Assembly (NCBI RefSeq): GCF_003096275.1
Contig: NZ_QENQ01000001.1
Coordinates: forward strand, 4,052,009 to 4,116,008
Direction: 5' to 3'
DNA from: Sphingomonas pokkalii
GTDB taxonomy: Bacteria > Pseudomonadota > Alphaproteobacteria > Sphingomonadales > Sphingomonadaceae
DNA: 64,000 nt
In this document: positions 1 to 64,000 of the stretch, piece by piece
Numbering within the stretch: position 1 is the first letter of the stretch
Layout of the letters: the number at the start of each line of letters is the position of its first letter
Notes under the pieces: generated by a model
What the model saw: only the letters and a program-made list of their open reading frames with translations
The model's database searches: none
Told to the model about the DNA's origin: nothing
Made by a program: the position numbers and the translations under genes

Positions 1-726
1 CAGCAGCAACAGCAGCGATTCGATCTGCTCCATGGCTGCATCATAGGCTGGATCGGCGGCGATATAGGCGGAAACATCCGCGTCCCGTCCCGTGCCGGGG
101 CGCAATTCCGGATCCCAGTGCGGATTGCGCAGGAAGCGCATGTCGAGCACCAGGTCGGCGTCGCGCGGCAGTCCGCGGGAAAAGCCGAAAGACGTGATGC
201 TGAAGGTCGTCTTGCCGGTGCCGTCGGTGGAAAAGATCGCCCGGATCGCCTGGGCCAGCGCATTGGCGGTCATGTCCGTCGTATCGATCAGCCGGTTCGA
301 CCAGCGCCGCAGCGGCCCCAAAAGCTCGCGTTCGCGGGCAATGCCGTCCACGGCGGGGCGATCCTGTGCCAGCGGGTGGCGGCGCCGGGTTTCCGAAAAG
401 CGGCGGACCAGTTCGGCACCCGAGCATTCGAGAAACAGCGTGCCGACGTCGTGCCCCTGTTCCTCGCGCAGCTTCTTGATACGCTGGACGATGCTTTCGG
501 GATCGAAGCCGCGGGTCTGGGTGCCGATGCCCAACGCCAGCGGTCGCTGATCGTCGCCGTCCGCGCTCTCGGCGGGTGCCGTATCGAGCAGGCGGTTCAG
601 CAGCAGCAGCGGCAGATTGTCCACCACTTCCCAGCCGAGATCCTCCAGCGTGCGCAGCACCGTCGATTTCCCCGCGCCGGACATGCCGGTGACGAGAAGG
701 ATATGCTTCGGACGACGCGGGTTCAT
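1..726 (-). CDS. rapZ: RapZ, RNase adapter / nucleotide-binding protein (C-terminus cut by window edge)
   Basis: The gene reads leftward and runs off the window, leaving 242 codons; the family is usually about 280-310 residues, so roughly 40-60 C-terminal residues are missing. A Walker A motif GMSGAGKST lies at residues 14-22, directly after a short hydrophobic strand (ILLVT), as in the RapZ/YvcJ family. The visible C-terminal part carries the typical DLVLDMRFLRNPHWD segment. The ATG at 726 is chosen because the P-loop then sits at its normal distance from the N-terminus. In enterobacteria RapZ binds GlmZ sRNA and controls GlmS; in alphaproteobacteria rapZ sits in a chvG-rapZ-PTS cluster and its targets are less clear. 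It lies 49 bp behind chvG and is probably co-transcribed with it. Confidence 0.95.
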   Translation of the reverse strand, partial: MNPRRPKHILLVTGMSGAGKSTVLRTLEDLGWEVVDNLPLLLLNRLLDTAPAESADGDDQRPLALGIGTQTRGFDPESIVQRIKKLREEQGHDVGTLFLECSGAELVRRFSETRRRHPLAQDRPAVDGIARERELLGPLRRWSNRLIDTTDMTANALAQAIRAIFSTDGTGKTTFSITSFGFSRGLPRDADLVLDMRFLRNPHWDPELRPGTGRDADVSAYIAADPAYDAAMEQIESLLLLL

Positions 727-775
727 GCCATTGGATTCCACAGGATGGCGGGCCGGAGGGAACGGGCCGGGCGGT

Positions 776-2329
776 TCATGGTTGCTCCGCCAGTGGCAGG
801 CGGACCACGAAACGCGCGCCGCTCAACCTGTCCTCCCGCGATTCCACCACGATGCTGCCCTGATGGCCTTCGACGATGGTGCGTGCAATGGCAAGGCCCA
901 GGCCGGAATGCTGCCCGAACGCTTCGCTGGACGGCCGAACCGAGTGGAAGCGCCGGAAGATCGCTTCGCGCGCTTCTTCGGGCACGCCGGGGCCCTCATC
1001 CTCGATGCGGATTGCCAATATTCCTTCTTCCTCTTCTTCGGCGGCGATCGCGACCAGACCACCGGGCGGGGAGAAGGACAGGGCGTTCTCGATCAGATTC
1101 TCGAAGACGCGTTCGAGCCGGGTGGGTTCGCCCATCACCAGCATCGATTGCCCGGCCGGACGATCGAAGCGGAGCCGCACCGCTTCGAGAACGCCGCGCT
1201 CCTCGCGTTGCACCACCAGCGCGGCGATCAGGCTCCCCAGATCGAACGGCTCGAACGTGGCGCGGCTGAGCTGCGCATCGAGGCGTGAGGCCTCCGAAAT
1301 ATCGGTAATCAGGCGATCCAGTCGGTGGATATCGTCGCGCACGATATCCAGCAGCCGGGCCTGGAAGGCGGGATCCTTGACGGTGGAAAGACCTTCCACG
1401 GCGGATCGCAGCGACGCCAGTGGGTTCTTCAACTCGTGCGTAACATCGGCGGCGAAGGTTTCGGTGGCATCGATTCGCGCCCGCAGGGCCTGGCTCATGT
1501 CCGAAAGGGCGCGCGCCAGCATCCCGATCTCGTCGCGGCGATCGGGCAGGCGCGGGACCACCACTTCGCGTGCACGCCCCAGCCGGACCCGGATCGCGGC
1601 GAGCGCCAAGCGGCGAAGCGGCCGCACGATCGTCCGCGCCAGAAACAGCGACAGCAGCACCGAAACCAGCGAGACGATGGCAAGCACGACCCCCAGCCGA
1701 TAGCGTTCCAGTCGCACCGTCTGGGTGATGTCGCGCGCGTTGAACGTGGTCATCACCACGCCCAGGCCGGTAATCGGGGCAGCGGCGGTGATCACGGGTG
1801 TTCGATCGGGTGCGCGCCAGACCGATGCTGCCGCGCTGTGGCTTTCGAGCGCCGTGCGGACATCGGGCCAGTCCAATCCGCGATCGCGCACACGTTCCCG
1901 GTATAGCGGCGTGCGATCGGCACCGGCGACGCGATCGATCACCGCGTCCAGGAAGCGCGCGATCGTCTGGCCGACGGGATCCTTGTCCGGATCGCGTAGC
2001 ACGAGGTTGCGCAGGCCCAGTTCGCGGCTGTCGCTCAGCAGCTTGCCGTGCGGATCATAGAGACGGATGCGCGTGCCCATGTCGCGGGCGAGGCTCAGCA
2101 CCAGCAGGTCGCGCCGCTTGTCTGTCGCCGAAGCGAGCGCCTGGGCGATCAGCCGCACCTCGCGGCTGGTCTGCTCGACCCGGCTGTCGACGATCCGGCT
2201 GCGATAGCTGTCGAGATAGAAGAAGCCGCCGCACAGCAGCGCCAGCGCGAAGATGTTGACCGCCAGGATCCGCGGCGTGAGGCTGACCCGGCCCGACCAT
2301 CGCAGCGCCAGGTCGCGCTCGTCATTCAT
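776..2329 (-). CDS. chvG: ChvG-type sensor histidine kinase
   Basis: Membrane sensor kinase of 517 residues when started at the ATG at 2329, which overlaps the end of chvI by 8 bp; an in-frame ATG at 2353 would add eight residues. Order of parts: short cytoplasmic N-terminus, a membrane segment near residues 22-40, a periplasmic stimulus-sensing domain to about 205, a second membrane segment near 212-232, HAMP, HisKA with the phospho-accepting His at about 298 (motif [12 protein letters not shown]), then HATPase with N box ([10 protein letters not shown]), G1 (DEGPGVP) and G2 (SGLGLAIA). In Rhizobiales ChvG/ExoS senses acid or envelope stress and phosphorylates ChvI. The chvI-chvG-rapZ order and divergent pckA are the conserved alphaproteobacterial arrangement. 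Confidence 0.93.
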
Positions 2330-3032
2330 CCGAGAAGCGGTATCCGGCGCCATAGAGCGTCTCGATCGCGTCGAACTCCGGGTCTACCTGCCGGAACTTG
2401 CGGCGGACGCGTTTGATGTGGCTGTCGATCGTGCGGTCGTCGACATAGATGTCGTCCTGATACGCGGCATCCATCAGCTGGTTGCGCGTCTTGACGATGC
2501 CCGGGCGCTGGGCGAGCGTTTCCAGGATCAGGAATTCGGTGACGGTGAGTGTGACGTTGACACCGCCCCAGGTCACCTTGTGGCGGGCCGGGTCCATGTT
2601 GAGGCGACCACGCTCGAGCACTTCGGCGGGTTCGGCCGGGGCCGCGCCTTCCGCCACCGGCTGGGCGGGCTCGGTGCGGCGCAGGATCGCGCGGATTCGG
2701 GCGATCAGCAGGCGCTGCGAAAAGGGTTTGGCGATGTAATCGTCGGCCCCCATCGCGAGGCCGAGCGCTTCGTCCAGCTCGTCATCCTTGCTGGTAAGGA
2801 AGATCACCGGGATCTGGCTCTTCTCGCGCAGGCGGCGGAGCAGTTCCAGCCCGTCCATCTTCGGCATTTTAATATCGAGTACCGCCAGCTCGGGCGGGTT
2901 CTCGATCAACGCCTTCAGCGCGCTTTCGCCGTCCGAATAGACACGAGTGAGAAAGCCCTCGGTCTGGAGCGCGATCGAAACCGAGGTGAGGATGTTACGG
3001 TCGTCGTCGACCAGCGCGATCGTGGCAGTCAT
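2322..3032 (-). CDS. chvI: ChvI-type response regulator (OmpR family)
   Basis: A 236-residue OmpR-family regulator. The open frame extends upstream, but the ATG at 3032 starts the receiver normally ([11 protein letters not shown]) and has an AAGG about 9 nt before it. The receiver has the acidic pair at residues 9-11, phospho-Asp53 in [11 protein letters not shown] and Lys102 in AKPFS; the C-terminal half is a winged-helix DNA-binding domain ([15 protein letters not shown]). Partner of ChvG, with overlapping reading frames. In Rhizobiales ChvI controls acid response, exopolysaccharide and envelope genes and affects pckA expression. Here pckA starts 199 bp away in the opposite direction, so the shared intergenic region is a natural place for ChvI to act (inference). 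Confidence 0.94.
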
Positions 3033-3221
3033 CCGGCGGCCTTGGGGTGACGCAAAATCATCATACCACCCGTTAGACCAAAGTTCCGCCCGCCTCAACA
3101 AGCTGACAACGTTAACCAGGATTGACCGTCCTTCTGTCGCCATGCCACGAGCGATTGGCAATAAAGTTACGCTTCGGGCAAATCATCCGGTTTGTCATAT
3201 AAATCGTGACATAATAATAAC

Positions 3222-3226
3222 GGAGG
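3222..3226 (+). promoter_or_regulatory. Shine-Dalgarno GGAGG that fixes the pckA start
   Basis: A GGAGG lies 5 nt before the GTG at 3232. It decides that pckA starts at this GTG and not at one of the ATG codons further upstream, which lie opposite the divergent chvI gene. Upstream the DNA is AT-rich, with TATAAA at 3198-3203 as a possible -10, but I see no convincing -35. Confidence 0.75.
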
Positions 3227-3231
3227 CTTGG

Positions 3232-4839
3232 GTGAAGAACTGTCAATCGCGCTATGGTCTTGGCGAGCAAGGCATTGTTACGTCGGCAGCGTTGCATTGG
3301 AACCTGATTACCGCCCCTTTGGTCGAACATGCGATCCGTCGCGGGGAGGGGTGCTTGGCTGCCGACGGGCCGCTGGTCGTTGCTACCGGCAAGCATACCG
3401 GTCGGTCGGCTAAGGACAAGTTCATCGTCCGCGATGCTGAGACGGAGACCAGCGTATGGTGGAGCAAGACCAACCAGGCGATGACGCCGCAGCATTTCGC
3501 CGCGCTGAAGGCCGATTTCTTCGCCGAACTGGGCAAGCGCGACGAATTGTTCGTGGCCGATCTCTATGGTGGCTCGCAGCCTGAGCACCGCGTGCAGGTG
3601 CGCGTGATCAATGAACTCGCCTGGCATAATCTGTTCATCCGCACGCTGCTGGTGCGGCCGGAGACCGAGGCGCTGGCGGACTTCGTGCCAGAATACACGA
3701 TCATCGATCTGCCCAGCTTCCGCGCCGATCCCGCCCGCCACGGCACGCGCGGCGAAACGGTGATCGCGGTGAATTTCACCGACAAGCTGATCCTGATCGG
3801 CGGCACCGCCTATGCCGGCGAGATGAAGAAGAGCGTGTTCGGCCTGCTCAACTATCTGCTGCCGCAGGACGGCATCATGCCGATGCACTGCTCGGCCAAT
3901 ATCGGCCCCGAGGGTGATACGGCGATCTTCTTCGGCCTGTCCGGCACCGGCAAGACGACGCTGTCGGCCGATGCCAGCCGCACCCTGATTGGCGACGACG
4001 AACATGGCTGGTCGGATACGGCGGTCTTCAACTTCGAAGGCGGGTGCTACGCCAAGATGATCCGCCTGTCGGCCGAAGCCGAGCCGGAGATTTTCGCGAC
4101 CACCAAGCGCTTCGGCACGGTGCTGGAAAATGTCGTGATGGACCCGGTTACGCGCAGGCTCGATCTCGACGACGCCAGCCTCGCGGAGAACAGCCGCGGC
4201 TCCTATCCGATCGATTTCATCCCCAACGCCTCCGCCGACAATCTCGGCCCGGTGCCGAAGAACATGATCTTCCTGACGGCGGACGCCTATGGCGTGCTGC
4301 CGCCGATCGCGCGGCTGACGCCGGAACAGGCGATGTACCACTTCCTGTCGGGCTACACCGCGCGGGTGGCGGGGACGGAGATCGGCGTGACCGAGCCAGA
4401 GGCGACCTTCTCCACCTGCTTTGGCGCCCCGTTCATGCCGCGCCACCCCTCGGTCTATGGCAACCTGCTCAAAAGGCGGATCGCGGAGGGCAATGTCGCC
4501 TGCTGGCTGGTCAACACCGGTTGGACCGGCGGCAAGTATGGCATCGGCCACCGGATGCCGATCAAGGCGACCCGCGCGCTGCTCAACGCCGCGCTCGATG
4601 GCAGCCTGAACCAGGCCGAATTCCGCGTCGACCCCTATTTCGGCTTCGAAGTGCCGGTGGCGGTGCCGGGCGTGGACTCGAAGATCCTCGATCCGCGCGA
4701 GACCTGGCCGGACAAGGGGGATTATGATGCGGTGGCGGAGAAGCTGGTTGACCAGTTCGTTGAGAACTTCGCCCAGTTCGAAGACCATGTCGAAGAAGGC
4801 GTCCGCGCCGCCGCGCCGGCGGCAAGGGCCCTTGTTTGA
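3232..4839 (+). CDS. pckA: Phosphoenolpyruvate carboxykinase (ATP)
   Basis: Gluconeogenic enzyme that converts oxaloacetate plus ATP to phosphoenolpyruvate, CO2 and ADP; cytoplasmic. The product is 535 residues, the normal size for the ATP-type enzyme. Diagnostic motifs: substrate loop [26 protein letters not shown]-loop at about residues 235-245, the metal-binding DDEHGW, and [12 protein letters not shown] near the C-terminus. Start is a GTG with a strong Shine-Dalgarno; the longer open frame upstream is not used because it runs opposite chvI. It is divergent from chvI-chvG, an arrangement kept in Rhizobiales where ChvI influences pckA. The stop codon overlaps the start of the next small gene. 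Confidence 0.97.
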
Positions 4840-5291
4840 GCGGAGCGCCGGAAACATTGCCGCCGCGGCGATTTGCGAGTGCCGCGGCGATCGTCCGTGT
4901 CGGGGAAGGGCTGCTTGCCTGCGACCTTCCTCGTGCGGAATGGACGCATGAGGCCCATCTCGCCGCGTGCCTGTACCTGCTGACGGAGCGGCCGGATATC
5001 GCCATCGATACGGAGATAGGCGGGCTGATCCGCCGCTACAACGAAAGCCTGGGCGGCATCAACGACGATCACCAAGGCTATCACGATACGATCACGCGGG
5101 TGTTTGTCGCCGGCGTGCGCGAGTATCTGGCGCAGGCGGCGGAGGCCGACCTGCTGGCGCGGGTGAACGGCCTGCTCGCTACCCCGATGGGGCAGCGCGA
5201 CTGGCCGCTCCGCTTCTACAGCCGCGATCGGCTGTTCTGCGTGGCGGCGCGGCGCGAATTCCTTGCACCGGACCTCGCGCCGCTGCCGTAG
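4836..5291 (+). CDS. Conserved hypothetical protein with WTHEAHL motif, coupled to pckA
   Basis: A 151-residue soluble protein starting at a TTG whose last two bases are the first two of the pckA TGA stop, so translation is probably coupled; an AAGGG lies about 8 nt before the start. No other good start is visible in frame before the conserved part. It has no signal peptide or membrane segment and looks mainly helical. The segment [15 protein letters not shown] resembles a family of unnamed bacterial proteins with a W-T-H-x-x-H-L signature, in which the two His could bind metal (inference). Function unknown. Its tight link to pckA suggests a metabolic role, but nothing in the sequence proves it. 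Confidence 0.75.
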
Positions 5292-5300
5292 CGGCGTGCG

Positions 5301-7121
5301 CTATCCCTTCCGCGCGGCGATGTGGCGATCGATGACATGCCCCAGCACCGTCATCGGCACATTGCCGCCCAGCAGCAGCGCATCGTTGAAGGCGCGGAAA
5401 TCGAACCGGTCGCCCAGCGCGGTCTTGGCCTGGGTGCGCAGGCGGTTGATCGCGGTGTGGCCCACCTTGTAGCCGCAGGCCTGGCCCGGCCACGAGCAAT
5501 AGCGGTCGACTTCGCCCTGCACCTCGTCCTCGGACGAGCCGTTCGCCTCGACGAACCAGCGGATCGCCTGCTCGCGGGTCCAGCGCTTGGCGTGCAGCCC
5601 GCTGTCCACCACCAGCCGGCAGGCGCGGAAGCCGAGCGACTGGAGATAGCCCAGCTTCGCCGCCGGGTTCGCCTGATACACGCCCAGTTCGTCCGCCAGC
5701 TGCTCGGCATAAAGCGCCCAGCCTTCGGAATAGGCGTTGAACTGCAGGAGCGAGCGGATCAGCGGCATCCTGAAGGTATATTCCCCCTGCCAGGCATGGC
5801 CGGGGATCGCTTCGTGATAGGCAAGGTCGGGCAGGCTGAACCGCGTCCAGATGCCGGTCGACCGCAGGTTGATCCACAAGCGGCCCGGTACCTTGCCGTC
5901 GATCGTGCCGGGGCCGCCATAGGCGCCCGCCGCGCCTTCTTCCTCCACCGGCGGGATGCGCTTCACCTCGACATTGCCCGGCACCAGCGTGTGGAACGCC
6001 TGCGGCATCCGGCCGCGCATGTCGTCGATGCTGTCCTGCAGGATCTTGATGATCTCGGCGCGGCCGGCATCGGTTTCGGGGAAGGCGAAGCGCGGGTCCG
6101 TGGCCAGGCCGCGCATCCGCGCGCCGACCGAGCCTTGCGTATAGCCGAGCGTCTTCAGGATCGTGTCCATCTCGGCCTGGAGCGCGGCAAGCTGCTCCTT
6201 GCCCATGGCATGGACCTCGTCCGGGGACATCGTCGTGGTGGTGCCGGCGCTCAGCGCCCAGGCATAATAGGCGTCGCCGTCCTTGAACTTCCAGACGCCG
6301 GCGTCCGATGTGGCGCGGGCGCGGTGGCGTTCCAGCTCGGCGATCTGGCGGTCGAGCGCCGGTGCAACCTGGCCGGCCGCGATCTTCGCCGCCCGCGCCG
6401 CATAGTCGCCGGACATCGACGCGGCGCGCTTGGCGAGCGAGGTCACCACGTCCCAGCTGGCCGGATCGCCGCTGCGTGCCAGGCGGATCTGCTTCAGGCA
6501 TTTGTCGAGCAGGAAGTCGGGTGCGATCACGCCCATCGCGCCGGCCTGCTTCAGCCGCACCGTCTCCCCGTCCAGCGCGCCGGCATAGGCCTGGAGCCGA
6601 TCGCAATAGGCATCGGCATCGTCGGTTGTGGCGATCTGGTGATCGCTGTCGAGCATCCGCGGCACGTCGATATAGGCACCGACATTCTGGATCACGACAT
6701 AGGGCGCATTGCGCCAACTGCCGACCGCCACATCGCCATAGCCGAACGACATGCCCTTCAGCCCATTGGCGTACGCCGTCTGGATCACGTCGAGATGGAC
6801 ACGCATTTCCGGGCTGACGGCGTTCACGTCGATCCGGTCGATCTCGGCCAGAGTCGCCTTCAGATGGGCCGCCATTTTCGCCACCCCGGCCGGCGAACGA
6901 TCGCCGAGCCGGTGCTTGAGCGCGGCCCGCCCATCCTTGTCGATGCCAAGGCCGGTGGCCCCTTCCGGGTTGAGCGCGAGCAGCGCTTCGGCGGTGCGAT
7001 CGATCAGCGCCTTGGCCTGTGTTTCGGCGGCGCCTGGCGCTGCCTGGACGGGGAAGGGCAGGGCGCCGGTGGCCAGCATCGCGCTCGAACCAAGCAGCAC
7101 GTCTCGACGGGAATTACGCAT
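5301..7121 (-). CDS. DUF885 family metallopeptidase-like protein with Tat signal
   Basis: A 606-residue protein. The frame opens further upstream, but the ATG at 7121 follows a GAGG and begins a twin-arginine signal (NSRRDVLLGSSAML then a hydrophobic stretch ending in VQA), so export by Tat to the periplasm is likely. The body matches the DUF885 family: a putative zinc-binding HEAIPGH at residues 436-442 followed by EGWALYAEQLADELG, which may supply a further Glu ligand, and VGHTAINRLR near the C-terminus. DUF885 proteins are predicted zinc peptidases with little experimental work. It faces the pckA-linked gene across 9 bp and sits before the NfeD/SPFH pair on the same strand, 22 bp away. Confidence 0.9.
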   Translation of the reverse strand: MRNSRRDVLLGSSAMLATGALPFPVQAAPGAAETQAKALIDRTAEALLALNPEGATGLGIDKDGRAALKHRLGDRSPAGVAKMAAHLKATLAEIDRIDVNAVSPEMRVHLDVIQTAYANGLKGMSFGYGDVAVGSWRNAPYVVIQNVGAYIDVPRMLDSDHQIATTDDADAYCDRLQAYAGALDGETVRLKQAGAMGVIAPDFLLDKCLKQIRLARSGDPASWDVVTSLAKRAASMSGDYAARAAKIAAGQVAPALDRQIAELERHRARATSDAGVWKFKDGDAYYAWALSAGTTTTMSPDEVHAMGKEQLAALQAEMDTILKTLGYTQGSVGARMRGLATDPRFAFPETDAGRAEIIKILQDSIDDMRGRMPQAFHTLVPGNVEVKRIPPVEEEGAAGAYGGPGTIDGKVPGRLWINLRSTGIWTRFSLPDLAYHEAIPGHAWQGEYTFRMPLIRSLLQFNAYSEGWALYAEQLADELGVYQANPAAKLGYLQSLGFRACRLVVDSGLHAKRWTREQAIRWFVEANGSSEDEVQGEVDRYCSWPGQACGYKVGHTAINRLRTQAKTALGDRFDFRAFNDALLLGGNVPMTVLGHVIDRHIAARKG

Positions 7122-7143
7122 CAAATCGACCTCGGACTTTTCT

Positions 7144-7602
7144 TCAGTGATGGGAGAGGGCCGAAAGGGGCTCGACGCGGAGCGTCGTGCCATCGGCGCC
7201 GGTGATCCGAACGCGTGCGCCGGCGGGTGCGCCCGGCCCGCGGGCAGGCCATTCGCCGTCGCCCACGCGCACGCGGCCGGCATCCTCGTCGATCGGTTCG
7301 ACGACGGTGACAACCTGGCCGATCATCCGCGCGAGGCGGTCGTTGAGCAGCGGATCGGTGCTCGCAACCGGAAAATCATGATACCAGCGCTTGCCGATCA
7401 GCACCGCGACGGCGGACCACGCGGCAAAGCCGACGCATTGGCCGGCAAACCCCAGCTCGGGAAAGAGGAGGCCCACCAGCCCGGTCAGCGCGGCGGCGAC
7501 GGCGAAGAACACCATGTACACGCCCGGCAAGGCCAGCTCGACGATCGCGAGCACGACGGCACCGATCAGCCATAGCAGGGCGGGGTGCTGCAGCCATTCC
7601 AC
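7144..7602 (-). CDS. NfeD-like membrane protein (short form)
   Basis: A 152-residue protein with a GTG start 8 bp after the stop of the SPFH gene. Three hydrophobic segments fill the first ~75 residues (LLWLIGAVVLAIVELALPG, then two more), followed by an OB-fold-like C-terminal domain (IGQVVTVVEPIDEDAGRVRV). This is the short NfeD architecture, which almost always pairs with an SPFH/stomatin-like protein and is thought to anchor or scaffold membrane microdomains. The gene order, SPFH then NfeD in one transcript, supports this. The exact cellular role is not known from sequence. Confidence 0.92.
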   Translation of the reverse strand: MEWLQHPALLWLIGAVVLAIVELALPGVYMVFFAVAAALTGLVGLLFPELGFAGQCVGFAAWSAVAVLIGKRWYHDFPVASTDPLLNDRLARMIGQVVTVVEPIDEDAGRVRVGDGEWPARGPGAPAGARVRITGADGTTLRVEPLSALSHH

Positions 7603-7610
7603 CGGGCCGA

Positions 7611-8594
7611 TCAGTCCTGCTGCTCGAATGGCGTGGGCCGGCGGGCCGGCGGCGTGGGCGGAGCGGGGGGCTTGGGCGCGCCGCCGGACAAGGCCTCCTT
7701 CGCGAGTTCGCCGATACCGCCCAGCGTGCCGATCAGTTGCGTCGCCTCGACCGGGAACAGGATCGTCTTCGCATTGGGCGAGGTGGCGAACTTGCCGACT
7801 GCTTCGACATATTTCTGCGCGATGAAGTAGTTGAGCGATTGCGCGCTGCCGGATTCGATCGCGTCGGAGACGAGCCGGGTCGCCTTCGCTTCGGCTTCCG
7901 CCGCCCGCTCGCGCGCTTCCGCGTCGCGGAACGCCGATTCGCGGCGACCTTCGGCTTCCAGGATCCGGGCCTGCTTCTGCCCCTCGGCGCGCAGGATCTC
8001 GGACTGGCGCGTGCCCTCGGCCTCGAGGATGTTGGCGCGCTTCTCGCGTTCGGCCTTCATCTGCCGGCCCATTGCGTTGACGATGTCGGCCGGCGGACGG
8101 ATATCCTTGATCTCGACGCGAGTGATCTTCACGCCCCAGGGCGTCGTGGCGTGATCCACCACCGAGAGCAGCCGGGCGTTGATCTCGTCGCGCTTCGACA
8201 GCGTCTCGTCCAGATCCATCGATCCCATCACGGTGCGCAGGTTCGTCGTCGTCAACTGGAGCAGCGCGACATACAGGTCGGATACTTCATAGGCGGCCTT
8301 GGCGGCATCGAGCACCTGGAAGAACACCACCCCGTCGGTGGAGATCATCGCATTGTCCTTGGTGATGATCTCCTGGCCCGGAATATCGATCACCTGCTCC
8401 ATCATGTTCACCTTGCGGCCGACACGGTAGAGAAAGGCGGGATAGAAGTTGAACCCCGGCGCGGCGACGGTGGTGAAGCGGCCGAAATGCTCGATCGTGT
8501 ACTGATAGCCCTGGGTTACGATCTTCACGCTGGCGATCAGGTAGAGCAGTACCAGCAGGGCCAGCGCCACCACAAAGACGGAAATGACTTCCAT
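7611..8594 (-). CDS. SPFH domain / band 7 protein (paraslipin, QmcA-like)
   Basis: A 327-residue membrane-anchored protein. The ATG at 8594 is preferred over an in-frame TTG seven codons upstream because GGGGAG lies just before it. A single N-terminal membrane segment ([18 protein letters not shown]) is followed by the SPFH domain ([20 protein letters not shown]) and a long Ala/Glu/Arg-rich coiled coil (about 175-245), then a proline-rich tail. Family members oligomerise on the inner face of the cytoplasmic membrane and are linked to membrane quality control and FtsH. It forms an operon with the downstream NfeD gene and diverges from the CitE-like gene across only 51 bp. Confidence 0.93.
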
Positions 8595-8645
8595 GCGTCC
8601 CGACTCCCCTCGCAATCGGGCCTAGTGCTAGCATAGAGAAGGCGC

Positions 8646-9464
8646 ATGACCAGCATCCCTCTCGCGCCGCGCACCGCGCTGTTTCTCCCGGCATCGAACC
8701 CGCGGGCCATCGCCAAGGCGCGAACCCTTGCCGCCGATATGATCATCCTCGACCTGGAGGATGCCGTGAAGCCGGAGGACAAGAATGCCGCGCGGGCTGC
8801 CGCCGTGGAGGCGGTGGCGGCGGGTTTTGGCGAGCGGATCGTCGCGATACGGATCAACGGCATCGATGCCGCGGAGCATGAGGCCGATCTGGCCGCGGCG
8901 GCAGGGTCGACGGCGGCCGTGATCGTGGTGCCGAAGGTGGAGTCCGTCGATGCCGCAAGGCGAATTGCGGAGGCCGTCGGCAAGCCGTTGCTGGCGATGA
9001 TCGAAACGCCGGCCGGCGTATTGGCCGCTGCGCCGATCGCGGCATTGCCGGGGGTTTGCGGGCTGATTGCGGGTACCAACGATCTCAAGGCGAGCCTTGG
9101 CATCCCCGCTGCGGCCGGGCGCGGAGGACTGTCCCTGGCCCTGCAAAGCATTGTGCTGGCGGCCCGGGCTGGGGGTGCCTGGGCGCTGGACGGGGTTTTC
9201 AACGCGCTGGACGATGCCGAAGGGCTTGCGGCCGAATGCCGGGAGGGGCGCGCGCTCGGGTATGACGGCAAGACCCTGATCCATCCCGGCCAACTGGCGA
9301 TCGCCGCCAGCGCTTTCGCACCGGGAGCGGAAGAGATCGCCGATGCGAAAGCGTTGATCGCCGCCGCGCAGGGGGGCGCGGAACGATTCCGGGATCGGAT
9401 GATCGAGGCGATGCACGTGGTGCAGGCGCAGCAGATCCTGGCACGGGCGGGCGCGCAGGAATAA
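8646..9464 (+). CDS. HpcH/HpaI aldolase / citrate lyase beta-subunit-like protein
   Basis: A 272-residue TIM-barrel enzyme of the CitE-like branch. Visible motifs: RTALFLPASNP at the start, DMIILDLEDAVKPEDK (Asp/Glu of the metal site), AAVIVVPKVES, LLAMIETPAGV, and the C-terminal GYDGKTLIHPGQL. CitE-like proteins cleave or form bonds in acyl-CoA thioesters such as malyl-CoA or citramalyl-CoA with Mg2+; the lone gene here, with no citrate lyase alpha or gamma subunits, points to a stand-alone (S)-citramalyl-CoA or malyl-CoA lyase/thioesterase type (inference). Its start has AAGG just upstream. It shares a very short divergent promoter region with the SPFH-NfeD operon. Confidence 0.9.
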   Translation: MTSIPLAPRTALFLPASNPRAIAKARTLAADMIILDLEDAVKPEDKNAARAAAVEAVAAGFGERIVAIRINGIDAAEHEADLAAAAGSTAAVIVVPKVESVDAARRIAEAVGKPLLAMIETPAGVLAAAPIAALPGVCGLIAGTNDLKASLGIPAAAGRGGLSLALQSIVLAARAGGAWALDGVFNALDDAEGLAAECREGRALGYDGKTLIHPGQLAIAASAFAPGAEEIADAKALIAAAQGGAERFRDRMIEAMHVVQAQQILARAGAQE

Positions 9465-9514
9465 TTCGTCGCGATTTCCGCTTCGCGCCTGCATCCCTCC
9501 TCTATGGTAAAGCT

Positions 9515-9913
9515 ATGGAGAGCATGCACCAGCTTGACATGGCGTTGCTGCAGGCAATCGGCGCGATCGAGAACCTTCTGGCGCTTCCGTCCTGCGAATT
9601 GGCGGCGCTGTCGTGGGCCCGGTACCAAACCGCAAAGGCCGTGGCGGCGCGTCGGCGGGCGATCGACCATATGGTCAACGCGGCGATGCGCGACGGCGGC
9701 GATCAGGCGGAAGCGGCCCGTGCGCTGCGAAGCGGCAATCTCGACATGCGGATGGTCTATACCGATCACGTCACCGCTTGGCCGACGGCGCGGGCGATCG
9801 CAAACTGGCCCGATTATGTGGCGGCATCGAAGCGGCTGGCAGAGATGATCCGCAACCAGGTGCAGCGAGAGCGGGAAATGCTGTATCCCGGCCTGCCGCC
9901 GCTCTATGCCTGA
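9515..9913 (+). CDS. Small helical protein, possibly hemerythrin-like
   Basis: A 132-residue soluble protein with no signal peptide. It is nearly all helical, with a conserved-looking C-terminal part containing TDHVTAWPT, NWPDYVAASKRL and EREMLYPGL. The spacing of His, Trp and a final Glu-x-x-x-Tyr-Pro recalls four-helix hemerythrin-like proteins, but the full set of iron-ligand histidines is not evident, so I do not assign it. An in-frame ATG three codons later is an alternative start; neither has a strong Shine-Dalgarno. It lies between the CitE-like gene and guaB on the same strand. Confidence 0.65.
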   Translation: MESMHQLDMALLQAIGAIENLLALPSCELAALSWARYQTAKAVAARRRAIDHMVNAAMRDGGDQAEAARALRSGNLDMRMVYTDHVTAWPTARAIANWPDYVAASKRLAEMIRNQVQREREMLYPGLPPLYA

Positions 9914-9926
9914 ACCTGCCCACTAG

Positions 9927-11447
<1,521 letters not shown>

Positions 11448-11460
11448 TCGGCATGGGGCG

Positions 11461-11478
11461 GGCCCGCCTCAGCGGGCC
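11461..11478. terminator. GC hairpin at convergent guaB / diguanylate cyclase 3' ends
   Basis: A 7-bp perfect stem GGCCCGC (11461-11467) and GCGGGCC (11472-11478) with a 4-nt loop. It lies 14 bp after the guaB stop and overlaps the last codons of the opposing gene. There is no T tract on either side, so it is only a candidate terminator or end-protecting structure. Confidence 0.4.
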
Positions 11479-13202
11479 TCAGCCTCCTCGATCTCCTTGC
11501 CTGGTGCAACCTGCGAGGCGGCGTGATCGGCATGGATCACCCGATTGCGCCCGCTATCCTTCGCGACATACAGCGCACGGTCGGCTGCCCGATATAGCTG
11601 CTGGTAATCGGCAGTTTCGCGCAGCTCCGCCACGCCGATGCTGACCGTGACGGGGCGATCGCCGATGGTCGATCGGTGATCGCAGGCGCCGAGCTCCTGG
11701 CGGACATGGTCTGCGAACTGCAGCAGCGACGGGCCTTCGAACTGGCCGATCATCATCGCGAATTCTTCGCCGCCCAGTCGCGCGGTGGCGCACATCGGGC
11801 CCTGCCAACGGGCCAGGCGATCGGCCAGCGTGCACAATACCGTATCGCCGGCTTCATGGCCGTGAACATCGTTGATCGCCTTGAACCGATCGATATCGAT
11901 CAGCAGCAGCGCCATCGGGGTATGGCTGCGATGCGCCGCCAGCATCATCGGGGTCACGGTGGTGACGAAGCCGCGGCGGTTGTGGATTCCGGTCAATGGA
12001 TCGCGGACGGCAAGCTCGCTCGCCCGCGCTTCCGCCGCACGTGCCAGATCGCGCTCGGCGCGGAAACGCGCGAGCCGGCGGCTCGCCGCGATCGATAGCC
12101 AGATCGTCTGCCAGGCGGCGGCGAACAGCACCAGGATCTGGGCGCCGCCGCCCCAAAGCCCGCTGCCGATGTCGACGAGTTCGGTCAGCGCCAACGCCGC
12201 CATCGGCACCGACCATGCGGCGACCAGGTCGCGGGCCTCCCGGCTGCCGCGTTTCACCGCCCAGGCAAGGCAGATCGCAACTGCCAGCAGGTCCGCCAGC
12301 ACCAGCACGCCCAGCACGGCGCCCAGCGTCTCGATCGATGCGGTGCGAACGATGCTGGCGGGGATGCCCAGGATCCCCACCGACAGGCCCAGCGCAAGCG
12401 TGGCTCCGCGAAGCCATCTGGGCAGCAGCACGCGCTCGACGGAGGTGGCGGCGCTGAAGGTTGCGAGCATTATCGCGGTGGTGGAAAGCAGCGTGGACGC
12501 CTGGGCGGAGAAGCTTCCGGCCAGTCCCGGCACCACCATCAGCACGAATTGGGACCACAATGTTCCCCACAGGAAGACGATGGCCGCCCAGGCCCCCTGC
12601 CAGGCGAGATATTGCCGCCTGACGGCGATCGCCAGCGACAGGTTATACAGGGCGCCGATCGCCAGGAGGGTAAGGGCCGCGCCGATCAGCGCGGCGAGCA
12701 ATCCCGATTGTAATTCTGCCGTTCCCGCAGGGAGCAGGCGCAAGCGAAGGAGGTTGTGGCTGGCCAACCGATCGAAGCGGACGAAGATCGCCGTCACAAC
12801 CGCATCGCGATTGCGTGGCGCAAAGGCGACCTGCGCGCCCGGCCGCCAATAGTCCCCGTAATTGCCGTTGCGGACCTGCTGCCATTCGGTACGCCCGTCG
12901 GCATAGCGCATCCCCACGGCGAGTCTGTCGAAGCGGCTGTAATGGACGAGCAGCGTCGGCGTACCGCGCGAATGCAGGTATCGATCGGGTTCGATCCGCA
13001 ACCAGAGGCTGCCCTGCTGGTACTGCCGGGGCGCGCTGTCGCATGCAAAACGCAGCCCCGGACCCTGTGCGTCCGTGGTGGCGAGAGGCGTAACCGCATG
13101 GCACAGGCCTCTTTCTACCGGCACACCAACGGCGTGCGCGGGTTTCGGCATCCATCCGACAATCGTTATGAACAGGGCGAGGACCGCCCCCCATCGGTGC
13201 AC
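11469..13202 (-). CDS. Membrane-bound diguanylate cyclase (GGDEF domain)
   Basis: A 577-residue protein made of an N-terminal signal/membrane segment, a periplasmic beta-rich domain to about residue 165, seven or eight membrane helices (about 170-365), a short coiled linker and a C-terminal GGDEF domain. The active-site motif is GGEEF at residues 477-481, with DPLTGIHNRRGF and DIDRFKAINDVHGH upstream and YRAADRALYVAKDSGRN downstream, so synthesis of cyclic di-GMP from two GTP is expected. No RxxD inhibitory site is seen directly before the motif. The layout resembles 7TMR-DISM sensors. The start is the GTG at 13202 behind GAGGAA; a TTG one codon earlier is also possible. Confidence 0.92.
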   Translation of the reverse strand: MHRWGAVLALFITIVGWMPKPAHAVGVPVERGLCHAVTPLATTDAQGPGLRFACDSAPRQYQQGSLWLRIEPDRYLHSRGTPTLLVHYSRFDRLAVGMRYADGRTEWQQVRNGNYGDYWRPGAQVAFAPRNRDAVVTAIFVRFDRLASHNLLRLRLLPAGTAELQSGLLAALIGAALTLLAIGALYNLSLAIAVRRQYLAWQGAWAAIVFLWGTLWSQFVLMVVPGLAGSFSAQASTLLSTTAIMLATFSAATSVERVLLPRWLRGATLALGLSVGILGIPASIVRTASIETLGAVLGVLVLADLLAVAICLAWAVKRGSREARDLVAAWSVPMAALALTELVDIGSGLWGGGAQILVLFAAAWQTIWLSIAASRRLARFRAERDLARAAEARASELAVRDPLTGIHNRRGFVTTVTPMMLAAHRSHTPMALLLIDIDRFKAINDVHGHEAGDTVLCTLADRLARWQGPMCATARLGGEEFAMMIGQFEGPSLLQFADHVRQELGACDHRSTIGDRPVTVSIGVAELRETADYQQLYRAADRALYVAKDSGRNRVIHADHAASQVAPGKEIEEAEAR

Positions 13203-13347
13203 CAACGCTTCCTCGTCGACCCCTCACGCGCAAGGCATGGCTTATACTAAGGGTTTACAAGAGATTGTTAGTTGAGGCCATCCATCCATTCATCATTATG
13301 CGTGCGAGCCGCTTCCCATGCCGCCGCCAATCGCCTAGCCCCGGCCC

Positions 13348-14535
13348 ATGACCCCTGCCGCACGCCTTCAGTTGGCGATCGAACTCCTGGACGAGGTGTT
13401 GACGGCCGCTCGCACGCGCGGGCCGGCCGCCGATGTGTTGCTGGCGCGGGCCTTCGCCGCGCGCCGTTTCGCCGGATCGAAGGACCGCCGGGCGATCCGC
13501 GGGCTCGTCTATGACGCGATCCGGCTGTGCGGCGAATTGCCGGAGTCGGGCCGGGCGGCGATGATCGCGCTGGCAGCCGCAAGGCCCGACCTTGCGGCGC
13601 TGTTCGACGGTTCGCAATATGGCCCGCCGCCGATCGGCGAGGCGGAGCGTCCGGCACCCATCGGCGTAGCGCCCGCCTGGCTGGTGCAGGCGCTTGAAGC
13701 ATCGGGGCTGGACAGCACCGAATGCAAGGCGCTGCTGGATCGCGCGCCGCTCGATATCCGCGTCAACCTGCTCAAGACGACGGTGGAAGCGGTCGCCGCG
13801 GAAATTCAGGGTGCGACGCCGCTCGCATTCGTGCCCGCCGGCCTTAGGCTCGATACCGATGCACCGGTAGAGGGTACTCCCGCCTATGCCGATGGGCGCT
13901 TCGAGGTGCAGGATGGCGGCAGCCAGCTCGTCAGCCATCTCGCCGGCGCGAAGCGGGGGATGGCCGTGATCGATCTGTGTGCCGGCGGGGGCGGCAAGAC
14001 TCTTGCGCTGGCCGCATCGATGCATGGACAGGGCAGTGTCCTCGCGTGCGACATCGATCGACCAAGGCTGTCGCGCCTGGCGCCGAGAGCCGCCCGGGCC
14101 GGCGTAACCATCGCCACCACCAAGCTGCTCAATCCGGGACAGGAGCAGGCAATGCTCGAGGATTGGCGGGCGCGTGCCGATCTCGTCGTGATCGATGCGC
14201 CCTGTTCGGGCACCGGCACCTGGCGGCGCAACCCCGAGGCACGCTGGCGGCTCACCCCGCAGTTGCTCGATCACTATGTGGCGACCCAGGCGCGCCTGAT
14301 GGAGGTCGGGGCGGGGCTGGTGCGGCCGGGCGGGGCGCTCGTCTACATCACCTGTTCGCTGCTCGATGCGGAGGGTGCCGGGCAGGTCGATCGCTTCCTC
14401 GCCGCGCATGGCGAATGGAACGCGCTTCCCGTTGCAGCCGCGATCGGCACACCGCGCGGCAAGGGCCTCCGGCTCACCCCGCACCGGGACTCGACCGATG
14501 GCTTTTTTGTCGCGAAGATGGTGCGGCAATGCTAG
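13348..14535 (+). CDS. rsmB: RsmB/NOL1-NOP2-Sun family RNA (cytosine-5) methyltransferase
   Basis: A 395-residue SAM-dependent methyltransferase. It has an N-terminal helical domain (about 1-80), then the Rossmann methyltransferase fold with the SAM motif DLCAGGGGKTLALA, motif IV DAPCSGTGTWRRNP and motif VI YITCSLLDAEG, which supply the two cysteines used by m5C methyltransferases. The C-terminal STDGFFVAKM is typical. Most likely it modifies 16S rRNA C967 as RsmB does, although a shortened N-terminal NusB-like domain leaves the exact target uncertain. It is followed closely by the TPR gene on the same strand. Confidence 0.88.
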   Translation: MTPAARLQLAIELLDEVLTAARTRGPAADVLLARAFAARRFAGSKDRRAIRGLVYDAIRLCGELPESGRAAMIALAAARPDLAALFDGSQYGPPPIGEAERPAPIGVAPAWLVQALEASGLDSTECKALLDRAPLDIRVNLLKTTVEAVAAEIQGATPLAFVPAGLRLDTDAPVEGTPAYADGRFEVQDGGSQLVSHLAGAKRGMAVIDLCAGGGGKTLALAASMHGQGSVLACDIDRPRLSRLAPRAARAGVTIATTKLLNPGQEQAMLEDWRARADLVVIDAPCSGTGTWRRNPEARWRLTPQLLDHYVATQARLMEVGAGLVRPGGALVYITCSLLDAEGAGQVDRFLAAHGEWNALPVAAAIGTPRGKGLRLTPHRDSTDGFFVAKMVRQC

Positions 14536-14564
14536 CCACGATTTCCAGTCTATCGGAGATTTCG

Positions 14565-15086
14565 ATGCGGATCACCGCACTCTCGGCGGCGGCAGCGCTG
14601 CTCGTTCTAAGCGTTTCCACCAGCCTCAGCGCGCAGCGCCCGGATAGCCAGATCGATCCGCGTTCGGTGGAACTCGTCCGTCAGGCGCGCGCCGCGCAGG
14701 GTGCCGGGAATCTCGGGGGCGCGAACGACCTGCTCGAAACCGCGCTAGCCGTCGATCCGCGTAACCGCGAGGCCTTTGTGCTGCTCGCCGATATCGCCCG
14801 CGCGCAAAGCCTGCCGGGCAAGGCGATCCGATTCTATGGTGAGGCGCTGAAGCTCGATCCGAACGATCTGGTTGCGCTGCGCGGGCAGGGCGAGGCGATG
14901 GTTTCGAAGGGCGCGATCGAGCGCGCCAAGGAAAACCTCACCAAGATCAATACGATCTGCAAGACCGCCTGTGCCGATGCGGCGACGCTCGCTGCCAGCA
15001 TCGCCAAGGGGCCGCCGCCCACGCCGGTGGCGGCGAACGAGGCCGCGACGAAGGGAGAGGCGAAGAAGGAAGACGCCAAGCCCTGA
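14565..15086 (+). CDS. Exported tetratricopeptide-repeat protein
   Basis: A 173-residue protein beginning at an ATG with GGAG 7 nt upstream; an alternative ATG at 14529 overlaps the rsmB stop and would add 12 residues. An N-terminal signal peptide (ITALSAAAALLVLSVSTSLS) is followed by about two TPR units (residues 30-105, with ALAVDPRNREAFVLLADIA and ALKLDPNDLVALRGQG) and a Lys/Glu/Ala-rich tail. Two cysteines lie close together (ICKTACADA) and could form a periplasmic disulfide. Probably a periplasmic scaffold or co-chaperone; function unknown. It ends 6 bp from the convergent rsmA gene. Confidence 0.85.
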   Translation: MRITALSAAAALLVLSVSTSLSAQRPDSQIDPRSVELVRQARAAQGAGNLGGANDLLETALAVDPRNREAFVLLADIARAQSLPGKAIRFYGEALKLDPNDLVALRGQGEAMVSKGAIERAKENLTKINTICKTACADAATLAASIAKGPPPTPVAANEAATKGEAKKEDAKP

Positions 15087-15092
15087 TCCGGT

Positions 15093-15917
15093 TCAGAGCG
15101 CGCGGCCGAGTTCGCGGGCGATCGCGACATATTCGGCGACGGTAACGGTCTCCGCCCGACGGCTGGCGTCAATGCCCAGCGCTTCCAGCGCGGCAAGTGC
15201 GCCGGCCACGGGCTTCAGGCTTTGCCGGAGCATCTTGCGGCGTTGGCCGAACGCGGCGGCGGTAACGGCTTCGAGGGTGGCGAGGCGTACCCCTTCCGGT
15301 GGTTCGGCGGGCACGATATGCACCACGGCGGACATCACCTTGGGCGGTGGCGTGAAGGCCGATCGATGGACGTGCATCGCGATCCGCGGGGTCGAGCGCC
15401 ACTGCGCCAGCACCGCCAGCCGGCCATAATGCTCGCTGGCGGCGGGGGCGACGATCCGCTCCGCGACCTCCTTCTGGAACATCAGCGTCAGGCTTGCCCA
15501 CCAGGGTTGCCATTCGGCCGAAAGCCAGCCGATCAATAGTGCGGTGCCGACATTATAGGGCAGGTTGGCGACGACATGCGGCTTGCCAGCGAACAAGCTC
15601 GGCGCATCCACCTGCAGCGCGTCTCCCTCGATCACGCGCAGGCGATCGGGAAATGCGCCGCCCAGTTCCTCCAGCGCGGGGATGCAGCGGCGATCGCGTT
15701 CCACGGCAGTGACGCGCGCGCCGGCCTGCAGCAGCGCGCGGGTCAGGCCGCCCGGGCCGGGGCCTACTTCGAACACCTCGGCATCCTGCAACGCGCCGGG
15801 CACCTTGGCGATGCGGCCGAGCAACTGACCGTCGAACAGGAAATTCTGGCCCAGCGCCTTGCTCGCGCTGAGTCCATATCTCGCAATGACGTCTCGGAGC
15901 GGGGGAAGAGGAGTCAC
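15093..15917 (-). CDS. rsmA: 16S rRNA dimethyladenosine transferase (RsmA/KsgA)
   Basis: A 274-residue SAM enzyme that dimethylates A1518 and A1519 at the 3' end of 16S rRNA in late 30S assembly. Motifs: [13 protein letters not shown] motif [10 protein letters not shown], acidic VERD, and the catalytic [11 protein letters not shown]. It is the last gene of lptD-surA-pdxA-rsmA, an order conserved widely in proteobacteria, and its start overlaps the pdxA stop by 4 bp. Confidence 0.97.
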
Positions 15918-16927
15918 GCCGCAGCATCGCTCCGGCGTTGCGCCGCGCTGGCCGCCATGCGGATGGCGGCGATCATGGCACCGGGATTGGCTTCGTTCCG
16001 CCCGGCCAGCGTAAAGGCGGTGCCGTGATCGGGGGAGGTGCGGACGATCGGCAGGCCGAGCGTGATGTTCACGCCGTCGTCGAAATGCAGGGTCTTGATC
16101 GGGATCAGCGCCTGATCGTGAAAAGGGCAGAGCGCGGCATCATAAGTGGCGCGGGCGCGCGCATGGAACATGGTGTCGCCGGCGAACGGGCCCGTGGCAT
16201 CGATGCCTTCGGTGCGCAGCCTTTCGATGGCCGGCGCGATGATGTCTATTTCCTCGCGTCCCAGCGCGCCCTGCTCGCCGGCATGGGGGTTCAGGCCGGC
16301 AAAGGCCAGCCGCGGGCGCTCAATGCCGAAATTGCGTTGCAGGCCGCGAGCCGTGACGCGTGCCTTGGCAACGATCAGATCGGTGCTCAGCCGCTCCGAC
16401 ACTTCCGCCAGCGGGATATGAACGGTGATCGGCACCACCCGCAGACTGGGACCGGCCAACATCATCACCGCATTTTCGGCGGTGACGCCGCAGCGCTCGG
16501 CCACGAATTCGGTCTGCCCCGGATGGTTGAAGCCAATCGCATAGAGCTGGGATTTGGAGACCGGCCCGGTCACCAGCGCGCCCGCGGCGCCGGCGCTGGC
16601 CAGGCCCACCGCGACTTCCAGCGATTGTAGTGCGACATGGGCCGAGGCCATGTTCGGCTGGCCCGGCGTGATGGCGCCGGAATCGCGTACCTGCAGCACC
16701 GGCAGCGCTTCGTCGAAACGGTCGAACGCATGATGGGGCGAATCGATCGTCGCGATCGGGCCATCCCACACCGACTGGATCGATCCGGGATCGCCCACGG
16801 CGAAGAACGGCGGCAGCGAATGCAGCACGCGTGCGTTCCAGGCCTTGGCGACGATCTCCGGTCCGATTCCCGCCGGATCACCCAGGGCGACGGCGAGCGG
16901 TGCCAGACGGGGCCCGCCGAGCGCCAT
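15914..16927 (-). CDS. pdxA: 4-hydroxythreonine-4-phosphate dehydrogenase
   Basis: A 337-residue NAD-dependent enzyme of pyridoxal 5'-phosphate synthesis (DXP-dependent route). Characteristic motifs: [13 protein letters not shown] at the N-terminus, [13 protein letters not shown], the phosphate-binding HPGQTEF, and the metal-ligand histidines in [20 protein letters not shown] and [12 protein letters not shown]. It lies between surA and rsmA; one base separates the surA stop and the pdxA ATG, and pdxA overlaps rsmA. Confidence 0.97.
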
Positions 16928-16928
16928 G

Positions 16929-18260
16929 TCAGCGATATTCGATCAGGGCGTCGCGTCGCAGATCGCGCAACAGCCGTTCCGCCCGCAGGTTCACCCGCTG
17001 ATCTTCCAGCTGTTCCTGAACCTGTTCCACCGACGGGGTGTAGGCCGGGGGCGGATCGTCGCGTCCGCAGATCACGAAGGCGCGCACGCCGTCCTCCAGC
17101 GAACCGAAGGGCTGGGTCGCCTGACCGACCTGCATCGGCAGCACCAAATTCTGCAGCGCCGGCGGCAGATCCTTGATGGCGATGCCGTCGCGATCCACCA
17201 CTTCGGCGTTGATGCCGGCGGCAGTCTTGGTCACGTCGCCGCACCCGCGAATGGCCTGGACGGCCTTGCCGAACGCTTCCGCACGGGCGTTGCGCTGCGG
17301 CGTCGTCATGTCCTTCGAAAATGCGATCGAAAGCTGGCGGATGCTCAGCTTGGCGTCGCGCGGATCGGAAACGCCCACCTTGTGCTTGTCCGCCAGATAC
17401 ACGATCGAGAAACCGGCAGAAAGCGGGATCGGGCCGGCGACCTGGCCGGGCTCCATGCCCTGTACCGCCTGCGCCAGCCCGTCGGGCAGCATCGCCGGCT
17501 GGATCCAGCCGAGATCGCCCCCGCGCGCGCGCGTGGAGCTCTGCGAATAGGTGCGTGCCAGATAATCGAACGGCGTGCCCTGCCGCATCTGTTCGATCAT
17601 CTTCTGCATTCCGGCGGAGACTTCCTGCGCGCGATCGGGGGTCGCGTTCTGGTAGATCTCGTACACGTGATATTCCTCGGTGCCCTTCTGGGCGGTAAGG
17701 CGATCGATCATCGCCTTCACTTCCGCTTCACCGACATTCACGTTGACCTGCCTACGCAGCAGCCGGCTCCAGGCCAGCTCGGCTTCGATCTGCCGCTTGA
17801 TCGAGCGTTCCGACGATCCGATCTCGCGCAGCCAGGCGCGCATCTGGTCCGGCGTCCGCTGGAAGCGGGCGGAGACGCGGCTGAAGCTGGATTCGATCTC
17901 GCGGGGATCGACCTTGATGTCCTTGGCCTTGGCTTCCTGGATTTCCAGCGTCTCGTCGATCAGCTGGCGCAGCATGGCGAGTTTCAGCTGCTCGCGCTCC
18001 TCCGGCTTCAGCGTGAGCTTCTGCATCCCGGTGACGAGCGCGACGCGATGGTCCACTTCGGTCCCGGTCAGGACATAGTCGTTGACGATCGCGGTCGGCT
18101 TGCGAACGTTGGGATCGACCTTGCCGAAGATTTCCACATCAGCGGGGAAATCGAGCCCGGCATTGGCGCTTTTGGCGCCATCCTGTCCGGGCGCCGTCTG
18201 GGCGATCGCCATCGTCGCCAGCGCGGCGATTCCTGCGCCCGCCAGCCATTTGGCACTCAT
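16929..18260 (-). CDS. surA: Periplasmic chaperone / peptidyl-prolyl isomerase SurA
   Basis: A 443-residue periplasmic protein. The ATG at 18260 begins a signal peptide (SAKWLAGAGIAALATMAIAQ); the open frame upstream lacks a signal and is not used. An N-terminal SurA chaperone region (about 45-180, with KPTAIVNDYVLTGTEVDHR) is followed by a parvulin-type rotamase domain containing ARGGDLGWIQPAML and a C-terminal second segment (about 290-400). SurA escorts outer-membrane proteins, LptD among them, to the Bam complex, which fits its place directly after lptD. Confidence 0.93.
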   Translation of the reverse strand: MSAKWLAGAGIAALATMAIAQTAPGQDGAKSANAGLDFPADVEIFGKVDPNVRKPTAIVNDYVLTGTEVDHRVALVTGMQKLTLKPEEREQLKLAMLRQLIDETLEIQEAKAKDIKVDPREIESSFSRVSARFQRTPDQMRAWLREIGSSERSIKRQIEAELAWSRLLRRQVNVNVGEAEVKAMIDRLTAQKGTEEYHVYEIYQNATPDRAQEVSAGMQKMIEQMRQGTPFDYLARTYSQSSTRARGGDLGWIQPAMLPDGLAQAVQGMEPGQVAGPIPLSAGFSIVYLADKHKVGVSDPRDAKLSIRQLSIAFSKDMTTPQRNARAEAFGKAVQAIRGCGDVTKTAAGINAEVVDRDGIAIKDLPPALQNLVLPMQVGQATQPFGSLEDGVRAFVICGRDDPPPAYTPSVEQVQEQLEDQRVNLRAERLLRDLRRDALIEYR

Positions 18261-18384
18261 GCCCGCAATTCTGCCCACACCGATAGTCACTTCAGAACGG
18301 CCCTCATCCTTTTCGGAAACGCTGCGCTTAGTCGGCAATTGTGCCTGAACCAAGGCTTAGCGCCCGTCTCCGGTGTACACCCTA

Positions 18385-20655
18385 TTAGCGCCCCAGATTC
18401 TTGAAGGCGAGGGTGAGAAGATACGAATTGCCGGCGCGGGCGTCGCCGGTGGTGGCATAGTCGCGGCGCCACGTCGCGCCGACGCGCAGGCAGTCGTCTT
18501 CATAGGTGAAGCCGATCCTGTGCCGGATCGGCTGATAGCCGTCGGCCGACGATAGCGGGTCCTCGTTCTTGTCGGTCAGATCGATCAGCGTCGAACCCGA
18601 TACCGACCAGAAGCGTGCGAGCTGCACGCGCGCGCCCAGCCGGAGTTCTTCGCGGTCCTGCAGATCCTCCAGCTTCGCGCTGATGTTCCGGTTGAGCCGG
18701 AGATAACCGATCTGGACATAGGTCGCGCGCGAGCCGAGCGCCATGTCCAGTTCGTTTCGCCGCACCGCCAGCCCGTCCTTGTCGAGCCGGTAGCGGTGGG
18801 TGAAGCTGATGAAATCGTGGAAGCGGATCACGGTGCGGCCGACGATGTCGGACATGCGGTCCGTCAACCCGGTGCCGTCCGGCAGCAGGGTGGGGCGGGC
18901 CGTCAGGCGATAGCTTTGGCCGATATTGGCATCGATGCTGAAGCCCGGAAGGTTGAGCGCATAGTCCAGGCCATAGGTGAAGCGCGTCGAGTCCTCGAAA
19001 CGGTCATAGCCGGGGAAGCGGTTCAGCGCGAACAGGTTGGAATCCTCGAGGTCCACCGCGCGCGCATCTTCGTTCGGTATCGACATATTGGCGAGGTGCG
19101 GCGAGGCCACCATCTGGACGCGCGGCGTGATCCGTTGCGAGCCGCTCAGAAATGCCCCGACGAACGGCCATTTGATGTCCATCGCCGCCGCGGCGATGCC
19201 GCGGGTGTGGAAGCCGTTCTCGCCGCGATAGCCGACCACGCTGGTCGCCAGCGTGTTGCTGGTGTTGTAGATATCGCCGCGGGCATAGCCGGTGAACGTC
19301 ACCTCCTGCCCCCAATTGGTCAGGCGGCGCAGGCTCCACTGGGCGCTGGCGAAGGCGCGCTGGGTATCCTGGCCGGCGGTGCGCGTGAGCGCCAGCGTGT
19401 TCAACTGGAAGTCGAAATGTCCGCCTGTCAGGCTTTCGTCGATCCGGCGCCGGTAATCAATCTCGGGCAGCGCGATCGGCTGCAGACCTTGCGGGCCGGA
19501 GATCCGCAGGGTCTGCGCGGCCCATGCGTTGATGGCGAAATAGCTGTTGGCGTCGATCCGCTCGACCGAGATGTTGTTCCGCAGCCGGTCGTCGCGCGAA
19601 ATATCGTAGCGGCGCAGGAAGGTGCGGTCGCTGGCCATCCGTAGGGACGCCGAAACCGACCAGTTGGTATCGAGCTGGTAGCGGCCGAGCAGATCGAAAT
19701 AGCCGCGCACGTCGTTCCGCAGCGACGAGGGCGTCTGCGACACGGTAAGGTCGTCCGCGCGCCGGCTGTACGTGCCATAGGCGGAGACGCGGAACGAGCC
19801 CAGGCTGTTCAACTCGCGATAATCGACCTGGAGCATCGGCAGCGTGTCGGAAAACACGCGCGGCGTGACGGTGAGGTCGCGATTGGGTGCCAGGCTCAGG
19901 AAATAGGGAACGGCCAGCTGGAAGCCGTTCACGCGGCTGTAGCGCACGTCGGGCGTCAGGATGCCGGAATCGCTCTGGCCGCCGGCCGGATGCGAGAAGG
20001 CGGGCAGAGGCACGGTAAGGAAGCCGAATACCCCGATCCGCGCGCCGCGATAGCGCAGGCGGCGCCGGTTGGGATCATAGACGACCTGGTCCGCGGTGAT
20101 CTTCCACGACGGCTCCTTGGGGCAGCCGGCGGTGCTGGTGACGGCGCAGGGCGTGTAGGCCGCCTTTTCGACGGTGATGATGCCGCCGTCGTTGCGTTGG
20201 CCATGTTCCGCCGCGATCCGCCCCCCGGCTTCCAGCACGACGAGCATGTTGTCGACCACGCCGTCCTTCAGCGTGTCGGTCAGCTCGATCCGGTCGCCAT
20301 AGGCCGCGTCTCCCTGCGGATTGACGACCGCGATATTGCCTTCCGCCGTCACCTTGCCGGTGCGGCGGTCCCACGTCACCTTGTCGGCGCGCAGCCGGTT
20401 GCTCTCGCGATAGAGCCGGACGTCGCCGCTGGCGCTGACGACGTCGTTGTTCATGTCATAGTCGAGCGTGTCCGCGGTGAACTGCACCTGTTCGGGATCG
20501 TCGGGCAGTGCGGTAGGCGAAGGCGGGGGCGGCTCGACCGGGCGATCCTGCAGATTCGCGGCAGGCGCCTCGGGCGCGGGTGTCTGCTGCGCTTGTACCT
20601 GGTCCGAGAGGCACAGGCCGATAGCGGCCGAAACGAACAGGGCCTTGCGCGTCAC
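18385..20655 (-). CDS. lptD: LPS-assembly outer-membrane protein LptD
   Basis: A 756-residue outer-membrane protein starting at a GTG with GGGAAG upstream and a signal peptide ending in VQAQ. An N-terminal OstA/LptA-like jellyroll (about 60-200, with FTADTLDYDMNNDVVSASG) precedes the large LptD beta-barrel (about 260-756), which ends in a phenylalanine-rich terminal strand (LLTLAFKNLGR). A Cys pair at CAVTSTAGC and a Cys in YEDDCLRVG near the C-terminus are candidates for the disulfides of this family. LptD with LptE inserts lipopolysaccharide or, in sphingomonads, probably glycosphingolipid-related material at the cell surface (the latter is inference). First gene of the lptD-surA-pdxA-rsmA operon, divergent from holC. 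Confidence 0.94.
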   Translation of the reverse strand: MTRKALFVSAAIGLCLSDQVQAQQTPAPEAPAANLQDRPVEPPPPSPTALPDDPEQVQFTADTLDYDMNNDVVSASGDVRLYRESNRLRADKVTWDRRTGKVTAEGNIAVVNPQGDAAYGDRIELTDTLKDGVVDNMLVVLEAGGRIAAEHGQRNDGGIITVEKAAYTPCAVTSTAGCPKEPSWKITADQVVYDPNRRRLRYRGARIGVFGFLTVPLPAFSHPAGGQSDSGILTPDVRYSRVNGFQLAVPYFLSLAPNRDLTVTPRVFSDTLPMLQVDYRELNSLGSFRVSAYGTYSRRADDLTVSQTPSSLRNDVRGYFDLLGRYQLDTNWSVSASLRMASDRTFLRRYDISRDDRLRNNISVERIDANSYFAINAWAAQTLRISGPQGLQPIALPEIDYRRRIDESLTGGHFDFQLNTLALTRTAGQDTQRAFASAQWSLRRLTNWGQEVTFTGYARGDIYNTSNTLATSVVGYRGENGFHTRGIAAAAMDIKWPFVGAFLSGSQRITPRVQMVASPHLANMSIPNEDARAVDLEDSNLFALNRFPGYDRFEDSTRFTYGLDYALNLPGFSIDANIGQSYRLTARPTLLPDGTGLTDRMSDIVGRTVIRFHDFISFTHRYRLDKDGLAVRRNELDMALGSRATYVQIGYLRLNRNISAKLEDLQDREELRLGARVQLARFWSVSGSTLIDLTDKNEDPLSSADGYQPIRHRIGFTYEDDCLRVGATWRRDYATTGDARAGNSYLLTLAFKNLGR

Positions 20656-20774
20656 GATACTTCCCACCTTTGCGTCAACTCCCCGCACGCCAAAGGCCGC
20701 CCTATCGCAGCGTTTGTGCCATCGCAACGGCGGCATGCGTTGGCCCGAACGCCTATCGCGGCTATCGGGAGCCA

Positions 20775-21215
20775 ATGCAGGTCGATTTCTATCATCTTAC
20801 CCAGGCGCCGCTGGACCGCGTGCTGCCGCAGATCGCCGAAAAGGTGCTGGCGGGCGGCGCACGCCTGCTGATCGTGGCGGACGATGCCGCGCTGCGCAAG
20901 CGGGTCGATCAGTTGCTGTGGACCTATGCGCCGGCGAGCTTCCTTCCGCACGGCATGGCAGGGGAGGCATGGGATGCCGACCAGCCGATCCTGATCGCCG
21001 CCGATGTCCAGGGCGCCAACGCCGCGCGCCATATCGCGCTGATCGACGGACTGTGGCGCGACGAGGCGCTCACCTTCGATCGCGCGTTCCACTTCTTCGA
21101 CGAAGACAGTATCGGCGCCGCGCGAGTCGCCTGGCGTACGCTGGGTGAGCGCGACGGGATCGATCGCCGCTATTGGCGGCAGGATGAAAACGGCCGCTGG
21201 GCGCAGGTCGCCTGA
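20775..21215 (+). CDS. holC: DNA polymerase III subunit chi
   Basis: A 146-residue cytoplasmic protein started at the ATG at 20775 with GGGAG just before it. The N-terminal VDFYHLTQAPLDRVLPQI and RLLIVADDAALRKRVDQLLWTY, followed by SFLPHG, are the signature of the chi subunit, which links the clamp loader to single-stranded-DNA-binding protein. The N-terminal extension of the open frame lies opposite lptD's 5' end and is not used. It lies directly upstream of ndk and 119 bp from the divergent lptD start. Confidence 0.94.
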   Translation: MQVDFYHLTQAPLDRVLPQIAEKVLAGGARLLIVADDAALRKRVDQLLWTYAPASFLPHGMAGEAWDADQPILIAADVQGANAARHIALIDGLWRDEALTFDRAFHFFDEDSIGAARVAWRTLGERDGIDRRYWRQDENGRWAQVA

Positions 21216-21289
21216 GCTTGCAATGAAGACGCGGCGGGACTAGGGAGCCGCGACTTCCTTTCATCACCAATTACAGGAGCCGCACGGCC

Positions 21290-21712
21290 ATGGCCGCGAC
21301 CCGGACCTTTTCGATCATCAAGCCCGATGCCACCCGCCGCAACCTGACCGGCGCCGTCACCAAGATGCTGGAAGAGGCGGGCCTGCGCGTCGTCGCCTCG
21401 AAGCGCATCCAGATGAGCCGCGAGCAGGCAGAAGGCTTCTACGGCGTCCACAAGGAGCGCCCCTTCTTCAACGACCTCGTCGAGTTCATGATTTCGGGCC
21501 CGGTCGTGGTGCAGGTGCTCGAGGGCGAGAACGCCGTGCAGCGCAACCGCGACATCATGGGCGCGACCAATCCGGCAAACGCCGAGCCTGGCACGATCCG
21601 CAAGGAACTGGCCGAATCGATCGAAGCCAATTCGGTCCACGGTTCGGACTCGGAAGAGAATGCCGCGATCGAGATCGCCTTCTTCTTCAAGCCGGAAGAA
21701 ATCGTCGGCTGA
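21290..21712 (+). CDS. ndk: Nucleoside diphosphate kinase
   Basis: A 140-residue enzyme, the normal length, that transfers the gamma phosphate of ATP to nucleoside diphosphates through a phosphohistidine. Lys11 lies in [10 protein letters not shown] and the catalytic His117 in the signature NSVHGSDS. A hairpin with a T run follows the stop, so transcription probably ends here. Confidence 0.98.
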
Positions 21713-21740
21713 TCGGCTGAGATCTTCGGTAAGGAAAAGA

Positions 21741-21770
21741 GCCGCGCTTCCCAGGGAGCGCGGCCCTTTT
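21741..21770 (+). terminator. Rho-independent terminator after ndk
   Basis: Stem of 8 bp, GCCGCGCT (21741-21748) with AGCGCGGC (21757-21764), an 8-nt loop, then CCTTTT. It lies 28 bp after the ndk stop. Confidence 0.85.
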
Positions 21771-21813
21771 CGTATCCAGCTTTCCTCTTCAGCGGAGAGG
21801 CTTGGGATCCAAC

Positions 21814-23193
21814 TCACCGCGGCAGCGTGATCGTTGCCACAAGGCCGCCGCCCTCCCGATTGGCGAGCGCGATTGCACCGCCGGCATCGTTGACGATCGC
21901 ACGGGCCAGCGCCAGGCCCAGACCGATCCCGCCGGTGCCACGATTGCGCGATTGCTCCAGCCTCGTGAAGGGGTTGAACACCGCCTTCAGCATCTCTGCC
22001 GGAATGCCGGGGCCGCGATCACATACTTCTATGGTGACGCGTTCGGTCTCGGCGATCAGCCGTACCTCCGCACCGTCGCCATATTTCACGGCATTCTCGA
22101 TCAGGTTGCGCACCGCGCGCCGCATCAGCGTCGGTCGCAGCCGCATCTTCAGCCGCGCAGGTTCCTCGAACGTCACGTCATGGTCGAGGTCGCGGAAATC
22201 CTCCACAACCGCGTCCACCAGCGCGCCCAGGTCGACATCGGTGCTCGGTTCGCTCGGTCGCCCCAGCCGCGCGAGCGACAGGATGTCGTCCAGCGTTCGG
22301 CTCATCTCGTCGATCGTGTCGACCATCCGGGCGCGATCGTCGTCATCTTCCACCGATTCGATGCGGACGCGCAGCGCCTGGAGCGGGGTCCGCAGGTCGT
22401 GTCCGATCGCACCCAGCATCCGGTCTTTTTCGTCGAGCATCGACGTTACCCGCCGTCCGAGCGCGTTATAGGCGGCGATCAGCGCCCGCACGTCGCTCGG
22501 GCCCCGCTCCCGCAGCGGCGCGGTGTCGTCACCGGGGCGGAAGGTCCGCGCCGCGTCGGTGAGCGTCCGCAGCGGCCGCGCGATCCGCCCGCCGACCAGC
22601 AGCACGGGGACGAGCACGACCACATACAGGATCAGCGTCTGCGCGGCGAGTTGCCAGATCAGGCCGAAATCGCTGCGGGGCCAGGGAGTGGCCAGCGTCA
22701 ACCAGCCCTTGCCCGGCAGTTCGACCGCGACGAGCATTTCCGCGCCCATCCGCCGCAGCCGATCGGCGCGCAACGGATCGAGCTTGGGATTCAGCAGGCG
22801 TTGCGGATCGACCGGCCGGAGCGCCGCGACGATCGTGCCGGCGCGCAGCCCGGCCTCCTCCAGGCCGCGTCGCAGGTCGCGCTCCACGTCCGAGCGGCGA
22901 TTGGGCTGGGCGGCAAAGGGATTTTCGCGGTGCAGGCGAACATGGGTGCGGGGGTCCGAAAGGAACCGCCGCTTCGCCGTGCCCGGTTGCGCCGGCGCTT
23001 CGCGTTGCAGCGCGAGCAGCCGTTCGGCCGCATCCGCCAGTCGCGTCGTCGCGGGCGCGATCACCAGCGCGAAGCGCGCCTTTTGCCGTTCGTGCAGCAG
23101 CAGGCCGAAGTTGATCGCCTGTGCCGCGAACAGCGCGGCTGCGACCAACAGGGCGATGCGGGCGATGAGGCTGGTGGGCAGGAAACGCCTCAA
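21814..23193 (-). CDS. Sensor histidine kinase (EnvZ-like)
   Basis: A 459-residue kinase with membrane segments at about residues 10-34 and 178-200 flanking a periplasmic domain, then HAMP, HisKA with the phospho-accepting His265 (AIGHDLRTPLQAL), and a HATPase domain with N box NLIENAVKYGDG, DRGPGIPAEM and GGIGLGLALAR. The H-box type (HDLRTPL) and domain order are those of EnvZ/CpxA-like kinases. It overlaps the upstream response-regulator gene by 4 bp. The signal is unknown. Confidence 0.93.
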   Translation of the reverse strand: MRRFLPTSLIARIALLVAAALFAAQAINFGLLLHERQKARFALVIAPATTRLADAAERLLALQREAPAQPGTAKRRFLSDPRTHVRLHRENPFAAQPNRRSDVERDLRRGLEEAGLRAGTIVAALRPVDPQRLLNPKLDPLRADRLRRMGAEMLVAVELPGKGWLTLATPWPRSDFGLIWQLAAQTLILYVVVLVPVLLVGGRIARPLRTLTDAARTFRPGDDTAPLRERGPSDVRALIAAYNALGRRVTSMLDEKDRMLGAIGHDLRTPLQALRVRIESVEDDDDRARMVDTIDEMSRTLDDILSLARLGRPSEPSTDVDLGALVDAVVEDFRDLDHDVTFEEPARLKMRLRPTLMRRAVRNLIENAVKYGDGAEVRLIAETERVTIEVCDRGPGIPAEMLKAVFNPFTRLEQSRNRGTGGIGLGLALARAIVNDAGGAIALANREGGGLVATITLPR

Positions 23194-23912
23194 AGCCGGG
23201 TCACCTCGGCGGCCAGCGTATAGCCGCCGCCCCAGACGGTCTTGATGATCGATGGATTCTTCGGATCGGGTTCGATCTTCTTGCGCAGTCGGCTGACCTG
23301 ATTGTCGATCGCGCGATCGAACGCCGCCGCCTCGCGTCCCTGGGTCAGGTCGAGCAGCTGGTCGCGGGTCAGCACCTGGCGCGGCCGCGTCACCAATGCC
23401 AGCAGCAGGTTGTATTCACCGGTTGAAAGCGGCACGGATACCCCTTCGCGGTCCACCAGCGTCCGTTCGCCGGTACGGAGTACCCAGCCGGCAAAGGCGA
23501 AGGAGCCGCTTTCCGGGGCGTGTTGCCGGGCGCCGCCGGCTGCCGACCAGCGCCGCAGCACCACCTTGATGCGTGCGGAGAGCTCGCGCGGGCTGAACGG
23601 CTTCACCACATAATCGTCGGCGCCCATTTCGAGGCCGACGATCCGATCGGTCTCCTCGCTGCGCGCGGTGAGCAGGATCACCGGCGTCTCGCTGGTCTCG
23701 CGAATGTGGCGGCACAGGCTCAGCCCGTCCTCGCCCGGCATCATGATATCCAGCACGACAAGGTCGATCGCATAGGCGTTCAGGCGCGCGCGCGCGCTTT
23801 CGGCATCGCCGGCCTGCGTGACGCGAAATCCCTGGCGCGTCAGATATTGCGCCAGCGGTTCGCGGATCGAGCGTTCGTCGTCGACGAGCAGCAGGTGGGG
23901 AACCTCGGACAT
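23190..23912 (-). CDS. OmpR-family response regulator
   Basis: A 240-residue regulator: receiver with acidic residues DDE at 11-13, phospho-Asp55 in VVLDIMMPGEDG and Lys in VVKPFSPREL, then a winged-helix DNA-binding domain ending in SIIKTVWGGGYTLA. Its 3' end overlaps the histidine kinase gene by 4 bp, so the two are a pair. Upstream on the same strand, after 216 bp of highly structured DNA, lies an EF-hand gene that may belong to the same regulon. Confidence 0.94.
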   Translation of the reverse strand: MSEVPHLLLVDDERSIREPLAQYLTRQGFRVTQAGDAESARARLNAYAIDLVVLDIMMPGEDGLSLCRHIRETSETPVILLTARSEETDRIVGLEMGADDYVVKPFSPRELSARIKVVLRRWSAAGGARQHAPESGSFAFAGWVLRTGERTLVDREGVSVPLSTGEYNLLLALVTRPRQVLTRDQLLDLTQGREAAAFDRAIDNQVSRLRKKIEPDPKNPSIIKTVWGGGYTLAAEVTRL

Positions 23913-23946
23913 GGCAGCAGACTAACGCTTTCGGTGGCGGGGAAAA

Positions 23947-24059
23947 GAGCCGGGCGGGAGGGAGGAGATCCGCAGGCATCGCAGTGAAGCGACAGGGGGA
24001 GCGCGCTTCCCTCCTGACGGGGACAGGAGGACGAAACCCTTGGCGCTCCCGCCCGGCTT
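23947..24059. other. Structured intergenic element (nested inverted repeats, three-way-junction-like)
   Basis: Between the EF-hand gene and the response regulator is a perfect 12-bp inverted repeat, GCCGGGCGGGAG at 23949-23960 and its complement at 24046-24057, extended by one more A-T pair and a G-T wobble. It encloses two adjacent hairpins: GAAGCG/CGCTTC (23986-23991 and 24004-24009) and CCTCCTG/CAGGAGG (24010-24016 and 24024-24030). On the minus strand the closing arm is followed by CTCTTTTCC, a weak U run. It could be a terminator/attenuator ahead of the two-component genes or a small structured RNA. No open frame with a start and Shine-Dalgarno is evident in it. Confidence 0.45.
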
Positions 24060-24128
24060 GCCCGGCCGGCGTCAGTTGCCGCTGGCTGGAGGGGGTGTCG
24101 GCGCGTCGGCGCCGTTGGCTGGGGGCAG

Positions 24129-24575
24129 TTAGCCCCGTCGACCGCCGAAGCGGCGCATCGATCGCATTCGATCGGCGGCGGCATCGCGTTCGGCAGCATC
24201 GATCCTGCCGTCGTGATTGGTGTCGATCCGATCGAACATGCGGCCGGCGCGCGCCTGCTCTTCGGCGAGAGTCAGGTCGTTGCGGGCTCGCGGCATCCGG
24301 CCGCCCATCCGGATGCCCATCGTGGATTGGAAGGCGGCGCGTTCCTCCGGCGTCACCTTGCCGTCCTGGTTGGTATCCATGGCCTTGAACCGGGCGGCGG
24401 CGTTGGCGAGCACTTCGTCGCGGGTTACGATGCCGTCCTTGTTCGTGTCGGCCATGCCCAGCAGGTCGGGGCGAGGGCCGCGGGGCGGACCTTCCTGCGG
24501 TTCGCTCTGGCGGGCCTGCGCGGGGCCGGTCAGGAGCGATGCCCCGAGCGCGGCGATGGCGAGATGTTTCAACAT
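24129..24575 (-). CDS. Exported EF-hand calcium-binding protein
   Basis: A 148-residue protein started at the ATG at 24575 behind a GGAGG. A signal peptide (LKHLAIAALGASLLTGPAQA) is followed by three EF-hand loops with the D-x-N-x-D-G-x-x-x-x-x-E pattern: DTNKDGIVTRDE, DTNQDGKVTPEE and DTNHDGRIDAAE, so calcium binding in the periplasm is likely. The C-terminus is Arg/Gly rich. It lies upstream of and in the same direction as the two-component genes; it might be a target or an accessory calcium sensor of that system (inference). Its 5' leader contains a strong hairpin just before the Shine-Dalgarno. Confidence 0.88.
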   Translation of the reverse strand: MLKHLAIAALGASLLTGPAQARQSEPQEGPPRGPRPDLLGMADTNKDGIVTRDEVLANAAARFKAMDTNQDGKVTPEERAAFQSTMGIRMGGRMPRARNDLTLAEEQARAGRMFDRIDTNHDGRIDAAERDAAADRMRSMRRFGGRRG

Positions 24576-24593
24576 GGGGAAAATCCTCCACGA

Positions 24594-24637
24594 GTGGGGC
24601 GTGCCGGGAGCGGGGGCATCCCCCCGGCACGCCCCAC
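24594..24637 (-). promoter_or_regulatory. Long hairpin in the leader of the EF-hand gene
   Basis: A perfect 15-bp stem (arms 24594-24608 and 24623-24637, core GGGGCGTGCCGGG) with a 14-nt loop lies 5-6 nt upstream of the GGAGG that serves the EF-hand gene. The loop also allows an alternative GGGGG-CAT-CCCCC hairpin that competes with the main stem. There is no T run, so it is a poor terminator for the MFS gene upstream; it could modulate translation or protect the mRNA. Confidence 0.45.
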
Positions 24638-24729
24638 CTTCTGCCGCCGGCATGTCGCGCAGGTTTGTCATGTGCGCCCGAAAATGTCGCAATTTGTCGC
24701 CGCTCCGCGAGGAGCGTGTCGCTGCCCGA

Positions 24730-25941
24730 TCAGGCTGCCGCCTTGGCGATCCGCGGAATCACCCGCCACTCGATCAGGGAGAGCGCCGCGAAGGCAAGCG
24801 CCCAGGCGATCACGAAATTGCCTGCGCGGAACCCGTGCTGCGCGCCAAAGGCCAGCGCCTGGGTCAGGATCAGCGGCCCCATGATCAGCGCGACGCTGTT
24901 CAGTGCAGCCACGCCGCCCTGCAATGCGCCCTGGCGCGACGGGTCCGTCATCCGCGAGAGCAGCGCATTCATGCTGGGGAAGGCGAGGGCCTGGAAGGCG
25001 CCGAGCGGGATGAGCAGGAACACCATCCAGGTCTCGCGCGCGAAAATATAGCCCAGGAAGGTCAGTCCGCCCGCCAGCATTCCCACCATCACGGCGCGTT
25101 CTTCCCCCCAGGCGGCGATCACCCGGCCGGTTACGAAGGTTTGCACCAGCGCCATGCACAGGCCGGATATGGCAAGCGACCAGCCGATCGTCTGTTCGTT
25201 CCAGCCAAGCGCGATCTCGCCGAAAAATGCCCAGGTCGCTGGATAGACCATGTGCGCGAGCTGCCACAGAAAGGCTGCCAGCAGCAGCGGCTTGGCGTTG
25301 CCGGCTGCGAACAGTGGCCGGAACGCGGCGAATATGTGCGCGTCGCGCAGGCGAAAGGGGCGTCGTTGCTCCGATCGCATCGTCTCCGGCAGCAGTGCCA
25401 GGATCCAGATCGCGTTGATCCCGGCCAATGCCGCGGCGGCGATGAACGGCGCGCGGGGACCGAAGGTGGCGAGCAGGCCGCCAAGTGCGGGCCCGACGAT
25501 GAAGCCAATTCCGAACGCCGCGCCCATCATGCCGAACGTGGCGCCGCGTTTGTCCGGCGGGGTCACATCCGCCAACACCGCATTCGCCGGTCCATAGACG
25601 GCGCCGGCAGCTCCCGCGATCAGGCGCCCGAGAAACAGCCATACGATCGTCGGCGCCGCGGCCATCAGCAGATAGTCGACCGCGAACGCGGCCATCGAAC
25701 ACAGCAGCACCGGCCGCCGCCCGATCGCATCCCCCAGCGTGCCGAGGACGGGGCCGGCGAAGAACTGCGCCACCGCGAAGGCGAACAGCATCCAGCCGCC
25801 GATCCGCGCCGCTTCCTCCAGTCCGACATGCGACAGGGTGACGATCAGCCGGGGCAGTACCGGCAGGATAATCCCGAAGCCGATCGAATCGATCAGTACG
25901 GCCGCCAGAACAATCGGAACGGCGCGATGGTGGAATGACAT
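24730..25941 (-). CDS. MFS transporter, TetA-like drug/H+ antiporter family
   Basis: A 403-residue inner-membrane protein with about 12 hydrophobic segments; the ATG at 25941 follows a G-rich Shine-Dalgarno and begins just before the first helix (VPIVLAAVLIDSIGFGIILP). Motif A between helices 2 and 3 is GTLGDAIGRRPVLL, and GRLIAGAAGAVYGPANAVLAD and GFIVGPALGGLLATFG (antiporter motif C) are present, matching TetA-type exporters. The substrate cannot be told from sequence; tetracycline resistance should not be assumed. It diverges from the TonB-dependent receptor gene across 334 bp. Confidence 0.9.
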   Translation of the reverse strand: MSFHHRAVPIVLAAVLIDSIGFGIILPVLPRLIVTLSHVGLEEAARIGGWMLFAFAVAQFFAGPVLGTLGDAIGRRPVLLCSMAAFAVDYLLMAAAPTIVWLFLGRLIAGAAGAVYGPANAVLADVTPPDKRGATFGMMGAAFGIGFIVGPALGGLLATFGPRAPFIAAAALAGINAIWILALLPETMRSEQRRPFRLRDAHIFAAFRPLFAAGNAKPLLLAAFLWQLAHMVYPATWAFFGEIALGWNEQTIGWSLAISGLCMALVQTFVTGRVIAAWGEERAVMVGMLAGGLTFLGYIFARETWMVFLLIPLGAFQALAFPSMNALLSRMTDPSRQGALQGGVAALNSVALIMGPLILTQALAFGAQHGFRAGNFVIAWALAFAALSLIEWRVIPRIAKAAA

Positions 25942-26275
25942 GCAGGCCCCCCGGCATAGTTGCCATGCATCGTAGCGGTGCGCGCGGAGAAGCGCCAGCG
26001 CGCCGATTGCCATAGAAACGGGGCAGTGAAACGCGGCGTGGGGAACGCCGTCTTCGAACGCGATTGACGCTACGGCACCGGCAATTCCTCAGCCGCTATC
26101 GGCCCGCTTCTTGCCGCTACTTGCCAATTTGGTTCGATTCGGGTGTGCTTTGGATGTCACATACCTATTCCAGTAGCAATTTGAAACTTTAGTTTTTCTT
26201 GACGCAGATAGAGCGAGGGCGTGTATTCGAAGGTACGGTATGGAGCGCGACAGAGGCTCCAGCCAAGGTGGAGAG
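25942..26275. other. Intergenic region between divergent MFS and TonB-receptor genes
   Basis: A 334-bp region without a credible gene; a 90-codon open frame on the minus strand overlaps the receptor's signal sequence and lacks a Shine-Dalgarno. The part from about 26100 to 26230 is clearly AT-richer than the surroundings and holds the receptor's candidate promoter. I see no terminator hairpin or convincing operator palindrome. Confidence 0.6.
26199..26227 (+). promoter_or_regulatory. Candidate sigma-70 promoter of the TonB-dependent receptor
   Basis: TTGACG (26199-26204) and TGTATT (26222-26227) are separated by 17 bp and lie 49 bp before the receptor start, in an AT-rich stretch. The -35 matches five of six consensus bases and the -10 four of six. 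Confidence 0.5.
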
Positions 26276-28996
26276 ATGTCTATGCGGCTACGCCTCATGT
26301 CGGCCTGTGCGGTGCCGGCGCTTGTGATCGCGCTTGCAGTTCCGGCCCAGGCCCAGGACACAACGGATCAACCTTCCCAGAATGAATCCAACGAAATCAT
26401 CGTGACGGCGCAGGGGCGCGCGCAGGCGCTCGCCGATGTGCCGATCGCGGTTTCCGCGGTCAGTTCCGAAGTGCTGCAACGAACGGGCGCCAACGATATC
26501 CGGGCACTGAACCAGGTCGCACCGTCGTTGCTCGTTTCGTCCACGGGCAGCGAGGCGAACGGTTCGGCCCGTATCCGCGGTATTGGTACGGTCGGCGACA
26601 ATCCCGGTCTCGAAAGCTCGGTCGCGGTCTTCATCGACGGGGTCTATCGCTCGCGTTCGGGGATCGGCCTCAACGAACTTGGCGAGATCGAGCGGATCGA
26701 AGTGCTGCGCGGGCCGCAGGGTACGCTGTTCGGCCGCAATGCCTCGGCGGGCTTGATCAACATCGTCTCCAAGATGCCGGAGCCGACCTTCTCCGCGGGT
26801 GGGGAGGTGACCTACGGCAATTACGAGACCGTTCGTGCCCAAGGCTTCGTCAACGTGCCGCTCAGCACCGTCGTGTCCGGGCGGCTCGACGGCGTCTATA
26901 TGAAGCGCGACGGCTTTTATCGCGATGTCACCAACAACCGCGATATCAACAACCGCGATCGCTATTTCCTGCGCGGCCAGCTATTGTTCGAACCGTCGAG
27001 CGATCTGCGCGTCCGGGTGATCGGAGACTATACACGGCGCAACGAACAATGCTGCGCCGCCGCCTATATGGATTATTCGAACAATCCGTTTATCGGTGAT
27101 CTGAACAGCCCCACGGCAAACAACATCGTCCGGGTGCTGCGCGATCTCGGCCAGCCGATGGCTGCGTTCAGCAATCCCTATAGCCGCAACGTCTATATCT
27201 CCAAGGGGCGGAGCTATGGCGGCATTACCGAGGATTGGGGTGGCTCGGTGCAGGTGGATTGGACGCTGGGCGGCGCGACGCTCACGTCGATCACCGGCTA
27301 TCGTAACTATTTCGCCAGCCAGGGTGCGGACACCGATTACAGCGCGATCGACATCCTGTATCGCTCGCCCAACGCGGATTCCTCACGCGCGTTCGAAACC
27401 TGGAGCCAGGAACTGCGGCTGAACGGCAATGCGTTCGACAACAAGCTGGACTGGCTGATCGGCGGCTATTTCGCCGATGAGGACCTCACGGTCGTCGATA
27501 ATCTGCGGTTCGGGACGCAATATGGCCGCTTCGCAACGTGCCGGATCGTGTCCGGCAGCGCCTTGGCGGCGCTCTATTCCCCAGGCTCCGCCGGTTGCCT
27601 TGCCGCGCGTCCAGCGGCCTTCGGGGCTGCCTCGCCGCTGATCTATGCGGCGTTCGACCGGCTGGACGGGATCAACGATCGCGGCACTACACGCGACTTC
27701 TACAAGCAGAACAGCCGCAATTGGGCGCTGTTCACCCACAATATCATCCATGTCGCCAAGGCGTTGGATCTCACCGTGGGTCTGCGCTACACCAATGAAC
27801 GCAAGCGCTTCAATGCGAGTTTCGGGAACGACAACACGGCGTGCGTTGCCAACCAGGCGTCGCTGCTGCCCCTGCGCTCGATCGCGTCGCTGACCGGCGT
27901 TGTCGACGCGATCGTCGGTCTCTCCTGCCAGGGCAATTCCACTTCAGAGATCAACGGCGTGTCGATCCGCGATACCCGAAAGGAGGATCAGTTCACCGGC
28001 ACCGCGATCCTTTCCTACAAGCCCACCGATGATCTGCTGGTCTATGGCAGCTATTCGCGGGGCTATAAGGCGGGTGGCTTCAACCTTGATCGCTCGGCCT
28101 TGAAGCTGCCGATCGCAACCTTCGCGTCGCTCGGTGGGGCGCAGGCGGTGGTCGGCAACCTGCAGTTCGCGCCGGAGACGAACGACGCCTTCGAAATCGG
28201 CCTGAAATACTCGACGCGGAAGTTCAGCCTGAATGCATCGCTGTTCCGCCAGCAGTTCAAGAATTTCCAGCTCAATACCTTCAACGGCACGGTATTCCTC
28301 GTGCAGAACATCAACGGTTGTACCACCGGCCTGGGGGGTGGCGATCGTGACCAGAACAAATTCAACACGGCGCCCAATTTCAACGCTGCAGCCGGAACGA
28401 CCGGCAGCTGCGCGGCCAGCAATGTCAGCTATGGCGTGGTTTCGCAGGGTGTCGAACTGGAAGCGACGCTGGTGCCGGTGCGCGACGTGCATATCGGCAT
28501 GGGGCTCACCTATGCCGATACCCATTATCGCGACCAGCTGGTCGGCACGGACAAGGGGGCGCCGCTGGACCAGGCGTTGCGCTTGTTGCCGGGACGCAAT
28601 CTCTCCAACGCGCCCGAAGTGGTTGCCACCGCGTCGGTCGCCTGGACGCCGCCACTGGGCAGTTCGGGCCTGAGCGGGCTTGTCTATTTCGACACGCGCC
28701 TGACCGGGGACTTCAACACCGGATCGGACCTGTTCCCGCAGAAGATCCAGGACGGCTTCAATGTCGTGAACGGCCGTATCGGCATTCGGGGCAAGGAGGA
28801 GCGCTGGGCGATCGAGCTTTGGGCGCAGAACCTGTTCAACCAGAACTTCGCGCAGGTGGTGTTCAACTCGCCCTTCCAGGAAGGCGCGACCGGCGCTCCC
28901 TTTGTCGATCCGCAATATCCGGGCGGGCGACAGCTCTTCTCGGCCTATCTCGCCGAGCCGCGCACCTATGGCCTGACAGTTCGAACCCGTTTCTGA
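26276..28996 (+). CDS. TonB-dependent outer-membrane receptor
   Basis: A 906-residue receptor. The ATG at 26276 follows GGTGGAGAG; an in-frame ATG 12 codons upstream is less likely. A signal peptide (about 1-27, ending in AQAQ) is followed by a TonB-box-like EIIVTAQGRAQ, the plug domain (about 45-160, with SVAVFIDGVYRSRSG and IEVLRGPQGTLFGRNASAG) and a large 22-strand barrel ending in the usual C-terminal aromatic residue (TYGLTVRTRF). Sequence style is that of sphingomonad receptors for carbohydrates, terpenoids or aromatic compounds rather than siderophores; the ligand is unknown. The adjacent TetR-controlled acyl-CoA operon suggests a lipid-like or terpenoid substrate (inference). A terminator follows. 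Confidence 0.93.
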   Translation: MSMRLRLMSACAVPALVIALAVPAQAQDTTDQPSQNESNEIIVTAQGRAQALADVPIAVSAVSSEVLQRTGANDIRALNQVAPSLLVSSTGSEANGSARIRGIGTVGDNPGLESSVAVFIDGVYRSRSGIGLNELGEIERIEVLRGPQGTLFGRNASAGLINIVSKMPEPTFSAGGEVTYGNYETVRAQGFVNVPLSTVVSGRLDGVYMKRDGFYRDVTNNRDINNRDRYFLRGQLLFEPSSDLRVRVIGDYTRRNEQCCAAAYMDYSNNPFIGDLNSPTANNIVRVLRDLGQPMAAFSNPYSRNVYISKGRSYGGITEDWGGSVQVDWTLGGATLTSITGYRNYFASQGADTDYSAIDILYRSPNADSSRAFETWSQELRLNGNAFDNKLDWLIGGYFADEDLTVVDNLRFGTQYGRFATCRIVSGSALAALYSPGSAGCLAARPAAFGAASPLIYAAFDRLDGINDRGTTRDFYKQNSRNWALFTHNIIHVAKALDLTVGLRYTNERKRFNASFGNDNTACVANQASLLPLRSIASLTGVVDAIVGLSCQGNSTSEINGVSIRDTRKEDQFTGTAILSYKPTDDLLVYGSYSRGYKAGGFNLDRSALKLPIATFASLGGAQAVVGNLQFAPETNDAFEIGLKYSTRKFSLNASLFRQQFKNFQLNTFNGTVFLVQNINGCTTGLGGGDRDQNKFNTAPNFNAAAGTTGSCAASNVSYGVVSQGVELEATLVPVRDVHIGMGLTYADTHYRDQLVGTDKGAPLDQALRLLPGRNLSNAPEVVATASVAWTPPLGSSGLSGLVYFDTRLTGDFNTGSDLFPQKIQDGFNVVNGRIGIRGKEERWAIELWAQNLFNQNFAQVVFNSPFQEGATGAPFVDPQYPGGRQLFSAYLAEPRTYGLTVRTRF

Positions 28997-29021
28997 AGCC
29001 TTTCCTGGGGAGGAAAGCATG

Positions 29022-29054
29022 GGGCCGGCGCGATATGCGCCGGTCCCTTTTTTT
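29022..29054 (+). terminator. Rho-independent terminator after the TonB-dependent receptor
   Basis: A long GC stem, GGGCCGGCGC (29022-29031) with GCGCCGGTCC (29037-29046), one G-T pair, 5-nt loop GATAT, followed by seven T at 29048-29054. It stands 25 bp after the stop. Confidence 0.92.
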
Positions 29055-29111
29055 CGGGGCGCGAGCGCCGGTGCGCGTGAGCGCCTGGAACGTCGATGTC
29101 CGGAAGCAATC

Positions 29112-30347
29112 TCAGCGGTGCAGCACCCGATCGTCGAACAGGCCGAAGGCGAGGGTGGAGGCATAATAGGCGACGGCGCGTTCGCGCGGCATCGTTCCTG
29201 CCCATTTCCGCATGTCGAAGGCAGCGTTTTGCAGCGCCATCAATGCCTGACTTGCGACCAGCGGGTCGATCGGACGGATCGATCCTTCGGCAATGCCATC
29301 GGACAACATGCCGGCAAAACGTCGTGCGATGCGGTTCGATCGATCGAGCATGATCGCGCGTACATTGACCGGAAGACCGGAGAGTGCCGTCGTGCGCAGC
29401 AACGGGCCGCGTTCGGAGAACTGGTAATCGAGCAAGGTGGCGATCGTGCTCTCCAGTCGGTCCCAATAGCTGCCCTGGGCGCGCTCTGCGAGCCGCTGGG
29501 CTTCGACGAGGATATCGAAGCTGCGTTTGTAGCATGCGGTGACGAGATCGTCTTTCGCATCAAGATGGTGGTAGAAGCTGCCTTTTGTCACGTTGAGTTC
29601 GGAGGCGATCCGCTGCACCGACGCCCCGCGATAGCCCAGTTCGTTGATCAGTCGTGTGGCCGCGAGCAGAAACGCTTCGCGGCCGGGCTCGGGTTCTTCA
29701 TGGACCAGCTCGAACAGGCGCGGTTGCCAGCGCTGGCCGGGGGCAGCAATGCCATGGCGAAACACGTCCATCAGTCGCGCCTCGACACGGGGATATTCGT
29801 CGAGCTCGTAGCGGGACATCCACGCGTTCAGCCAGAAGCTGTTTTCGAGCAGGACATGCGCGCGGGCGCCGCGCAGGTCCGTCTGCGCGCGGTTGCCGTC
29901 ATTGCCCCACAGGCTGCGGGTCTTGCGGAAAACGTTGCGCCATCCGGTAAGTAGCTTGCCCTTGATCGGCTCTTCCATTGCCCGCAGGTCGGAGAGGATG
30001 GCGACGGCCTGCTCCTCGCCGCGGCTGATTTTCTCCAGCCGCTCCATGTTGATCGCGAGAAACCTGGCGACGCGCGCTTCCGGCGTGGACTCCGCCAGGG
30101 CCCGATCGAGGATTTCGTCCAGCCAGGCGAGTGTCTGCTCGAAGGCGGCGGCGGCCAGGTCTTCCTTGCGCTTGAAATAATAGGTGACCGACGTGGTGTT
30201 GAGCCCCACCCGGCGGGCGACATCGGCGAAGGTCATCCCTTTCGCGCTTTGTTCGTTGATCGCGGCTGCGGCTGCGGCCAGGATGGCGTCGCGCTTGGCC
30301 TGGAAACGCTTGGTGCTGCCGGGTTCGATCTTGGTGGGGGAGTCCAT
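29112..30347 (-). CDS. Tandem (two-headed) TetR/AcrR-family regulator
   Basis: A 411-residue protein with two complete TetR units in one chain, about twice the normal length. The first helix-turn-helix is at about residues 25-68 (MTFADVARRVGLNTTSVTYYFKRK), followed by a ligand domain; the second is at about 225-270 (GASVQRIASELNVTKGSFYHHLDAK) with its own ligand domain to the end. Both recognition helices look intact, so one chain could bind two half-sites or two different operators. It is divergent from the acyl-CoA dehydrogenase operon; the 141-bp gap contains palindromes that fit operators. Likely a repressor relieved by an acyl-CoA or acid ligand (inference). The ATG at 30347 has no strong Shine-Dalgarno. 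Confidence 0.9.
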   Translation of the reverse strand: MDSPTKIEPGSTKRFQAKRDAILAAAAAAINEQSAKGMTFADVARRVGLNTTSVTYYFKRKEDLAAAAFEQTLAWLDEILDRALAESTPEARVARFLAINMERLEKISRGEEQAVAILSDLRAMEEPIKGKLLTGWRNVFRKTRSLWGNDGNRAQTDLRGARAHVLLENSFWLNAWMSRYELDEYPRVEARLMDVFRHGIAAPGQRWQPRLFELVHEEPEPGREAFLLAATRLINELGYRGASVQRIASELNVTKGSFYHHLDAKDDLVTACYKRSFDILVEAQRLAERAQGSYWDRLESTIATLLDYQFSERGPLLRTTALSGLPVNVRAIMLDRSNRIARRFAGMLSDGIAEGSIRPIDPLVASQALMALQNAAFDMRKWAGTMPRERAVAYYASTLAFGLFDDRVLHR

Positions 30348-30405
30348 GGTGGTTAGCTTAGCTGTTTCCGTCCGCCGCTAAAATGGTTTTTTGAAGGTTG
30401 CGTAG

Positions 30406-30417
30406 GGCAATTTTGCC
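30406..30417. promoter_or_regulatory. Candidate second operator palindrome GGCAA-TT-TTGCC
   Basis: A 12-bp inverted repeat with 5-bp arms, in the gap between the TetR gene and the acyl-CoA dehydrogenase operon. Its sequence differs from the larger palindrome at 30432, which would suit a regulator with two different DNA-binding heads. Short, so it could occur by chance. Confidence 0.3.
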
Positions 30418-30431
30418 GCTGGCCAGCCCTT

Positions 30432-30447
30432 TACCGAATATCCGGTA
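30432..30447. promoter_or_regulatory. Candidate TetR operator overlapping the operon promoter
   Basis: TACCGAATATCCGGTA is a 16-bp palindrome with one mismatched pair. It lies just upstream of TATAAG (30451-30456), a good -10 candidate for the acyl-CoA dehydrogenase operon, so a bound repressor would block the promoter. The position, 85 bp before the divergent TetR start and 42 bp before the dehydrogenase start, fits a shared operator. Confidence 0.5.
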
Positions 30448-30488
30448 CGCTATAAGCCTGGGGCAAAGAACCACGGGAGAGCGATGCG

Positions 30489-31772
30489 ATGGACTTCACG
30501 CTGAGCGCGCGGCAGGCCGAATACCGCGATCGGGTGCGGGCCTTTGTAGATGCGGAGATCCGGCCGCGCGACCCGGCCTATCGGGCGGCGGCTGCGGCCG
30601 GAGATCGCTGGGCGGTCAATCCCGTACTGGAGGAGGTGAAGGCTGCCGCCAAGGCGCAGGGACTGTGGAACCTGTTCATGCCGCCGCATTCGGGGCAGTC
30701 GCATGTCGACGAAAGTTTCCGCTTCGAAGGGGAGCAGCTGACCAACCTCGAATATGCCCTGTGCGCGGAAGAGATGGGCCGAATGGACTGGGCATCGGAG
30801 GTGTTCAACTGTTCGGCGCCGGATACCGGCAACATGGAAGTGCTGCACCGTTATGGTACGCGCGCGCAGAAAGATGCCTGGCTGGCGCCGCTGATGCGCG
30901 GCGAGATCCGCTCGGCGTTCCTGATGACGGAGCCGGCGGTCGCATCCTCCGATGCGACCAATATCGAAACGCGGATCGAACGGGATGGCGACCATTACGT
31001 CATCAACGGACGGAAATGGTGGTCGTCGGGCACGGGTGATCCGCGGTGCAAGATCGCGATCGTCATGGGCAAGACCGATTTCGGGGCTGCGAAACATGCC
31101 CAGCAGAGCATGATCCTGGTGCCGCTCGATACGCCGGGCGTCACGATCGAGCGGATGCTTTCGGTGTTCGGGTATGATCATGCACCGCATGGCCATGGCG
31201 AAGTCTCGCTCCGCGATGTGCGGGTGCCGGTGGAGAATCTCCTGCTCGGCGAAGGCCGGGGATTCGAGATCGCGCAGGGGCGTCTTGGCCCCGGGCGCAT
31301 CCATCATTGCATGCGTACGATCGGCGTTGCCGAGGCGGCGATTGCGGCGATGGCGAAGCGGCTTGTGGGGCGTGTGGCGTTCGGCAAGCGCATCGCCGAT
31401 CACTCGATTTGGGAGCAGCGAGTCGCCCGCGCGCGGATCGATATCGAAATGACCCGGCTGCTGTGCCTGAAGGCCGCCGACATGATGGACCGGGCCGGCA
31501 ACAAGGCTGCACAGCAGGAAATCGCGATGATCAAGGTGCAGGCGCCGGCCATGGCCCTGCAGATTCTGGACGATGCGATCCAGGCGCATGGCGGCGCCGG
31601 GGTGAGCGACGATTTCGACCTGGCCCATCATTGGGGCAGCATCCGCACGCTTCGGCTGGCAGACGGGCCGGATGAGGTCCATGCCCGTGCGATCGCTCGG
31701 GCGGAATTCGGCAGATATGCCGCGCTGCGGGCGGAAAGCCCGTCATCGGGTGACCTCGGGGTCAGCCGGTGA
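30489..31772 (+). CDS. Acyl-CoA dehydrogenase (ACAD10/11- or LvaC-like context)
   Basis: A 427-residue FAD enzyme with the three-part acyl-CoA dehydrogenase fold: N-terminal helices (about 1-150), middle beta domain ([17 protein letters not shown] at about 138-154, [12 protein letters not shown]) and C-terminal helical bundle (about 260-410, [13 protein letters not shown] and [12 protein letters not shown]). It forms an operon with a phosphotransferase-like kinase (40 bp downstream) and a short-chain dehydrogenase that overlaps the kinase. That trio is the set used for 4-hydroxyacyl-CoA breakdown by the bacterial Lva system and, fused, in mammalian ACAD10/11. By that analogy it would act on a phosphorylated 4-hydroxyacyl-CoA; an ordinary beta-oxidation role remains possible. 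Confidence 0.88.
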
Positions 31773-31812
31773 ACGGGGCGGGCAGGGGCTTTGTCCAGGC
31801 GGCAGGCGCGCG

Positions 31813-32829
31813 GTGAGCGATCTCGACGAAACCCGCCTGCTGGCCTGGTGCGTGGGCCATGTGCCGGGCTTTGCCGGGCCGATCCACGTCGTCAAATTTC
31901 CCGGCGGGCAGAGCAATCCCACCTACCGCGTCGATGCGGCAACGGGCGCCTATGTGCTTCGGCGCAAGCCTTTCGGGCCGATCCTGGCCTCGGCGCACGC
32001 GGTCGACCGCGAATATCGACTGCTCTCCGCCTTGTATCCATCCGGCTTCCCCGTCGCGCGGCCCTATGCGCTGTGCGAGGACGTCCAGGTGATCGGCGCT
32101 CCCTTCTACCTGATGGAAATGGTGGAGGGGCGGACCCTGTGGGATGGCGCGCTGCCCGGCATGGCCGCGGGCGAGCGGACGGCTTTGTACGAAGCGCTGG
32201 TGGACACATTGGCGCGACTCCATCGCATCGATCCTGCAGCCGTGGGGCTGGGGGACTATGGCAAGACCGGCAATTATTTCGCGCGGCAGGTCGAACGCTG
32301 GACGCGGCAATACCGGGCAAGCCAGACCGACGATCTGCCGGAGATCGAGGCGCTGATCGCCTTTCTACCGCGCACCGTGCCGGAGCAGACCGGAATCAGC
32401 ATCGTCCATGGCGACTATCGCATCGACAATGTTCTCTTCGCACCCGATCGTCCGGAGATATTGGCGGTGCTGGATTGGGAGCTTTCGACACTGGGCGATC
32501 CGCTGGCCGATTTCTCCTACTTCCTGATGAACTGGGTAACGCCACCGGATGCGCGATCGGGCGTGCAGGGGCTGGCGGGGGTCGAAACTGGCATCCCGAC
32601 CATGGAGGCGATGGTGGCGCGATATTGCGCGGCTACCGGCCGCGCCGGCGTGCCCGATCTTGATTGGTACTTTGCCTATAACTTCTTCCGGTTGGCGGGC
32701 ATCGTCCAGGGCATCAAGAAGCGGATGCGGGATGGCAATGCCTCCAGCGCGCAGGCCGCAGCCACGGTGGAACGGCTGCCGGGCCTGGCCGCGGCCGCCT
32801 GGAATTTTGCGCAAAGGGCGGGGGCATGA
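31813..32829 (+). CDS. Phosphotransferase-family (APH) kinase, LvaA/ACAD10-11 kinase-like
   Basis: A 338-residue kinase of the aminoglycoside-phosphotransferase fold. The GTG at 31813 is chosen; the longer frame lies inside the preceding gene. Motifs: nucleotide loop [13 protein letters not shown], Lys in YVLRRKPFG, catalytic HGDYRIDN at 199-206 and metal-binding [13 protein letters not shown] from 221. Members beside acyl-CoA dehydrogenases, such as LvaA and the N-terminal domains of ACAD10/11, phosphorylate the 4-hydroxyl of acyl-CoA esters rather than antibiotics. The operon position between the dehydrogenase and the SDR supports this. Antibiotic resistance is unlikely. Confidence 0.88.
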
Positions 32830-33626
32830 CGCGCCAATCCTTCGATTTCTCCGGCAAGGTAGCCGTGGTGACGGGTGCTGCGTCGGGCATCGGCCGGGCG
32901 ACGGTCCGGGCGTTTGCTGCGGCAGGGGCGATGGTCGTCGCCGCGGATCGGTCCGCGCGGGTGCACGATGCGGTATCCGGCCTGGGACAGGCGCTCGCGA
33001 TCGAAATGGATGCTGGCGATGAAGCGGACGTGGAGCATCTCGTCGCGGCGGCCTGCCATCGCTTTGGCGGTCTCGACATCTTTTATGCCAATGCCGGGAT
33101 TGCGGGCGGTACGGCCGGCGTTCTGGACGCAAGCGCAGCGCTTTGGGCGGAGGTGCTGCGGGTGAATCTCATCGGTCCGGCGTTGGCGATCAAGCATGCG
33201 GCACCGCGCATCGTAGAGCGGGGCGCCGGGGCGATCTTGTGTACCGCAAGTGTGGCCGGGATACGTTCCGGGGCGGGGGGAACGCCATATTCGTCGTCCA
33301 AGGCGGGCGTCATCAGCCTGGTGCAGACGGCGGCGCAGCAGCTTTCCGGCTCCGGCGTACGCGTCAATGCGATCTGTCCCGGCCTGATCGAGACCGGCAT
33401 GACCGAGCGCGCGTTCGATTATGCCCGGGAGCGTGGCAAGGAAGACCAGCTTGGCCGGCTCAACCCGCTGCGGCGTGCCGGCGCACCCGAGGAGATTGCG
33501 TCGGTCGCCCTGTTCCTGGCGTCGGACGCGGCATCCTATATCAACGGTCAGGCCATCGCTGTGGATGGTGGCCTCTCTTCCAGCCACCCGGTGACGCGGC
33601 AGGCGTTCGGCAGAGCGGCATTCTGA
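32826..33626 (+). CDS. Short-chain dehydrogenase/reductase
   Basis: A 266-residue NAD(P)-dependent oxidoreductase. The cofactor motif TGAASGIG is at residues 16-23, NAG at about 89-91, and the catalytic triad is Ser142, Tyr155 and Lys159 (YSSSK). It ends with the usual DGG segment. The acidic residue after strand 2 (AADRS) suggests NAD rather than NADP. The ATG overlaps the kinase stop (ATGA), so the two are translationally coupled. In the Lva pathway an SDR interconverts a 4-oxo- and a 4-hydroxyacyl-CoA; a similar job would fit here (inference). Confidence 0.93.
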
Positions 33627-33702
33627 GGGCAAAGCCCCGGCCTCGTCGCGAACGCGACCGGATCGCTGCAGGCTTGTTTTGGCCGTGCGAACGGCGCTAC
33701 CA

Positions 33703-33716
33703 TGGTAGCGCTAACG
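33703..33716. promoter_or_regulatory. XylR-type (LacI family) operator upstream of the GH39 gene
   Basis: TGGTAGCGCTAACG matches the xyl-box TGGTAGCGCTAACA, known for XylR of Xanthomonas and closely related to the Caulobacter site, at 13 of 14 positions. It sits 41 bp before the xylosidase start. It also overlaps a perfect 18-bp palindrome at 33694-33711. No xylR gene is in the window, so the regulator would be encoded elsewhere. Confidence 0.7.
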
Positions 33717-33756
33717 AACAACGCCGTCGCGAGGCGGAAGCACGGAGGGGATTGGA

Positions 33757-35331
33757 ATGCGCAACGGATATGCGGGGATCGCACTCGCCTTGGCAGCGGC
33801 GGGCGCGGCGATGCCGGCAATCGCGCAGCCCGCGGCCCCGGCACGGATCCTCCGGCTGGACGTGGCCAAGCCGCAGGGCCCGGTGGACCGCTTCTTCGAT
33901 TTGTCGGTCGGCTCGGACTTTCCCGGCACACTGGCTCGCGCGGACAGTCAGGGGCAACTCGCCACGGCGGTTCCCGAACTCGGCTTTCGGATGATCCGTT
34001 TCCACGGGATCTTTCACGATGTGCTGAAGACGGTGCGGCAGCAGCCGGATGGCACGATCGCCTATGACTGGACCGGCATCGACCGGCTGTATGACGATCT
34101 GCTGGCGAAGAAGATCAAGCCGTTCGTCGAACTTGGCTTCACGCCCGAAGCGCTCAAGACCTCCGATAACAGCATCTTTTACTGGAAGGGCAACACGTCG
34201 CACCCGAAGCTGGGGCCGTGGCGCGATCTGGTCGATGCCTTCGCGCGCCACCTGATCCAGCGCTATGGCGTGGCGGAGGTCCGAACCTGGCCGTTCGAGG
34301 TTTGGAACGAGCCGAATCTGGAGGGCTTCTGGGAAGGGGCGGACCAGAAGGCCTATTTCGAACTCTACGATGTCACGGCGCGGACGCTGAAGGCCGTTGA
34401 TCCGGCGCTGCGGGTCGGCGGTCCGTCCACTGCCGGCGCGGCCTGGGTTCCGGCGTTCCTCGCCCATGTGGCGGGGGCCCAGGTGCCGATCGATTTCGTG
34501 ACGACGCATACCTACGGTGTCGATGGCGGCTTCCTCGATGAGAAGGGCGAGAAGGACACCAAGCTTTCCCCGAGCCAGGACGCGATCATCGGCGATGTGC
34601 TGAAGGTGCGCCGCGAAATCGCTGCCTCGCCCTTTCCCAGGCTGCCGCTCTACTTCACCGAATGGAGTACGAGCTATACGCCGCGCGACGCCGTGCACGA
34701 CAGCTATGTCAGCGCGGCCTACATCCTCACCAAACTGAAGGCCGTGCAGGGTGCCGTTCAGGCGATGAGCTACTGGACGTACAGCGATCTGTTCGAGGAA
34801 TCGGGGCCGCCGCCCGCGCCTTTCCATGGTGGCTTCGGGTTGATGAACCGCGAAGGCATCCGGAAGCCGGCCTGGTTCGCCTACAAATATCTCAACGCGC
34901 TGCGGGGCGAGACGCTCGCAACGGGCGACTCGCACAGCATGGCGGCGCGGGACGGTGCGCGCGTGGTGGCGCTGGTCTGGGATTGGCATCAGCCCGCGCA
35001 GGCGGTTAGCAACCGGCCCTTCTATACGCGTATCCTGCCGTCCAAGCCGGAGGCGCCAGCCGCGCTCACCGTCTCGGGCCTGAAGCCGGGGCGCTATCGC
35101 CTGCGGGTACATCGCACCGGCTATCGAAACAACGACGCCTATTCCGCCTATATCGACCTTGGGATGCCGAAGACGTTGACCGCGGCGCAACTGCGCCAGT
35201 TGCAGGGGCTGACGCGCGACCTGCCCGAAATCGACAAGGTCGTGCGTGTGGGCACGCGGGGCAGCTTCGCCTATCGCCTGCCGCTTGCGACCAACGACCT
35301 GGCGCTCGTAACGCTTGAGCCCGCGCGTTGA
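33757..35331 (+). CDS. Glycoside hydrolase family 39 beta-xylosidase, exported
   Basis: A 524-residue exported enzyme. GGAGGGG precedes the ATG, and a signal peptide (GIALALAAAGAAMPAIAQ) leads into a TIM barrel of the GH39 type. The putative acid/base is Glu185 in EVWNEPNLEGFW and the nucleophile Glu302 in LYFTEWSTSY, the normal spacing for a retaining clan-A xylosidase. A C-terminal beta domain follows (about 385-524). Expected reaction: release of xylose from xylo-oligosaccharides, probably in the periplasm. The XylR-type operator upstream and manD downstream point to xylan or glucuronoxylan use. GH39 also contains iduronidases, which is the main alternative. Confidence 0.9.
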   Translation: MRNGYAGIALALAAAGAAMPAIAQPAAPARILRLDVAKPQGPVDRFFDLSVGSDFPGTLARADSQGQLATAVPELGFRMIRFHGIFHDVLKTVRQQPDGTIAYDWTGIDRLYDDLLAKKIKPFVELGFTPEALKTSDNSIFYWKGNTSHPKLGPWRDLVDAFARHLIQRYGVAEVRTWPFEVWNEPNLEGFWEGADQKAYFELYDVTARTLKAVDPALRVGGPSTAGAAWVPAFLAHVAGAQVPIDFVTTHTYGVDGGFLDEKGEKDTKLSPSQDAIIGDVLKVRREIAASPFPRLPLYFTEWSTSYTPRDAVHDSYVSAAYILTKLKAVQGAVQAMSYWTYSDLFEESGPPPAPFHGGFGLMNREGIRKPAWFAYKYLNALRGETLATGDSHSMAARDGARVVALVWDWHQPAQAVSNRPFYTRILPSKPEAPAALTVSGLKPGRYRLRVHRTGYRNNDAYSAYIDLGMPKTLTAAQLRQLQGLTRDLPEIDKVVRVGTRGSFAYRLPLATNDLALVTLEPAR

Positions 35332-35374
35332 GGAATGATTAGGGGCCGTCGGATAATTTGATCGCGGCTCGGGT

Positions 35375-35419
35375 CTGGCCAATGTCGGTGGTATTGACAT
35401 TATGGGCTAAATTGGTCAG
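35375..35419. promoter_or_regulatory. Nested inverted repeats upstream of manD
   Basis: In the 124-bp gap before manD, CTGGCCAAT (35375-35383) faces ATTGGTCAG (35411-35419), 8 of 9 positions complementary, and an inner pair AATGTC (35381-35386) / GACATT (35396-35401) is perfect. TTGACA at 35394-35399 is a perfect -35 hexamer within it. This could be a promoter with an operator for a sugar-acid regulator of the GntR type; the -10 is not clear. Confidence 0.4.
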
Positions 35420-35455
35420 GCCTTTTGTCGGTTTGCGCTTAGCAGGGGTTATTCC

Positions 35456-36664
35456 ATGAAGATCGTTTCGGCTAAGGTCATCGTGACCTGCCCGGGCCGT
35501 AATTTCGTCACGCTCAAGATTCAGACGGATCAGGGTGTCTATGGCATCGGCGACGGGACGCTGAACGGCCGCGAACTGGCGGTGGTCTCCTACCTCGAAG
35601 ACCATGTCATCCCGTGCCTGATCGGCATGGACCCGCGCCGGATCGAGGATATCTGGCAGTATCTGTATCGCGGCGCCTATTGGCGGCGCGGCCCGGTGAC
35701 GATGCGCGCGATCGCGGCAGTCGACATGGCGCTGTGGGATATCAAGGGCAAGATGGCCGGGATGCCGGTCTATCAGCTGCTTGGTGGCCGCAGCCGCGAC
35801 GGCGTCATGGTCTATGGTCATGCCAATGGCAGCGACATTGCCGAAACCGTCGACGCCGTCGGCCAGTATATCGACATGGGCTACAAGGCGATCCGCGCGC
35901 AGACCGGCGTGCCCGGCATCAAGGACGCCTATGGCGTCGGCCGCGGCAAGCTCTATTACGAGCCCGCCGATGCGGCTTTGCCCTCGGTCACTGGCTGGGA
36001 CACGCGCAAGGCGCTGAACTATGTGCCCAAGCTGTTCGAGAAGCTGCGGGAAACCTATGGCTTCGATCACCATCTGCTGCACGACGGCCACCATCGCTAT
36101 ACGCCGCAGGAAGCCGCGAACCTCGGCAAGATGCTGGAGCCGTACCAGCTGTTCTGGCTGGAAGATGTGACGCCGGCGGAGAACCAGGAAGCGTTCAAGC
36201 TGATCCGTCAGCACACCGTTACGCCGCTCGCCGTCGGTGAGATCTTCAACACGATCTGGGACGCCAAGGATCTGATCCAGAACCAGCTGATCGACTATAT
36301 CCGCGCGACCGTGGTCGGTGCCGGCGGCCTGACGCATCTGCGTCGTCTTGCCGATCTCGCCAGCCTGTATCAGGTCCGCACCGGCTGCCACGGCGCGACC
36401 GATCTGTCGCCGGTCACGATGGGATGCGCACTGCATTTCGATACCTGGGTGCCCAATTTCGGCATTCAGGAGTATATGCGCCATTCCGAGGCGACCGACG
36501 AAGTGTTCCCGCACGATTACCACTTCGACAAGGGCTATCTGTTCTGCGGCGAGGCGCCGGGCCACGGCGTCGACATCGACGAGGAACTGGCGGCGAAATA
36601 TCCGTACAAGCCGGCCTATCTGCCGGTTGCCCGCCTCGAAGACGGGACGATGTGGAACTGGTGA
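35456..36664 (+). CDS. manD: D-mannonate dehydratase ManD (enolase superfamily)
   Basis: A 402-residue enzyme that dehydrates D-mannonate to 2-keto-3-deoxygluconate in glucuronate breakdown. By eye it aligns without gaps with the characterised Novosphingobium ManD, of the same length, and keeps all its key residues: metal ligands Asp210, Glu236 and Glu262, and catalytic Arg147, Tyr159 and His212. This puts it in the high-activity ManD group rather than the low-activity dual-substrate group, though only an assay can say. No uxaC or uxuB is nearby. It follows the xylosidase gene, which suggests handling of the glucuronate side chains of glucuronoxylan. Two hairpins follow its stop. Confidence 0.97.
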
Positions 36665-36665
36665 T

Positions 36666-36705
36666 GCATGGTTCGCTCCGGGCATCGGCTCCGGAGCGCA
36701 CATGC
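36666..36705 (+). other. Hairpin directly after the manD stop
   Basis: A stem of 8 bp, CGCTCCGG (36674-36681) with CCGGAGCG (36691-36698), is extended by an outer GCATG/CATGC pair (36666-36670 and 36701-36705) across a small internal loop. It begins 1 bp after the manD stop. No T run follows; it may protect the mRNA end. Confidence 0.5.
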
Positions 36706-36723
36706 TTCGCGGCGGAAGGGTTG

Positions 36724-36749
36724 GGGTCGGCGGTTTCGCCGGCCCTTTT
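36724..36749 (+). terminator. Rho-independent terminator after manD
   Basis: A 9-bp stem, GGGTCGGCG (36724-36732) with CGCCGGCCC (36737-36745), containing one G-T pair, a 4-nt loop, then TTTT at 36746-36749. It is the likely end of the manD transcript. Confidence 0.8.
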
Positions 36750-36830
36750 CCGTTTGCCGCCACCACCCTGTCTCCCGGAGGCAGGGAGCGTTTCCGGGCC
36801 TCGCCGGTTTTCCTTGCTGGCCTTGGGAGA

Positions 36831-37085
36831 ATGCGTGTGGCGAAGGATCACGGTTCGCACATCAAGAACGATGCCCTGTACGAGACGCTGCGTGGCGAAG
36901 GGGCCTCCAAACAGAAGGCGGCGCGTATCGCCAATGCCCAGGCGAACGGGCGCCTGGATCCCGCGGGTGGAAGGCTGGAAGATCGTACCAAGGCCGAATT
37001 ATACGATACGGCCAGGAAAATCGGCATCGAAGGGCGTTCGCAGATGGACAAGGCCGCGCTGGTGAAGGCCATTCGCGCGCATTGA
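36831..37085 (+). CDS. Small Rho-N-domain-like protein
   Basis: An 84-residue soluble protein; the ATG at 36831 has GGGAG before it, with an in-frame GTG two codons later as alternative. The N-terminal part (HIKNDALYETLRGEGASKQKA) and the SARIANA-like segment are typical of small proteobacterial proteins that end in a Rho N-terminal/SAP-like helix pair (RTKAELYDTARKIGIEGRS). Such domains bind nucleic acid. Function unknown. It ends 5 bp from the convergent LprI-like gene. Confidence 0.8.
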   Translation: MRVAKDHGSHIKNDALYETLRGEGASKQKAARIANAQANGRLDPAGGRLEDRTKAELYDTARKIGIEGRSQMDKAALVKAIRAH

Positions 37086-37090
37086 TCCCT

Positions 37091-38209
37091 TCAGTTGCAG
37101 CTATGGGCGTCCTCCAAAATCTGCGTTAGCGCGTCGTGCGCCATGGCGGTGGCCGCAGCCGGCGCGCGGTGCAGATGGGTGACGTAATAGGTGGCAAGGT
37201 CGCGCGCCACGGCGCTGGTCTCGGCCCGGCTGACGCCTTTTCGTGTGGGAAGCGTCTTCGATGTTACGTGGGGTGCGAACCCCAGCCTTGCCTGGTCGAT
37301 GTCGCGGTTGAACCCGCGATAGATGGCGTAGCGGATCGTGCCGTCGCATTCGGGCCAGCTGCGAAACAGCTTCGTCCTGAGCGCCTCCAGGGCGGGCAGC
37401 GGCGGCAGGCTGTCGCCGCAATCATTTCCGATAACGAAATTGTCCATCGTCGAACCGAATACCGGGCCGGTGGCATTCAGCAGCTTCGGATGGCGGACGA
37501 TCGCCGCGCAGGGAAGCATCCGCGGCATATCGGCAAGCTTGGGCTCGTCGAGATAGGGGCCGAGGACATTGAGGAAGGCGGCGAAATGCTGGTCGGATCG
37601 GAACACGTCGCCGATCGCCCGGATCGTGATCCCGTCTTGCCCGGTGGTTTGCAGAATGGCATTGCCGAACGATTGGTGTTCCTCCGTCTGAAGCGCGGTC
37701 AAATACGGTTGCAGCAGCGTTGCGATGCGGTTCCGGCTGCGCGCTCGTTCCGGTGCGGCCCAGTTCGCATGCAACGGCGCCTCGGACCAGAGCTGGACGG
37801 CCTCGAGAATGGGAGCGAAGGCGGGGTCCCCGCGGCGCAGGATCGGAAGCGCGGTGTTCGGGGCGCTGATCAAGGCAGCGATTGCCAGTTCCTGGTTGCG
37901 AACCGCATAGCGCTGGGCAAGGCAGGCCGCGGCTGGCAGGGACGGGCGGGGGGCCGCCGCACAATCCCGCATTCCCTGTAGCGCGGTGCGCTGGACCGCG
38001 AGCTGGTTGGAGGGGCCGGCCCCGAACGCGCTTTGCTTCGCAATCCCGAACAGCTGCGCCATTTCGCGATCGAGCGCGCTAAGGTTCGGATCGGCGCAGA
38101 TCGTTTTCTCGATCGGCGTGTTCGCGGTCGAGCAGGCGAAGCTGGGGCCGCTTTCCGCCTGCGTCGGGGCTGCCATCAGTGCAAGCGGGGCCAGGACAGA
38201 TAGGATCAA
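37091..38209 (-). CDS. Exported protein with LprI-like N-terminal domain
   Basis: A 372-residue protein. The only sensible start is a TTG at 38209 with AAGGG 9 nt upstream, giving a signal peptide ([17 protein letters not shown]); no ATG is available at the right place. Residues about 20-105 resemble the LprI/DUF1311 Cys-rich domain ([20 protein letters not shown], then LDREMAQLF), found in lysozyme-inhibitor-like and other periplasmic proteins. The rest, to residue 372, I do not recognise; it contains further Cys pairs ([21 protein letters not shown]) likely to form disulfides. Probably periplasmic, with unknown role. Confidence 0.75.
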
Positions 38210-38309
38210 GGTGGTTTCCCTTCGTGCGCAGGATGCACGAACCCTTATTACGCTCCGTATCGGGATGCGAGGGATGACGATCCCGTCGAACCCCGCTAGA
38301 GCAACCGCC

Positions 38310-38672
38310 GTGACCGACATTCGCGAAACGGGCGCCGCGCTCGACCCGAAATACGATGCCAACGGCCTGATCACCGCCGTCGCCACCCACGCCACCACCG
38401 GCGAGGTGCTGATGCTCGCCCATATGAATGCCGAGGCGCTGGCGGTGACGCTGGAGACCGGCAAGGCGACCTTCTGGTCGCGCAGTCGCGGTCGGTTGTG
38501 GACCAAGGGCGAGACCTCGTGCCATTTCCTCCAAGTCGTCGAAGCGCGGATCGATTGCGACCAGGATGCGCTCTGGCTGCGCGTCGAGCCGCATGGCCCC
38601 GCCTGCCACACCGGCGCGCCGAGCTGCTTCTATCGTCGCATCGAGAACGGAGCGCTGGTGCGCGACGCATGA
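38310..38672 (+). CDS. hisI: Phosphoribosyl-AMP cyclohydrolase
   Basis: A 120-residue enzyme of histidine synthesis that opens the purine ring of PR-AMP. It starts at a GTG at 38310 that gives the normal length; the longer frame upstream overlaps the divergent gene. Motifs: [27 protein letters not shown] (metal-binding Asp/Cys) and [14 protein letters not shown] (zinc Cys/His). There is no fused hisE, and no other his genes are in the window. Its stop overlaps the start of the next lipoprotein gene (ATGA). Confidence 0.95.
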
Positions 38673-39166
38673 GGCTGGGAGGGCTGGCGCTGCTGCTGGG
38701 GCTTGCGGCCTGTGGCGGGCCCGCCAGTGCGCCGCCGTCGAACGCGTCCCTGGATCTCGAAACGGCGGCAATCCAGCGCGGGCTGGTGCGCGATCCCAAG
38801 GACATGAGCATCGTCGGCAGTTATGCGCGAGGGCCCGATCGACTGTGCATCGTGCCGGACGGCGCGGGGCGCCGGATCGGCATCGTCATCGAGTATGGCG
38901 CGGGCAATGGCTGCCGCGCGATCGGCGCTGCGCGGCGCACCGGCGACGGGCTTGACCTGGTGCTCGGCGGAGATGGCGCCTGCCGTTTCACCGCGCGCTA
39001 TGACGGCGATCATCTCGCCCTCCCGGGTGCGTTGCCCAAGGCATGTGCGCTGCTATGCACCGGCCGGGCCGCGCTTGCGGGGGCGCAGTTCGTGCGGCTG
39101 GGCGAGTCGGTGGCCGAGGCACAGGCGATGCGCGACGCCGACGGCCGCCCCCTCTGCGGCGAGTAG
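38669..39166 (+). CDS. Small lipoprotein, unknown function
   Basis: A 165-residue protein that starts inside the hisI stop (ATGA overlap). The signal [13 protein letters not shown] has a lipobox with the lipid-bearing Cys at residue 15, followed by a short Pro/Ser/Ala linker. The mature part (about 30-165) is beta-rich, with two Cys-containing turns ([24 protein letters not shown]) and a CALLCTG pair. I do not recognise the family. Coupling to hisI is probably positional only. Confidence 0.8.
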
Positions 39167-39233
39167 ACCGGCCGCCTGCATGTGATATCCTCCCGATGGC
39201 GGCAGCTAGAGTCTGCCCTTTTGGAGAGTGCCG

Positions 39234-39599
39234 ATGCGTATTCTGCTCCTTGCCAGCACCCTTTGCCTGCTTCCACTCGCGCCAGCATCCGCCCAGATCT
39301 GGGGTGGCCCCGTGCCCGCCAGTGCCGGTGGCAGCGCCGCTGCGCGCGGTATCCAGATCGCCCCGCAGCCGCGGAGCGCGCGTAGCGAGATCCGCGCCGG
39401 CGAGCGCAGCGGCCAGCTGACCCGGGGCGAGGCCAGGCAGCTTCGGCGTGCGGGCGGAGGCAACACCGCGCTTGCCGATCGGATCGGGCGGGATGGCCTC
39501 AGCGAGTCGGAAGCCGCCGAGCTCGATACCCGCGCGCTCCTGCTGCACGAGGACATTGTCCGTGCCCGCTCGAACGGTGTTTCGCGCCCGAAGAAATAG
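39234..39599 (+). CDS. Small secreted hypothetical protein
   Basis: A 121-residue protein; the ATG at 39234, 7 nt after GGAG, is preferred to a GTG two codons earlier that would touch the Shine-Dalgarno. A signal peptide (ILLLASTLCLLPLAPASAQ) precedes a Gly/Ala-rich linker and a helical part with RAGERSGQLTRGEARQLRR, a motif seen in small periplasmic proteins of sphingomonads. The C-terminus is basic. Function unknown. Confidence 0.75.
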   Translation: MRILLLASTLCLLPLAPASAQIWGGPVPASAGGSAAARGIQIAPQPRSARSEIRAGERSGQLTRGEARQLRRAGGGNTALADRIGRDGLSESEAAELDTRALLLHEDIVRARSNGVSRPKK

Positions 39600-39609
39600 C
39601 GCTGCGTGC

Positions 39610-39633
39610 TTGACGTTCACGTAAAGGTAAACT
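39610..39633 (+). promoter_or_regulatory. Candidate MerR-type operator/promoter
   Basis: A -35-like TTGACG (39610-39615) is followed by TTCACGTAAA, a near-palindrome centred on ACGT, and GGTAAAC, 12 bp before the MerR gene. The ACGT-centred pattern resembles LiuR-class MerR sites in front of acyl-CoA genes. The gene likely regulates itself and the dehydrogenase behind it. Confidence 0.4.
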
Positions 39634-39644
39634 AGAAAGGAGGC

Positions 39645-40073
39645 ATGACCGCTGCTGCCTTTCCGATCGAGGCCTTGGCGCCGATCGAACCGCGTCCGGA
39701 CCGCGACGCCTTTTCCATTTCGGACCTGTGCGCCGAGTTCGGCGTCACGCCGCGCGCGCTGCGTTTCTATGAGGATGAAGGGCTGATTTCGCCGGAGCGG
39801 CGGGGCACCCAGCGCATCTACACGCACCGCGATCGCGCCCGGCTCGCCTGGATCCTGCGCGGCAAGCGCGTCGGCTTCAGCCTGGGCGAGATCAAGGAGA
39901 TGATCGATCTCTACGATCTGGGCGACGGCCGGCGCGTGCAGCGCCAGGTGACGCTGGAGCGCTGCATGGACCGCATCGCCCATCTGGAAGCGCAGAAGCG
40001 CGATATCGATGCGCACATCGCCGAACTCGCCCAGTTCGTCGACCTGATCAAAAGCAAAGACAACGAGCACTAA
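39645..40073 (+). CDS. MerR-family regulator (LiuR-like)
   Basis: A 142-residue regulator with a near-perfect AAAGGAGG before its ATG. The winged helix-turn-helix is at about residues 22-65 (FSISDLCAEFGVTPRALRFYEDEGL, then SPERRG), followed by a long dimerisation helix (about 85-135). There are no metal-binding Cys, so the ligand is probably an organic metabolite. MerR proteins with this form next to acyl-CoA dehydrogenases belong to the LiuR-type controllers of branched-chain acid and fatty-acid breakdown. The acyl-CoA dehydrogenase gene follows after 26 bp. Confidence 0.88.
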   Translation: MTAAAFPIEALAPIEPRPDRDAFSISDLCAEFGVTPRALRFYEDEGLISPERRGTQRIYTHRDRARLAWILRGKRVGFSLGEIKEMIDLYDLGDGRRVQRQVTLERCMDRIAHLEAQKRDIDAHIAELAQFVDLIKSKDNEH

Positions 40074-40086
40074 GAACAACGAGCAC
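40060..40086 (+). repeat. Short direct repeat ACAACGAGCAC spanning the MerR stop
   Basis: An 11-bp sequence occurs at 40060-40070 and again at 40076-40086, with a 16-bp period. The first copy encodes the last codons of the MerR protein and the second lies in the gap before the dehydrogenase gene. It looks like a small slippage duplication. Confidence 0.7.
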
Positions 40087-40099
40087 CGAGGAACCTGAA

Positions 40100-41902
40100 A
40101 TGCCGCAGTTTACGCCCCCCGTGCGCGACACGCGCTTCGTTCTCGATCGGGTCATCGGGCTCGATCGCTACACCAACCTGCCGCACTTCCAGGCGGCGAC
40201 CCCCGACGTGGTCGATGCGGTGCTGGAGGAAGGCGGCAAGTTCGTCGCCGAGGTCCTCTTCCCGATCAACCATAGCGGCGACCAGCAGGGCTGCACCCGC
40301 CACCCCGATGGCAGCGTGACCACGCCCGACGGCTTCAAGGAAGCCTATGCCCAGTTCGTCGAGAGCGGCTGGTGCACGCTGAGCGCGCCGCCCGAATTCG
40401 GCGGCCAGGGCATGCCGCACATCGTGGCGACGGCGTTCCAGGAATATATGATCTCCGCCAACATGGCCTTCGCGATGTATTCGGGGCTGGCGCATGGTGC
40501 GATCTCGGCACTGCTGGTCAAGGGCTCGGAGGCGCAGAAGGCCAAGTATGTGCCGAAGATGGTCTCGGGCGAATGGGGCGGCACGATGAACCTGACGGAG
40601 CCACAGTGCGGCACCGATCTGGGCCTGATCAAGACCAAGGCCGAGCCGAATGCCGACGGATCCTACAGCATCACCGGCACCAAGATCTTCATTTCGTCGG
40701 GCGAGCACGACCTGACCAGCAACATCATCCATCTGGTGCTGGCCAAGACGCCGGGCGCGCCGGACAGCACCAAGGGCATCTCGCTGTTCGTGGTGCCCAA
40801 GTTCCTGGTGAACGACGACGGCTCGCTGGGCGAACGCAACGCCGTGACCTGCGGCTCGATCGAGCACAAGATGGGCATCCACGGCAACTCGACCTGCGTG
40901 ATGAACTATGACGGCGCGAAGGGCTGGCTGGTCGGCGAGGAGATGAAGGGCCTGGCCGCGATGTTCATCATGATGAACGCCGCGCGGCTGGGTGTCGGCC
41001 TGCAGGGCCTCGGCATCGCCGAAGTCGCGATGCAGAACGCGGTCCAGTACGCCGGCGACCGCCGCCAGGGCCGCGCGCTGACCGGGCCGCAGGAGCCCAA
41101 TGAAAAGGCCGACACGCTGTTCGTCCACCCGGATGTCCGCCGCATGCTGATGGAGGCCAAGGCCCAGATCGAGGGTCTGCGCGCGCTGTGCCTGTGGGGC
41201 GCGCTCCAGGTCGACATGGAACATGCCGCGCCGACCGAGGAGGAGCGCCAGCTCGCCGGCGACCTGATCGGGCTGCTGACCCCGGTGATCAAGGGCGTCG
41301 GCACCGATATCGGCTACAAGGTCGCGACCGATTGCCAGCAGGTCTATGGCGGCCATGGCTATATCGCCGAATGGGGCATGGAACAGTATGTCCGCGATGC
41401 CCGCATCGCGATGATCTACGAAGGCACCAACGGCGTACAGGCGATGGATCTGGTCGGCCGCAAGCTGGCGCTGAACGGCGGTCGTGCCGTGCAGGCCTTC
41501 TTCCGCGTCGTCGGCGAGGAAATCGCGGCGGCCAAGGGCAATGAAAAGCTCGCAGGCTTCGCGGAAGCCCTCGAAAAGGCGCTGGGCCATCTGCAGGGCG
41601 CCACCATGTGGCTCGCGCAGAACGGGTTCAAGAACCCGAACGAGGTCGGCGCGGGCGCCTATCCCTATATGCAGCTGACCGGGCTGGTCGCGCTCGGCCT
41701 GATGTGGCTGCGCATGGTCAAGGCGGCGAGCGAGGCGCTGGCGCAGGGCGCCGAGGATGTCGCGTTCCTCGAGGCCAAGCTGGTCACCGCGCGCTTCTAT
41801 GCCGAGCGGTTCCTTCCCGATGCCAGCGGCCTGCGCCGCAAGATCGAGGCGGGCAGCGAGAGCGTGATGGCGCTCGACCCGGAGATGTTCCGGGCGGCCT
41901 AA
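40100..41902 (+). CDS. Acyl-CoA dehydrogenase, large DmdC-like type
   Basis: A 600-residue FAD enzyme, longer than the usual ~390 because of a ~40-residue N-terminal extension and a C-terminal helical extension (about 470-600). Visible parts: GWCTLSAPPEFGGQGMP, MNLTEPQCGTDLG, ITGTKIFISSGEHDL, EHKMGIHGNSTC, and the C-terminal catalytic region YGGHGYIAEWGMEQYVRD and IYEGTNGVQAMDL. This architecture is shared with DmdC, the 3-methylmercaptopropionyl-CoA dehydrogenase, and related medium-chain enzymes; the exact substrate is open. It is cotranscribed with the LiuR-like MerR gene. Its stop overlaps that of the opposing SleB-like gene by 3 bp. Confidence 0.92.
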   Translation: MPQFTPPVRDTRFVLDRVIGLDRYTNLPHFQAATPDVVDAVLEEGGKFVAEVLFPINHSGDQQGCTRHPDGSVTTPDGFKEAYAQFVESGWCTLSAPPEFGGQGMPHIVATAFQEYMISANMAFAMYSGLAHGAISALLVKGSEAQKAKYVPKMVSGEWGGTMNLTEPQCGTDLGLIKTKAEPNADGSYSITGTKIFISSGEHDLTSNIIHLVLAKTPGAPDSTKGISLFVVPKFLVNDDGSLGERNAVTCGSIEHKMGIHGNSTCVMNYDGAKGWLVGEEMKGLAAMFIMMNAARLGVGLQGLGIAEVAMQNAVQYAGDRRQGRALTGPQEPNEKADTLFVHPDVRRMLMEAKAQIEGLRALCLWGALQVDMEHAAPTEEERQLAGDLIGLLTPVIKGVGTDIGYKVATDCQQVYGGHGYIAEWGMEQYVRDARIAMIYEGTNGVQAMDLVGRKLALNGGRAVQAFFRVVGEEIAAAKGNEKLAGFAEALEKALGHLQGATMWLAQNGFKNPNEVGAGAYPYMQLTGLVALGLMWLRMVKAASEALAQGAEDVAFLEAKLVTARFYAERFLPDASGLRRKIEAGSESVMALDPEMFRAA

Positions 41903-43287
41903 TCGCTGCTTGCGGTTGAAGGGGCCGGCGTCGCGGGAGCCGCGGCGCCGGCCTTGTTCTGTGCGGCTGGCTTGCGGCGGACGCCGTCGAGCGGCGACAC
42001 GTCCGGGCTGGGCGGCAGCGCGGGAGGCGGCGCCGGCGCAGCCTGGCGGCGCATGCATTGGGCAGGGTTGGGCCGACGGAACTGTTCGCAGTTCCACAGC
42101 GCCTTCACATATTGCACCCGCTCGTCGCGGAGATAGCTGAACGACATCGCCGCCGCCTGCTCGCCGGTGGGGGGCAGGCGGGCAGGTTTTCGCGCGGGAT
42201 CGCTCCACGCCATGAACTTGCAATAGGGCCGGTCCCCACAGGTCCGCAGCGCGATGGCCGGGTAGAGATCGGGCAGCATGTCGTCCGGCAGCGTCACCAG
42301 GAAGACGTTCTGGTCGCCGGCGACGGACGCCGGCAGCGCGCTTTCCGGAAGCGATGCGGCCACCTTCTGCACGTCGAACAAGAGCCCGGTCGCGCCCGGA
42401 TCGCCCAACGGGGCGGTTTCCGCGGCCGTCGCGCCCTGATGGGTGGGGGAGAGTTTGCCGAGCAGGGCGATCTGCGGCTCTTCGGCGATGTAGCTGCGGT
42501 TGAAAGCGGGCGGGGTGCCCCACCATCCGGCCCAGCGGAAGAACAAATGGCTATGCAGCGCGACGATCTTGTCGAGGCTCGCGCTCCAATAGGGCACCAC
42601 CCAATCGGTATGGTAATGGGTCGCGTGGCCGACGGGGCGGAACACCGCGCCGTGCAGCGCCATCGTCGCGATCGCGCGGGCGCGGGCCCAGGCGGCGGGC
42701 GTCGGCGACCAGCGCTGCAGCGCGCCGTCGCAGCTGAAGGTGAACTGGCAGCCCGTGCTGCGCTCCGATCCCTGAAACACAACCCCGCACACCGTTTTTG
42801 GGAAGGCGGGATGGCGGATGCGGTTCAGTACCACCTGGGCCACCGCCCGTTCGCCCACCGCATCGTCACCCGCCTCATAGACTTCAGCCGCGGCGAGGCA
42901 ATCGATCGCGCGTTGCTGGCTTTCGACGCTGCCTGAAAGGTGGAACGGCCGCGCCGCCGGGTTCGGATCGGTGGAGAAGGGGATAGAAGCGTTGAATGCC
43001 CGCGCATCCTCGGGCGACAGATCGGCGATCGCGACGGGCTCGACCGGCGGCAGCTCCTCCTTGGGGACGACGCGGTTGGCAAGCGCAACCGGCGGGACGC
43101 GGTGGGGCCGTCGGGGCAGCTGCCTGGGCGCGTTGATCACCAGCAGGGTCGGTATCGCCAATGCAGCAAGCGCGATGATGCCGATAAGCAGGCGAAGCCA
43201 GGCGGGAACGGATGGGGAGGAAATATTGGGCGTCACAGGCGGTTGTGGCGTTCTCGATCGAGGGAGGCCGCCTGTATCCGAAAGCAT
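41899..43287 (-). CDS. SleB-type cell wall hydrolase
   Basis: A 462-residue protein with a single N-terminal membrane helix (about 33-53), a proline-rich spacer, and a SleB/Hydrolase_2 domain at about residues 125-245: LAAAEVYEAGDDAVGERAVAQ, then VVLNRIRHPAFP, VVFQGSERSTGCQFTFSCDG and HATHYHTDWVVPYW. These are lytic-transglycosylase-like amidases acting on peptidoglycan; the conserved Glu in the first segment is the likely catalytic residue. The C-terminal 200 residues, with two Cys (TCGDRPYCKF) and a Pro/Ala-rich tail, are not recognised. Likely periplasmic. It is divergent from the antiporter gene. Confidence 0.88.
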   Translation of the reverse strand: MLSDTGGLPRSRTPQPPVTPNISSPSVPAWLRLLIGIIALAALAIPTLLVINAPRQLPRRPHRVPPVALANRVVPKEELPPVEPVAIADLSPEDARAFNASIPFSTDPNPAARPFHLSGSVESQQRAIDCLAAAEVYEAGDDAVGERAVAQVVLNRIRHPAFPKTVCGVVFQGSERSTGCQFTFSCDGALQRWSPTPAAWARARAIATMALHGAVFRPVGHATHYHTDWVVPYWSASLDKIVALHSHLFFRWAGWWGTPPAFNRSYIAEEPQIALLGKLSPTHQGATAAETAPLGDPGATGLLFDVQKVAASLPESALPASVAGDQNVFLVTLPDDMLPDLYPAIALRTCGDRPYCKFMAWSDPARKPARLPPTGEQAAAMSFSYLRDERVQYVKALWNCEQFRRPNPAQCMRRQAAPAPPPALPPSPDVSPLDGVRRKPAAQNKAGAAAPATPAPSTASSD

Positions 43288-43399
43288 GCGTCGTGGAAAC
43301 AGCGGCCGGGACCACGGTTGAAACGGAACCGATACGGTGCCGTGACCGTATTGCAGTGCCGCACCTTTTAACTCTGCACCGACGAGGTAGTTTCCCCGA

Positions 43400-45217
43400 A
43401 TGCATCAACCCGCGCTTGTCATCGCGTTGATCGGTGCGCTCGGCATCGGTGCGCAGTGGATCGCCTGGCGTACCGGCTGGCCCGCCATCGCGCTGATGCT
43501 CGTTGCCGGGGTGCTGGCGGGGCCCGTGGCAGGTCTGATCGAGCCGCACGCGGTGTTCGGCGAGCTGCTCGAGCCGATCGTCTCGATCGCGGTCGCGCTG
43601 ATCCTGTTCGAAGGCGGCCTCAGCCTCAATTTTCGCGAGTTGCGGCGGACGGACGGTGCCGTCACCCGGCTGGTGTTGCTGGGGGTGCCGATCGGCTGGG
43701 GGCTGGGGACGCTGGCGCTCTATTACGCTGCCGGACTGGTATGGCCGGTGGCCACGCTGTTCGCGGGCATCCTTGTCGTCACCGGGCCTACGGTGGTGCT
43801 GCCGCTGCTGCGCCAGAGCAATGTCGCGCAGCGCCCACGCGCGATCCTCAAATGGGAAGCGATCGTCAACGATCCGATCGGCGCATTGTGCGGACTGATC
43901 ACCTATGAATATCTCCGCCGGGTGGGCGATGGCGGCACGCTGCTCAGCGTGCTGGGCTCGCTGCTTGCCGCCAGCGTCGTCGCCGGGCTGATCGGCTGGG
44001 GCGCGGCAAAGGCGATCGGCTGGGCCTTCCCGCGCGGTCATGTGCCCGAGTATCTGAAGGCGCCGGTGCTGCTCGTCGCGGTGATCGGCGTGTTCGTGGG
44101 ATCGAACCTGATCCAGCAGGAAACCGGGCTGATCACCGTGACGGTGATGGGCGTGGCGCTGGCCAATATGCGCCTCGATTCGCTGCGGGACATTCATCCG
44201 TTCAAGGAGAACGTCACCGTCCTCCTCATCTCCGGCGTGTTCGTGCTGCTCTCTGCCTCGCTCGATTTCGAGGTGTTGCGGCATTTCGAATGGCGCTTCC
44301 TCGCCTTCCTCGCCGCGTTGCTGTTCCTCGTGCGGCCGATCACGGTGCTGCTGAGCCTCGCCTTCACCAAGGTACCGTGGAACGAGCGGTTGCTCGTCGC
44401 CTGGATCGCGCCGCGCGGTATCGTCGCCGTGGCGATTTCGGGGCTGTTCGCGCTGCGGCTCGACAAGCTCGGCTACAGCGACGGCGCGATCCTGGTGACG
44501 CTCTCCTTCGCCGTCGTGGTTGCGACGATCGTCGCGCACGGCTTCTCGATCGGCCCGGTCGCCAAGTTGCTGAAGGTGACGGGTGCAACCGAGCGCGGGC
44601 TGTTGATCGTCGGCGGCACGCCATGGAGTTTGGCCCTGGCCGATCAACTGCGCCAGCTCGATGTGCCGGTGACGATCTGTGACACCAGCTGGCAACGGCT
44701 GCGTGCCGCCCGCTCGGCGGGCATTCCGACCTATCATGGCGAAATCCTGGCGGAGGCGACCGAGGATCGGCTCGATCTCTCGCAGTTCCAGGTGCTTGCC
44801 GCGACCAGCGACAACGAGGCGTATAACGCGCTGGTCTGCAACGAATTCGCTCCCGAGATCGGGCGAGACAATGTCTATCAGCTCGGCAGTGGCGGGCATG
44901 GCGAAGATGCGCGGGCGCTGCCCGAATCCCTGCGCGGCCGCGCGCTGTTCACCAATGGCCATGGCGTCGACGAGATCGTCGAGCGTGAGCGCGAAGGCTG
45001 GAGCTTTCGCAAGACGCGCTTGACCGAGCAGTTCGATTTCGACGCCGCCAAGGCCGATCTGCCGGATGCGGCGGACATGCTGCTGCTGGTGCGCAAGGGC
45101 GGGCTGCTCCGCTTCTTCTCGCACGCCAGCCGGCCGACGCCGCAACCCGGCGACACGATCATCTCATACGTGCCCCCCATGCCGGCGGCGCGACGGCTTC
45201 AGGAGGAGGTTGCATGA
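43400..45217 (+). CDS. Cation:proton antiporter (CPA1/NhaP type) with RCK-like domain
   Basis: A 605-residue inner-membrane protein. About 12-13 membrane helices fill residues 1-390, with IVVTGPTVVLPLLR and EAIVNDPIGAL carrying the conserved ND pair of the ion site and APRGIVAVAIS later. Residues about 395-510 form a TrkA-N/RCK-like Rossmann domain (GLLIVGGTPWSLALADQLRQ, VPVTICDTS), which often senses NAD(H). Probably exchanges Na+ or K+ for H+. Its stop overlaps the OmpA-type lipoprotein start by 4 bp (ATGA). Confidence 0.92.
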   Translation: MHQPALVIALIGALGIGAQWIAWRTGWPAIALMLVAGVLAGPVAGLIEPHAVFGELLEPIVSIAVALILFEGGLSLNFRELRRTDGAVTRLVLLGVPIGWGLGTLALYYAAGLVWPVATLFAGILVVTGPTVVLPLLRQSNVAQRPRAILKWEAIVNDPIGALCGLITYEYLRRVGDGGTLLSVLGSLLAASVVAGLIGWGAAKAIGWAFPRGHVPEYLKAPVLLVAVIGVFVGSNLIQQETGLITVTVMGVALANMRLDSLRDIHPFKENVTVLLISGVFVLLSASLDFEVLRHFEWRFLAFLAALLFLVRPITVLLSLAFTKVPWNERLLVAWIAPRGIVAVAISGLFALRLDKLGYSDGAILVTLSFAVVVATIVAHGFSIGPVAKLLKVTGATERGLLIVGGTPWSLALADQLRQLDVPVTICDTSWQRLRAARSAGIPTYHGEILAEATEDRLDLSQFQVLAATSDNEAYNALVCNEFAPEIGRDNVYQLGSGGHGEDARALPESLRGRALFTNGHGVDEIVEREREGWSFRKTRLTEQFDFDAAKADLPDAADMLLLVRKGGLLRFFSHASRPTPQPGDTIISYVPPMPAARRLQEEVA

Positions 45218-45849
45218 GCAGATGGGCGATGCTGGCACTCGCCGCGATTGCGCTGGCGGGATGCGATGCCCGCGTGCCCGCGGGTGACAATGCGGCGGCA
45301 GAGAATAAGAGCGTTCTTGCCGAAGACGCGGCCGCGAACGACAGTGTGGCGGAAGTACCCAAGTCGATCCTGCGGCCCGAAGTGGTGTCCGACGAGCCCG
45401 AAAAGCCCGTGCTGAAGCCGCTGGACCTCGTGGTGCCCTTCGGCACGTCCGGGCTGAAGCTGGACGATGCCGGCCGCAAGCTGATCGATGCGCTGCTAGC
45501 CGATCCAACGACGGCCGCGGGCGGTGCGATCACGATCGGCGGGCATAGCGACACGCGCGGCAGCGACCGCGACAACCTGGTTGCGTCGCGCAAGCGCGCG
45601 GAGGCGGTGCGCGAGTATCTGTTGTCGAAGGGCGTGCCCGCCGAGCGGATGACCGTGATCGCGTTCGGGGAAGCCCGCGCGCTGGTGCCGAACGCCAAAG
45701 CGGACGGCAGCGACGACCCCGATGCGCGGGCAAAGAACCGGCGCGTCGAGGTGCAGGTGGCGCTTCCCGCAGTCGCGCAACCGCCGGCGGTCGCGCCGGA
45801 CGATGGAACCGCCAAGGCTTCCGTCGTTGATGCTAAGACCCAGGAGTAG
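45214..45849 (+). CDS. OmpA-type peptidoglycan-binding lipoprotein
   Basis: A 211-residue lipoprotein. The lipobox ALAGC places the lipidated Cys at residue 17. A flexible Ala/Glu/Asp-rich linker (about 20-65) leads to an OmpA-like domain (about 70-185) with the peptidoglycan-binding pattern: IGGHSDTRGSDRDN, then LVASRKRAEAVREYLLSKG and RAKNRRVEVQV. It likely tethers the outer membrane to the wall. Translation is coupled to the antiporter gene upstream. A REP-like hairpin follows. Confidence 0.92.
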   Translation: MSRWAMLALAAIALAGCDARVPAGDNAAAENKSVLAEDAAANDSVAEVPKSILRPEVVSDEPEKPVLKPLDLVVPFGTSGLKLDDAGRKLIDALLADPTTAAGGAITIGGHSDTRGSDRDNLVASRKRAEAVREYLLSKGVPAERMTVIAFGEARALVPNAKADGSDDPDARAKNRRVEVQVALPAVAQPPAVAPDDGTAKASVVDAKTQE

Positions 45850-45862
45850 GTCGTAACACGCT

Positions 45863-45888
45863 GTCATCCCGGCTTTCGCCGGGATGAC
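45863..45888. repeat. REP-like perfect hairpin between convergent genes
   Basis: GTCATCCCGGC (45863-45873) and its exact complement (45878-45888) with loop TTTC. This GTCATCCCGGC-TTTC-GCCGGGATGAC unit is a repeat I associate with many alphaproteobacterial genomes. It sits between the convergent OmpA and cysK genes, where it can act as a bidirectional end structure. No T tract is present. Confidence 0.75.
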
Positions 45889-45917
45889 GGTGGAGGGGCA
45901 GCGCCCTCGACCTCCGA

Positions 45918-46838
45918 TCAGCTCTCCGGCAGGAAGTCCGGCACGCTCAGATAGCGCTCGCCGGTGTCGTAGTTGAAGCCGAGCACACGGACGCCTTCGG
46001 GCAGGTCGGGCAGCTTCTGGAGGATGCCCGCCAGCGTCGCGCCCGAGGAGATGCCTACCAGCATCCCCTCTTCGCGCGCCGATCGCCGCGCCATGTCCTT
46101 GGCGACGGCGGCGTCGACCTTGATAACCCCGTCAATTGCCTCGGTGTGCAGGTTCTTCGGCACGAAGCCCGCGCCGATGCCCTGGATCGGGTGCGGGCCC
46201 GGCTGGCCGCCCGAGATGACCGGCGACAGTTCCGGCTCGACCGCGAAGACCTTCAGGTTCGGCCATTCCTTTTTCAGCGCTTCTGCGACGCCGGTGATGT
46301 GCCCGCCGGTGCCGACGCCGGTGATGATCACGTCGATCGGCGTGTCGCGGAAGTCGTTGAGGATTTCCTGCGCAGTGGTACGCACATGCACGTCAACGTT
46401 CGCAGCATTTTCGAACTGCTGCGGCATCCACGCGCCCGGCGTGTTCTCGACGATTTCGATCGCGCGTTCGATCGCGCCCTTCATGCCCTTTTCGCGCGGG
46501 GTGAGGTCGAAGCTGGCGCCATAGGCGAGCATCAGTCGGCGGCGTTCGAGCGACATGCTCTCCGGCATCACCAGGATCAGCTTATAGCCCTTCACCGCCG
46601 CGACCATCGCCAAGCCGACGCCGGTATTGCCGCTGGTCGGCTCGACGATCGTGCCGCCGGGCTGGAGGCTGCCGTCCTTTTCGGCGGCCTCGATCATCGC
46701 CAGCGCGATGCGGTCCTTGATCGAGCCGCCGGGGTTGGAGCGCTCGGACTTGATCCACACCTCGGCGCCGGGGAACAGCTTCTGGATACGAACGTGCGGC
46801 GTGTTGCCGATCGTCTCGAGGATCGTGTTGGCCTTCAT
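45918..46838 (-). CDS. cysK: Cysteine synthase A (O-acetylserine sulfhydrylase)
   Basis: A 306-residue PLP enzyme that makes L-cysteine from O-acetylserine and sulfide. The PLP lysine is Lys41 in [10 protein letters not shown]; substrate loop [11 protein letters not shown] and the PLP-phosphate loop [10 protein letters not shown] are intact. The start overlaps the stop of the upstream MFS gene (ATGA), so both are in one operon. Confidence 0.97.
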
Positions 46839-48157
46839 GTCGTCATCTCCTTGGCAGGAACTTCGAGGGTGGCCGGGGGATCGAAGGTTCGAGCCCGCTT
46901 GAGCTCAGGGAATAGCTTCGCCCACAGGGCCGTGACAAGGATCGCGCCGATGCCGCCGCCGATCACCGCGGCGACGGGTCCGATCAGCGCGGCGAGGAAG
47001 CCGCTTTCGGCCTCGCCCAGCTCGTTGGAGCCGGAAATGAACAGGGTAGAGACGGCACCGACCCGGCCGCGCATCTCGTCCGGCGTGTAGAGCTGGATCA
47101 GCGACTGGCGGACATAGACCGACACCATGTCGGCCGCGCCCAGCACGAACAAGGCGGCAAGCGAGATCAGCACCGCGGGGGAAAGGTCGGTCCCCACCGC
47201 CTTGGGGCCGAGCACCGGTACCAGCAGCGGGGCCGCCGCGCCGAACACCACCGTCGCCAGGCCGAACAACGCGACCGCGACCAGCATCTTCACGCCCACA
47301 TTGGTCCTGAGCGGACGCCACGAGAAGAACAAAGCCGTCACCACCGCACCCAACGCCGGGGCGGCACGAAGGTGCCCGAGCCCCTCCGATCCCACCTGCA
47401 ATATGTCACGCGCATAGACCGGCAGCATCGCCGTCGCGCCGCCGAGCAGCACCGCGAACAGGTCGAGCGAGATCGCGCCGAGCACCAGCCGGTTGCGGCG
47501 GACATAGTGCAGGCCGTCGACCATCTGCGCCCAAGGGCTGCCGGTGAACTTGCGCGCGGCGGTGGGTACCGGGCCGATCAGGAACAGCATCAGCAGCGAC
47601 ACCAGGAACAGCCCGCCCGAAACGGCATAGGCCAGCCAGGACGCGGCGGCGTAGAGGTAACCGCCCATCGCCGGGCCGATCACGGTACCGGTCTGCCAGG
47701 CGAGCGAACTGAGCGCGATCGCGGTGGGCAGCACCGCCTTGGGGACGAGGTTCGGCGCCAGCGCACCCAACGCCGGACTCACGAACGCGCGCGCCACGCC
47801 GAGCAGCGCGGCGATGCCGAACAGCGCGGGCAGGGTGACGGTGTGCCGCCAGGTCAGCCAGGCGAGGGCGAGGGCGCAGAACGCCTCCAGCGCGACTGCC
47901 GCACGGGCGATCCAGCGCCGGTCGATCCGGTCTGCCACCCAACCGGCGAACAGCGACAGGAACAGCAGCGGCAGGAACTGTGCGACGCCGATCATGCCGA
48001 GCTGAAAGGCGGCTTCCTTGATGCTCATCGTGCGGCGGGCAATGTCATAGACCTGCCAACCGATCACGATCACCATCGCCATCTGCCCCAGCGTGGCTGC
48101 GAGGCGCGCAATGAAGTAAGCGCGGAAATTGCCGATGGTGAACGGATGTGGAGTCAT
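46835..48157 (-). CDS. MFS transporter (MFS_3/EntS-like)
   Basis: A 440-residue inner-membrane protein with 10-12 hydrophobic segments; the ATG at 48157 starts just before [15 protein letters not shown]. Motif A-like [15 protein letters not shown] is present between helices 2 and 3, and [16 protein letters not shown] is typical of the EntS/MefA-type branch, whose members export siderophores or drugs. Tight overlap with cysK raises the possibility of exporting cysteine-pathway compounds, but this is speculative. Confidence 0.88.
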
Positions 48158-48222
48158 GCGCCCGCTCTTGGCGCGCAGCCGCTTGCGGCGCAATGCTTGC
48201 TTGGTTTGTGGGCGCTAAAGCT

Positions 48223-49617
48223 TTACCCTAACTGTGCCGGCTGGGCCTGATCCGTCTCTGTCTTCGCGGGATTGCGGACCGAAGGGCGCAGCCGGGCAAG
48301 GCTGCATAGCCCGGCGACGAGCGCAAGGCCGGCGGCGACCAGGGCCGGGGCCATGCCGGCACCGACGCCCATCGCCAGCAGCGCCGCGACCAGCGTCGCG
48401 CCGGTGGTCTGTCCCACCATCCGCGTCGTCGAGATCAGGCCGCCCGCCGCCGCCGCGCGCTCGACCGGCGCCGAGCCGATGATCAGCCGCGCATTGGGCG
48501 ACAGGAACATGCCGAACCCGGCGCCGGTGAGCGACATCCGCCAGGCGATATCGAAATAGCTCGGGTCATGTGGCAGGAAGGCGAGGGCGGCGAGGCCGGC
48601 AATCGCTACGCCCATGCCGATCCCGCCCAGCGCACCGGCCGGATATTTGTCGGATAGGGTGCCGGCGAGCGGGGCGACGAACATCGTCGTCAGCGGCCAG
48701 GGCGCGATCACGGCGCCTACTTCGGACGGCGCGAAGCCATAGCCGTGCTCGAGCCGGAAGGGCAGCGAGAGCAGCAGCGTCATCGTGGCGATGAAGGCGG
48801 TGAACGCGCCGATGGTCGACAGCGCGAGCACCGGCCGCGCGAGCAGGTCGACCGGCAGGATCGGCTCGGCCTCGCCCTGTTCGCGCCGCACGAAGATCAC
48901 GCCGATCGCGATGCCCGCGATGACCACCGCAGCAGACACTTCCGGGCTATCGCCATGCACCGCGCTTTCAAGCCCGCCGATCACCAGGCCGAACATCGCG
49001 GCGCACAACACCGCGCCCAGCACGTCGAACGGCGCCTTGGAGCGGGGCGCATCCGGCAGCGAGCGGCCGAGCACAAGGCTCGCGATCGCGAACGGCACGG
49101 CAGAGGCGAATACCCAGGGCCAAGGCCCGACTGCGAGCACAAGGCCGCCCAGCGTCGGCGCGATCGCCGCCGATACCGAAACGACCACGGAGTTGACGCC
49201 GAGGCCGCGCCCCAGCTGCTTCGGGGGATAGATCTGTCGCACCAGCGCCGAGGAAACGCTGAGCGCCGCCGCTGCGCCTGCCGCCTGCGCGGCGCGGACG
49301 ATCAGCAGGAAGGGCAGGCTTTTGGCAAAGAAGCAGAGGATCGTGGCGACGGTGAAAACGATCTGGCCCAATTGGTAGAGGCGCTTCATGCCGATCCGGT
49401 TGCCCAGCCCCGAAAAAGGCAGGAGCAGCATCACCAGCACCAGCTGATACACCGTCACCACCGCGACGGCGGCGGCGGAATCAACGTGCAGATCGTGCGC
49501 GATCGTGGGCAGGGCGACAGTGGCGATGGCGCCATCGATCACCACCAGTGCGGTGCCGAAAGACACTGCGGCGATGGCGGTCAGGCGCCGCGGCATGGGA
49601 AGACCTTCGGCTTGCAT
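48223..49617 (-). CDS. MFS transporter, DHA2 (EmrB/QacA-like) family
   Basis: A 464-residue inner-membrane protein, probably with 14 membrane helices as in the DHA2 drug:H+ antiporters. Motifs: FGTALVVIDGAIATVALPTI (motif D1 in helix 1, with the membrane Asp), GLGNRIGMKRLYQLG (motif A) and SAAIAPTLGGLVLAV (motif C). The substrate is unknown. No MarR or TetR gene and no EmrA-like adaptor lies beside it. It shares its strand with the MFS-cysK operon but is separated by 65 bp. Confidence 0.9.
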   Translation of the reverse strand: MQAEGLPMPRRLTAIAAVSFGTALVVIDGAIATVALPTIAHDLHVDSAAAVAVVTVYQLVLVMLLLPFSGLGNRIGMKRLYQLGQIVFTVATILCFFAKSLPFLLIVRAAQAAGAAAALSVSSALVRQIYPPKQLGRGLGVNSVVVSVSAAIAPTLGGLVLAVGPWPWVFASAVPFAIASLVLGRSLPDAPRSKAPFDVLGAVLCAAMFGLVIGGLESAVHGDSPEVSAAVVIAGIAIGVIFVRREQGEAEPILPVDLLARPVLALSTIGAFTAFIATMTLLLSLPFRLEHGYGFAPSEVGAVIAPWPLTTMFVAPLAGTLSDKYPAGALGGIGMGVAIAGLAALAFLPHDPSYFDIAWRMSLTGAGFGMFLSPNARLIIGSAPVERAAAAGGLISTTRMVGQTTGATLVAALLAMGVGAGMAPALVAAGLALVAGLCSLARLRPSVRNPAKTETDQAQPAQLG

Positions 49618-49717
49618 CGCGCCTTAGTGCACCAACACGCGCCCGGTTCCCAGCCCGGAACTCGGGCGGCAACCCATGGGTTAGGGGAAGCCGAAAGGAA
49701 ACGTTCAGGAGGTTGGA

Positions 49718-49795
49718 ATGGGTAAAGGCATCTTGTTGTGGCTATTGGGGATTCCGCTGCCGATCATCATCCTGCTGTTGATCTTCTGGCATTGA
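49718..49795 (+). CDS. 25-residue membrane peptide
   Basis: A very short gene with a perfect AGGAGG 5 nt before its ATG. The product begins MGKGILLWLLGIPLP and continues with a run of Ile/Leu before ending FWH: a single hydrophobic helix with a central Gly-Ile-Pro-Leu-Pro kink and one Lys near the N-terminus. I recall similar peptides with a LLGIPxP core in many proteobacteria, usually unannotated. The strong ribosome site and the regular hydrophobic pattern make it more than a chance frame. Probable inner-membrane microprotein of unknown function. A hairpin follows. Confidence 0.7.
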   Translation: MGKGILLWLLGIPLPIIILLLIFWH

Positions 49796-49802
49796 GCGGA
49801 GC

Positions 49803-49825
49803 GGGTCCGGCGTGCGGCCGGACCC
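49803..49825. terminator. GC hairpin after the 25-residue gene
   Basis: A 9-bp perfect stem, GGGTCCGGC (49803-49811) and GCCGGACCC (49817-49825), 5-nt loop, between the convergent 25-codon and DUF465 genes. No T run, so termination is uncertain. Confidence 0.5.
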
Positions 49826-49836
49826 GGCCATGGGCG

Positions 49837-50031
49837 TCAGCGGCTGCCAGGCACCAGGGCGAGCTGGGCGGCGGGCGCCGGCATGTAGAGGTGGAGGCGG
49901 TCCTTCACCGCGAGCTTGTGCTTTTTCAGCTGCGCCAGTCGGAAGCGGTCCGGCAGGACACTTCGCAGTTCGCGGCGGATCTCGCGTTCGAGCATCCGGT
50001 GGGTGGCGATCAGGCGTTCTACAATCGTCAT
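49837..50031 (-). CDS. YdcH/DUF465 family small protein
   Basis: A 64-residue soluble protein; the ATG at 50031 lies behind GGAG, and the longer frame upstream is not needed. It is two helices with the family's RLAQLKKHKLAVKDRLH segment near residues 38-54, preceded by ATHRMLEREIRREL. DUF465 proteins are short coiled-coil proteins of unknown function, often several per proteobacterial genome. The C-terminal tail (PAPAAQLALVPGSR) is not conserved-looking. Confidence 0.85.
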   Translation of the reverse strand: MTIVERLIATHRMLEREIRRELRSVLPDRFRLAQLKKHKLAVKDRLHLYMPAPAAQLALVPGSR

Positions 50032-50227
50032 CTTCTTGGCTCCAATCGATGGATCTGCATCGATCGAGCGGCCCGATGGGAGGGGGGTGCGAGGGAGGGG
50101 AAGACACCGCCGATCCTGCACCGAGCACGCTCGATGCGGTCCGACATCACGGGGCTTCTGGAGAAGCCGCCGCCAGAGGGGCCCGGTCCCGCAAGTTCAA
50201 CATAAGCATGCCTTGATCCAGGACAAG

Positions 50228-50257
50228 GGGGCCTCGTGAAAGATCGCACGAGACCCC
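50228..50257 (-). terminator. Terminator-like hairpin after the glycine-zipper gene
   Basis: An 11-bp stem (50228-50238 with 50247-50257) containing one G-U pair when read on the minus strand, with an 8-nt loop. It is 11 bp after the stop of the glycine-zipper gene. The following sequence is only weakly T-rich (CTTGTCC). Confidence 0.5.
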
Positions 50258-50268
50258 ACAAGGCGTGC

Positions 50269-50799
50269 TCAACGGCAGCGCACGTCCTGATTGTTCATTT
50301 GGTTGTTGCGATCGATCGAGTTGCCGATCGCGCCGCCGGCGATCGCGCCCAGCAGCGTGCCGACCGTACCCGAATGGCGGCTGGAGATCACGTTGCCGAA
50401 CAGGCCGCCGGCAGCCGCGCCGACGATCAGGCCGGTCGTGCCGTCGGGCCGCTTGCAGTAATAGCGGCCGTCCTGTCCGCGATAGACGCGGTCATCGGCG
50501 CTCAGCACCCGCTCGCTGCTTCCGGGGCGATAATAACGCGAGGGCTCGTAGTCGCCTTCGTCGCGAATATCGATGCGCGGCGGTGGCGGAGCATGGGCGA
50601 GCCAGTCGCTATACTGGGCATAGCGATCGGCGGCCTGCTGGAAGATACGATACTCGCGGTCGAAACGATCCCGTGCGGCTTCGAACCGGGCGCGCTCCTG
50701 ATCGGGCGAGGAGTAGCGGGGATCGCTTTGCGCCGACGCCGGCGCCGCGAACGACAGCCCGGCAGCCATCACAGCGGCAAGCGCCACGAAATGCTTCAT
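50269..50799 (-). CDS. Exported glycine-zipper (2TM) protein
   Basis: A 176-residue protein with a signal peptide (HFVALAAVMAAGLSFAAPASAQ), a charged helical middle (about 30-75, many Arg/Asp/Tyr), a YYCKRPDGTTG motif and a C-terminal glycine zipper (GLIVGAAAGGLFGN and GTVGTLLGAIAGGAIGNSID). Such proteins (17-kDa surface antigen-like) sit in the outer membrane or periplasm and are often induced by envelope stress. Function not established. Confidence 0.9.
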   Translation of the reverse strand: MKHFVALAAVMAAGLSFAAPASAQSDPRYSSPDQERARFEAARDRFDREYRIFQQAADRYAQYSDWLAHAPPPPRIDIRDEGDYEPSRYYRPGSSERVLSADDRVYRGQDGRYYCKRPDGTTGLIVGAAAGGLFGNVISSRHSGTVGTLLGAIAGGAIGNSIDRNNQMNNQDVRCR

Positions 50800-50935
50800 T
50801 TCAAATCTCCTTCATCAGCGATACCGGTGCTAAGCCGGGTAGGGCTGCTTCTTCGAAGCTTGCGCGTGAAGGGCGGCTGAACGAAGCTGGACCGAAACGA
50901 ACGGGGGAGAGGGCTGTCATGGTGAATGCGGATTA

Positions 50936-50964
50936 TTGTTGCTGCTATGCAGCATTGGTATCAT
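50936..50964 (+). promoter_or_regulatory. Candidate promoter giving a leaderless mRNA
   Basis: TTGTTG (50936-50941) and TATCAT (50959-50964) are spaced by 17 bp; the -10 matches five of six consensus bases. Transcription would begin near 50971-50972, only two or three bases before the ATG at 50974. No Shine-Dalgarno is visible before that ATG, consistent with leaderless translation. Confidence 0.5.
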
Positions 50965-50973
50965 ATTTGTACC

Positions 50974-51315
50974 ATGAGCGTTCCTGAAACCGTGTCTGAA
51001 GCCCCTGTCAACAACACCCCGTTCGTGCTGGAAGGTATTGTTCGCCTGCGCTGTCTGCAGGTGACGTATAATCGCACGCGCATGATCGTGGGCCCGCACA
51101 TCCTCTATACCCGCAACGAGTCGCTGTACGCCGATGCGCTGATCGTCTCGCGCGAAGGGATGCTGCCGCGCGAGCCGAAGATCGCGACGTTCAAGGTTGA
51201 CGGACTCCGTGAAGTCTCGGTGCTGGACCGTGCGTTCGAGATCAGCCCGCTGTTTGACGCGGAGCTGGAAAAATACGCGGGTGTCACCCTGATGATGGTT
51301 GAGCCACAAGCGTGA
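50974..51315 (+). CDS. Stand-alone WYL-like domain protein
   Basis: A 113-residue protein; the ATG at 50974 is the likely start, with no Shine-Dalgarno but a well-placed promoter. After a short polar N-terminus the sequence follows the pattern of a WYL domain: VRLRCLQVTYNRTRMIV, then GPHILYTRNESLYADALIV, and ATFKVDGLREVSVLDRAFE, the last resembling the usual FRLDRI-x-x-V motif. WYL domains normally sit behind a helix-turn-helix and sense nucleic acids or nucleotides in DNA-damage and phage-defence regulators. Here it is alone. It is convergent with uvrD. The domain call is by eye and needs a profile search. Confidence 0.65.
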   Translation: MSVPETVSEAPVNNTPFVLEGIVRLRCLQVTYNRTRMIVGPHILYTRNESLYADALIVSREGMLPREPKIATFKVDGLREVSVLDRAFEISPLFDAELEKYAGVTLMMVEPQA

Positions 51316-51364
51316 TCGACCAATATGTCATCGTGCGTTCTTATGGTTCACTCTTAAGTCCCTG

Positions 51365-53674
51365 CTAGTCGCCGGGGCTGACGAAGCTGTCCATCACGCG
51401 CTTGCGGCCGGCCTGTTCGAAATCGATCTCGAGCTTGTTTCCTTCGATCTCGGCGATGCTCCCATAGCCGAATTTCTGGTGGAAAACACGCATCCCGATC
51501 TTCAGGTCGGTTCTCGGTTTTGCAGCAAAACTAACTGCAGATGCTCGGCTTTCCAGAACGCGCGGCTGCTCTCGAGTGAACCCGCGGGAGGGGAAGGTTC
51601 CGCCCGGATTCTTCAGGTCGACACCGGCGGCGCGTTGCCACCCCGGTCCGCGCCCGGTCCCGCGCGAGGCATCTGCGAAAGGATCGGCGCGCTCGCTCCA
51701 ATTCGCGCGCCACAGGCTTTCCCCGCCGGTCATCGTGTTTTCCGAATCGACATGCTCGGGGGGGAGTTCGGCGACGAAGCGGCTGGGCAGGCTGGACGTC
51801 CACTGCCCGTAGATCCGGCGATTGGCCGCATGGAGGATGGTCGCCCGGCGGCGCGCCCGTGTGATCGCGACATAGGCGAGGCGGCGCTCTTCCTCCAGGC
51901 TGGCCAGGCCGCCTTCGTCGAGCGCGCGCTGGGACGGAAAGATGCCTTCCTCCCATCCGGCCAGGAAGACCGTGTCGAACTCCAGGCCCTTGGCGGCATG
52001 GATCGTCATGATCGTGACCTTGGGCTCCTCGGCGCTCGCCTCGTTGTCCATCACCAGGCTGACATGTTCCAGGAAGGCCGAGAGGTTTTCATACTCCTCC
52101 ATCGCCCGGACGAGTTCGTTCAGATTTTCCAGCCGTCCGGCTGCCTCGGCGGTGCGATCGGCCTGCCACATCGCGGTATAGCCGCTCTCGTCCAGGATGA
52201 TGCGGGTGAGATCGGGGTGTTGCAGATCGTTGCCCATGCTGCGCCAGCGCGCCATGTCGCCGATCAGATTGCCGAGCGCGCGCCGGGCCTGCGGTGTGAG
52301 TTCGTCGGTATCCAGGATGCGCGCGGCGGCAACCGCAAGCGGCAGTCCTTGCGCGCGGGCGAACTGATGGACCTTGGACAGCGCCTTGTCGCCCAGGCCG
52401 CGTTTCGGCACGTTGACGATCCGTTCGAACGCCAGATCGTCCGCCGGCTGTGCGACGACGCGGAGATAGGCGAGCGCGTCGCGGATTTCCTGCCGCTCGT
52501 AGAAGCGGAAGCCGCCGATGATGCGATATGGCAGGCCGATCGCGATGAACCGGTCTTCGAATTCGCGGGTCTGGTGCTGGGCGCGGACCAGGATGGCGGT
52601 GGCGTCGAGGCTCAGGCCGCCGCGCTGCAGTCCCTCGATCTCCTCGCCGACGCGCCGGGCTTCTTCCGGCCCGTCCCATACGCCCAGGACCTTCACCTTC
52701 TCACCGACGTCGATATCGGTCCACAGCGTCTTGCCCAGCCGCCCGCCATTGTTGGCGATCACGCCGGATGCGGCGCCCAGGATATGCGGCGTGGAACGAT
52801 AATTCTGTTCCAGCTTGATGACCGAAGCGCCGGGGAAGTCCTTCTCGAACTTAAGGATATTTTCAACCTGCGCGCCGCGCCAGCTGTAGATCGACTGGTC
52901 GTCGTCGCCGACGCAGCAGATGTTCTTGCGCTCCTGGGCGAGCAGGCGCAGCCACAGATACTGGACGGCGTTGGTATCCTGATACTCGTCCACCATGATG
53001 TAGCGAAAGCGCTTCTGATACTGCTCCAGAACCTCACGATTTCTCTTAAGAATGGTGAGCATGTGGAGGAGAAGATCGCCGAAATCGCAAGCGTTCAGCA
53101 GCCGCAGCCGCTCCTGGTACTGGGCATAGAGCGATTGCCCGCGGCCATTGGCATAGGTTTCCGATTCCCCCGCATCGAGATCAGCGGGGGCAAGGCCGCG
53201 ATTCTTCCAGCCGTCGATCAGCCCGGCCAACTGCCGTGCCGGCCACCGCTTCTCGTCCAGTTCGTTCGCGACGATCAGCTGCTTCAACAGGCGCAATTGA
53301 TCGTCGGTATCGAGGATGGTGAAGTTGCTTTGCAGCCCCGCCAGTTCGGCATGACGCCGCAGCATCTTCGCGCCGATGGCGTGGAAGGTGCCCAGCCAGG
53401 GCATCCCCTCCACCGCGTCGCCTACCAGCCGGCCGACCCGCTCCTTCATCTCGCGCGCGGCGCGATTGGTGAAGGTGACCGCCAGGATCTCGGACGGATA
53501 GGCGCGGCGCGTCCAAAGCAGATGCGCGAGCCGCGCCGTCAGCGCTGCCGTCTTGCCGGTGCCGGCGCCGGCCAGCACCAGCACCGGCCCTTCCGTAGTC
53601 AGCACGGCCTTGCGCTGCGGTTCGTTCAGGCCCTGAAGATAGGGCGCATCCTGCATTTCGATCGGAAGCGACAT
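51365..53674 (-). CDS. uvrD: UvrD/PcrA-type DNA helicase
   Basis: A 769-residue superfamily 1A helicase that unwinds DNA 3'-5' in repair. Motifs: Q motif LNEPQRKAVL, Walker A AGAGTGKT at 35-42, Ia VTFTNRAAREM, II VDEYQDTN, III GDDDQSIYSWRGA, IV LEQNYRST, V MTIHAAKGLEFD, VI YVAITRARR. The C-terminal domain (about 700-769) ends in a Tudor-like VFHQKFGYGSIAEIEGNKLEI segment as in PcrA/UvrD. The ATG at 53674 is chosen as it gives the usual short N-terminus. It is convergent with the WYL-like gene. Confidence 0.96.
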   Translation of the reverse strand: MSLPIEMQDAPYLQGLNEPQRKAVLTTEGPVLVLAGAGTGKTAALTARLAHLLWTRRAYPSEILAVTFTNRAAREMKERVGRLVGDAVEGMPWLGTFHAIGAKMLRRHAELAGLQSNFTILDTDDQLRLLKQLIVANELDEKRWPARQLAGLIDGWKNRGLAPADLDAGESETYANGRGQSLYAQYQERLRLLNACDFGDLLLHMLTILKRNREVLEQYQKRFRYIMVDEYQDTNAVQYLWLRLLAQERKNICCVGDDDQSIYSWRGAQVENILKFEKDFPGASVIKLEQNYRSTPHILGAASGVIANNGGRLGKTLWTDIDVGEKVKVLGVWDGPEEARRVGEEIEGLQRGGLSLDATAILVRAQHQTREFEDRFIAIGLPYRIIGGFRFYERQEIRDALAYLRVVAQPADDLAFERIVNVPKRGLGDKALSKVHQFARAQGLPLAVAAARILDTDELTPQARRALGNLIGDMARWRSMGNDLQHPDLTRIILDESGYTAMWQADRTAEAAGRLENLNELVRAMEEYENLSAFLEHVSLVMDNEASAEEPKVTIMTIHAAKGLEFDTVFLAGWEEGIFPSQRALDEGGLASLEEERRLAYVAITRARRRATILHAANRRIYGQWTSSLPSRFVAELPPEHVDSENTMTGGESLWRANWSERADPFADASRGTGRGPGWQRAAGVDLKNPGGTFPSRGFTREQPRVLESRASAVSFAAKPRTDLKIGMRVFHQKFGYGSIAEIEGNKLEIDFEQAGRKRVMDSFVSPGD

Positions 53675-53806
53675 TCGTGAACAACTAGGGAACGCAAGGC
53701 GCGGGGGCAAGCGCCTGCCGATCCGGCGGGCTGGCCAGGGGTTGCTTGCGCGGCGCCGCCATGGTCTGTCCGGGCGTGTGGGGCTGGGGGTAACAGCGAG
53801 TAATCT

Positions 53807-53995
53807 ATGAACGTTCGAAATCTGTCTCGACGACTGAAGATTCGGCTCGCGATCGTGCTGGTGATCGCAATCGTCGTGGGGCTGGTCGGCTGGTGGGGCG
53901 AGAGGGGGCAGGACGTGTGCGTGAACAATCGCGAGGAGCAGCGCGATTCCAGCGGCAAGGTGGTGCGCATCGTTCGGACGGAATGCGTGCGCTGA
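53807..53995 (+). CDS. Small single-pass membrane protein
   Basis: A 62-residue protein: basic N-terminus (NVRNLSRRLKIR), one membrane helix (LAIVLVIAIVVGLVGWWG) and a charged C-terminal part with two Cys (QDVCVNN, TECVR) that would lie in the periplasm and could form a disulfide. The positive-inside pattern supports a real protein, but the Shine-Dalgarno is weak. Function unknown. It lies before the Pit transporter gene. Confidence 0.6.
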   Translation: MNVRNLSRRLKIRLAIVLVIAIVVGLVGWWGERGQDVCVNNREEQRDSSGKVVRIVRTECVR

Positions 53996-54014
53996 ACCCG
54001 CGGGGGCGCCGCGC

Positions 54015-54032
54015 CTGTCATGATCCTGTCAT
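54015..54032 (+). promoter_or_regulatory. PHO box (PhoB binding site) of the Pit transporter gene
   Basis: CTGTCAT-GATC-CTGTCAT: two exact 7-bp direct repeats with an 11-bp period, which is the PHO box structure. It ends 25 bp before the Pit start, where it can take the place of the -35. Control by PhoB/PhoR in low phosphate is therefore likely; activation or repression cannot be told. Confidence 0.85.
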
Positions 54033-54057
54033 ACGCTAGCTTCAAGGCACGCGCATC

Positions 54058-55698
54058 ATGGCGACGCTAGCAATGGAACAGGCTCCGCAGGCCGAAACGC
54101 CGCGAAGTCCCCGATTCGACTATCAGACGCATCCGCTCGCCAAGCTGCTCTTCGCAGCGATCGTGATCGGCGGCCTGGCCTTTGCCGGCTGGAGCGTGCT
54201 GACCGACACCCGCGGCGTGGGCGAGGAACTTGCCCTGGGCGCGTTCCTGTTCCTCGCGCTCGCGCTGGTGATCGCGCTGGGCTTCGAGTTCGTGAACGGC
54301 TTCCACGACACGGCGAATGCCGTCGCCACGGTGATCTATACCAATTCGATGCCGGCGCACCTTGCGGTCGTCTGGTCGGGATTCTTCAATTTCCTGGGCG
54401 TGATGGCTTCCAGCGGCGCGGTGGCCTATTCGATCATCACGCTGCTGCCGGTGGACCTGATTCTGAACGTGGGATCGGCGCCCGGCTTCGCGATGATCTT
54501 CGCGCTGCTCCTAGCCGCAGTACTCTGGAACCTCGGCACCTGGTATGTCGGTCTGCCGAATTCCTCCAGCCATACGCTGATCGGATCGGTCCTTGGCGTC
54601 GGTCTGGCCAACCAGATCATTTCCGCGGGATCGCGCGGCGGCACTGCCGGCGTCGACTGGAGCCAGGCGCAGAAGGTGCTGACCGGCCTGTGGATGGCGC
54701 CACTGATCGGCTTCACCGCCGCGCTGCTGCTGCTGATCGCCCTGCGTATCCTGGTACGCAACCCGAAGCTGTATCGCGCTCCCGATGACAGCACGCCGCC
54801 GCCCAAGGGCATTCGTGCGCTGCTGATCTTCACCTGTACTGCCGTTTCCTACAGCCACGGGTCGAACGACGGGCAGAAGGGCATGGGGCTGATCATGCTG
54901 ATCCTGATCGGCTGCGCGCCCACTGCCTATGCGCTGAACCGGACGCTTCCGGCGAACTCGACTCCCGCGTTCGTGCAGACCGCGAACATCGCAACCGCCG
55001 CCTTCGATACACGCAGCGGCGGCATCCAGCTGGCGCCTTCGGAGGCGCGCGTGACGCTGACCCAGGCACTGCAGCAACGCAGCGCGGAGGGCCCCCGTGT
55101 CTATGCCGCGCTCGAAACGCTCTCACGGCACCTCACCAATCGCGTCGCGAGCTATGGCTCGCTGCGGGCGGTACCCGCCGAAGCGACCTCGAACGTGCGC
55201 AACGACATGTATCTGGTGCTGGATACTACGAAGCTGGCGATCAAGAAGGAAACCGCCTTCCGGCCGGCCGAGCTCTCCGCCCTGAAGGCGTATCAGAAGA
55301 GCCTGGAGGCCGGCACGCGCTTCATCCCGCTATGGGTGAAGATCGTCGTCGCGCTGGCATTGGGGCTGGGCACCATGATCGGCTGGAAGCGGATCGTCGT
55401 CACCGTGGGTGAAAAGATCGGTAAGCAGCATATGACCTACGGCATGGGCGCGTCGGCCGAACTCGTCGCCGCCGGGACTATCCTGGCCGCCGATGGCTTC
55501 GGGCTTCCGGTTTCCACGACCCATATCCTGTCGTCCGGTGTCGCCGGCGCTTCGGTCGCGAGCGGTTCCGGGCTTCAGGCGCGGACGATCCGCAATCTTG
55601 CCCTGGCCTGGCTGCTGACGCTGCCGGCCGCGATGGTGCTTTCGGGCGGGCTGTATTGGCTGATGCTGATGGCCGTTCGTACCTTCGGCCTGCAGTGA
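54058..55698 (+). CDS. Inorganic phosphate transporter, Pit family
   Basis: A 546-residue inner-membrane protein with 10-12 membrane helices. Both copies of the Pit signature are present: FVNGFHDTANAVATVIYT in the N-terminal half and SYSHGSNDGQKGMGL in the C-terminal half, with the inverted-repeat helices GLPNSSSHTLIGSVLGV and FGLPVSTTHILSSGVAG. A soluble helical insert (about 310-420) separates the halves. It couples metal-phosphate uptake to the proton gradient. The PHO box upstream is notable because many Pit genes are thought of as constitutive. Confidence 0.94.
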   Translation: MATLAMEQAPQAETPRSPRFDYQTHPLAKLLFAAIVIGGLAFAGWSVLTDTRGVGEELALGAFLFLALALVIALGFEFVNGFHDTANAVATVIYTNSMPAHLAVVWSGFFNFLGVMASSGAVAYSIITLLPVDLILNVGSAPGFAMIFALLLAAVLWNLGTWYVGLPNSSSHTLIGSVLGVGLANQIISAGSRGGTAGVDWSQAQKVLTGLWMAPLIGFTAALLLLIALRILVRNPKLYRAPDDSTPPPKGIRALLIFTCTAVSYSHGSNDGQKGMGLIMLILIGCAPTAYALNRTLPANSTPAFVQTANIATAAFDTRSGGIQLAPSEARVTLTQALQQRSAEGPRVYAALETLSRHLTNRVASYGSLRAVPAEATSNVRNDMYLVLDTTKLAIKKETAFRPAELSALKAYQKSLEAGTRFIPLWVKIVVALALGLGTMIGWKRIVVTVGEKIGKQHMTYGMGASAELVAAGTILAADGFGLPVSTTHILSSGVAGASVASGSGLQARTIRNLALAWLLTLPAAMVLSGGLYWLMLMAVRTFGLQ

Positions 55699-55704
55699 TC
55701 GGGC

Positions 55705-55725
55705 GGGCGGGGTGCTGCCCCGCCC
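55705..55725. terminator. GC hairpin between Pit and the convergent small gene
   Basis: An 8-bp stem, GGGCGGGG (55705-55712) with CCCCGCCC (55718-55725), loop TGCTG, 6 bp after the Pit stop. No T run follows on either strand, so its function as terminator is uncertain. Confidence 0.5.
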
Positions 55726-55733
55726 CACCGCCT

Positions 55734-55907
55734 TCAGCCGCGCAGCAGATCGTGGACGGCCAGGTGCAGGCCGCTTTCGACGCCGCTGCTATCGGCGCGC
55801 AGATCCGCCTTCACATGCTCCACAGGGTTGTAACAGGCCACGAGCCCGCCCGCGAGCAGTGCGAAGAATGTGGCGTAGAACAGACGCTTCAAGGGCGATT
55901 CGCGCAT
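55734..55907 (-). CDS. 57-residue putative small lipoprotein
   Basis: A short gene on the minus strand with GGGAG 8 nt before its ATG. The product starts MRESPLKRLFYATFFALL and reaches a lipobox-like LVAC with Cys at residue 25, followed by 32 mostly hydrophilic residues ending HDLLRG. A basic N-terminus, hydrophobic core and LVAC fit a lipoprotein signal; without cleavage it would be a single-pass membrane protein. It lies between the convergent Pit gene and the divergent MHS transporter. Function unknown. Confidence 0.6.
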   Translation of the reverse strand: MRESPLKRLFYATFFALLAGGLVACYNPVEHVKADLRADSSGVESGLHLAVHDLLRG

Positions 55908-56035
55908 ATCCCGTCTCCCAAATCCGGTGCAGCGAGTACGGGCATATCGATATCGTGCCGAAACTTTCCGCCCGCTGAACGACGCTTGACCGACGCGCCG
56001 ACTGGCCCGAGGGAGGCGCCGGGGAGGATTGCCAG

Positions 56036-57298
56036 ATGGCCCATGCCGCAGCGCCCGCGTCCCACCGCCGCATCCTGTTTGCGAGCCTGGTGGGTACGTC
56101 GGTCGAGTTTTATGATTTCTACATCTACGCCACGGCTACGGCCCTGGTTTTCGGTCCATTATTCTTCCCGGCGCAGGAGCCCTGGCTGCAACAGGTGGCT
56201 GCTTATGCCAGCTTCAGCGTGGCGTTCTTCGCGCGGCCGCTGGGCGGGCTGGTATTCGGGCATTACGGCGATCGGCTGGGGCGCAAATCCACGCTCGTCG
56301 CATCGCTGATGCTGATGGGGATTTCGACCGTGCTGATCGGTTGTCTCCCCAGCCATGCGATGATCGGCTGGGTGGCGCCGCTGCTGCTGTGCCTGTTGCG
56401 ATTCGGCCAAGGGCTGGGCCTGGGCGGCGAATGGGGCGGGGCGAGCCTGCTGGCCGTGGAATATGCGCCCAAGGGCTGGGCCTATCGCTATGGCAGCTTT
56501 CCGCCGCTGGGCGCGCCCGTCGGCTTCATCGCCGCCAATGGCCTGTTCCTGCTGCTCGGCGCCTTTCTGGACGATGCGGCTTTTCGCGATTGGGGATGGC
56601 GCCTGCCATTCCTGGCCAGCGCGGGACTGGTCGCACTCGGCCTGTGGGTGCGCCTGAGCATCGCCGAGACCCCGGCCTTTGTGGAAGCGACGGAACACGC
56701 GCCGCCGCCGCAGGTGCCGCTGGGCGTGCTGGTGCGTTCGCACCTGGCGCCGACGCTGGCGGGCACGCTGGGCACCATCGCCTGCTTCGCGCTGTTTTAT
56801 GTCGCCACGCTGTTCGCCATCGGCTTCGGCACCAAGGCGCTCGGCTATGCTCGCGAAGCGTTTCTGGGGGCGGAGCTCGGCGCCATCCTGTTCATGGCCC
56901 TGGGCATCGGTGCAGCGGGCTGGCTGGCAGACAAGCGGGGCGCAGGCCTGGCGCTGGCGCTTGGCTGCTTGGCGATGGTGCCGCTGGGGCTGGCGATGCC
57001 GGTGCTGCTGGTACCGGGGTCGCTTGGCGCGGTGTTCGCGTGGCTGGCGGCGGGGCTGTTCGTGATGGGTTTCGTCTATGGTCCGCTGGGCGGCTGGCTG
57101 CCGAGCCTGTTCCCGGCACAGGTGCGCTATACCGGCGTATCGGTGACGTTCAATCTGGGCGGCATCCTGGGCGGCGGATTGACGCCGCTGATCGCGGAGA
57201 CGCTGGTCCAGCGCGGCGGCATCGGCATGGTCGGCTGGTATCTCGCGGGCGCCGCGGGCCTCAGCCTGATCGGGCTGATGCTCACGCGGCGTCGCTGA
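56036..57298 (+). CDS. MFS transporter, metabolite:H+ symporter (MHS) family
   Basis: A 420-residue inner-membrane protein with 12 membrane helices. The N-terminal LVGTSVEFYDFYIYATATAL and GGLVFGHYGDRLGRKSTLV (motif A), then GQGLGLGGEWGGASLLAVEY, are hallmarks of the MHS family (KgtP, ShiA, ProP), which take up dicarboxylates, shikimate, osmolytes or similar solutes with protons. The substrate is not predictable. GAGG precedes the ATG. Confidence 0.93.
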   Translation: MAHAAAPASHRRILFASLVGTSVEFYDFYIYATATALVFGPLFFPAQEPWLQQVAAYASFSVAFFARPLGGLVFGHYGDRLGRKSTLVASLMLMGISTVLIGCLPSHAMIGWVAPLLLCLLRFGQGLGLGGEWGGASLLAVEYAPKGWAYRYGSFPPLGAPVGFIAANGLFLLLGAFLDDAAFRDWGWRLPFLASAGLVALGLWVRLSIAETPAFVEATEHAPPPQVPLGVLVRSHLAPTLAGTLGTIACFALFYVATLFAIGFGTKALGYAREAFLGAELGAILFMALGIGAAGWLADKRGAGLALALGCLAMVPLGLAMPVLLVPGSLGAVFAWLAAGLFVMGFVYGPLGGWLPSLFPAQVRYTGVSVTFNLGGILGGGLTPLIAETLVQRGGIGMVGWYLAGAAGLSLIGLMLTRRR

Positions 57299-57302
57299 CG
57301 GT

Positions 57303-57842
57303 TCAGGCTGGGCGGAGCAGGGTTAGCTTCGCCTTGCCATGCACCCGTTCGACATCGACGACGAAACCCGCAACGGATACGTCCTCGTTATAGGCGGTTT
57401 CGATGCTCACCCAGCTGCCCGGCCCGGTCCAGCCGAGCCGGGAGAGCTTGTCGAGCGCGACCGCGCCTGCGCTGGTGCCATAGGGCGGATCCATCATGAT
57501 GAGGTCCAGCGGCGCACGCGCCGGCCCGAGCGCCAGCACCGATCCCGGGCGCACATCCGCCCCCTTTGCCCCCAGCTTCGCGATATTCGCCTTCAGCACG
57601 GCCAATGCGGCGCGATCCTGTTCGACGAAGACGCAGCTGGCGGCACCCCGGGACAGCGCCTCCAGCCCGAGCGTACCCGATCCGGCGAAGAAATCGCCCA
57701 CCGCCAGCGCCTCGAAACTGCCCAGGCGCGAGGCAAGCATCGAGAACAATGCCTCGCGGGTGCGGTCGGCGGTGGGTCGGGTGGTGTCTCCCTTGGGCGC
57801 CAGCAGCGGGCGGCCGCGCCATTCCCCGGCAATGATCCGCAT
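57303..57842 (-). CDS. rsmD: 16S rRNA (guanine-966-N2)-methyltransferase
   Basis: A 179-residue SAM methyltransferase of the normal length. Motifs: RIIAGEWRGRPL, RPTADRTREALFSML, SAM motif DFFAGSGTLGLEAL and catalytic DPPY at 118-121. It modifies G966 of 16S rRNA during 30S assembly. Its ATG shares one base with the stop codon of the pseudouridine synthase gene, so both RNA-modifying enzymes are co-translated, an arrangement common in alphaproteobacteria. Confidence 0.96.
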   Translation of the reverse strand: MRIIAGEWRGRPLLAPKGDTTRPTADRTREALFSMLASRLGSFEALAVGDFFAGSGTLGLEALSRGAASCVFVEQDRAALAVLKANIAKLGAKGADVRPGSVLALGPARAPLDLIMMDPPYGTSAGAVALDKLSRLGWTGPGSWVSIETAYNEDVSVAGFVVDVERVHGKAKLTLLRPA

Positions 57843-59422
57843 CAGCCGCGCCCCCGTGGCGGACGGGAAGGCTTGCCGCCGCCGGGCCGGGGCCCGCGTG
57901 GGTTATCGCTGCCACCGGGTCGTGCCGGGCGCGGACCGCCCCTGGGCCTTTCGCCACCTTCAAATCCGGGCCGGGCAGGGCGGGGGCCGCCACGGGGGCG
58001 TTCGGCGCCCTCGAAGCCGGGGCGTGGCGGACGCGGGCCGCCGCGAGGGCGTTCGGTGCCTTCAAATCCTGGACGCGCCGCGCGCGGACCGCGCGGGCTC
58101 TCACGCTCGCCATAGCGCTGCGATACTGCGGCGCGGGGGCGTTCGGCACGATCCGTGCCGGGCCGCCCCGATCCGCCTTCGCGCCGGCCATCGACATCGC
58201 CGCCGCGCTGCGAACGAAAGCTGCGGGGACGCTCTTCACCCTCGTATGGCCGGCGTCCGCGCGGCGAGTCGCCTCCGCCATCGCGCTGCGAGCGACCGCC
58301 GCGCGGACGGTCGTCCGCGGTGCCGGTGTCCCGGCCGGCACGGGACGCCCATGGGCGTTCCGCGCGATCGGCTTCGCGCGGCGCGCGCGTTTCGCGGAAC
58401 GCCTTGGCGCGCCCGGCGCGTGCGGGATTGGCGACACGATCGCTGGCGCCCGCGCGCGCGGAAAGCTGGCCGGTGGTGCGTGTGCCCGGCTTCGGCTTGG
58501 CTTCCGGCGTGGCGCGTGCGGTGAACACCGGCCCCTTGGCTGCCGGCGCGGCTGCGGGCTTCGCGATCCTGCGGCGGCCTTCGGGCTCCACCTTGCTGGC
58601 CTTTTCGACGGGTTCGATCACCCGCTGGCGGACGGAGAATTGCAGGTTGGAGGCGGCCTTGCCGCCGCCGGGCTTGGACAAGACGGTGCGGAACGTCACC
58701 AGATCGTTATGGCGGATCTCATCGACGTCGCCGCTGGGCAGGTCGCCGAGATAGAAGGGGCCGTAACGGGTGCGGATCAGGCGGCTTACCTGAAGCCCCA
58801 GATATTCGAGAACGCGACGGACTTCGCGGTTCTTGCCTTCCGTCAGCGTCATCTCGATCCAGAGGTTCGCGCCGGTCCGCCGTTCGATATTGGCGTTGAT
58901 CGGGCCATAGCGGACGCCTTCGATCTCGATGCCCAGCATCAGGTCCTCAAGCTGTTCCTGGCTCACCTGGCCATAGGCACGGGCGCGATAGCTGCGCTCC
59001 ACGCCGGTGGAAGGCAGTTCCAGTTCGCGCTTCAGCTCGCCGTCCGTGGTTAGCAGCAGCAGCCCTTCGGTATTGAGGTCGAGTCGGCCGACAGGGATCA
59101 CGCGCGGCAGGCCTTCGGGCAGCCGATCATAGATGGTCGGGCGGCCGGTGAAATCGCGTTCGGCGGTCAACAGGCCGGCCGCCTTATGGTAGCGAAACAG
59201 CCGCGCCGGAGTTGCTGCGGCCACCGGTTCGCCGTCGACGGTTACGCCGTGCAGCGAGCCGAGCAGAGTTGCAGGGGTATCGAGAACCGTGCCGTTCAGG
59301 GCGACGCGGCCCTCGGCAATCATGCGTTCGATTTCGCGGCGCGAGGCGATGCCGGCGCGGGCGAGGAGCTTGGCGATCCGCTGAGGAGCGCCCGCCGTTT
59401 TCGGGGGAATGGATACAGACAC
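57842..59422 (-). CDS. Pseudouridine synthase (RluB/RsuA family) with long RGG-like tail
   Basis: A 526-residue protein. An S4 RNA-binding domain (about 14-60) and an RluB/RsuA catalytic domain (about 70-250) with catalytic Asp115 in PVGRLDLNTEGLLLLTTDG are followed by a ~240-residue low-complexity C-terminus rich in Arg, Gly and Pro. That tail includes three 17-residue repeats. The core resembles RluB, which modifies 23S rRNA near position 2605; the tail may add RNA binding or phase separation (inference). It lies directly upstream of rsmD. Confidence 0.92.
   Translation of the reverse strand: MSVSIPPKTAGAPQRIAKLLARAGIASRREIERMIAEGRVALNGTVLDTPATLLGSLHGVTVDGEPVAAATPARLFRYHKAAGLLTAERDFTGRPTIYDRLPEGLPRVIPVGRLDLNTEGLLLLTTDGELKRELELPSTGVERSYRARAYGQVSQEQLEDLMLGIEIEGVRYGPINANIERRTGANLWIEMTLTEGKNREVRRVLEYLGLQVSRLIRTRYGPFYLGDLPSGDVDEIRHNDLVTFRTVLSKPGGGKAASNLQFSVRQRVIEPVEKASKVEPEGRRRIAKPAAAPAAKGPVFTARATPEAKPKPGTRTTGQLSARAGASDRVANPARAGRAKAFRETRAPREADRAERPWASRAGRDTGTADDRPRGGRSQRDGGGDSPRGRRPYEGEERPRSFRSQRGGDVDGRREGGSGRPGTDRAERPRAAVSQRYGERESPRGPRAARPGFEGTERPRGGPRPPRPGFEGAERPRGGPRPARPGFEGGERPRGGPRPARPGGSDNPRGPRPGGGKPSRPPRGRG
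57923..58075 (-). repeat. Three 51-bp coding repeats in the pseudouridine synthase tail
   Basis: Three consecutive 17-residue units of the form RPGFEGxERPRGGPRPx, at 57923-57973, 57974-58024 and 58025-58075. The protein copies differ at one to two positions while the DNA differs at more third-codon bases, suggesting selection on the protein repeat. The rest of the tail holds looser R/G/P motifs. Confidence 0.85.
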
Positions 59423-59529
59423 CGCGGCGATATAGCGATTATGCTTCGCCGAGCAAAAATTTATACGGTGCGCGATCGGAACTTGCGCGTTAGGCGATCG
59501 GGCAAGACTTTGATTTGGGGCCGGAACGA

Positions 59530-59967
59530 ATGTTGTTCGGGAGAAAGAAACGGCGGATCGAGCACCTTCTGGTCGTCGAGGACGAGCCGTTGGTGGCTTT
59601 TGACACCGAGCATTTCCTCCGCGAGTCGGGCTTCACCATCGTGGCGACGGTGGATTCGGTAGCGCAGGCGAGTCGCATCGTGGAGAACGAGTCGTTGATC
59701 GATCTGGTGCTTGCGGATATCCGCCTTTCCGACGGCAGCGGGGTTGAGGTGGCAAAGGCGGCACAGGCGCGCGGTGTGCCGGTGCTGTTCGTTACCGGCA
59801 ATTGCCCGGCAGAGGCGCGGGCGCTTGCCGCCGGCTGCCTCGCGAAGCCCTATCCCCAGCGCGATCTGCTGGTGGCGATCGACGCGATCGACGCGGTGCT
59901 CGCCGGGCGTGCGGCGCCGAAGCGGCTGCCGCACAGCTTCAGCCTGTTCCTGGCGCCCGGCGATTAG
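59530..59967 (+). CDS. Single-domain response regulator (receiver only)
   Basis: A 145-residue receiver with no output domain. Asp/Glu at 17-19 (VVEDEP), phospho-Asp63 in VLADIRLSDGSG and Lys106 in LAKPYPQRDLL make it competent for phosphorylation. A basic N-terminus (MLFGRKKRR) precedes the domain. The ATG at 59530 is chosen; the frame starts with a TTG five codons upstream. No kinase is adjacent, so it is an orphan, perhaps in a phosphorelay like DivK or the HWE-kinase partners common in sphingomonads. Confidence 0.9.
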   Translation: MLFGRKKRRIEHLLVVEDEPLVAFDTEHFLRESGFTIVATVDSVAQASRIVENESLIDLVLADIRLSDGSGVEVAKAAQARGVPVLFVTGNCPAEARALAAGCLAKPYPQRDLLVAIDAIDAVLAGRAAPKRLPHSFSLFLAPGD

Positions 59968-60095
59968 TGGAGAAAGAGTTCCACCACGACGGCCGCCCAG
60001 GCGAAGACCGAGGCGAGCACCGCCAGCCGTGCGACCGTTTCCGAAGGCGATGCCGGCTGGGGGCGGGCGATGCTGCGGGTGGTGGAACGGGGCAT
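59964..60095 (-). CDS. 43-residue membrane protein
   Basis: A short minus-strand gene with a strong AAGGAG 7 nt before its ATG. The product has a polar, Ser/Thr/Arg-rich N-terminal half (PRSTTRSIARPQPASPSET) and one membrane helix (VARLAVLASVFAWAAVVVEL), ending FLH. Its stop overlaps that of the opposing receiver gene by 2 bp. The good ribosome site and clean helix favour a real microprotein. Function unknown. Confidence 0.65.
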   Translation of the reverse strand: MPRSTTRSIARPQPASPSETVARLAVLASVFAWAAVVVELFLH

Positions 60096-60122
60096 GGGCA
60101 ACTCCTTTTCTGGATACGCTGA

Positions 60123-61316
60123 CTATAGCGCCGAATTCTGAACGGCAGCCTGCCGGAACGGGAATGCGGCGGATTTTTCCGGCGTGTCGGCGCGGGCGAG
60201 CCACGCTTCCACCGTATCATGGAACTGGCGTACGCCCTGTTCGAGCCCGCCCAGGGTGATCTCCTCGATTGCGCCGGCGGCGAGGCCCTGCTGGCCCAGT
60301 GCGCAGGCACGGAAATCCTCTGACGCGAAGACGCCGCCGTCGAGCAACTGCCAGCTGCGTTCCCAATGATCGCGCGCCTTCGCGGTGGCGGGGGGCGCGG
60401 GGATCAGCATGAAATCCTCGACCAGTACGCGATCGACGGCCTGGGGCATCAAGATCATCAGGTTGATGTAATCCGGGCTCACCGCCAGCACCGCTCCGGG
60501 AAACATCTGATAGGTATAGGTGATCGCCCCGCGCAATGTCGGCCAGTCGCCGGCGGCGAGCTCGGCGATGCTCGCAGCGCGGCCTACGGCCGAGCGCTGG
60601 TGCGGGCCGATCCGGTCTGCCGCCGATACGCCGTCGTGAAAGAAGGGGGCGATGGTGCCGGCGTGGAGGCGCTGGATGTGGTAGCTTTCCAGAAACGCGT
60701 CCATGACCAGCTTCCAGTTCGCCGGAACGTCGTGCGTGCGCCGGCGGAAGCAATGCTGGCCGGCAAGATCGAACGCGGCGAAGTCCTGCGCCAGCGCGTC
60801 CGCATGGGTGAAGTCCGCCGATTGGTCGAAGGCGAACCAGATCAGGCCGCCGGCCTCGTGCGTCGGCAACGGCCGCAGGGCGTAGTCGGCCTTGTCGAGT
60901 CCCGGAAAGGATTCCGGGCGGGGCACGCCGGCGAGGCGCCCGTCGAGCCGGTAGCTCCACGCGTGATACGGGCAGATGAGCCGCGGCGCCTTCACGACGT
61001 CGCACCCCTCGACCAGCCGCGTGCCGCGATGCCGGCAGACGTTCAGGAAGACGCGGGCGGTGCCCTGAGCGTCGCGGGTAAGCAGCAGGGGCTTGCCGAA
61101 GCCGTCGTGCGGGACGGCCGATCCCGGATCCGGCAGCAGTGCGGAGGGCGCGAGCACCAGCGGGGCGCGGCGGAAGATCGCCGCTTGCTCGGCGGCGAAG
61201 CGTTCCGGGCAGGTATAGCGGGATGCCGGGACATGGCTGATCGGCCCGGTTCCGACATCGCCGCCGCGTGCAAGCGTGGCGGCCAGCGCGCGTTGCCCTT
61301 CGGTTGGTGCGTTCAT
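60123..61316 (-). CDS. Rieske-type ring-hydroxylating oxygenase, alpha subunit
   Basis: A 397-residue non-haem iron oxygenase component. The Rieske 2Fe-2S site is C94-x-H96 (NVCRHRGTRLVEG) with C115-x2-H118 (CPYHAWSY). The mononuclear iron site has His213 and His218 (ESYHIQRLH) with a downstream carboxylate expected in the C-terminal part. This family hydroxylates aromatic rings or demethylates quaternary amines such as carnitine or choline analogues; the substrate is unknown, and no beta subunit or reductase is in the window. It is divergent from the AmpG-like permease across 40 bp, and the two might be co-regulated. Confidence 0.93.
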   Translation of the reverse strand: MNAPTEGQRALAATLARGGDVGTGPISHVPASRYTCPERFAAEQAAIFRRAPLVLAPSALLPDPGSAVPHDGFGKPLLLTRDAQGTARVFLNVCRHRGTRLVEGCDVVKAPRLICPYHAWSYRLDGRLAGVPRPESFPGLDKADYALRPLPTHEAGGLIWFAFDQSADFTHADALAQDFAAFDLAGQHCFRRRTHDVPANWKLVMDAFLESYHIQRLHAGTIAPFFHDGVSAADRIGPHQRSAVGRAASIAELAAGDWPTLRGAITYTYQMFPGAVLAVSPDYINLMILMPQAVDRVLVEDFMLIPAPPATAKARDHWERSWQLLDGGVFASEDFRACALGQQGLAAGAIEEITLGGLEQGVRQFHDTVEAWLARADTPEKSAAFPFRQAAVQNSAL

Positions 61317-61356
61317 GGCTATCCTCTCCCGAATTTTCGGCTAGTTTCCTCCCCGA

Positions 61357-63114
61357 ATGACCGACGAACAAGCACCAAAAGCACGCCCTGGCGCCACCGC
61401 GCCGCTGATCCTTCTCGCCCAGCTGATGCTCGCCGCGGCGCTGGCGCTGCTGGTGGCCCCATGGGCGCGGATCGTGCCGGCGGCGGGCGAAGCGCTGCCG
61501 ATGCCCGGCTACGGATTCGCCATCGGCTGGAGCGACGGCGCGGCACTGCTGCCGCCGTCGATGACGTTCCTCCTGGGCCTCCTCGCCCTGGCGCTGGCGC
61601 TGGTGCTGAGCGTGGCGTGGCGCGGCCGGGCCGGTGCCAGCCTGGTGATGGCGGGCAGTGCGGTCGGTGCGGCCGTGTTGATACTGGCGGCCCTGTTTCC
61701 CGTGCTCTCGCCGCCCAAGACCCTGGCGGGAGCCCGGTTGGCGCTCGACTGGGGAGGCGTGGCGGCGCTGGCGGCACTGCTCGCGGCGTTCCTTCTCGCC
61801 CGGAAGGCCGCGCCGGCGGACTGGCGCAGCGAGTTGCCGGATGGGGTGCGGCCCTATTTCGCCAAGGGGCCGCTCGCGTCCTTCGCGCTCGGCATCTCTT
61901 CCGGTTTCCCCTTCGCGATGATCGGCGCGACGCTGACGACGCGGCTGGCGCAGACCGGGATCGACAAGTCCACGGTCACTGCGTTCACGCTCGCCATCCT
62001 GGTCTATAACTTCAAGTTCCTCTGGGCCTGGATCGTCGACGGTGTGCCCATCCCGCTGCTCGGGCGGCTGGGCCAGCGCGTTTCCTGGCTGATCGTCGCG
62101 GGCGCCCTGGTGATCGCGGCCACGCTCAACCTTGCGCTGGTGGTGCCCGATCCGGCCAATATCTGGCCGACGGTGACGGCGGCGGTGCTGATGGGCGCGG
62201 CGGGCGCCACCTACGACATCGTGATCGACGGCTATCGCATCGAAGTGCTGCAGCCGCACGAGCTGGGCTATGGATCTGGCATGTCGCAATATGGCTGGCG
62301 GATCGGATCGGTCGCGGCGGGCGCGATCGCGCTGGTGGTGGCCGGGCGATCGGGCTGGGAGATCGGCTATGGCGTGTGTGCGGTCTTCGCGCTGCCGGCG
62401 ATCCTGACCGGCCTGATCGTGGGCGAACCCGAGCGTCGGCGCGAACCCGCCGAACGGCGCAGCGTCGCCACCGTCGCCGCCGCCATCTGGAAGCCGTTCG
62501 TGCAGTTCTTCGCCCGCGAAGGCGCGTTGATCGTGCTGCTGTTCATCGTGGTGCACAAGATCGGCGACACGCTCGCCAACCTCACCTTCCGCCTGCTGTT
62601 CAACGATCTGGGGTTCAGCAACGACGAAATTGCATTCTACGACGTTTCGCTCGGCTTTCTTGCCTATATGCTCGGCATCTTCCTGGGCGGTGTGCTCTAT
62701 GCGCGCATGGGCATGAAGCGGTCGGTGATGCTGAGCCTGGTGCTGATGGCGGTATCGAACCTGAGCTTTGCCGGGCTCGCGGTGGCCGGGCATTCCAATA
62801 TCGGCATGGCCGCCGCGATCGGGTTCGAGAACATCGCCAGCGGCATCGGCGGCGTGGTGGTGATCGCCTATTTCTCGGCGCTCACCGATCTGCGCTTCAC
62901 TGCCGCGCAATATGCCCTGATCTCCGCCGGCGCCAGCATCGTCGGCCGGTTCGTCACCGGCACGACGGCGGGCAGCCTGATCAAGGCGATGGGCTATGTG
63001 GATTTCTACCTGTTCACCACCCTGATCGCGCTGCCCGGCGTCGTCCTCTATTGGTGGATGATGCGCAGCGGGCTGGTCGATCGCTCGATCGGCAGCGCCG
63101 GGCAGGGGGGCTGA
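61357..63114 (+). CDS. AmpG-like MFS permease with extra N-terminal membrane domain
   Basis: A 585-residue inner-membrane protein. Residues about 165-570 match the AmpG muropeptide permease family: GISSGFPFAMIGATLTTRLA, FLWAWIVDGVPIPLLGRLG and AGATYDIVIDGYRIEVL. About 150 residues precede this core, with four more hydrophobic segments (LILLAQLMLAAALALLVAPW and three others) not found in ordinary AmpG. AmpG imports anhydro-muropeptides for wall recycling. No ampC, ampR or nagZ is close. The N-terminal block may be sensory or structural. It is convergent with cysS. Confidence 0.85.
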   Translation: MTDEQAPKARPGATAPLILLAQLMLAAALALLVAPWARIVPAAGEALPMPGYGFAIGWSDGAALLPPSMTFLLGLLALALALVLSVAWRGRAGASLVMAGSAVGAAVLILAALFPVLSPPKTLAGARLALDWGGVAALAALLAAFLLARKAAPADWRSELPDGVRPYFAKGPLASFALGISSGFPFAMIGATLTTRLAQTGIDKSTVTAFTLAILVYNFKFLWAWIVDGVPIPLLGRLGQRVSWLIVAGALVIAATLNLALVVPDPANIWPTVTAAVLMGAAGATYDIVIDGYRIEVLQPHELGYGSGMSQYGWRIGSVAAGAIALVVAGRSGWEIGYGVCAVFALPAILTGLIVGEPERRREPAERRSVATVAAAIWKPFVQFFAREGALIVLLFIVVHKIGDTLANLTFRLLFNDLGFSNDEIAFYDVSLGFLAYMLGIFLGGVLYARMGMKRSVMLSLVLMAVSNLSFAGLAVAGHSNIGMAAAIGFENIASGIGGVVVIAYFSALTDLRFTAAQYALISAGASIVGRFVTGTTAGSLIKAMGYVDFYLFTTLIALPGVVLYWWMMRSGLVDRSIGSAGQGG

Positions 63115-63123
63115 GCCGGCGGC

Positions 63124-64000
63124 TCAGCCCTGGAGCGCCGGTTTCCAATCCCAGCCGAGCGGATCGCCGTCCATCACCTCCACGCCGGCCGCGGCAAGAT
63201 CGTCGCGGATCCGGTCGGAGCGCTGGAAATCCTTCACCACCCGCGCTTCCTTACGCTCGACGAGCAGGTCGGCGATCGCCTCCGGCGTCATCGTCGTGTC
63301 CTTGGGCCGCATCCGCAGCTCTTCGCGGGTCAGCTCCGAAAGGCGCAGGCCGAGCACCTTGTCGAACTCGGCCAGCGCGGCCAGCCGGTCGGCGGGCGCG
63401 GTGCGTTTGTCCGCCAGCAACTCGTCCAGCACCGGCAGCGCCTTGGGCGTGTTGAGGTCGTCCGAAACGGCGGCGTCGAGCCGCTCCAGCCAGGCCGCCG
63501 GGGCCGTGCCTTCGCCTTCTGCCCGCGCCTTCAGCGCCGTCACCGTCATCACCAGCCGTTTCAGCCGCGTCAGCGCCGCCGCCAGATTGTCGGCCGAGAA
63601 TTCCAGTTCGCTGCGATACTGCGCCTGAAGGCACAGCAGGCGATAGGCGAGGGGATGCACGCCCGCATCGATCAGCGATTGCAGCGTGGTAAAGCCGCCC
63701 TTCGATTTCGACATCTTTCCCTGGCGATCGACCAGGAAATTATTGTGCATCCAGAATTTCGCGCCGGTATCGCCGCAGCCGCAATAGGCCTGGTTCTGCG
63801 CGATCTCGTTGGGGTGATGGATCTCGCGATGGTCGATGCCGCCGGTGTGGATATCGAACGGCGCACCGAGATACTGGATGCTCATCACCGAGCATTCGAG
63901 GTGCCAGCCCGGCGCACCCTTGCCCCAGGGCGAATCCCATTCCATCTGGCGCTGCTCGCCGGGCGGCGACTTGCGCCAGATCGCGAAATCCTGCGGGTGC
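63124..64000 (-). CDS. cysS: Cysteinyl-tRNA synthetase (N-terminus cut by window edge)
   Basis: The C-terminal ~291 residues of a class I synthetase that charges tRNA-Cys; the N-terminus with the HIGH motif lies outside the window. Visible parts: GWHLECS and GGIDHREIHHPNE (zinc-binding Cys/His region), the KMSKS motif in QGKMSKSKGG, the DALR-like helical domain, and a C-terminal KDFQRSDRIRDDLAAAGVEV. The stop is 9 bp from the end of the convergent permease gene. Confidence 0.96.
   Translation of the reverse strand, partial: HPQDFAIWRKSPPGEQRQMEWDSPWGKGAPGWHLECSVMSIQYLGAPFDIHTGGIDHREIHHPNEIAQNQAYCGCGDTGAKFWMHNNFLVDRQGKMSKSKGGFTTLQSLIDAGVHPLAYRLLCLQAQYRSELEFSADNLAAALTRLKRLVMTVTALKARAEGEGTAPAAWLERLDAAVSDDLNTPKALPVLDELLADKRTAPADRLAALAEFDKVLGLRLSELTREELRMRPKDTTMTPEAIADLLVERKEARVVKDFQRSDRIRDDLAAAGVEVMDGDPLGWDWKPALQG

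What the first reader, a model, noticed from the sequence alone, without database searches (positions are those of the whole stretch)
29112..33626. TetR-controlled dehydrogenase / kinase / SDR operon that fits 4-hydroxyacyl-CoA catabolism
Seen: an acyl-CoA dehydrogenase, an APH-fold kinase with intact HGDYRIDN and DWE motifs, and an SDR overlapping it by 4 bp, in one operon. Known: in the Pseudomonas Lva system and in mammalian ACAD10/11, an APH-type kinase phosphorylates the 4-hydroxyl of an acyl-CoA and an acyl-CoA dehydrogenase-fold enzyme then removes the phosphate, while an SDR handles the oxo/hydroxy step. Inference: this is a compact sphingomonad version for gamma-hydroxy or 4-oxo acids, lacking a visible LvaB or CoA ligase.
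Basis: partly seen in the sequence, partly recalled or inferred. Interest (0 to 1): 0.6.

Follow-up and report, generated by a model that had tools for sequence, protein, structure and literature searches.

The report
Operon for breaking down 4-hydroxy acids
A bacterium carries the split, two-gene counterpart of mammalian ACAD10/11, which most likely strips the blocking hydroxyl group from 4-hydroxy fatty acids so they can be burned, and it appears to be switched by an unusual two-in-one repressor with a single DNA site in the genome.

Summary
Observation confirmed: a divergent TetR-type regulator and the operon dehydrogenase - APH-type kinase - SDR (4-bp overlap). The dehydrogenase is ACAD10/11-type, not FadE-type: 54.5% identical to mouse ACAD11 (E 1e-134; best ordinary ACAD 5e-42), one clade with it (100/100), with its HCMR motif, phosphate-pocket residues and catalytic aspartate; 112 of 112 related loci keep these, none of seven ordinary ACADs of this genome keeps the set. 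The kinase is 39% identical to the ACAD11 kinase and falls on its side of the tree. A 20-bp site before the operon occurs once in 4.2 Mb, in 24 of 25 relatives with a close double TetR, and in 0 of 67 other named loci (four with a distant double TetR). (2) The operon looks like a reduced form: many relatives have ACAD-ADH-kinase-SDR-SDR, two plasmids add CoA ligase and beta-oxidation genes. Activity, substrate, SDR step and inducer are inferred. Known enzymology, new regulatory variant.

The parts
29112..30347 (-). Double-TetR regulator (411 aa; two TetR units, HTHs at about 36-62 and 241-266), divergent from the operon
   Evidence: two TetR_N stretches; both recognition helices hold invariant columns in 22 aligned sequences; AlphaFold pLDDT 88.6, pTM 0.88; top PDB match Mce3R 9b7y over 410 columns
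30430..30449 (+). Probable operator TTTACCGAATATCCGGTACG (inverted repeat TACCG-N6-CGGTA) just upstream of the operon; conserved block 30429-30454
   Evidence: footprint in the window and 19 relatives; only match in the genome with up to 1 mismatch; reversed-pattern control 0
30489..31772 (+). ACAD10/11-type acyl-CoA dehydrogenase, predicted to eliminate phosphate from 4-phosphoacyl-CoA; R265, R270, H273, R276, D392 correspond to mouse ACAD11 R626, R631, H634, R637, D753
31813..32829 (+). APH-fold kinase of the ACAD10/11 kind, predicted 4-hydroxyacyl-CoA kinase (D201, N206 = ACAD11 D220, N225; start GTG 31813 by homology; longest ORF from 31672)
32826..33626 (+). Classical SDR ([13 protein letters not shown]; aspartate after the second strand suggests NAD(H), from general SDR knowledge); probable oxo/hydroxy step, substrate unknown
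   Evidence: above cut-off only for the broad PRK07231 subfamily; nearest PDB: dihydroanticapsin 7-dehydrogenase, 1.8e-46; an orthologue lies within 4.2 kb of the ACAD gene in 34 of 67 named loci
26240..28996 (+). TonB-dependent receptor, syntenic beside the cluster in L046 and L047; a possible, unproven uptake partner

Best explanation
The operon encodes the bacterial split form of ACAD10/11. The kinase phosphorylates the 4-hydroxyl of a 4-hydroxyacyl-CoA with ATP. The dehydrogenase, with aspartate in place of the usual glutamate base and an Arg/His/Arg phosphate pocket, eliminates the phosphate to give a 2-enoyl-CoA for ordinary beta-oxidation, with the electrons returned to the substrate. 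The SDR handles an oxo/hydroxy step, either reducing a 4-oxoacyl-CoA to the 4-hydroxyacyl-CoA as LvaD does, or oxidising a hydroxyacyl-CoA. A CoA ligase and other beta-oxidation enzymes act in trans. A single-chain double-TetR repressor (Mce3R-like pseudo-dimer) binds one site in front of the operon and is released by an acyl-CoA of the pathway. Shown here: family membership, catalytic residues, gene linkage, conservation and uniqueness of the site. Inferred: the reactions, the substrate class, the SDR step, DNA binding, repression and the inducer.
For: ACAD against PDB: ACAD11 E 1.2e-134, best ordinary ACAD 4.8e-42; 54.5% identity over 411 columns. R626, H634, R637 (phosphate pocket, absent from conventional ACADs), the HCMR motif (called ACAD10/11-specific and essential) and D753 (base) of ACAD11 are named in PMC12440821 (passages); all are present in the window and in 112 of 112 loci. 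The seven ordinary ACADs of the genome keep only R631, common to ACADs, except one R at the R637 column. Tree: 24 ACAD11-like rows against 7 own ordinary ACADs, 100/100. Kinase against ACAD11: E 5.8e-74, 39.4% identity, one side of a 95/94 branch with it. B. pseudomallei orthologues of both domains replaced the ACAD10 domains in vitro, and ACAD10/11 need no electron acceptor (PMC11342911 passages). ACAD and kinase: 186 genomes with both, 16 with one. On two sphingomonad plasmids the core is followed by FadJ, CoA ligase, ACAD and thiolase genes. Regulator and site.
Against: No activity was measured. The operon has no CoA ligase, no histidine phosphatase (present in 11 of 20 hand-picked distant loci) and lacks the ADH and second SDR of relatives, so its substrate range may differ. 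In 17 of 67 usable named loci no kinase passes the thresholds within 4.2 kb downstream of the ACAD11-like gene, and annotated plasmids show such a gene without an adjacent kinase. The ordinary ACADs and the ACAD11 kinase sit on long branches in the trees. LvaA-D were not compared directly. The conserved site may in part be promoter, and the loci that have it are also the closest relatives.
Confidence: 0.85

Rival explanations
1. Same chemistry, different natural substrate: the pair removes a gamma-hydroxyl from a terpenoid, steroid side-chain or xenobiotic acyl-CoA rather than from 4-hydroxy fatty acids or levulinate-type acids.
For: Clusters of relatives hold further ACADs, a TonB receptor, thioesterase and ADH; Sphingobium herbicidovorans has the pair beside P450 and methylmalonyl-CoA mutase genes; the regulator resembles Mce3R, whose regulon is linked to cholesterol metabolism in the abstract of PMC11667970.
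Against: I saw no steroid- or terpene-specific gene in the four-gene core; ACAD10/11 act on simple 4-hydroxyacyl-CoAs (passages); the widespread core is ACAD, kinase and SDRs.
Confidence: 0.25
2. Ordinary beta-oxidation ACAD next to an unrelated APH kinase.
For: Both superfamilies are common; NCBIfam gives the ACAD and kinase only models below their cut-offs.
Against: ACAD11-specific residues, the E-value gap and both trees; 186 genomes with both genes against 16 with one, of 249.
Confidence: 0.04
3. A decaying remnant: the window operon is a deletion derivative that no longer supports a pathway.
For: Compared with L046/L047 it lacks ADH, SDR1 and flanking ACAD pairs; the best ADH match elsewhere in the genome is 36% identical.
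Against: The four frames are intact, catalytic residues and site are kept, and the same compact order occurs in 5 of 67 other named loci.
Confidence: 0.06
4. The conserved 20-bp block is only the promoter, and the double TetR binds elsewhere.
For: The block includes segments that could be -35 and -10 elements (my reading); the loci that have it are the closest relatives, so relatedness alone could conserve it.
Against: It holds an inverted repeat; 24 of 25 loci with a close double TetR have it, while 67 of 67 other named loci (four with a distant double TetR) and 7 of 7 same-family loci without an adjacent one do not; the consensus sigma-70 scan finds no promoter there, though it covers only that type.
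Confidence: 0.2

Closest known systems
Mammalian ACAD10 / ACAD11 (PMC12440821, PMC11342911; passages read)
   Same: Both domains homologous (ACAD 54.5%, kinase 39.4% to mouse ACAD11), same catalytic aspartates, HCMR motif and phosphate pocket
   Different: Two separate genes instead of one chain; operon with an SDR and its own regulator; no HAD domain
Pseudomonas lva operon (known here from passages of PMC6692424 and the ACAD10/11 papers; the original 2017 paper is not held)
   Same: Kinase + ACAD + SDR gene set; same predicted chemistry
   Different: No LvaB-like gene, ligase or permease in the operon; double TetR instead of the sigma54-dependent LvaR; LvaA is reported as only 29% identical to the ACAD10/11 kinases
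Burkholderia pseudomallei kinase/ACAD pair tested in PMC11342911 (passages)
   Same: Separate bacterial proteins that replaced the ACAD10 domains in vitro
   Different: No sequence comparison was made here; regulation not described in the passages seen
Mce3R double-TetR repressor of Mycobacterium tuberculosis (PMC11667970, abstract and passages; PDB 9b7y)
   Same: Two TetR units in one chain; predicted fold aligns over 410 columns (TM 0.65/0.69, rmsd 6.5); lipid-related regulon
   Different: 14% identity; the site here holds a short inverted repeat and occurs once in the genome, whereas Mce3R binds a non-palindromic site

Membership tests
ACAD10/11-type (LvaC-type) dehydrogenase | Closer to ACAD11 than to ordinary ACADs | tested here: met
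ACAD10/11-type (LvaC-type) dehydrogenase | Asp in place of the catalytic Glu (D753) | tested here: met
   D in window and 112 of 112 loci; E (4), G (2) or A (1) in the seven own ordinary ACADs
ACAD10/11-type (LvaC-type) dehydrogenase | R626, H634, R637 phosphate pocket and HCMR motif | tested here: met
   motif named in passages of PMC12440821
ACAD10/11-type (LvaC-type) dehydrogenase | Phosphate elimination from 4-phosphoacyl-CoA without electron acceptor | not testable with these tools
   needs enzyme assay
4-hydroxyacyl-CoA kinase (ACAD10/11 kinase domain) | Homology and clade with the ACAD11 kinase | tested here: met
   (95/94 branch; the ACAD11 row is long)
4-hydroxyacyl-CoA kinase (ACAD10/11 kinase domain) | Catalytic D220 and N225, CoA contact R176 | tested here: met
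   alignment with numbering; window D201, N206, R158. The published R86 did not map on the chain numbering
lva operon | LvaB partner of the kinase | tested here: not met
   the three genes abut, with no small gene between them; DUF6285 absent from the genome, but that LvaB is DUF6285 is recalled, not tested
lva operon | CoA ligase, permeases and sigma54 regulator in the cluster | tested here: not met
   neighbours; ligase homologues elsewhere in the genome
lva operon | SDR orthologous to LvaD | not tested
double-TetR (Mce3R-like) repressor | Two TetR units with distinct HTHs in one chain | tested here: met
double-TetR (Mce3R-like) repressor | Single-chain fold over both units | tested here: met
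   (predicted model only; Mce3R ranked first)
double-TetR (Mce3R-like) repressor | Non-palindromic operator | tested here: inconclusive
   the conserved block holds TACCG-N6-CGGTA and is asymmetric outside it; binding itself is untested

The most novel reading that the evidence does not exclude
A dedicated one-gene, one-site circuit for 4-hydroxyacyl-CoA: a single-chain TetR pseudo-dimer with two different DNA-reading heads senses a CoA thioester of the ACAD10/11 pathway and controls only this operon, giving sphingomonads a natural sensor for 4-hydroxy fatty acids and gamma-lactones.
Probability: 0.35. Interest if true: 0.6.

Novelty: new variant of a known kind. Interest (0 to 1): 0.42.

Why it matters
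The bacterial counterparts of ACAD10/11 are common in this family (189 of 249 genomes) and in the phylum (85 of 299), yet the annotated plasmid records seen name them only as acyl-CoA dehydrogenase and (aminoglycoside) phosphotransferase. Naming them would correct many annotations and offers a split model of two human enzymes. The predicted site and double-TetR repressor make induction by 4-hydroxy acids directly testable and could yield a sensor. It would also tie a Mce3R-type double repressor, a type described as infrequent (PMC11667970 passage), to a defined pathway in Proteobacteria.

Tried and rejected
Considered and rejected: plain FadE plus unrelated APH. The GH39 gene at 33757 as part of the operon: unlikely, since it was not found in the clusters of relatives and a perfect 18-bp palindrome (33694-33711, read) lies before it, which I take for a separate control site; no terminator was found between them.

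Led nowhere or weak: literature on tandem TetR with general terms gave noise (with 15 of 895 listed, and 49); one search found Mce3R. Literature on sphingomonads and this pathway gave the two mammalian papers and two unrelated ones. The Deinococcus 114-aa hypothetical protein matches no Pfam family, so not DUF6285. In the PDB sequence search no listed chain (60 of 96 shown) matched with two stretches, though Mce3R was found by fold.

Limits of counts: the 80 named loci are the best of 596 or more and lean to close relatives. The lists behind one search were typed by hand. Labels PhzF, TesB, ACADb and ACADc for L046 genes were given by eye and come from no call. The tree used 21 of 62 operon kinases, 14 of 27 DUF6285-linked kinases and 1 of 4 other own APHs tried (three gave frames under 200 aa). 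The tree used every sixth of 112 loci plus named extras. One search set aside 13 of 80 loci whose contig ends early and counted a kinase only at 50% identity and 300 bits or more. The 20 distant loci were picked by hand. In one search, L090 and L125 have almost no DNA upstream of the gene, so absence there says nothing. One search covers 112 of 112 loci L046-L157; eight of its rows contain a stop letter that the match ran past.
Full report
Observation. The kinase most likely starts at GTG 31813, as its orthologue in L046 begins MSDLDE, rather than at the first ATG of the frame (31672), which lies inside the dehydrogenase gene.

The dehydrogenase. Against all PDB sequences the best hits are ACAD11 (8v3u, E 1.2e-134; 8v3v; 2wbi) and a putative ACAD (4hr3, 1.1e-128); the next, an ordinary ACAD, is at 4.8e-42. 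8V3U and 8V3V are the ACAD11 structures of PMC12440821, which uses mouse numbering. Identity is 54.5% over 411 columns. That paper (passages) names R626, H634 and R637 as the 4-phosphate pocket not found in conventional ACADs, an ACAD10/11-specific HCMR motif as essential, D753 as the base, and R631 as common to ACADs. My alignment gives all five residues in the window protein (R265, R270, H273, R276, D392) and in 112 of 112 loci L046-L157. The seven ordinary ACADs taken from the same genome keep R631 and otherwise differ, apart from one R at the R637 column (chain numbers run one lower than published). In a tree the window, ACAD11 and 22 other rows oppose those seven with 100/100 support; the ordinary rows have long branches, and the tool warns of that. 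The genome has no second gene of this type (next best 3e-37).

The kinase. PDB: 3dxp 1.3e-107, ACAD11 5.8e-74, 9o56 1.5e-61, then 1.3e-8. Identity to the ACAD11 kinase domain is 39.4% over 325 columns. A search of the genome with the protein finds only itself; the APH family as a whole has six other matches. In a tree of 40 rows the operon kinases, the window, ACAD11 and two plasmid relatives lie on one side of a 95/94 branch, and 14 kinases that sit beside DUF6285 genes on one side of a 99/97 branch; the ACAD11 and Deinococcus rows are long. DUF6285 was my recalled guess for LvaB. It is absent from this genome, occurs in 25 of 299 genomes of the phylum, and all 27 fetched loci hold a kinase 25-32% identical to the window's. 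So the missing LvaB fits the kinase clade. It is also in print that the P. citronellolis lva cluster has no lvaB and that the lvaE mutant of P. putida grows on levulinate (PMC6692424 passages).

Linkage and spread. Of 249 genomes of the family, 189 have the dehydrogenase (E <= 1e-80), 199 the kinase (E <= 1e-70), 186 both, 3 and 13 one only, 47 neither. Across the phylum 85 of 299 genomes have the dehydrogenase. Of 80 named loci, the best of at least 596, 67 have enough sequence: 50 have a kinase of 50% identity or more within 4.2 kb downstream, 17 do not.

The larger module. In 17 of those 67 loci the order is ACAD - zinc ADH - kinase - SDR1 - SDR2; in 5 it is the compact ACAD - kinase - SDR2 of the window. 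L046 and L047 also have the MFS, TonB receptor and double TetR in the same order, with extra ACAD genes and genes that I labelled PhzF and TesB by eye. The best match to the ADH left in this genome is 36% identical, against 55-99% among the loci. The window operon is therefore probably a reduced form, although gains in relatives were not excluded. On plasmids of Novosphingobium capsulatum and Sphingobium sp. TomMM15 the kinase-SDR-SDR core runs into FadJ, a long-chain CoA ligase, ACAD and thiolase genes, with MaoC or enoyl-CoA hydratase. In 11 of 20 hand-picked distant loci a histidine phosphatase gene lies in the cluster, and 14 of 20 have a kinase of one of two types. Against a strict pair, ACAD11-like genes without an adjacent kinase occur too.

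The SDR. It passes only the cut-off of the broad PRK07231 subfamily, and the nearest PDB chain is dihydroanticapsin 7-dehydrogenase at 1.8e-46. Neither fixes its substrate. LvaD is reported to reduce levulinyl-CoA, which is the model for the step proposed here.

The regulator. The 411-aa protein has two TetR_N domains (likewise in five orthologues), 28% alike over 71 residues. In 22 aligned sequences both recognition helices hold invariant columns. AlphaFold with 18 rows gives pLDDT 88.6 and pTM 0.88 for the single chain; the best PDB match is Mce3R bound to DNA, over 410 columns, TM 0.65/0.69, rmsd 6.5, 14% identity. Mce3R is described as one of an infrequent double-TFR type with two unlike HTHs in one chain (PMC11667970; abstract and passages). 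Matches with bound ligands include AibR with isovaleryl-CoA and FadR with stearoyl-CoA, which makes an acyl-CoA inducer plausible. Of 299 phylum genomes, 10 have such a protein at E <= 1e-35 (13 copies); by coordinates against, 7 of the 13 lie next to the ACAD11-like gene.

The site. Aligning the divergent intergenic region of the window and 19 relatives shows a block CTTTACCGAATATCCGGTACGCTATA (30429-30454) much more conserved than the region's mean. The pattern TTTACCGNANNNNCGGTAYG with up to one mismatch occurs once in the 4.2 Mb genome, here; the reversed control gives none. It is present in 19 of 20 named loci with a close double TetR (not in L055) and in 0 of the other 67 loci scanned, four of which have a distant double TetR. 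It is also in 5 of 5 further unnamed relatives with a close one, in 0 of 7 loci without an adjacent one and 0 of 1 with a distant one. Relatedness confounds this in part, and part of the block may be promoter.

Mechanism and confidence. Kinase then phosphate elimination is the best reading (0.85), by homology to enzymes tested in vitro, including bacterial orthologues from Burkholderia pseudomallei (PMC11342911 passages). The SDR step, natural substrate, uptake by the TonB receptor, repression and inducer are inference. Searches of the open library for this pathway in sphingomonads or for its regulator showed no paper on it among the listed hits, judged by titles and abstract starts; most subscription papers are not held.

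Verdict. Known enzymology in a common but unnamed bacterial form, with an unusual double-TetR circuit: a new variant of a known kind, moderate interest. The enzyme pair alone would be a new member of a known kind.

Noticed in passing
33694-33711: Perfect 18-bp palindrome GCGCTACCATGGTAGCGC just upstream of the GH39-family gene (33757-35331); looks like the operator of a separate regulator.
   Followed up: partly
29021-29047: Terminator-like hairpin (12 pairs, T tail) between the convergent TonB receptor and regulator genes (the scan as a whole finds no more than shuffles do).
   Followed up: no
L128:10001-11239: An ACAD11-like gene without an adjacent annotated kinase lies near linA, linX and linC on the Sphingobium indicum B90A plasmid pSRL1.
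   Followed up: no
L194-L201, L204-L206: A histidine phosphatase gene lies in the ACAD11-like cluster in 11 of 20 distant loci (also Deinococcus L132); perhaps it clears dead-end 4-phospho compounds.
   Followed up: partly
L131:5920-13654: Sphingobium herbicidovorans plasmid pMSHV has FadJ-like, ACAD11-like, kinase, alpha/beta hydrolase, isomerase, ferredoxin and P450 genes in a row, with a methylmalonyl-CoA mutase family gene further on: perhaps another substrate branch of the module.
   Followed up: no
L158-L184: DUF6285 genes lie beside a separate APH-kinase clade, several next to ACADs only about 26-33% like the window's; a second kinase/ACAD pairing.
   Followed up: partly
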